From a virus: a DNA stretch of 20,018 bases. The notes under the pieces were generated by a model, which was given only the letters and a program-made list of their open reading frames with translations, was not told where the DNA came from and did not search any database. Where the stretch lies: positions 1 through 20,018 of the IMG/VR virus record IMGVR_UViG_3300017987_000443; one strand, written 5' to 3'. The stretch's first letter is position 1. Each line of letters begins with the position of its first letter. The position numbers and the translations under genes are program-made. Below are positions 1 to 20,018 of the stretch, piece after piece.

Positions 1-134
1 ACGACTTACGGGGCAACCGCCACGCCTGGCGAAAATCCAATAACACCCTCTTTACACCCGGAGACTTCCTAGTTATGCTAAATTAGTGTGAATTGGTTCG
101 GAAATGTAGTATACTTCCCTGGAGGGCGGTTGAC
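1..134. other. Left-edge non-coding stretch upstream of the integrase
   Basis: I see no open reading frame of useful length, tRNA or clear repeat here. A TATACT hexamer at 110-115 could be a -10 box for the integrase, but the hexamer 17 bases upstream (87-92, TGTGAA) is a poor -35, so I do not call a promoter. Because an integrase follows at once, an attachment site could lie here or just outside the window. No second copy is visible within the window to define a core, so this remains inference. Confidence 0.35.
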
Positions 135-1292
135 ATGGTGCGCCCCGAAGTCGCTGAGTACCAAGAGTGGAAGCTAGCCCACCCCGACTGGCCCCTGACG
201 GTCCATCCGAGCGGCCAGTGGAGTAAAAAGGTCAGGGGGCGTGTTCACTACTTCGGCCCGCTGACCGATCCCGACCGGGCGCTGCGACTCTGGCTCCAGG
301 AGCGCGACCACCTTCTGGCCGGACTGATCCCGCCGACACAAGACGGCAGCCTGACGGTCAGGGAACTGCTCGCCAAGCATCTCGCGGACGTGGACGACCG
401 GATCGTCACTGGCCAGCTTTCACCAAGGACTCGCCACGACTATCAGGCCGCCAGTCAACTCCTGGAGGATACCCGGCTCGCCGGGGTGCCGATCGCGTCT
501 CTCGGGCCAGAGCACTTCACAGCAGTCCAGAGCGCCATGGAACGCCGGGGCTGGGGCCCATCGACGATGCGAAATCGCATCACGGCCGTCCGGACTGTCT
601 TCCGCTGGGGTCGTGAGATGGGGCTGTACGACCGAGAGGTTCGCTATGGCCCGAGATTCAAGGCACCTGGAATCCACGCAATCGAGTACGAGCGAGAGGA
701 GCGCGGTGTATCTCGCTTTCTGGACCGGGAGGTAATTCTGGCGGCACTTCGGGTCGCAGAGCCCAGTATGCGGGTTGCGATCCTGCTAGGGATCAACTGC
801 GGCTTCTATCAGAGTGATACGGTCGCCGTGACGCTCGACCGGCTCCACCTGGACGGCGAGATTCCCTACCATGATTTCCGGCGAGTCAAGACGAAGCGCC
901 GTCGCATGGCGGCCCTTTGGCCCGAGACTGTTACGGCGATCCTGGATTACCGAGACAACCATCGTAAGCCGGTCGACCAGACGGAGCGGCGACTACTGCT
1001 GACCAGGCGGCGACGCGCACACAGCGGGCGGGAAGCCCTAGAGCGGGCGTGGCGCAAGCTGCTGGCAGACAAGCATCTCCCCGGGGCCGGAATCGGCTCC
1101 CTCCGCCACACCTACGCCACTGTCGTGGACCTCGTGCCCGATCAGGCCATGATCGACCTTACGATGGGACACGCCCCGAGATCGCTTCAGAAGCGGGTCT
1201 ACTCACAACTCAATCTCAATGAACTAGGGAGACTACAGAAAATAGCGAATACTGTACGCGAATGGTTATTTGATGGATCGGTGCGGGATTAG
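135..1292 (+). CDS. int: Tyrosine recombinase/phage-type integrase with variant active site
   Basis: Likely site-specific recombinase that integrates and excises this element. The 385-residue protein has an N-terminal SAM-like/core-binding region (about residues 75-165) and a C-terminal catalytic domain (about 195-375). In the catalytic domain I see a beta-hairpin lysine in VKTKRRR (about 250-257), Arg324 in SLRHTYAT, His346 in MGHAP and the presumed nucleophile Tyr356 in RVYSQ. Two usual residues are replaced: the first catalytic Arg region reads GINCGF (219-224), and the His of the HxxR box is Gly (GSLR). I recall this variant as common in planctomycete integrases, but cannot verify it here. 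The ATG at 135 is chosen because GGAGG lies at 121-125; a TTG at 93 in the same frame has no such site. The gene faces the same way as the replication operon. Confidence 0.88.
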   Translation: MVRPEVAEYQEWKLAHPDWPLTVHPSGQWSKKVRGRVHYFGPLTDPDRALRLWLQERDHLLAGLIPPTQDGSLTVRELLAKHLADVDDRIVTGQLSPRTRHDYQAASQLLEDTRLAGVPIASLGPEHFTAVQSAMERRGWGPSTMRNRITAVRTVFRWGREMGLYDREVRYGPRFKAPGIHAIEYEREERGVSRFLDREVILAALRVAEPSMRVAILLGINCGFYQSDTVAVTLDRLHLDGEIPYHDFRRVKTKRRRMAALWPETVTAILDYRDNHRKPVDQTERRLLLTRRRRAHSGREALERAWRKLLADKHLPGAGIGSLRHTYATVVDLVPDQAMIDLTMGHAPRSLQKRVYSQLNLNELGRLQKIANTVREWLFDGSVRD

Positions 1293-1294
1293 CC

Positions 1295-1323
1295 TTGACA
1301 GGATGTTTCACCCGGATTAGACT
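1295..1323 (+). promoter_or_regulatory. Sigma-70-type promoter for the XRE regulator gene
   Basis: A perfect -35 hexamer TTGACA (1295-1300) is followed by a 17-base spacer and a -10 hexamer TAGACT (1318-1323, 4 of 6 consensus positions). It begins 3 bases after the integrase stop and lies 26 bases before the XRE start codon, which has a strong AGGAGG ribosome site (1336-1341). Spacing and position fit an autonomous promoter for the regulator. Whether the planctomycete housekeeping sigma factor uses it is not shown by sequence. Confidence 0.65.
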
Positions 1324-1348
1324 ACATTGAGATACAGGAGGGCACGGA

Positions 1349-1603
1349 ATGGTGATTACGGCAGGAATCAAAATGCCTATCGACCCGAAACTAAAACGAC
1401 AGATGCGGCGGGCCCTCTTTGAGGCCAATATCTCTCAGCGCGAACTGGCAGAACGCACCGGCCTGGCCGGCAGCACTATCTCTCTCGTGCTCGGCAATAA
1501 GCCGTGCGACGTGAAGCTCTCCACGCTCGAATCTATTGCTCGCGCTCTCGACTGCGAGCTTCATATTCACTTCCGTGAGTTGCGCGAAGAGCCGCGCGAC
1601 TAG
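1349..1603 (+). CDS. XRE/Cro-CI family helix-turn-helix regulator
   Basis: An 84-residue DNA-binding protein of the lambda-repressor-like (HTH_3) fold. The HTH spans about residues 29-50, with ISQRELAERTGLAGSTIS followed by VLGNK, and the helical bundle continues through LSTLESIARALDCEL (58-72), a typical XRE tail. There is no peptidase or oligomerisation domain, so it resembles a Cro-like or small antitoxin-like regulator more than a full CI repressor. The ATG at 1349 has AGGAGG at 1336-1341 and its own promoter immediately upstream. It lies between the integrase and a winged-helix gene on the same strand, so a lysogeny or early-operon switch role is likely. An orphan HigA-type antitoxin is an alternative, but no toxin partner is visible beside it. 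Confidence 0.8.
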   Translation: MVITAGIKMPIDPKLKRQMRRALFEANISQRELAERTGLAGSTISLVLGNKPCDVKLSTLESIARALDCELHIHFRELREEPRD

Positions 1604-1653
1604 CACGACCTCTTTACGTTCTGTCTCGCTTTCCCAGTTTCGTTTTCTGCGAT

Positions 1654-1672
1654 AGCGGTGCGCGCCACTGCT
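1654..1672 (+). promoter_or_regulatory. Possible leader stem-loop in front of the winged-helix gene
   Basis: AGCGGTG (1654-1660) can pair with CACTGCT (1666-1672) as a 7-bp RNA stem including one G-U pair, around a 5-base CGCGC loop. It ends 4 bases before the ATG at 1677, where no Shine-Dalgarno sequence is visible. It could limit or time ribosome access. No U-run follows, so it is not a standard terminator. Chance pairing of this size is quite possible. Confidence 0.25.
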
Positions 1673-1676
1673 CCTT

Positions 1677-2075
1677 ATGCAATTTCTGCTTTCTGATACT
1701 GAAGCCGTCGATCTTATGCGGACGGCGATACGGCGCACAGACGGAATGCTTCTGATCGACATCCCGGATACCCGACTGGCTAGCGTGCGGATCAACAGGC
1801 CGCATCTGCGATTCGACCCTAAGACACGCACGGTTCAGTACGGGCAGCAGAGTCTCCGGTTGCCGGTGGCTGAGTTCAAGCTATTCCGACATCTTCGCGA
1901 GCACGAGCGCGCGACATTCGAGGAAGCGCAGGACGTTGCGTGGGGCAAGCCAATTAGCGATAACGCGATTCGCAAAGCCTGTTCTCGTCTCTCTGAGCGA
2001 CTTCTTGATGCTGGCATTCCACTCGCGATTCTCACGCGACACGGCAGTATTCTCTTAGAAGAAGTCTCTGTCTGA
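1677..2075 (+). CDS. Stand-alone winged-helix (OmpR/Trans_reg_C-like) DNA-binding protein
   Basis: A 132-residue protein whose C-terminal 85 residues fit the winged-helix domain of OmpR-type regulators: a strand pair with FDPKTRTVQYGQQSLRL (46-62), the helix AEFKLFRHLREH (65-76), then VAWGKP, a recognition helix DNAIRKACSRLSERL (95-109) and a wing RHGSILLEE (121-129). There is no phosphoreceiver domain; the first 45 residues hold no Asp pocket I can recognise. The ATG at 1677 is the only usable start before an in-frame stop at 1653, and it lacks a ribosome site. It sits between an XRE gene and the repeat-rich region before the excisionase-like gene, so it may regulate those genes. Function beyond DNA binding is inference. 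Confidence 0.62.
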   Translation: MQFLLSDTEAVDLMRTAIRRTDGMLLIDIPDTRLASVRINRPHLRFDPKTRTVQYGQQSLRLPVAEFKLFRHLREHERATFEEAQDVAWGKPISDNAIRKACSRLSERLLDAGIPLAILTRHGSILLEEVSV

Positions 2076-2126
2076 TTTGTGACGAAAAGTCGCCATTTGT
2101 GACGAATCTCGTCACAGTTGTGACAA
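2076..2126. repeat. TGTGAC direct-repeat array with an 8-bp dyad (candidate operators)
   Basis: TTTGTGACGA occurs at 2076-2085 and again at 2096-2105, exactly 20 bases apart. A third related copy, TTGTGACAA, is at 2118-2126, so the TGTGAC cores fall at 20- and 21-base steps, about two helical turns each. The second copy is also the left arm of a perfect dyad, TGTGACGA (2098-2105) and TCGTCACA (2109-2116), with a 3-base centre. The array lies directly after the winged-helix stop and about 60 bases before the excisionase-like gene that starts the long operon. This layout suits operator sites for the XRE or winged-helix protein, or binding sites for the excisionase-like protein. No convincing promoter hexamers were found beside it. 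Confidence 0.7.
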
Positions 2127-2186
2127 GCCGGCTGGATAGGATTGAAGTATCAGAATTGAGCTTCAACCCTGTTTGACACGGCAATC

Positions 2187-2420
2187 ATGCGACTTTTGAC
2201 CTTCAAAGAAGCTGCCAGGCAACTCTCTTGCTCTGTTCGCACCGTCAGACGCCTTATTGAGCGGGGCGATTTAGCGTGTGTAAACGTCTCGCCGTCCGGC
2301 ACTCGACGACCGCGACGACGGATCAGGGAAGAAGACCTGGCAGCTTTCTCTTTCGCCCACCGGGAAGAGCCTCGCCAAGAGCGTTTGTTGCGCCGGCGAC
2401 AGCGGAGAGCAATCCCATGA
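2187..2420 (+). CDS. Excisionase-like MerR/HTH_17 family DNA-binding protein
   Basis: A 77-residue basic protein of the excisionase/MerR-type HTH_17 family. The pattern LTFKEAARQLSCSVRTVRRL (residues 4-23) followed by IERGDLACVNVSPSG and RRRIREEDLAAF (about 44-55) is the usual winged HTH with its Arg-rich wing and final helix. Such proteins direct integrase toward excision or bind operators. It lies just after the TGTGAC repeat array and begins the long rightward operon. The next small gene starts inside its stop (ATGA at 2417-2420). No strong ribosome site precedes the ATG at 2187. A purely transcriptional role is an alternative, since HTH_17 proteins do both. Confidence 0.75.
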   Translation: MRLLTFKEAARQLSCSVRTVRRLIERGDLACVNVSPSGTRRPRRRIREEDLAAFSFAHREEPRQERLLRRRQRRAIP

Positions 2421-2542
2421 CGGAGGATGAGATGGTCGACTGGAATCAACGACTGGAGGACGGGTGGCGATTGCTGGCGGACGACTACGGTACTGAAGAC
2501 AGCGACGGGTTGACGATTTGGGAACATAAGGAGCCAGAGTAA
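2417..2542 (+). CDS. Small acidic hypothetical protein
   Basis: A 41-residue acidic protein, rich in Asp, Glu and Trp (MTEDEMVDWNQRLEDGW at its start). I do not recognise a family. Its ATG overlaps the excisionase-like stop as ATGA with GGAG at 2404-2407 as ribosome site, and its TAA overlaps the next start as TAATG, so it is probably translationally coupled on both sides. The gene is short, but this double coupling and clean spacing support it being real. A longer reading from an ATG at 2276 is possible, but overlaps the excisionase-like gene out of frame. Confidence 0.55.
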   Translation: MTEDEMVDWNQRLEDGWRLLADDYGTEDSDGLTIWEHKEPE

Positions 2543-3342
2543 TGGCCTACGATTTGAGTCAAATCACATCCGGGAAATGCATTCGAGCACCGCGCATCAT
2601 TCTGTTGGGCGTGGAGAAGATCGGCAAAAGCACGTTTGCCGCCGAAGCAAACAATCCCGTATTCCTTCCGATCGCAGGCGAGGAAGGGATCGACGACTTG
2701 GACGTGCATAAGGTGCCGGTCTGCCAGTCCGTCGGAGACGTACTTGGCTGGTTGCAATTCCTGTATGAGAGCCAGCACGAATTCCAGACAGTCGCAATCG
2801 ACTCCGTGAGTACGCTTGCACTGATGATGCACGCGGAAATCTGCCAACAGGGTGGTGTTAAATCAATCAACGACGTTGGTGGTGGATTCGGCAAAGGCAC
2901 TGACGAGGCTTTGTCACGATGGCAAGACATTACGGCCTGGCTGGACGCACTTCGGCGCGATCGCAACATGACTTCCATTCTGGTTGGCCACGTCAAGATT
3001 CGGCGCTTCGACGATCCAGGGGGCGACTCATACGATCAGTATCAAATGGACGTGCATGAGAAGGTCTCTAACCTTCTCTTCCGTTGGGCCGACAGCATTC
3101 TCTTCTGCAACAACAAGGTGGCCGTCAAGGAGGAAAAGCTGGGCTTCCACAAAGAGAATGTCAAGAAGCGCGGGATCGAAATCAATCCCGGCTCTCGCTG
3201 GCTCTATACGCAGAAACGACCTGCGCATCCAGGCGGAGGGCGTGGCGTATATGGCGAACTCGAATATGAATTACCGCTATCGTGGGAGGCGTTCACGGGG
3301 GCCGTTGTTTCCGCAATGAGGAGGCGCGGGAATAGTGGTTAA
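2542..3342 (+). CDS. Sak4-like/AAA_24 RecA-fold ATPase (phage single-strand annealing)
   Basis: A 266-residue RecA-fold ATPase. Walker A is GVEKIGKST (residues 23-31) and Walker B ends in TVAIDS (83-88, Asp87). The later block TSILVGHVKIRRFDDP fits the AAA_24 family, which includes Sak4-type phage single-strand annealing ATPases. Known Sak4 proteins promote annealing or strand exchange and are helped by a phage SSB. Here a DUF669/SSB-like gene lies two genes downstream and a PD-(D/E)XK nuclease follows, which supports a recombination role. The length suits a compact Sak4/AAA_24 protein. Start is ATG in the TAATG overlap; the preceding gene supplies AAGGAG at 2528-2533. Its end overlaps the EndoVII-like gene by 8 bases. 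A packaging or partition ATPase is less likely given the context. Confidence 0.78.
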   Translation: MAYDLSQITSGKCIRAPRIILLGVEKIGKSTFAAEANNPVFLPIAGEEGIDDLDVHKVPVCQSVGDVLGWLQFLYESQHEFQTVAIDSVSTLALMMHAEICQQGGVKSINDVGGGFGKGTDEALSRWQDITAWLDALRRDRNMTSILVGHVKIRRFDDPGGDSYDQYQMDVHEKVSNLLFRWADSILFCNNKVAVKEEKLGFHKENVKKRGIEINPGSRWLYTQKRPAHPGGGRGVYGELEYELPLSWEAFTGAVVSAMRRRGNSG

Positions 3343-3850
3343 AGTATGCAGTAAATGCCACAGGGAAAAAGATGAAAAGTGCTTTCCGCTATCGTATCGG
3401 AAAAAGACAGATGGTTCTATGTCTCGCATAAGTATATGCCGAGAGTGCAAGCGAGAGTATGCGGCGGAGTGGCGGTCTATAAATCGCGAACATGTTAATC
3501 TTCGGCAGAGGGAATACAACTCACGAAATCGATTCAGGGTTACGCTAATCGAGTCACGTAAAGTAGCAAAGAAGCGCGGCCATAAATCGTGCTCAGCAAC
3601 AATAGAAGAGTTGGAAGCGTCCTATACTGGTTACTGTCATTCATGCGGCGTCAATGAGGCCAGCCTAAGTACAAACTTGCACATGGACCATAGCCATGAA
3701 ACTGGCAAATTAAGGGGATGGCTGTGTAATGGATGCAATTTAGCCGCTGGATATTTGCAAGATTCGAGCAGAAAAGCGCAACTTCTTGCAGGCTACTTAA
3801 ACGCTATTGAAGAAAAGAAGTCGCCCGAAAATACGCGGCCCGTGCGCTGA
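3335..3850 (+). CDS. Recombination endonuclease VII-type HNH endonuclease
   Basis: A 171-residue protein with two zinc-binding parts. N-terminal cysteines C5/C8 and C35/C38 form a CxxC...CxxC module. The C-terminal core has C101/C104, then HMDHSHETGKLRGWLCNGCN (116-135) with Asp118, His119, His121 and C131/C134. This is the signature of the T4 endonuclease VII beta-beta-alpha-metal family, which cuts Holliday junctions and other branched DNA, though many relatives are homing-like HNH enzymes. GTG at 3335 has GAGGAGG at 3318-3324. The gene is clearly poorer in GC than its neighbours: a hand count over 3361-3600 gives 112 of 240 (about 47%), suggesting recent acquisition. It lies between the Sak4-like and SSB-like genes, so debranching recombination intermediates or selfish insertion are both possible. 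Confidence 0.82.
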   Translation: MVKVCSKCHREKDEKCFPLSYRKKTDGSMSRISICRECKREYAAEWRSINREHVNLRQREYNSRNRFRVTLIESRKVAKKRGHKSCSATIEELEASYTGYCHSCGVNEASLSTNLHMDHSHETGKLRGWLCNGCNLAAGYLQDSSRKAQLLAGYLNAIEEKKSPENTRPVR

Positions 3851-3899
3851 CAACTTCCTTGCGAACCGATAGGTCGGACTACCGGAGCACACGGGCCGC
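3835..3899. repeat. 13-bp near-perfect inverted repeat at the EndoVII gene end
   Basis: GCGGCCCGTGCGC (3835-3847) matches the reverse complement of GCACACGGGCCGC (3887-3899) at 12 of 13 positions. The left arm forms the last codons of the endonuclease gene and the right arm lies just before the next start. The 39-base loop contains a smaller CCGA/TCGG hairpin (3866-3877). No T-run follows, so it is not a classic terminator. It may be an mRNA structure separating the two genes, or a trace of the insertion that brought in the AT-richer endonuclease gene. Confidence 0.6.
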
Positions 3900-3910
3900 C
3901 CGGAAACAGC

Positions 3911-4342
3911 ATGAAGTTCAAGACTTGTAGTCGCTGTGGAAAACGAAAGCCAGTAAGTGAGTTCTACCTTCGCCACGAACGAACGCCTGATGCAGATGGT
4001 GAACCGAAACGACGCAACCCGTGTAAGGCGTGCCGGAACGAGAAAGCCAAACGGCGGTATGCAATCCAAACAAGTTGGGACATTGCTGAGTATAAACGCT
4101 GTCCATATTGTGGCGGTGAAGTACGGCCGATCTACCTGTCGGAGTACCTGATTGTGCCGTGTTACGTATGTTACCTGAACGGTCTTGTTGAACCCCTGGA
4201 GAATCCAAATGCAACCACCCCCGTCCATGCCAGTCCCGCCGTCGATGCCGGCCCCAGCGCCAATGGCGATGGAGCAATACGGAAACCTGACGGCAATCTT
4301 CGGCCAGCCGATCGACCCGAATACGATCGCGCCGCAGGATGA
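3911..4342 (+). CDS. Protein with two CxxC zinc motifs, related at its N terminus to EndoVII-type proteins
   Basis: A 143-residue protein with CxxC pairs at C6/C9, C38/C41, C64/C67 and C84/C87, forming two likely zinc sites. The first, TCSRCGKRKPVSEFYLR followed by CKAC, closely resembles the N-terminal module of the neighbouring endonuclease. No HNH catalytic residues (no DHxH) are present, so nuclease activity is not supported. After about residue 97 the frame overlaps the SSB-like gene for 134 bases (4209-4342), and the tail is rich in Pro, Ala and Asp, as expected for an out-of-frame read of that gene. The true functional part is probably residues 1-97. Nucleic-acid binding or a truncated EndoVII relative are the best guesses. 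Confidence 0.6.
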   Translation: MKFKTCSRCGKRKPVSEFYLRHERTPDADGEPKRRNPCKACRNEKAKRRYAIQTSWDIAEYKRCPYCGGEVRPIYLSEYLIVPCYVCYLNGLVEPLENPNATTPVHASPAVDAGPSANGDGAIRKPDGNLRPADRPEYDRAAG

Positions 4343-4886
4343 TTTCTCGCCAGTTCCGCCCGGCACGTATCCCATGCTGATTGAGTCTGCCGAAATCAAG
4401 CAGACCAAGAAAGGCGACGGCCACTACATTAATCTCGCCATGACCGTACTGGACGGCCAGCAGAAGGGACGGAAACTCTTCGATCGCATTATGATTCAGC
4501 ACCCGAACGCCGAGTGCTTGGCGATCGGAATGAAAGCGTTCGGGGCGATCGGCCGTGCGATCGGGGCCGCTGAACTCACGGACACGTCTCAGCTATTGAA
4601 TCAAGTCGTGGCTATCCGGGTGCGTGTCACGACAGACGAGAAATATGGCGCGCAGAATGAAGTTCAGAAATACCTGCCCCCCAGTGAGGCACAGCCGCAG
4701 ACTGGTGATGCTGGCCTGCCGCAACCGACCTACGCACCGCCTCCAGGACCGCCCGCACAGCCCGTCGCTGTCGTGCCGCAAGCCGTCGGCCCCGCTCCTG
4801 CCCCGGCAGGGCCGGCGGCCCCTGTGGCGGCTCCAGCGCAGCAACAGGCCCCGCAACAGGCCCCGTGGATGAGAAAGGCCGCTTGA
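4209..4886 (+). CDS. DUF669/SSB-like single-strand DNA-binding protein
   Basis: A 225-residue protein whose core (about 48-158) fits the DUF669 phage family thought to act as an ssDNA-binding protein. Core features are PPGTYPMLIESAEIKQTKKG (50-69), then YINLAMTVLDG and KGRKLFDRI, typical of an OB-like barrel. It has a short Pro/Met-rich N terminus and a long Pro/Ala/Gln-rich disordered tail (about 163-220) ending in APWMRKAA, unlike the acidic tip of bacterial SSB. ATG at 4209 is chosen because GGAGA lies at 4198-4202; an earlier TTG at 4185 has no such site. Pairing with the Sak4-like ATPase follows a known phage arrangement, in which the SSB stimulates the annealase. Confidence 0.72.
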   Translation: MQPPPSMPVPPSMPAPAPMAMEQYGNLTAIFGQPIDPNTIAPQDDFSPVPPGTYPMLIESAEIKQTKKGDGHYINLAMTVLDGQQKGRKLFDRIMIQHPNAECLAIGMKAFGAIGRAIGAAELTDTSQLLNQVVAIRVRVTTDEKYGAQNEVQKYLPPSEAQPQTGDAGLPQPTYAPPPGPPAQPVAVVPQAVGPAPAPAGPAAPVAAPAQQQAPQQAPWMRKAA

Positions 4887-4948
4887 GATAGGTGTTGGTC
4901 AGGTGGCCACGGAGGGCCACCCTTCTGCTTCCTTACGAAAGAGGACTA

Positions 4949-5161
4949 ATGCCATTCGGCTGGCTCGGAAACGCCCTGATTATCGCCGGCCACTGGAGGC
5001 TCGGTGCGCGGTCCCGGGTAGGGTTTTTACTCGGGATCGCCGGGGGCTGCTGCTGGATCGTTGAGGGCGTTCGGATTGTGAAACCTGACCTGATCTTTAT
5101 CGAGTGCGTGCTGGCCAGTATCGCACTCCGGAACTTCCTGAAATGGGGACAACATGACTGA
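4949..5161 (+). CDS. Small PnuC/YgjV-like membrane protein
   Basis: A 70-residue hydrophobic protein with about two to three membrane segments: around residues 4-16 (GWLGNALIIAGHW), 24-40 (VGFLLGIAGGCCWIVEG) and 47-62 (DLIFIECVLASIALRN). The pattern of an N-terminal WLG segment, a CWI/VEG segment and a final RNFLKW resembles small YgjV- or PnuC-fragment phage membrane proteins; transport is not shown. ATG at 4949 with GAGG at 4941-4944 is preferred over a TTG at 4892. The stop overlaps the next start by 8 bases. Confidence 0.6.
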   Translation: MPFGWLGNALIIAGHWRLGARSRVGFLLGIAGGCCWIVEGVRIVKPDLIFIECVLASIALRNFLKWGQHD

Positions 5162-5576
5162 CGAACAAGAGCAAGTCAAGACCATAAGAACGCTGGCAGG
5201 GAAACTGCGGGACGCGAAGGACGCGGAAGCCCTTGCACGCGAGGTTCGGATCGGAATCGAGACGCAGATTGCCGAGTTGGTCCCGACCGACGAAGAAGGT
5301 CAGAAGACGATCCCGGTTGGCGATGGTGTGAAGTTGACCGTGAAGCGCAGCCTGGCCTATAGGGCGGACATGGAGGAAATCGCCCGCACGCTCAATCGAC
5401 TCGGGCTCCGGGACGGCAACAAGTATCACCCGCCCATCAAAACCACCACACGGCAAGAGTTAGACGTTGCCGGCTATAAATGGTATCGCAAAGAATCGCC
5501 GGAGGTTTGGAAGGCGATCGCCGAACACGTCGTAGTCACCCCCAGAAAAGTCGCCGTGACCCTGAAAGAGAAGTAA
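5154..5576 (+). CDS. Phage hypothetical protein, DUF7173-like
   Basis: A 140-residue soluble protein with an N-terminal charged helix (about 1-42, likely coiled coil: LAGKLRDAKDAEALAREVRIGIETQIAELV in outline), then a beta-rich part beginning IPVGDGVKLTVKRSL (52-66) and a helix-rich end. The architecture resembles phage proteins I recall under DUF7173, often found near SSB and nuclease genes. The recollection was not checked. It sits between the SSB-like gene and the Fe-S nuclease, overlapping the membrane protein stop (8 bases) and the following small gene (TAATG). No catalytic residues are visible; an accessory role in the recombination module is inference. Confidence 0.55.
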   Translation: MTDEQEQVKTIRTLAGKLRDAKDAEALAREVRIGIETQIAELVPTDEEGQKTIPVGDGVKLTVKRSLAYRADMEEIARTLNRLGLRDGNKYHPPIKTTTRQELDVAGYKWYRKESPEVWKAIAEHVVVTPRKVAVTLKEK

Positions 5577-5755
5577 TGAACCTGAAACGATTACCGACCA
5601 AGGCGGAGCGTATGCGTGCCTACGCAGAGAGACATAAACGCAAAGGGCGGCCTGGACTCGACGTGAAGCGCGGGCCCTCTGCCTCGCGACTTCCAACCTG
5701 TGTGGGACTACAAGCCCTGGCTGATGTGTGGGGCGCAACCGCGAGGAGCAAATGA
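5576..5755 (+). CDS. Small basic hypothetical protein
   Basis: A 59-residue basic protein, rich in Lys and Arg in its first 40 residues (MNLKRLPTKAERMRAYAERH at the start). No family recognised. The ATG overlaps the upstream stop as TAATG and the stop overlaps the next start, so it is probably coupled. The upstream coding end AAAGAGAAG offers a weak ribosome site. Its charge suggests nucleic-acid contact, but this is inference only. Confidence 0.45.
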   Translation: MNLKRLPTKAERMRAYAERHKRKGRPGLDVKRGPSASRLPTCVGLQALADVWGATARSK

Positions 5756-5931
5756 TGAAAGTGTGGCTGTCTAACGTCTGGCTGAAAGATGCCGAGAAAA
5801 TCCTCCGTGCCTTTCCAGGCACGTCTGTGAAAGTTCCGCGGGGACCGAAGAGTCTCTGTCGGGTCGGAATCGCAAGCATCTGGGCCCCGAAAGAACTGGC
5901 AGAGAAGATCAGAAAGGAACCCGTATCGTGA
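5755..5931 (+). CDS. Small hypothetical protein
   Basis: A 58-residue protein (MKVWLSNVWLKDAEKILRAF at its start) with one or two amphipathic helices and a basic middle, and no recognised family. GAGGAG at 5743-5748 is 6 bases before this ATG; an adjacent ATG at 5752 would leave only 3 bases, so 5755 is preferred. Its stop is entered by the next gene through GTGA (5928-5931). Confidence 0.5.
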   Translation: MKVWLSNVWLKDAEKILRAFPGTSVKVPRGPKSLCRVGIASIWAPKELAEKIRKEPVS

Positions 5932-6032
5932 CCGTTGACGACCTTCTCACAACCATGGTTGCGTTTGCTGTTGTCGAGTTCGCGCTTGGCTTCGTCTGTG
6001 GCGCTTGCTATAGGAGCCTGTTCAAGCCATGA
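5928..6032 (+). CDS. Very small single-span membrane protein
   Basis: A 34-residue protein: a short acidic N terminus (MTVDDLLTTM), one hydrophobic helix (about residues 10-27, VAFAVVEFALGFVCGACY) and a basic end (RSLFKP). Charge placement suggests C-terminus inside. It starts at GTG within GTGA overlapping the previous stop, with AAGGA at 5914-5918, and ends in ATGA shared with another tiny membrane gene. The double coupling supports its being translated. Holin-like, signal-anchor or regulatory roles cannot be distinguished. Confidence 0.5.
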   Translation: MTVDDLLTTMVAFAVVEFALGFVCGACYRSLFKP

Positions 6033-6142
6033 GCCCGATCATTGAAGAGGCTATCGTTGCTGCTGCCTTAATCGGTATTGCCGGATTTCTAATCGGCGCG
6101 GCAGTGTGTCTTGTTTGGCTCAAAGGGAGACACCGTGGGTAA
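6029..6142 (+). CDS. Very small single-span membrane protein, partner of the preceding one
   Basis: A 37-residue protein with an acidic N terminus (MSPIIEEA), one strongly hydrophobic helix with Gly/Ala packing faces (about 9-30, including AAALIGIAGFLIGAAVCLVW) and a basic tail KGRHRG. Its ATG lies in the ATGA overlap with the preceding 34-residue membrane protein, and its stop overlaps the following nuclease start (GTG at 6135). Two adjacent one-span proteins with the same orientation suggest a hetero-pair, which is inference. No cytoplasmic domain exists to hint at function. Confidence 0.5.
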   Translation: MSPIIEEAIVAAALIGIAGFLIGAAVCLVWLKGRHRG

Positions 6143-7445
6143 CATCGCAGACATGCAAGCTGAGTCGCAGACCGTCAAGGCGATCTACGACCACTATAAG
6201 GCTCGGGGCGACAACGGCTACCTGAGCCGGACGGTCTCCGCCTCGCAAATCGGCCACCCGTGCGAGCGATATCTATGGTATTGCTACCGGCAATGCTGTA
6301 GGCCGAGTTTCGACGGCCGGATGTACCGCTTATTCGAGACTGGCCAGCGGGAGGAAGACCGGATCGTCGAGAACCTTCGCGCGATCGGTTGCGAGGTTCA
6401 TGCCGTGGACCCGCAGACCGGCCGGCAATTTCTCGTGACCGACTTCGGCGGGCACCTGAAAGGCTATCTGGACGGTTGCGTTCTCGGGCTCCCCGAGGCC
6501 CCGAAGACCTGGCATGTCCTGGAAGGGAAGACATATAACGCCAAGTCATTCCGCGACCTGTGTAAACAGGGCGTAAAGAAATCGAAGCCGATACACTACG
6601 CACAGTGCATGATCTACATGCACAAAACCGGCATGAAGCGGGCCCTGTATTTCGCGGTGTGTAAGGATAATGACGCGATCTATGTGGAGCGGATTTATTA
6701 CGTCGAAGCCGAGGCTAAAGCGCTGGTAGATAAGGCGAAGAGGATTATCGAGTCGCCGTTCCCGCCACCCAGGCTCTCCGACCGCCCCGACTATTATGAG
6801 TGCCGTTGGTGCGACGCGCACGCAATTTGCCACGGCACCGGCGAGGTAGCTTTACCCGTTCCGAAACTCTCGTGCCGGCATTGCTGCCATGCTACGCCAA
6901 TCACTACGGGTGATGGCGGGCAATGGGAGTGCGAGCGATATAACGTGCAAATCAACACGGACGCCCCATGCCGCGACCACATCACCCTGCCTGGCCTGCT
7001 GCCATTCGCGGAACCGGGTACCTATAACGCGGACGATGCCGGCCACCAGTCGATCGAATTTCGCAACGAAGACGGAACGACCTGGAAGCATGGCAGCGCC
7101 CCAGGCTGCATCACGAGCCATGCTCTCATGGGAATGCCGGCCAGCCTGACGGGGAACGAGACGATAGGCGCGGCCGGAGACCTGTTCGGCGCTCGCATCA
7201 CCGGCTACGTCCCAGACGACATTCTGGCTCGCTACCCCGAAGAGGACTCACGGATTGTCTGGAAAGGGAAGCCCGGCGGGTTTGTGCACGCATGGAAGGG
7301 GATTTACGGGGAGAAATTCTCGGAACTGAAGCCGATCGCGCGGTGCGATCTGGCTGAAGCCACCGTATGCGAGTACGAGGGCGGGCGAGTGGCGATCCTC
7401 TGGGAAGGTGGCAAGTGGGCTGAAATTAGAGAGGGGGTTGAGTGA
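6135..7445 (+). CDS. PD-(D/E)XK nuclease with Cas4/AddB-like Fe-S cysteines
   Basis: A 436-residue protein, probably the operon's DNA exonuclease. The RecB/Cas4-type core has GYLDG with Asp113, LEGKTY with Glu130 and Lys132 (E-x-K), and a QxxxY motif (Gln157, Tyr161). Cys43 in GHPCERYLWY and C223, C226 and C232 in ECRWCDAHAIC give the C...CX2CX5C spacing that holds a 4Fe-4S cluster in AddB and Cas4. A second Cys-rich stretch (C247, C250, C251, C266, C279) may bind metal, and the last 140 residues form an extra domain I do not recognise. GTG at 6135 has GGGAG at 6125-6129 and overlaps the previous stop. Together with the Sak4-like ATPase and SSB it forms a resection and annealing module. A CRISPR Cas4 role is unlikely, as no array or cas1/cas2 is present. 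Confidence 0.8.
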   Translation: MGNIADMQAESQTVKAIYDHYKARGDNGYLSRTVSASQIGHPCERYLWYCYRQCCRPSFDGRMYRLFETGQREEDRIVENLRAIGCEVHAVDPQTGRQFLVTDFGGHLKGYLDGCVLGLPEAPKTWHVLEGKTYNAKSFRDLCKQGVKKSKPIHYAQCMIYMHKTGMKRALYFAVCKDNDAIYVERIYYVEAEAKALVDKAKRIIESPFPPPRLSDRPDYYECRWCDAHAICHGTGEVALPVPKLSCRHCCHATPITTGDGGQWECERYNVQINTDAPCRDHITLPGLLPFAEPGTYNADDAGHQSIEFRNEDGTTWKHGSAPGCITSHALMGMPASLTGNETIGAAGDLFGARITGYVPDDILARYPEEDSRIVWKGKPGGFVHAWKGIYGEKFSELKPIARCDLAEATVCEYEGGRVAILWEGGKWAEIREGVE

Positions 7446-8221
7446 TGAAGAGATTGGAGCACCATCCCGTTTCAGAGGCATTTCCGCTCATGGAGGGTGA
7501 CGACTTCAAGGAGTTCGTTGAGGACATTCGCCGGAACGGACTGCTGTGCCCCATCGAGCTCTACGAAGGGAAGATCATCGACGGCCGCAACCGCTACCGG
7601 GCGTGCTTGGAGCTTGGGATTGAGCCCGAGGTGGTCGACGTGGACGGCCATGTTAGCGACCCCGGAGGTTACGTCATATCGCTGAACATTCACCGCCGCC
7701 ATCTCTCGATCTCGCGGCGGGCCATGTCCATGGCTAGGTTGCGTGATATTTACGACGCGGAGGCGAAGGAGAGGCAGAGACAGTCTAAGGGGCGAGGCCA
7801 AAAAGGTAAGGAAGTATGTCCTGACCTTAATGGCCAATCCCGCGACAAACTTGGGAAGCTCGCGAAGGTCTCCGGCAGGACGATCGACAAGGCAACGAAG
7901 ATCCTCAAGCACGGATCGAAGGAACTGATCCGTGCCGTAGAGACCGATCAGGTGACGGTCAACCGCGCCGTCACGGTTCTTGATCGGCCGAAGTCTGAGC
8001 AGTTGAAGGCCCTTAATGTTAAGCCAAGGGAGCCCAAGACTCGCGAGAACAATGGTCAGTGGAAGACCAAGACGATTCGACGGGAGAGAATCGAAAGGCT
8101 CTTTAACGGAGTTGATGATCTTGTCACATACCTAAATCGTGGTGACATGTTCGCGTGTGCGTACACGGCCTGGGAGAAGGCAACGGTTATTCACGAGGAC
8201 GTTAAGTCGATGTTGCGTTAG
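7445..8221 (+). CDS. ParB-like N-terminal domain protein with HTH
   Basis: A 258-residue protein with a ParB/Srx-type N-terminal domain: a conserved NGLLCPIELYEGKIIDGRNR box (31-50) and NIHRRHLS (81-88). A Lys/Arg-rich linker (about 108-130) is followed by a KorB/ParB-like HTH region around KLGKLAKVSGRTIDKATKIL (about 138-157), then a helical tail. ParB-like proteins bind DNA and, in the CTPase subset, slide on it; others act as nucleases or regulators. No ParA partner is visible, so a partition role is doubtful. The ATG at 7445 is preferred over a GTG at 7442 because GAGGGGG (7431-7437) is well spaced. It overlaps the nuclease stop by one base, suggesting joint expression. Confidence 0.8.
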   Translation: MKRLEHHPVSEAFPLMEGDDFKEFVEDIRRNGLLCPIELYEGKIIDGRNRYRACLELGIEPEVVDVDGHVSDPGGYVISLNIHRRHLSISRRAMSMARLRDIYDAEAKERQRQSKGRGQKGKEVCPDLNGQSRDKLGKLAKVSGRTIDKATKILKHGSKELIRAVETDQVTVNRAVTVLDRPKSEQLKALNVKPREPKTRENNGQWKTKTIRRERIERLFNGVDDLVTYLNRGDMFACAYTAWEKATVIHEDVKSMLR

Positions 8222-8243
8222 TTCTATCACAAAGGAGAGAGAG

Positions 8244-9098
8244 ATGTTTAAGTTGGTATCGAGTAAGCATGTTCCACTGACGCCAGAATTCGCAAAATAC
8301 TTCTCGGAGTTGCCTTCAATTGATGGCGACAGAGATCGGAATTCGCCGGAAGGCAGGCGGAGGGTGGCATGGTCGCGTGGGTTGCTTTCGGCCGGAATGT
8401 TCTACACTCCCAAGTGGGCGACCGCAGAACTGGATGGCAAGCTGTATCGCACAGACGGCAGCCACACATCAGGAATGTTGGTTGAAGCGAATGGCGAATG
8501 GGAAAATGCGCCACCGACAGTTTGTATCGACCATTTCGTGTGCGACACGCACCTTGATTTAGTGAAGCTTTTCGACCACTTCAACAGCCCCAGGTCAGTA
8601 CGTAAACGACATGACCAAACGCGAGCGCACGCAGCAGCGGAGAGCGTGCTGAACGGAGTTTCCCCTACGGCAATTAACTGCTGCCTTGATGGTATCGTGC
8701 ATTGCAAAGCGGAATTTTGCACTAGCAAGTTGATACCGCCAACTACCAGGGCGTATTTGATTCACGATCATGCCGGCTTCATTGCTTGGGCAGCTAGCTA
8801 CACGAAAAACCGGCTCTTCAAGCGCATCGGGATCGCAGCCGCAATGTTCGCGACCTTCAGCATCAACGAAGAGAAAGCCAAGGAATTCTGGGAGTTAGCG
8901 TACACATGCAGCGGTGGCACTGACGCCCCAGCCACAAGGCTCATGGTCTGGCTCCGCGAGTGCATCGGATCAGACCAGAAGTGGAATCATCGCGCATACT
9001 ACTGCAAATGCATCCAGGCGTGGAACGCCTGGCGACGAAATACCGGCACTGCGCTCCGATACTTCCCGAATAAGCCTCTCCCGCGAATCGAGAAGTAG
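8244..9098 (+). CDS. Hypothetical protein with possible ParB-like box
   Basis: A 284-residue protein without a family I can name with confidence. Near residues 61-81 the stretch AELDGKLYRTDGSHTSGMLV resembles the DGQHR-type ParB box (strand, DG, polar turn, His, helix), suggesting a diverged ParB/Srx fold. Helical segments follow, including KRHDQTRAHAAAESVL around 147-162, and the C terminus is rich in Trp and aromatic residues. ATG at 8244 has AAAGGAGAG at 8231-8239; an upstream in-frame ATG at 8139 lies inside the ParB-like gene and lacks this support. It is placed between a ParB-like protein and the DEAH helicase, overlapping the latter (TAGTG). DNA binding is plausible but unproved. Confidence 0.6.
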   Translation: MFKLVSSKHVPLTPEFAKYFSELPSIDGDRDRNSPEGRRRVAWSRGLLSAGMFYTPKWATAELDGKLYRTDGSHTSGMLVEANGEWENAPPTVCIDHFVCDTHLDLVKLFDHFNSPRSVRKRHDQTRAHAAAESVLNGVSPTAINCCLDGIVHCKAEFCTSKLIPPTTRAYLIHDHAGFIAWAASYTKNRLFKRIGIAAAMFATFSINEEKAKEFWELAYTCSGGTDAPATRLMVWLRECIGSDQKWNHRAYYCKCIQAWNAWRRNTGTALRYFPNKPLPRIEK

Positions 9099-10711
9099 TG
9101 ACCCCACGCCCATACCAGAACGATTGCCTCACAGCGCTGCATAATCACATCTGCACGCTGGCGACGAACCCGTGCGTCGTGATGCCGACGGGCTCCGGTA
9201 AGTCGCCATGCATTGCGTGGGCGATCCAGAAATGGAAGCAAGACGCACCGTGGTTCCGTTGCGCGATTCTCGCGCACCGGAAAGAGTTGATTGAGCAGAA
9301 TGCTGCGGCGCTGGAGGCGATCGCCCCCGGGCTTAAAGTGGGTGTTTTCTCGGCGGCGCTAAAACGCCGAGATTGGGAGGCTTCCGTATTATACGCCTCT
9401 ATTGATTCGATCTTTTGGCGGGCCGGCGATTTTACGCCATGGGACGTGATTATGGTGGATGAGGCCCATAGGATACCGCTGAAAGGCGAGGGGAAGTATC
9501 GGCGATTTATCCAGGAGAGCAAGCAGTGGAACGATCAACTCCGCGTCGTCGGTTGGACTGCAACTCCCTTCCGCCTGGACGGCGGGCCCATCTGTCACCG
9601 TGATCACATCCTGAATGAGATTTGCTACGAAGTCAGAGTAACGGACCTCATTAAGCAAGGCTACCTCTGTAATTTGCGGTCCAAGGTCGCCGAGACGCAG
9701 CCAGACCTAGCGACCGCCAAAAAGTCCGGCGGAGACTATACGATCAAGAGCCTTGCGGCAATCACGAACCGCGACCAGATTGTGACGGACGCCGTATCGG
9801 AGGCTGTGCGCCTTCTTAAGACCGAGGGCCGTAAGGCCGTGATTTTCTTCTGCGTCGACATTGAACACTGCCAGCGAGTTAACTTTGAGCTTCAGAAGCA
9901 CGGGATTCACGCGCCGATCGTGACCTCCAAGACGAAGCAGCGCGACCGCGATAAGATCGTCCGGGACTTCAAGGCTCGGAAGATCAATGCCCTCTGTAAT
10001 GTGAATGTTTACACGGAAGGATTTGATGCCCGGCATGTCGACTGCATTGTGCTCCTGCGCCCCACGCTTTCAGCCGGACTCTATTCACAGATGGTCGGCC
10101 GCGGATTGCGAATCCACGAGGACAAGAAGGATTGTCTCGTGTTAGACTTCGGCGGCTGTATCGAGCAACACGGTCCGATCGACCTGCTAGGCGGCGAGGC
10201 GGTTGTGATGGCAACGTGTGGCAACTGCCGCGAGTCTTTTAGCCGTGCCGTGCGAGTCTGCCCGCAGTGTGGCTGGGAGATTCCGAAACAAGAGATCGAC
10301 CGCCTGGAGGGCGAAGAGCGAGAGCGGCGTTTACACGACCGAAAGGCGTCCGACAGGTCGATCCTCTCAACGCAGCCGCGCACCTACAAAGTAGACGCTG
10401 TGCATGTCAATCGACACAAAAAGCACGGCTCGCCGGATTCGATACGGGTACAGTACCGTTGTGGGCTGTCGATGTACCGAGAGTGGGTCTGCTTGGACCA
10501 TCCCGGATACGCCGGCCAGAAGGCACAGCAATGGTGGGCCGAGCGGTTCGGGAGGCCGAAAAGCGGCAAGGTCAGTGTTAGCGATGCGCTCGAAAACCTC
10601 TTCCTCTCGCAAGGGATCATGGAACACACGAGGACTGTGACCGTTCGGAAGAACGGCAAGTTTTGGGAGATCGTTGCGTACAATCAACCCCTTCAGGAGA
10701 CCGAACGATGA
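9098..10711 (+). CDS. SF2 DEAH-box helicase with C-terminal zinc ribbon
   Basis: A 537-residue superfamily 2 helicase of the phage UvsW/type III-restriction-like kind. Visible motifs are PRPYQNDC (Q-like entry, 3-10), Walker A MPTGSGKS (29-36), DEAH in MVDEAHRI (119-126), TATPFR (154-159) and QMVGRGLR (331-338). A zinc ribbon follows with C374, C377, C388 and C391, then a basic C-terminal domain of about 130 residues I do not recognise. Such helicases unwind or branch-migrate DNA and help replication restart. GTG at 9098 lies in TAGTG overlapping the previous stop, and its own stop overlaps the next ATG. Within this operon it complements the PrimPol protein and resolvases. Confidence 0.88.
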   Translation: MTPRPYQNDCLTALHNHICTLATNPCVVMPTGSGKSPCIAWAIQKWKQDAPWFRCAILAHRKELIEQNAAALEAIAPGLKVGVFSAALKRRDWEASVLYASIDSIFWRAGDFTPWDVIMVDEAHRIPLKGEGKYRRFIQESKQWNDQLRVVGWTATPFRLDGGPICHRDHILNEICYEVRVTDLIKQGYLCNLRSKVAETQPDLATAKKSGGDYTIKSLAAITNRDQIVTDAVSEAVRLLKTEGRKAVIFFCVDIEHCQRVNFELQKHGIHAPIVTSKTKQRDRDKIVRDFKARKINALCNVNVYTEGFDARHVDCIVLLRPTLSAGLYSQMVGRGLRIHEDKKDCLVLDFGGCIEQHGPIDLLGGEAVVMATCGNCRESFSRAVRVCPQCGWEIPKQEIDRLEGEERERRLHDRKASDRSILSTQPRTYKVDAVHVNRHKKHGSPDSIRVQYRCGLSMYREWVCLDHPGYAGQKAQQWWAERFGRPKSGKVSVSDALENLFLSQGIMEHTRTVTVRKNGKFWEIVAYNQPLQETER

Positions 10712-11052
10712 AGTTCATGTCGAGAGCGTTTCGTAAGATGGGCAGCACATTCTACTCGCCATGCGAGGATCGGGATTGCTGCCCAATGGACCTTGGTTGG
10801 CTGGATGCCCTGGAAATTCCGGAGACCGCAGAAACGCTCTGGTTTGAGCTGCGCGACACATCGACCGACGGCTCGATTCCCGTGAGAGCGGACCTGGGGT
10901 GTAATTGCGTGGACTTATGCACCGGAAACGAGTATTCGGCCCTCTATTTCGATGAATTTGCTGGCAAGGCCGACGAAAAACTGAGAGACCTCCTGGAAGG
11001 CGATCTAGTCGGTTATGTCGATATGCACTTGCAAGTTCTTTACCGGGAGTAG
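10708..11052 (+). CDS. Cys-containing hypothetical protein
   Basis: A 114-residue acidic protein with no recognised family. Cysteines at 19, 24, 25, 65, 67 and 71 fall in two groups (CEDRDCC and CNCVDLC), which might bind a metal, although spacing is not of a standard zinc finger. The strand-rich middle has WFELRD and IPVRADLG. The ATG at 10708 overlaps the helicase stop as ATGA, with AGGAGA at 10695-10700 as ribosome site, so the two are likely coupled. Confidence 0.55.
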   Translation: MKFMSRAFRKMGSTFYSPCEDRDCCPMDLGWLDALEIPETAETLWFELRDTSTDGSIPVRADLGCNCVDLCTGNEYSALYFDEFAGKADEKLRDLLEGDLVGYVDMHLQVLYRE

Positions 11053-11058
11053 ATCGCC

Positions 11059-11208
11059 ATGACTGTTCGTGAACTGATCGCAGAGTTGCAGAAGTATGAC
11101 GAAGATTTGCCAGTTGCCGTTGCTGGCTACGAAGGTGGCCCGATAACAGGAACGTACAGTCCCCCAAGGCACTTCACAGCGACAGTGTATATCGAAAAAG
11201 AGTTTTAG
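11059..11208 (+). CDS. Small phage hypothetical protein (TVRELIxxLQ type)
   Basis: A 49-residue protein beginning MTVRELIAELQKYDEDLPVA and containing GYEGG. This pattern (a short helix, DxDLPV strand, then Gly turn and a strand) is shared by many small phage proteins of unknown role, as I recall. GGGAG at 11045-11049 is 9 bases before the ATG. It follows the Cys-containing protein by 6 bases in the operon. Confidence 0.6.
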   Translation: MTVRELIAELQKYDEDLPVAVAGYEGGPITGTYSPPRHFTATVYIEKEF

Positions 11209-11237
11209 TAAACCACTCTCTTTCCCTATGCGAGCCA

Positions 11238-11525
11238 ATGATTGATGACCAACTAGTCGCAGAAACGCTTTACGCGATCCAAAAAGAGTGCCGTAGAATG
11301 ATGCTCTCTAAACCGGAGCGCGAACACGCCGTTGTACTTACATCGTTAAAGTTCCACGAGCAAGCAATGAAGGTTCTGCAAGAGCGGAACATGCAAATCA
11401 CCGACCATAAGGGCCTGCCGACTGGGCACCTGTTTGTTTATGGGATGCGCGTCGTCGAAGTGCCGTATTACCATCACTCCACATTTGAGATCAGATTTCA
11501 GATCGACAATAACATCAGGCTTTAG
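11238..11525 (+). CDS. Hypothetical protein
   Basis: A 95-residue protein with an N-terminal helical half (about 1-50) and a strand-rich C-terminal half containing HLFVYGMRVVEVPYYH (68-83). No family recognised. The ATG at 11238 has only a weak ribosome site, and the gene begins 29 bases after the previous stop. It ends 3 bases before the PrimPol start, so it probably shares that transcript. Coding potential is supported by its position in an otherwise gap-free operon. Confidence 0.5.
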   Translation: MIDDQLVAETLYAIQKECRRMMLSKPEREHAVVLTSLKFHEQAMKVLQERNMQITDHKGLPTGHLFVYGMRVVEVPYYHHSTFEIRFQIDNNIRL

Positions 11526-11528
11526 TCA

Positions 11529-13787
11529 ATGAACCCCTTCCTTAAAGCAGCCCTGAAGTACGCCGAGTTCGGTTGGCACGTCTTTCCGTGCAGGCCAGGG
11601 CAGAAGATTCCCATCACAAAGCACGGCGTCAAAGACGCCACGCGAGATGCCAATCAGATTCGGACGTGGTGGACGGTATGGCCGAACGCGAATGTGGCTG
11701 TTGCGTGTGGCGCGGAGAGTGGCGTCTATGTGGTGGATGTAGATGTAACCAAAGCCGGGGACGTGAACGGCTACAAGTCCTTGGAGGAATTTCCGTCACT
11801 CCCTTACACGGTCACACAACAGACCCCGCGCGGCGGCTTCCATGCCTTCTATCATACCGACAACCCGCCGGCCAACAGGAACGGCTTCCGGCCGGGGATC
11901 GATCTTCGTGGCGACGGGTTCTACGTGGTCGTCGCGCCGAGTATTCACCCAAACGGTGGACAGTATGCTTGGGCCCAGGGCTGTGCTCCGGGCGAGATTG
12001 CGATCGCTCAATACCCGGAATTCATGCGACCACCGGCCCGCCCATTACTCGTTAAGCCGGTCACACCGCTCCCGCCCCACGTCCCAACAGGCGACAGTGC
12101 CGCGAGGATGCGTGTCGCCGAGGCGTACATCCCGACGTGCGATATAGCGGTCTTGCACCAAGCCGGGCACAACAAGCTATTCTGGGCAGCCCAATGCGCG
12201 ATCAACGGAATCGGGCTCTCGGATGCCGAAGCCTACGACGTTCTCGCTCGGCTCTACAACCCGCATTGCCAGCCACCGTGGGACTTCAGCAACCCGAAGG
12301 ACGAGAAGGATTTCCGCCGAAAGATAAGCCAGGCCAGAGATAATCCACCGAACGACCTGCCGCACTTGTGGATTTGGAACAACCCCGACTACGCACATCT
12401 CCGCGAGGATGCGCCCCCTGAGGCGTATGGCTGGGCCAGAACGATGCTGGCGAACCATTACGCCAAGCAGACCTCGGAAGAGCAGCCCTACGTAAGCACA
12501 GTACCGGCCTTCACATTGAGCCACCCACCGGGATTGATTGGCGAGATATGTGAATGGATTGACGCTACGTCGTTGATTAAACAGCCGCTCTTAACCTTGG
12601 CCTGCGCACTGACGTTCGGTGGAGCTTTGTTCGGCAGGAAAGTCAAGGACGAGATCGGGACGCGCACCAACCTTTATTGCATGGGGATCGCCGATTCGTC
12701 CGCCGGGAAAGCCTCGGCACCCTCCCGGATTCGTAACCTCTGCACGTATTCAGGCTGCCTAGACTTATTGGGCGGGGAGTCCACGGCGTCTGACTCCGCC
12801 TTAGAGGAGCGCGTAGCGAAGCATCCGGCCACTCTGTTCCTGTGGGACGAAATTGGGTTTCTGCTCCGGTCAATTAAGCGCGGACAGAATCAGTATCACG
12901 CATCTATCGTATCGTTACTGATGAGGCTCTATTCCGCGTCTGATTCTACATTCACGGGCCGAGAGTATTCAGACGAGGAGCGGAAACGAAAAATCATTCA
13001 ACCCTGCTGTTGCCTGTACGGCACGTCGACCCCAATCCGGTTCTTGGAAGGTATTTCGGCCGGAGAGTTGGATGACGGATGGCTTGCTAGGTGCCTGCTG
13101 TTTCGGGTCGACGACCAGATACCGCGCAAGACACGGACGCGAGGCAAAAGTGGCGACCAGCCTCCCCCGGGACTCTGCGAGCAAGTGGCAAAATGGTACG
13201 CCCGACAGCCACAAGCCACGGACGGGCATAGCATCAGCGAGTTCGCGCGGTTCGATCCGATTCTCACGCAAGCAACCGACCTTCCGCCAACACAGATTGT
13301 CGTGCCGCGCACTGAGGAAGCGGATCACCTGTTTGTGGCACTGGATGATGAAGCGCACGACCCTGCGATCAAGGCTTCCAGCGTGGCTGCACTTTGGCGT
13401 AAAGCCGAGGAGAACGCACGGAAAGTGGCGCTAATCATTGCTGCTGGCGTGAACTATGACGCACCGGAAATCACTGAGCCGATTGCGGAGTATGCCTGCC
13501 GGCTCGTGCGACACTTACTATTGCAGTTCACGAAACAAACAGCCCCGGAGATTGTGTGTAGCCAGATCGAAGTGGATAAGCAGAAGATTTGCAAAATCAT
13601 CAAAAAGCACGGCAGAAAGGGCTGCGGTCACCGGACAATTACCCAGAACACGCAATACCTCAACAGGAAAAGCCGAGACGCCCTGATCGCGGACATGATT
13701 GAGGCGGGCAGGATCGTGCGCGAGCCGGACGGCCGGACATTCCGATACTGGACAACAGAGCACTACCCATGGACGCAGAAACCGTAA
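11529..13787 (+). CDS. PrimPol-helicase fusion replication protein (prim-pol + DUF3987-like)
   Basis: A 752-residue replication protein with an N-terminal bifunctional primase-polymerase domain (about 1-165) and a helicase-like DUF3987 domain (about 330-600). The PrimPol domain shows YVVDVD with Asp70 and Asp72, TPRGGFHAFY with His105, and LRGDGFYVVVAPS (126-138). The ATPase part has a P-loop-like GIADSSAGKAS (386-396) with Lys394 but Ala where Ser/Thr is usual, and Walker B TLFLWDE (435-441). The C terminus includes an HTH-like tail. Such proteins prime and unwind phage or plasmid origins. The start is ATG at 11529 with no strong ribosome site, so coupling to the preceding gene is likely. 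The stop overlaps the RusA-like gene by 19 bases. Confidence 0.85.
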   Translation: MNPFLKAALKYAEFGWHVFPCRPGQKIPITKHGVKDATRDANQIRTWWTVWPNANVAVACGAESGVYVVDVDVTKAGDVNGYKSLEEFPSLPYTVTQQTPRGGFHAFYHTDNPPANRNGFRPGIDLRGDGFYVVVAPSIHPNGGQYAWAQGCAPGEIAIAQYPEFMRPPARPLLVKPVTPLPPHVPTGDSAARMRVAEAYIPTCDIAVLHQAGHNKLFWAAQCAINGIGLSDAEAYDVLARLYNPHCQPPWDFSNPKDEKDFRRKISQARDNPPNDLPHLWIWNNPDYAHLREDAPPEAYGWARTMLANHYAKQTSEEQPYVSTVPAFTLSHPPGLIGEICEWIDATSLIKQPLLTLACALTFGGALFGRKVKDEIGTRTNLYCMGIADSSAGKASAPSRIRNLCTYSGCLDLLGGESTASDSALEERVAKHPATLFLWDEIGFLLRSIKRGQNQYHASIVSLLMRLYSASDSTFTGREYSDEERKRKIIQPCCCLYGTSTPIRFLEGISAGELDDGWLARCLLFRVDDQIPRKTRTRGKSGDQPPPGLCEQVAKWYARQPQATDGHSISEFARFDPILTQATDLPPTQIVVPRTEEADHLFVALDDEAHDPAIKASSVAALWRKAEENARKVALIIAAGVNYDAPEITEPIAEYACRLVRHLLLQFTKQTAPEIVCSQIEVDKQKICKIIKKHGRKGCGHRTITQNTQYLNRKSRDALIADMIEAGRIVREPDGRTFRYWTTEHYPWTQKP

Positions 13788-14149
13788 CGATCGTACTACC
13801 GCTCCCTGCGCGGGTACTCAGCCCGAATTGCGCGGTTGCTACGCCGGGCGGACGATTCGCGAAGGCCGCAGCAACGAAGCGCTATCGACGGCTAGCACGC
13901 GAAGCCGTCCAGGGGGAATGCCTGGTCGGCTGGGAACGAGCTTCCGTAGCCGCAACCTTCTACTGGCCGAATCAGAGGCGACGAGACACCGACAATGCAA
14001 TCGCGAGCCTGAAGGCAGCTTACGACGGGCTTGTAGATGCTGGACTGCTGCCCGACGACGACTACGAACACATGCAACGCGAGCGGCCCGTATTCGAGAT
14101 TGACCGTGACCACCCCAGGGTGGAATTACTTGTGACGAGACTTCAGTGA
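13769..14149 (+). CDS. rusA: RusA-family Holliday junction resolvase
   Basis: A 126-residue protein of the length usual for RusA. The family signature is clear: RRDTDNAIASLKAAYDGLVD (71-90) gives Asp73, Asp75, Asn76, Lys82 and Asp86, and GLLPDDDY (92-99) adds the acidic residues that complete the metal site. RusA homodimers resolve Holliday junctions during recombination and replication, complementing the EndoVII-like and Fe-S nuclease genes upstream. It overlaps the PrimPol gene by 19 bases with no strong ribosome site of its own, and its stop lies 8 bases before the phosphoesterase ATG. Confidence 0.88.
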   Translation: MDAETVTIVLPLPARVLSPNCAVATPGGRFAKAAATKRYRRLAREAVQGECLVGWERASVAATFYWPNQRRRDTDNAIASLKAAYDGLVDAGLLPDDDYEHMQRERPVFEIDRDHPRVELLVTRLQ

Positions 14150-14157
14150 GGGACAAC

Positions 14158-15039
14158 ATGGCGAAAAGAAAGAAGCCTGGCCAGAGATTGACGAACTTGA
14201 TTGTCGTGTCTGACCTGCATTGCGGCTGCCGCTTGGGCCTGTGCCCGCCGATGGTGAGGCTGGACGATGGTGCGGTCTATAGCCACACTCCCGTTCAGGC
14301 GGCCATCTGGCAGCGTTGGCGGGAATTCTGGCGCGACTGGGTACCGATGGTGACGCGAGGCGAACCGTATGGCGTCGTTGTGAATGGCGATGCAATCGAT
14401 GGCACACACCACCGGGCCGTGACGCAGATCAGTCAAAACCTAACCGATCAAGCCAGGATCGCGAAGGAAGTTTTACGCCCCGTCGTGGCTGGGTGCGAGG
14501 GCCGCTATTGGCATATTCGCGGCACGGAAGCGCATGTCGGCCCGTCCGGGCAAGAGGAGGAGCGTCTTGCCGAAGAGCTTGGCGCGATCCCTGACGACGA
14601 TGGACGGTTCGCCAGATGGGAACTCTGGATTGAGCTTGGCGTTGGCCTATGCCATTTAACACACCACATCGGCACGGCCGGCTCTCTGGCCTACGAAACT
14701 ACGGCTGTCCACAAGGAACTGGAGCAGGCATTTGTTGAGGCCGCACGATGGGGCGACAGACACCCAGACGTGATTGTGCGCAGTCACCGTCACCGGAATG
14801 TCGAGACCCGCATTCAGACGGCGCACGGATTTGCGACTGCCTGCACCACGGCCGGATGGCAGGCGAAGACGCCGTTTGTTTTCAAGATCGTTGGCGGGAG
14901 GCAGACCTTACCGCAGATTGGAGGAACGCTAATTCGCTCCGGCGATGAGGACGTTTACACGCGACACCGCCTCTGGAATTTGAAGCGACCGAAGGCAGTG
15001 GTCGCGATGATTCAGCAATCAGAAAGGAAGGCCGCATGA
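14158..15039 (+). CDS. Calcineurin-like metallophosphoesterase
   Basis: A 293-residue metallophosphoesterase. Motif I is SDLHCG (Asp19, His21), motif II NGDAIDG (76-82), and the later His motifs are HLTHHIG (166-172) and SHRH (209-212, the GHxH equivalent). The usual GNH[DE] is RGTEAH (121-126), so the Asn is not where expected. Relatives include phage nucleotidases and DNA-repair nucleases; substrate is not predictable. ATG at 14158 with GAGGGA at 14148-14153 is favoured over a GTG at 14146. It precedes the dNTP hydrolase genes, so nucleotide or DNA-end chemistry is possible. Confidence 0.8.
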   Translation: MAKRKKPGQRLTNLIVVSDLHCGCRLGLCPPMVRLDDGAVYSHTPVQAAIWQRWREFWRDWVPMVTRGEPYGVVVNGDAIDGTHHRAVTQISQNLTDQARIAKEVLRPVVAGCEGRYWHIRGTEAHVGPSGQEEERLAEELGAIPDDDGRFARWELWIELGVGLCHLTHHIGTAGSLAYETTAVHKELEQAFVEAARWGDRHPDVIVRSHRHRNVETRIQTAHGFATACTTAGWQAKTPFVFKIVGGRQTLPQIGGTLIRSGDEDVYTRHRLWNLKRPKAVVAMIQQSERKAA

Positions 15040-15290
15040 GCGCGGATGTAAGCACACTGGAACTTACGACGGAGCAATGGCGAGAGGAACTAATGAAGTT
15101 CGATAGGGACGACCCCGGGCTCAGCGCTAACGAACTGGCTGACGCATGTGGCCTTCCGCTTCGTACCGTACAGCAGCGACTCAGAAAGCTGCTGAAGACC
15201 AGAGGATGTAAGCGAGGATTTGCCATACGCCTTGACTCGCTAGGCCGTAGGCAACGGGTCCCAGTTTACCAACTCTTACCCGGGCATTAA
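15036..15290 (+). CDS. Small winged-helix/HTH protein
   Basis: An 84-residue protein with an HTH at about 29-52 (LSANELADACGLPLRTVQQRL, then RKL), followed by a short wing (FAIRLDSLGRRQRVPVYQL). The fold resembles MarR/IclR- or ArsR-like winged helices reduced to the DNA-binding unit. It starts in ATGA overlapping the phosphoesterase stop, with AGGAAGG at 15025-15031. A role regulating the distal part of the operon or as a DNA-binding accessory is inference. Confidence 0.62.
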   Translation: MSADVSTLELTTEQWREELMKFDRDDPGLSANELADACGLPLRTVQQRLRKLLKTRGCKRGFAIRLDSLGRRQRVPVYQLLPGH

Positions 15291-15303
15291 CTGAGGGAAC
15301 GGC

Positions 15304-15492
15304 ATGAAAGTCGACAGGTTCGACGTAGAAACAGGAAGGCGCATGGCGGTTCTTACTGAGAGTGACTTTCGCCATATACTTGTCTGGGCGGAAGCCCAGG
15401 TGGACCCATGGATTAAGCATCTCCAAAACGGCGGAGATTACACAGACTACCGTAGCTTTTACCGTTTACACCCAGAGGAAGACGCCCAATGA
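15304..15492 (+). CDS. Small hypothetical protein
   Basis: A 62-residue protein, MKVDRFDVETGRRMAVLTES at its start, with a helix containing ILVWAEAQVDPWIKHL (25-40) and an acidic end. No family recognised. GAGGGA at 15292-15297 lies 6 bases before the ATG. The stop overlaps the next gene by ATGA, so it is probably cotranslated with the diphosphohydrolase-like gene. Confidence 0.55.
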   Translation: MKVDRFDVETGRRMAVLTESDFRHILVWAEAQVDPWIKHLQNGGDYTDYRSFYRLHPEEDAQ

Positions 15493-15911
15493 GAACTTTC
15501 GACACCGGAGCCACTCGTGACGACGACACCGACAAGCTGGACTATGAAGGATTCTTCTCGCCGGTGGCCATGGAGGCGTACGCTGAGTATCTGCATAAGC
15601 ACCGTAAGCAGGCTGATGGTAAGGTGCGAGCCTCCGACAACTGGCAGAAAGGAATCTCATACGACGTGTACATGAAGTCCGCTTTCCGGCATTTCATGGA
15701 CTGGTGGACAACACATCGTGGCTATGAAGTACACGACAGAAAAGACGGCCACGAGATTTTCACGGAAGAGGCTATCTGCGCATTGATCTTCAATGCATTC
15801 GGCTACCTGCACGAGTTGCTTGTTAGTGGTCGGCCGCCAGAAGCCGCGCACGCCGCGGTTGAACGACCTGATACCTGTGATTGCGTTAATTGCACCAAGA
15901 AAGCCGCATAA
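15489..15911 (+). CDS. DUF5664-type dATP/dGTP diphosphohydrolase-like protein
   Basis: A 140-residue protein matching, by recalled pattern, phage DUF5664 / 'dATP/dGTP diphosphohydrolase N-terminal' proteins: RTFDTGATRDDDTDKLDYEG (2-21), NWQKG (51-55), RHFMDWW (67-73) and a final helix ending in FGYLHEL (104-110). This all-alpha MazG-like family removes pyrophosphate from purine dNTPs; in Z-genome phages a related MazZ step feeds 2-aminoadenine synthesis. No PurZ is seen in the window, so pool clean-up is as likely as base replacement. A C-terminal CDCVNC (130-135) may bind metal. The start overlaps the previous gene by ATGA and the HAD gene follows after 11 bases. Confidence 0.65.
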   Translation: MRTFDTGATRDDDTDKLDYEGFFSPVAMEAYAEYLHKHRKQADGKVRASDNWQKGISYDVYMKSAFRHFMDWWTTHRGYEVHDRKDGHEIFTEEAICALIFNAFGYLHELLVSGRPPEAAHAAVERPDTCDCVNCTKKAA

Positions 15912-15922
15912 GAGAGACCCCT

Positions 15923-16567
15923 ATGCTGATTACTCACATCTTTCTTGACCTGGACGACGTGTGCAACATGTTCACGATGCACGCGCTGTCGCGAGTTGGC
16001 TGCAAAGTGGAGCCGAATGAACTCGAAAAGTACGATCCTAAATGGGGCTTCGATATCGTAAAGGCAGCAAATTCACTCCTCACCCCAATCACCGGGAGCG
16101 ACCTCGCTTTCGAGTCTGCGAAGGCATTTTGGGACGAACTTACGGGGCCGGAGGTATGGCGAGACGCACCGGAGTCTCCGGAATTCCGGCCGCTTCTGGC
16201 ATTTTGCCGGGCGGTTGCGAGGCGGAACATCTGCCTGCTTACCAGCCCCGTGCGCGATCCCGGTTGCGTGACTGGCAAAATGGAATGGATTCACAGGCAC
16301 ATGCCGAAATGGATGCACCGACAATTCCTGATCGGACCTCAGAAGCATCTACTTGCCAGCGAAGTCGCGCTGTTAATCGACGACAGCGACGAGAACGTGA
16401 ATGCTTTCCGTACAGCCGGAGGCTACGCCTCTCTCTTCCCGAGGCCGTGGAACTCTCGACACGAACTCTGGCGAGACCCGCTAGGTACGGTATTTTCGGA
16501 CGTAACGCGCATTGTGAGGGCGCATGACCGTACCGGCGCTCAACTCCGGCCACCGGCGAAAGCATGA
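15923..16567 (+). CDS. HAD-superfamily phosphatase, 5'-deoxynucleotidase (NT5C)-like
   Basis: A 214-residue HAD hydrolase. Motif I is FLDLDDV (Asp9 nucleophile, Asp11), motif II Thr107/Ser108 in LLTSP, Lys141 in PQKHLL, and motif III LIDDSDEN (Asp153, Asp154). Length and the DLDDV start fit NT5C-type 5'(3')-deoxyribonucleotidases. It directly follows a dNTP diphosphohydrolase-like gene: together they could turn dNTP to dNMP to nucleoside, a reasonable inference. ATG at 15923 is used rather than TTG at 15890; ribosome site is weak (GAGAG). The stop overlaps the next start (ATGA). Confidence 0.75.
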   Translation: MLITHIFLDLDDVCNMFTMHALSRVGCKVEPNELEKYDPKWGFDIVKAANSLLTPITGSDLAFESAKAFWDELTGPEVWRDAPESPEFRPLLAFCRAVARRNICLLTSPVRDPGCVTGKMEWIHRHMPKWMHRQFLIGPQKHLLASEVALLIDDSDENVNAFRTAGGYASLFPRPWNSRHELWRDPLGTVFSDVTRIVRAHDRTGAQLRPPAKA

Positions 16568-17133
16568 CGGGAGCTTTCGCTTGGATCGGCCGGCTGGCCG
16601 AATGGATCGGGCAATGGATTCCCCAGGTAAAGCACCTGGAGTGTACGGACATTGCCGTGACGATTACCCGGGGCTCTGTGGTTCGCGTGCGGAGCCCCGG
16701 GTTAGTGGTCCTCTGGCCGTTCTGGACAAGCTACTACAGCCGGCCAGGGAATGTGCAGACCGCAATCCCACCGACCAAGACGCTCACTACGGCGGACGGG
16801 AAGTCCGTCGTGGCGGGCTGCATGGTCCGATACGAGTTCGCAAGAGACGTTGAGTCCGTCACCCGGGCCCTGATCGAGACCGACAGCGTTGAGGATTCGC
16901 TGGCCGATGAAGTGTGCGCCGTGCTCTGCGCCCTCGTGACCAGCAAGACCTTCGCTGAACTAATGGAAGACCGCACGGCCATTAACCGCTCGCTGACAGG
17001 CCGGATCGGAACTCAACTTGCCCAGTACGGAGTCCGCGTGCTCCGGGCACAGCTAGCCGACCTGGGACAATGTGTTAATTTGAACCATACCGGCTACCAG
17101 CCGGGGATCAATTATGGAGAGGAGGAGGAGTAA
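16564..17133 (+). CDS. SPFH/band-7 domain protein
   Basis: A 189-residue protein with an SPFH (stomatin/prohibitin/flotillin/HflK) domain at about 28-170: VRVRSPGLVVLWPFW (40-54), TADGKSVVAGCMVRYEFARD (76-95), then helical TSKTFAELMEDRTAINRSL and VRVLRAQLADLG. The N terminus (AFAWIGRLAEWIGQWIP) looks amphipathic and may sit on the membrane in place of a transmembrane anchor; no long coiled-coil flotillin tail is present. SPFH proteins scaffold membrane complexes, and some guard against proteases or phages. It starts in ATGA overlapping the HAD gene and ends in an acidic GEEEE. Its role in a replication operon is unknown. Confidence 0.7.
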   Translation: MTGAFAWIGRLAEWIGQWIPQVKHLECTDIAVTITRGSVVRVRSPGLVVLWPFWTSYYSRPGNVQTAIPPTKTLTTADGKSVVAGCMVRYEFARDVESVTRALIETDSVEDSLADEVCAVLCALVTSKTFAELMEDRTAINRSLTGRIGTQLAQYGVRVLRAQLADLGQCVNLNHTGYQPGINYGEEEE

Positions 17134-17892
17134 GTGCAACACCGACTAATTCACGGCGACTGCCTAGAGGTTCTGCCTACCCTCCCGCACGCCACCTGCC
17201 TGTTCGCCGACCCGCCAGACAACATCGGCCTGAAGTACGCGGAAGGCAACGACAGGCTTCCCAACTGGGAATACATCAACCTGTTCGGGGCCTGGCTGAA
17301 GCTGTTCATCCACTCGGCAGACATTGTGTGGGTGTCGTACAATGCGAAGTGGTTTGCGCAGGTCGGCACAATCGTGGATCGACTGCTTAACCTCTTCCGT
17401 TGGCTCCGGGCCCGGCAATGCATCCAGACCTTTACCTTTGGCCAGCATCGGCAAACGAGCCTCGGTAACAACTACCGACCCCTGCTCCTGCTGCATGACG
17501 AATGCGCAAAGTTCTATCCGGACCAAATCCGAATCCCATCATGGAGACAGAAACATGGCGACAAACGAGCCGACCCGAGAGGCCGAGTTCCGGGAGATGT
17601 ATTCGATTTCCCGAGAGTGGTTGGAAACTCTAAACAACGCCGATCTTGGTGCCCTACGCAACTGCATGAAGGTCTTGTCGAGCGATGCCTACGTTTTTCG
17701 ACGCCTGATTCTGGGGGCGGAACTGTCATTGATCCTTTCGCTGGAAGCGGGACCACTTTTCGTGTATGCGCGAGAATCAATCGAGAATGCATCCTGATCG
17801 AGAAGTGCAGCGCCTACTGTTCCGAGATTGCAAAAGAACACGCCCTGGAGATCGAGAGACCTCTAGGGCGTGCAGGGAATGCGGCTGCTTAA
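17134..17892 (+). CDS. Beta-class DNA methyltransferase (N6/N4-type)
   Basis: A 252-residue amino-methyltransferase in the beta order: catalytic motif IV first, then the AdoMet motif. HGDCLEVLPTL (7-17) precedes ADPPDNIGL (25-33), where the usual DPPY is DPPD. Near the C terminus, PTQLHEGLVERCL (174-186) leads to VIDPFAGSGTTF (198-209), the AdoMet-binding loop. It lacks a separable target-recognition domain beyond a central loop and has no restriction partner, so it is an orphan phage methylase, likely protecting or marking the DNA. GTG at 17134 follows GGAGGAGGAG at 17120-17130. The 3' end is overlapped by a zinc-ribbon gene. Confidence 0.82.
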   Translation: MQHRLIHGDCLEVLPTLPHATCLFADPPDNIGLKYAEGNDRLPNWEYINLFGAWLKLFIHSADIVWVSYNAKWFAQVGTIVDRLLNLFRWLRARQCIQTFTFGQHRQTSLGNNYRPLLLLHDECAKFYPDQIRIPSWRQKHGDKRADPRGRVPGDVFDFPRVVGNSKQRRSWCPTQLHEGLVERCLRFSTPDSGGGTVIDPFAGSGTTFRVCARINRECILIEKCSAYCSEIAKEHALEIERPLGRAGNAAA

Positions 17893-17972
17893 TGGTCCGC
17901 GTCGGGCAGTTCTACGTTTGTCCTAACGCGGACTGGGCCGGGAAGTGCGGGAAGCTATTCCCTCTCCTCTAA
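17787..17972 (+). CDS. Small topoisomerase-type C4 zinc-ribbon protein
   Basis: A 61-residue basic protein with a C-terminal zinc ribbon: C29, C32, C45 and C54 in CRECGCLMVRVGQFYVC and DWAGKC. The VRVGQFYVC pattern resembles the C4 zinc finger found at the ends of topoisomerase I. The start is uncertain: no start codon lies between the ATG at 17787 and the first Cys pair, so the gene must overlap the methyltransferase by about 106 bases, or be read from an ATG at 17766. Its end overlaps the convergent SprT gene by 18 bases. DNA or RNA binding is likely. Confidence 0.5.
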   Translation: MHPDREVQRLLFRDCKRTRPGDRETSRACRECGCLMVRVGQFYVCPNADWAGKCGKLFPLL

Positions 17973-18539
17973 GTCTTCCGGAGACAAGGTGGAGCCACAC
18001 GGGCACGCCGGGAGCCCGACTTCGATCCACTTTTGCGTCGTGCGCACTGTATACCCGCAGTCCTGGCATGACAGCTTCTTCATGCGGGTCGACTGCTTAG
18101 GCTCCGCGTTGCTGTATTTCAACTCAGCATGCGGATACTTGCCGATCTCACTGGCGATTTTCTTCAGTTTGATTTTCAGTTCATCGCTTGCCGTCGTGGC
18201 GGTCATTTTCCCTTCCAGCCCTACCGCCCTGGCCAGCGCGCCGAAGCGCTTGCCGTGCTTCTGGTCAACTCCAACCGCGCAGTGTACTAGCTCGTGAACG
18301 AGCACGGCCAACACTTTAATCGGATCGTCCAAGAGTGGCGAGATGAAAATCTCAAAGCTTCCATCTGCGCTCTGTTGGCTACACCACGCTTCCCCGATTC
18401 TCTTGCGGCGCTTTGCAAGAGCCGACTTAGACGGCCACGAGCACGAGGCCCGGACCTTGCGCGGGATCGGCTGTCCAGCTTCGCGGAACATTGGACGGAG
18501 CGCGCTAACGCACTCCGTCAACCATCGCTCTCTGTTCAT
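17955..18539 (-). CDS. SprT-like zinc metalloprotease with C-terminal zinc ribbon
   Basis: A 194-residue protein of the SprT/Spartan family. The zinc-binding HELVH (82-86) is followed by His95 in QKHGKRF (93-99), the third ligand context, and the C-terminal ribbon has C158/C161 (SCQDCG) and C179/C181 (CPCG). Spartan relatives cleave proteins crosslinked to DNA; bacterial SprT roles are unclear. The ATG at 18537-18539 has GAGG 6 bases upstream on this strand and overlaps the upstream gene's stop as TGATG; a GTG just before it is too close. The 3' end overlaps the zinc-ribbon gene by 18 bases. DNA-protein crosslink repair during phage replication is an attractive inference. Confidence 0.82.
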   Translation of the reverse strand: MNRERWLTECVSALRPMFREAGQPIPRKVRASCSWPSKSALAKRRKRIGEAWCSQQSADGSFEIFISPLLDDPIKVLAVLVHELVHCAVGVDQKHGKRFGALARAVGLEGKMTATTASDELKIKLKKIASEIGKYPHAELKYSNAEPKQSTRMKKLSCQDCGYTVRTTQKWIEVGLPACPCGSTLSPEDLEERE

Positions 18540-18967
18540 CACTTACCTCTCTCTGAAGCGTCACGCTTTCGGTTGATCCACCGCCGGCCACACACCGACA
18601 CGAGGTTCCGCTTGTTCCGCTTCGCTAGGTCGCGAAAGAGCGGATGGTCAATCACGCCAAGCAGATACAAATCATGCAACTCAATCGCAACGGACAGCAG
18701 TCTCTTGCTTTCCCGTTGTGCTCTAAGCTCGTACAACAATGGCCCGCGGGTATGGGTTGGCAATTGAGTGTTGCCGCACATTGGACAAAGCCTACGAAGC
18801 CTTTCCCGCCGTTCCGCGGCCCGCCTTGCCCGTAGCTGGGCGTTGTAGCAATCCTTGCACAGCGCCGCCACTCTCTGGGCGCCACCGGGCCTAGCCGGGC
18901 CTTTGAGGGCGAAGTCCCCCAGTGGCTTAGTGTGCCCACAACGAGTGCAGACCTTATACTCTGCCAT
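18539..18967 (-). CDS. Zinc-module protein related to the EndoVII N terminus
   Basis: A 142-residue basic protein with an N-terminal module C7/C10...C37/C40 (CTRCGHTKPLGDFALK, then CKDC), very similar to the first modules of the genes at 3335 and 3911. A further pair C61/C64 (CPMC) follows an Arg-rich helix. The C-terminal two-thirds hold a Leu-rich helix (ELHDLYLLGVIDH) and a basic tail with HNH-like hints (DHPLF) but no clear catalytic box. It begins at ATG with a weak GGGGA site on this strand, and its stop overlaps the SprT-like start. Branched-DNA or RNA binding is possible. Confidence 0.65.
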   Translation of the reverse strand: MAEYKVCTRCGHTKPLGDFALKGPARPGGAQRVAALCKDCYNAQLRARRAAERRERLRRLCPMCGNTQLPTHTRGPLLYELRAQRESKRLLSVAIELHDLYLLGVIDHPLFRDLAKRNKRNLVSVCGRRWINRKRDASERGK

Positions 18968-19277
18968 TAGCTAATTCCCCGAAGGTTCTCAGCACAATCT
19001 CCCTGCGCTCTGTTGTTCCATCGGCGAGGTACAGCAGGATTCCGGCCAGGGTATGCGCCGTCATTGGCGTGAAGTCGATGGCCTCCAGCCGCTTTTTGTA
19101 GCGGTTGTATCGCTGTGCCGCGGGGTTGCCGCGCGGTCGCTTGGGCCTGCGACTCGGGAATGGGTTGGTTGGGGGTTTCATAGCTTGCCTTTCTCTGGAG
19201 TGATAGCTTTCCCGGCCGGTACGCTCATTTAGAGCCCAATTCAGCCACTCGCGGAAACGATGTGTCGCATTTACCAT
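18954..19277 (-). CDS. Basic hypothetical protein
   Basis: A 107-residue basic protein with a Pro/Arg-rich middle (PSRRPKRPRGNPAAQRYNRY) and a helical C-terminal half (ILLYLADGTTERREIVLR). No family recognised. The ATG at 19275-19277 overlaps the upstream stop (ATGGTAA) with GAAAGG nearby. An internal ATG at 19179-19181 also has a good AAAGG site and would give a 75-residue protein, so the start is uncertain. Its stop overlaps the zinc-module gene by 14 bases. Confidence 0.5.
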   Translation of the reverse strand: MVNATHRFREWLNWALNERTGRESYHSRERQAMKPPTNPFPSRRPKRPRGNPAAQRYNRYKKRLEAIDFTPMTAHTLAGILLYLADGTTERREIVLRTFGELANGRV

Positions 19278-19459
19278 TGCCCGCCTTTCCTCAGCGATTC
19301 GCAGGTAATAAACCCGGCGCGCCCTTCATATTTCAGGGTGCGCTCCATTCCACGCCGGTTACTCTCCGCTTCGGCCCGGGTGTGGTACGGCCCGCAAGGC
19401 TCCACGCCTTGCAGACCGACCACCCACCAGCCGTCTTCGCGCTGCTCAATTCTCGACAT
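19271..19459 (-). CDS. Small phage hypothetical protein (YHTRAEAE type)
   Basis: A 62-residue protein beginning MSRIEQREDGWWVVGLQGVE. Short strands DGWWVVG and EPCGPYHTRAEAESNRRGM (about 21-39) match the 'Y-x-T-x-x-E-A' pattern of small phage/host proteins of unknown role, as I recall. GGAGG lies about 10 bases before the ATG on this strand, and the ATG overlaps the upstream stop (TAATG). A longer reading from a GTG-type start at 19582 is unlikely. Confidence 0.55.
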   Translation of the reverse strand: MSRIEQREDGWWVVGLQGVEPCGPYHTRAEAESNRRGMERTLKYEGRAGFITCESLRKGGQW

Positions 19460-19752
19460 TAGGCCGCCACCTCCCTTTTCGCTCTGCTGATCGGATCGGT
19501 TGGGCCTTCGTCTTCCGTGACCGGCTGCGCTCCACTCATTGGGCCGGAGTAGAGAAGCCGGGAGCACCCGCTCCCATACCACGGAATTAGTTCAACCGTA
19601 ACACAATCCACGCCATTCTCATCGACGTGGGCCGTGCATCGAACCGCGCCCGACCATGAGGCGCATTGTGTCACCATACCAGAATTGCGCGAACCTAACC
19701 GGGTCGCCTGAGTCTTGGCTTTACCTTCGCAGGAACCATAGAAACGTGCCAT
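19459..19752 (-). CDS. Conserved phage hypothetical protein (MARFYG type)
   Basis: A 97-residue protein beginning MARFYGSCEGKAKTQATRLG, with SRNSGMVTQCASWSGAV and strand-rich CVTVELIPWYGSG later. The motif order (RFYG, TRLG, SG, W-G) recalls a family of conserved phage and planctomycete proteins with no assigned role. Start at the ATG 19750-19752 with GGAG 9 bases upstream is preferred over a TTG at 19765-19767. The stop overlaps the next gene's ATG. Confidence 0.6.
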   Translation of the reverse strand: MARFYGSCEGKAKTQATRLGSRNSGMVTQCASWSGAVRCTAHVDENGVDCVTVELIPWYGSGCSRLLYSGPMSGAQPVTEDEGPTDPISRAKREVAA

Positions 19753-19784
19753 CGGTGCATTCTCCAAAGGTGTGAAACGGTTAG

Positions 19785-20018
19785 TTACCCCTCGACAATC
19801 AAGCCAGGATGCTCTTGAAGGTAGCTTTCAATTGATGCGAATTCATCCCTGTTTTCGGTGGCCCATGGGCCAAGCGGACCCAATTGATTCCAGTCTTCTG
19901 CCATTTCAGCGTATGCGCTAAGAAATCCTAACAGAGCCTCTAATCCGTCTTGCAGCGTGCCACCCCCCACCGGCGAGCATAAGTCATCGCCGATCACTTC
20001 CGTTCCGTCGCGCAGGTC
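19785..20018 (-). CDS. Acidic hypothetical protein, partial at the right window edge
   Basis: The frame is open from the window edge, so the gene may begin outside; the first possible start inside is a GTG at 19995-19997, giving 70 residues. The visible part is acidic, with a LRDGTEVIGDD hairpin-like start, a helix GLEALLGFLSAYAEM and the end HPGLIVEG. No family recognised. It is followed by a 32-base gap to the MARFYG-type gene, with no terminator visible. Confidence 0.45.
   Translation of the reverse strand, partial: DLRDGTEVIGDDLCSPVGGGTLQDGLEALLGFLSAYAEMAEDWNQLGPLGPWATENRDEFASIESYLQEHPGLIVEG

Follow-up and report, generated by a model that had tools for sequence, protein, structure and literature searches.

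Gene layout and TGTGAC repeats

The DNA analysed (the window) is a virus record of 20,018 bases. It carries an int gene, a σ70-type promoter that precedes a gene pair for an XRE regulator and a winged-helix (wHTH) protein, and a long operon that begins with xis and a Sak4 gene, followed by SSB, helicase, primase and RusA genes (Table 1). The XRE gene is probably co-transcribed with the wHTH gene, and their promoter, with TTGACA and a TATACT-like box, was found also in the related loci L003, L005, L007 and L073. The gap between the wHTH stop codon and the excisionase gene is occupied by TGTGAC repeats. At its end the operon carries a Band_7/SPFH-domain gene and then a DNA methylase gene (N6_N4_Mtase; 16564-17892), and a gene for an SprT-like protein lies at this far end on the opposite strand (17955-18542, −). 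An SprT-like protein gene is found directly 5′ of the wHTH gene in L072 (1784-2377) and L080 (2396-2974).

Table 1. Genes and sequence elements of the window discussed in the text.
Feature	Position	Strand	Description
int gene	93-1292		
σ70-type promoter TTGACA-17-TAGACT	1295..1323	+	Precedes the XRE-wHTH pair; promoter scan 10/12
XRE (HTH_26/HTH_3) regulator gene	1349..1603	+	Pfam HTH_26 4.4e-10
wHTH gene	1677..2075	+	132-aa product; predicted PhoB/OmpR-type effector domain (residues 41-131), receiver-less
Accessory upstream half-site TTGTGACGA	2077..2085	+	In window and L003; missing from L005 and L007
Half-site h1, TGTGAC	2098..2103	+	
Half-site h2, inverted	2111..2116	−	GTCACA on + strand; complementarity to h1 retained in relatives
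Half-site h3, TGTGAC	2119..2124	+	At position of −35 box
−10-like hexamer TAGGAT	2137..2142	+	12 bp past h3; proposed operon promoter
Second dyad TTGAAG-N13-CTTCAA	2142..2166	+	Directly behind −10 hexamer; spans presumed transcription start
Excisionase-like HTH_17 gene (xis)	2187..2420	+	First operon gene; Pfam HTH_17 1.9e-11; PHROG excisionase families
Sak4-like single-strand annealing protein gene	2542..3342	+	PHROG Sak4-like 5e-28; Pfam AAA_24 1.7e-35

TGTGAC occurs ten times on the two strands of the window, which is near chance (mean 8.3), and four of these copies fall inside 47 bases: three forward ones starting at 2078, 2098 and 2119 and the inverted one. Their number is ordinary, their clustering is not. 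The original prediction described three copies at 20- and 21-base steps, and TTGTGAC indeed begins at 2077, 2097 and 2118. The dyad that it reported is perfect (TGTGACGA at 2098-2105 and TCGTCACA at 2109-2116, with a 3-base centre), and the single further exact copy that it noticed was confirmed within the RusA gene (TTGTGACGA, 14130-14138). We take this last copy for chance because the L004 record has no TTGTGAC beyond the repeat module while the L003 record has one, elsewhere. The uppermost copy of the cluster is limited to the window and its closest relatives and is considered accessory because L005 and L007 lack it. The feature is better described as a forward-inverted-forward triple (h1, h2 and h3; 2098-2124). 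In the 83-base stretch that starts at the wHTH stop codon, none of 1000 dinucleotide shuffles reached its three-half-site score. A terminator at the dyad was rejected, as no T-run follows it on the + strand. The second dyad recurs in altered forms in L005 (TCGAAG/CTTCGA), L053 (TCGAGGT/ACCTCGA) and L058 (AATCGA/TCGATT) and is not evident in L046.

Conservation of the module and of its distance to a −10 hexamer

The relatives compared are virus contigs with the same gene order: L002 (the same phage), L003/L004, L007 and L005, the wHTH proteins of the last three groups being 84%, 76% and 62% identical to that of the window, respectively. A Sak4 search gave 80 more loci, with 10 further distinct ones carrying the wHTH gene. 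The sample comprises 14 distinct loci with this gene, all metagenomic. The closest relatives retain the core TTGTGAC-N7/8-GTCACAGNTGTGAC, whose inner arms vary in step (GA/TC, AG/CT, G/C), and in the three closest ones the second forward step is 22 instead of 21. Each of the 14 distinct phages has a module of the triple type upstream of its xis/sak4 operon, the forward copies being spaced by 21-22 bp. The comparison across relatives that had been proposed as a check of the repeats therefore found their spacing kept and did not refute the reading. The same-face phasing of three direct copies emphasized initially is not what the relatives conserve; they keep a middle half-site in inverted orientation and a constant distance from the module to the −10 hexamer.

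The half-site letters themselves vary across phages. Besides TGTGAC we found TCTGAC (L073), TGTTAC (L046), TGCACC (TGCACC/CGCACC in L043, L044 and L072), TGCAAC, GGGCC (L057 and L080), AGCAA and TCTCA (L053). In the 14-row alignment h1 and h2 nevertheless pair in 87% of cells, and 18 changes affect both sides; pairing drops to 25-43% when the alignment is slid by 1-3 columns and is matched by none of 500 shuffles. The half-site registers of L053, L046, L047 and L058 were assigned visually or from the score, and L047 has a poor h2. In 12 of the 14 loci the module directly follows the wHTH stop codon and scores well above shuffles. It is farther downstream of the wHTH gene in L047 and L058, both recognised with the help of context; in L058 it comes after a terminator-like hairpin, and in L047 a reverse-strand gene splits it from the wHTH gene. 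That the L047 module has kept its place at the promoter rather than at the wHTH stop codon points to a promoter element and argues against a role at the 3′ end of the gene or as a terminator. The intervening L047 gene (3295-3651) is small, probably codes for a membrane protein and looks like an inserted cargo gene. Module plus −10 hexamer were found in 11 of 15 sak4 loci with a wHTH gene and in 2 of 56 without it (Fisher 4e-8; near-identical loci are included, the counts being not fully independent). A one-mismatch palindrome at the end of the L007 record, considered as a second operator, is apparently inside a reading frame and was taken as chance.

Wider scans returned little. No relative was found in two genome contig scans, nor a useful wHTH relative in phage and plasmid collections. 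Scanning viral contigs for TGTGACN6-10GTCACANNTGTGAC gave 21 stretches, and those outside the wHTH-linked family look unrelated or coding. A similar triple, TGTGACTT-N5-AAGTCACACGTGTGACTT, is present in L021 (2199-2227), L033 (341-369) and L038 (495-523), with no wHTH relative found nearby; it may represent an independent operator built in the same way. L011, retrieved through a 20-bp direct pair, was discarded as an unrelated contig. Its segment 8701-8900 has several TTGTGACGATT copies at ~20-base steps in an iteron-like, non-coding-looking arrangement.

A hexamer NANNNT, which has the two key letters of the σ70 −10 box, starts 11-12 bp past h3 in 12 of 12 loci aligned on this half-site (none of 3000 shuffles when the best offset was taken). 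The same holds for L047 and L058, making 14 of 14. At the −35 position, 16-18 bp before the −10 hexamer, agreement with TTGACA never exceeded 2/6 in the nine loci examined, in contrast to the XRE promoter of these phages with its proper TTGACA; the half-sites thus appear to take the place of the −35 box. In E. coli, 10 bp separate the pho boxes from a downstream TAN3T/A −10 sequence (PMC1906773). The geometry of PhoB-type class II promoters, in which the site replaces the −35 box ~10 bp before a TANNNT −10 hexamer, is that observed here at 11-12 bp.

The wHTH protein and its covariation with the half-sites

The AlphaFold2 model of the wHTH protein (pLDDT 87.8) resembles AdeR (Z 11.8) and PhoB (Z 10.6) over residues 41-131 and also matches the DNA-binding domains of CadC (Z 10.6) and ToxR (Z 9.4); profile comparison with PhoB gave E 5e-4. 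As judged from this model, the protein is a PhoB/OmpR winged-helix effector domain without receiver: its 132 residues, of which ~40 precede the effector domain, are too few for an additional N-terminal receiver domain. Family profiles capture it poorly. The window protein has no match to Pfam PF00486 and so falls short of its gathering score, and 4 of 13 members give weak matches (best E 0.012); there is also a weak match to phrog_731. Residue E82, invariant in the 13 full-length wHTH proteins, aligns with PhoB Glu177, part of the σ-contacting acidic patch (PMC3973317).

Computation also revealed a covariation between protein and site. Only columns 100 (K/A/R) and 120 (T/A/S) of the 132 split perfectly according to the three recurrent half-site classes. 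When all 14 loci are considered, half-site positions 3-4 are best predicted by residue 100 (K:TG, A:CA, R:GG, Q:TG, T:TT, C:TC), and positions 1-2 and 5 by residue 104. These two residues align with PhoB Val197 and Arg201, which in the PhoB-DNA structure contact a thymine and a guanine, respectively (PMC3973317), while residues 120 and 121 are in the wing. A tree built without the specificity residues requires 3 changes for the GCA class and 2 for the GGG class, and a single origin has 0% bootstrap support. The rest of the L057 protein, for instance, is nearest to L072 and L043, yet L057 has its half-site and helix in common with L080. Because the tree fails to group the half-site classes, residue and site seem to have changed together more than once, beyond what kinship accounts for. 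The prediction that follows is that protein-operator pairs in related phages should not cross-react.

Binding of the triple by the wHTH protein is thus very probable, with covariation as its strong support. The initial proposal had left the choice between the XRE, winged-helix and excisionase-like proteins. A binding site is still predicted, and covariation with the recognition helix singles out the winged-helix protein; XRE is an unlikely and the excisionase a less likely binder. The half-sites stand in the −35 place at the distance typical of PhoB-type class II promoters, which suggests that the protein activates the early operon. Activation is probable in so far as it follows from the replacement of the −35 box. 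Our best explanation is that the TGTGAC repeats are probably the operator of the receiver-less PhoB/OmpR-type protein encoded immediately before them (1677-2075), predicted to be a class II activator of the xis-sak4-SSB-helicase-primase operon. The protein would be produced from the XRE promoter and occupy the three half-sites, perhaps cooperatively, 12 bp before the −10 hexamer. Bound in the −35 place, it would recruit RNA polymerase and so switch on the operon, with a presumed consequence for the lytic programme.

Alternative explanations and comparison with known systems

The main rival, although rather unlikely, is that the same protein binds the same site as a repressor; it would sit over the −35 region in an extended −10 promoter and silence the early operon during lysogeny. 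Bound protein might also block polymerase there, since the half-sites overlap the −35 region, and the wHTH gene has a lysogeny-type neighbourhood alongside int and XRE. An extended −10 (TGA-TAGGAT) is found in L005, L073 and L047 and might need no −35 box. However, this extension is missing from most loci, the window included (GGATAGGAT), and repression fits poorly with the lack of a −35-like hexamer in the loci checked and with an invariant E82 at the position of a σ-contacting residue.

Much less probable is an RNA element, an attenuator or switch in which h2 pairs with h1 or h3 within a leader RNA that starts at the XRE promoter. The forward-inverted-forward order would permit two exclusive hairpins, complementarity is retained through both-sided changes and certain loci fold better than shuffles. 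The favoured hairpin is, however, not constant (h1:h2 in the window, L005, L073 and L046; h2:h3 in L043, L057 and L080; a larger stem in L053), and h2:h3 pairing is weak across the family (66%). A structured leader with one conserved fold was rejected on these differences and on an Rfam search that gave no match. An RNA element also leaves the fixed −10 hexamer and the covariation with a DNA-recognition helix unexplained, and in L047 a reverse gene separates the module from the wHTH gene. Equally improbable is binding by the XRE or the excisionase-like protein, even if both genes adjoin the site and xis is the first downstream gene in most loci. XRE is an unlikely binder because the fetched flanks of six relatives (L043, L044, L057, L058, L072 and L080) showed no XRE gene next to the module, and the excisionase a less likely one because L058 has the module and no detectable xis; neither accounts for the correlation with residues 100 and 104 of the wHTH protein. 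That the repeats are an iteron array of a replication origin, or cluster by chance, is scarcely credible: direct repeats do lie near replication genes, but there are only two to three copies and no array, and they are tied to a promoter-like hexamer in a layout kept in 14 phages while its letters changed.

The activator reading has one point against it in the architecture of the site, which is part-inverted, as sites of OmpR/PhoB-family regulators are described as direct repeats (PMC4832192). The proposed system is like PhoB and its pho box in the winged-helix effector fold, the α3 base-contact positions and a site ~10-12 bp before a TANNNT −10 hexamer in the −35 place. It differs in lacking a receiver, hence a phosphorylation input, in having one site per genome, and in a site made of an inverted pair plus a third half-site (forward spacing 21-22 bp) where PhoB has tandem repeats 10-11 bp apart. 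ToxR and CadC, OmpR-type regulators that lack a receiver or are fused differently, also couple a PhoB-type DNA-binding domain to another input, but they reside in the membrane and carry the wHTH domain N-terminally, whereas the phage protein is soluble-looking, 132 aa long, and has its wHTH domain C-terminal to the ~40 first residues. Among phage class II activators, such as λ CII, a small activator has its site in the −35 region of a phage promoter, as proposed here; CII has another fold and other half-sites, and serves lysogeny promoters instead of an excision/replication operon. In the immunity groups of lambdoid phages repressor and operator diversify together between related phages. The joint diversification is the same here, but the wHTH protein belongs to another family, is probably an activator and has one three-half-site operator. 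We found no description of this wHTH phage family in open-licence papers, which is weak evidence of absence.

The analysis proposes a function and a target for a phage protein family without known function, in which a PhoB-type domain apparently acts on a part-inverted site rather than on tandem repeats. We tentatively suggest that a clade of temperate phages has a receiver-less PhoB-type activator with a part-inverted three-half-site operator, and that these diversified into orthogonal pairs set mainly by residues 100 and 104, with a contribution of wing residues 120 and 121. If true, this would be a natural recognition code for the PhoB-type fold and a counterpart of immunity groups built on an activator. 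The natural specificity variants, with their predicted specificity residues, are ready for swapping. The analysis also suggests that related phages may avoid cross-activating each other's early switches through joint change of activator and operator.
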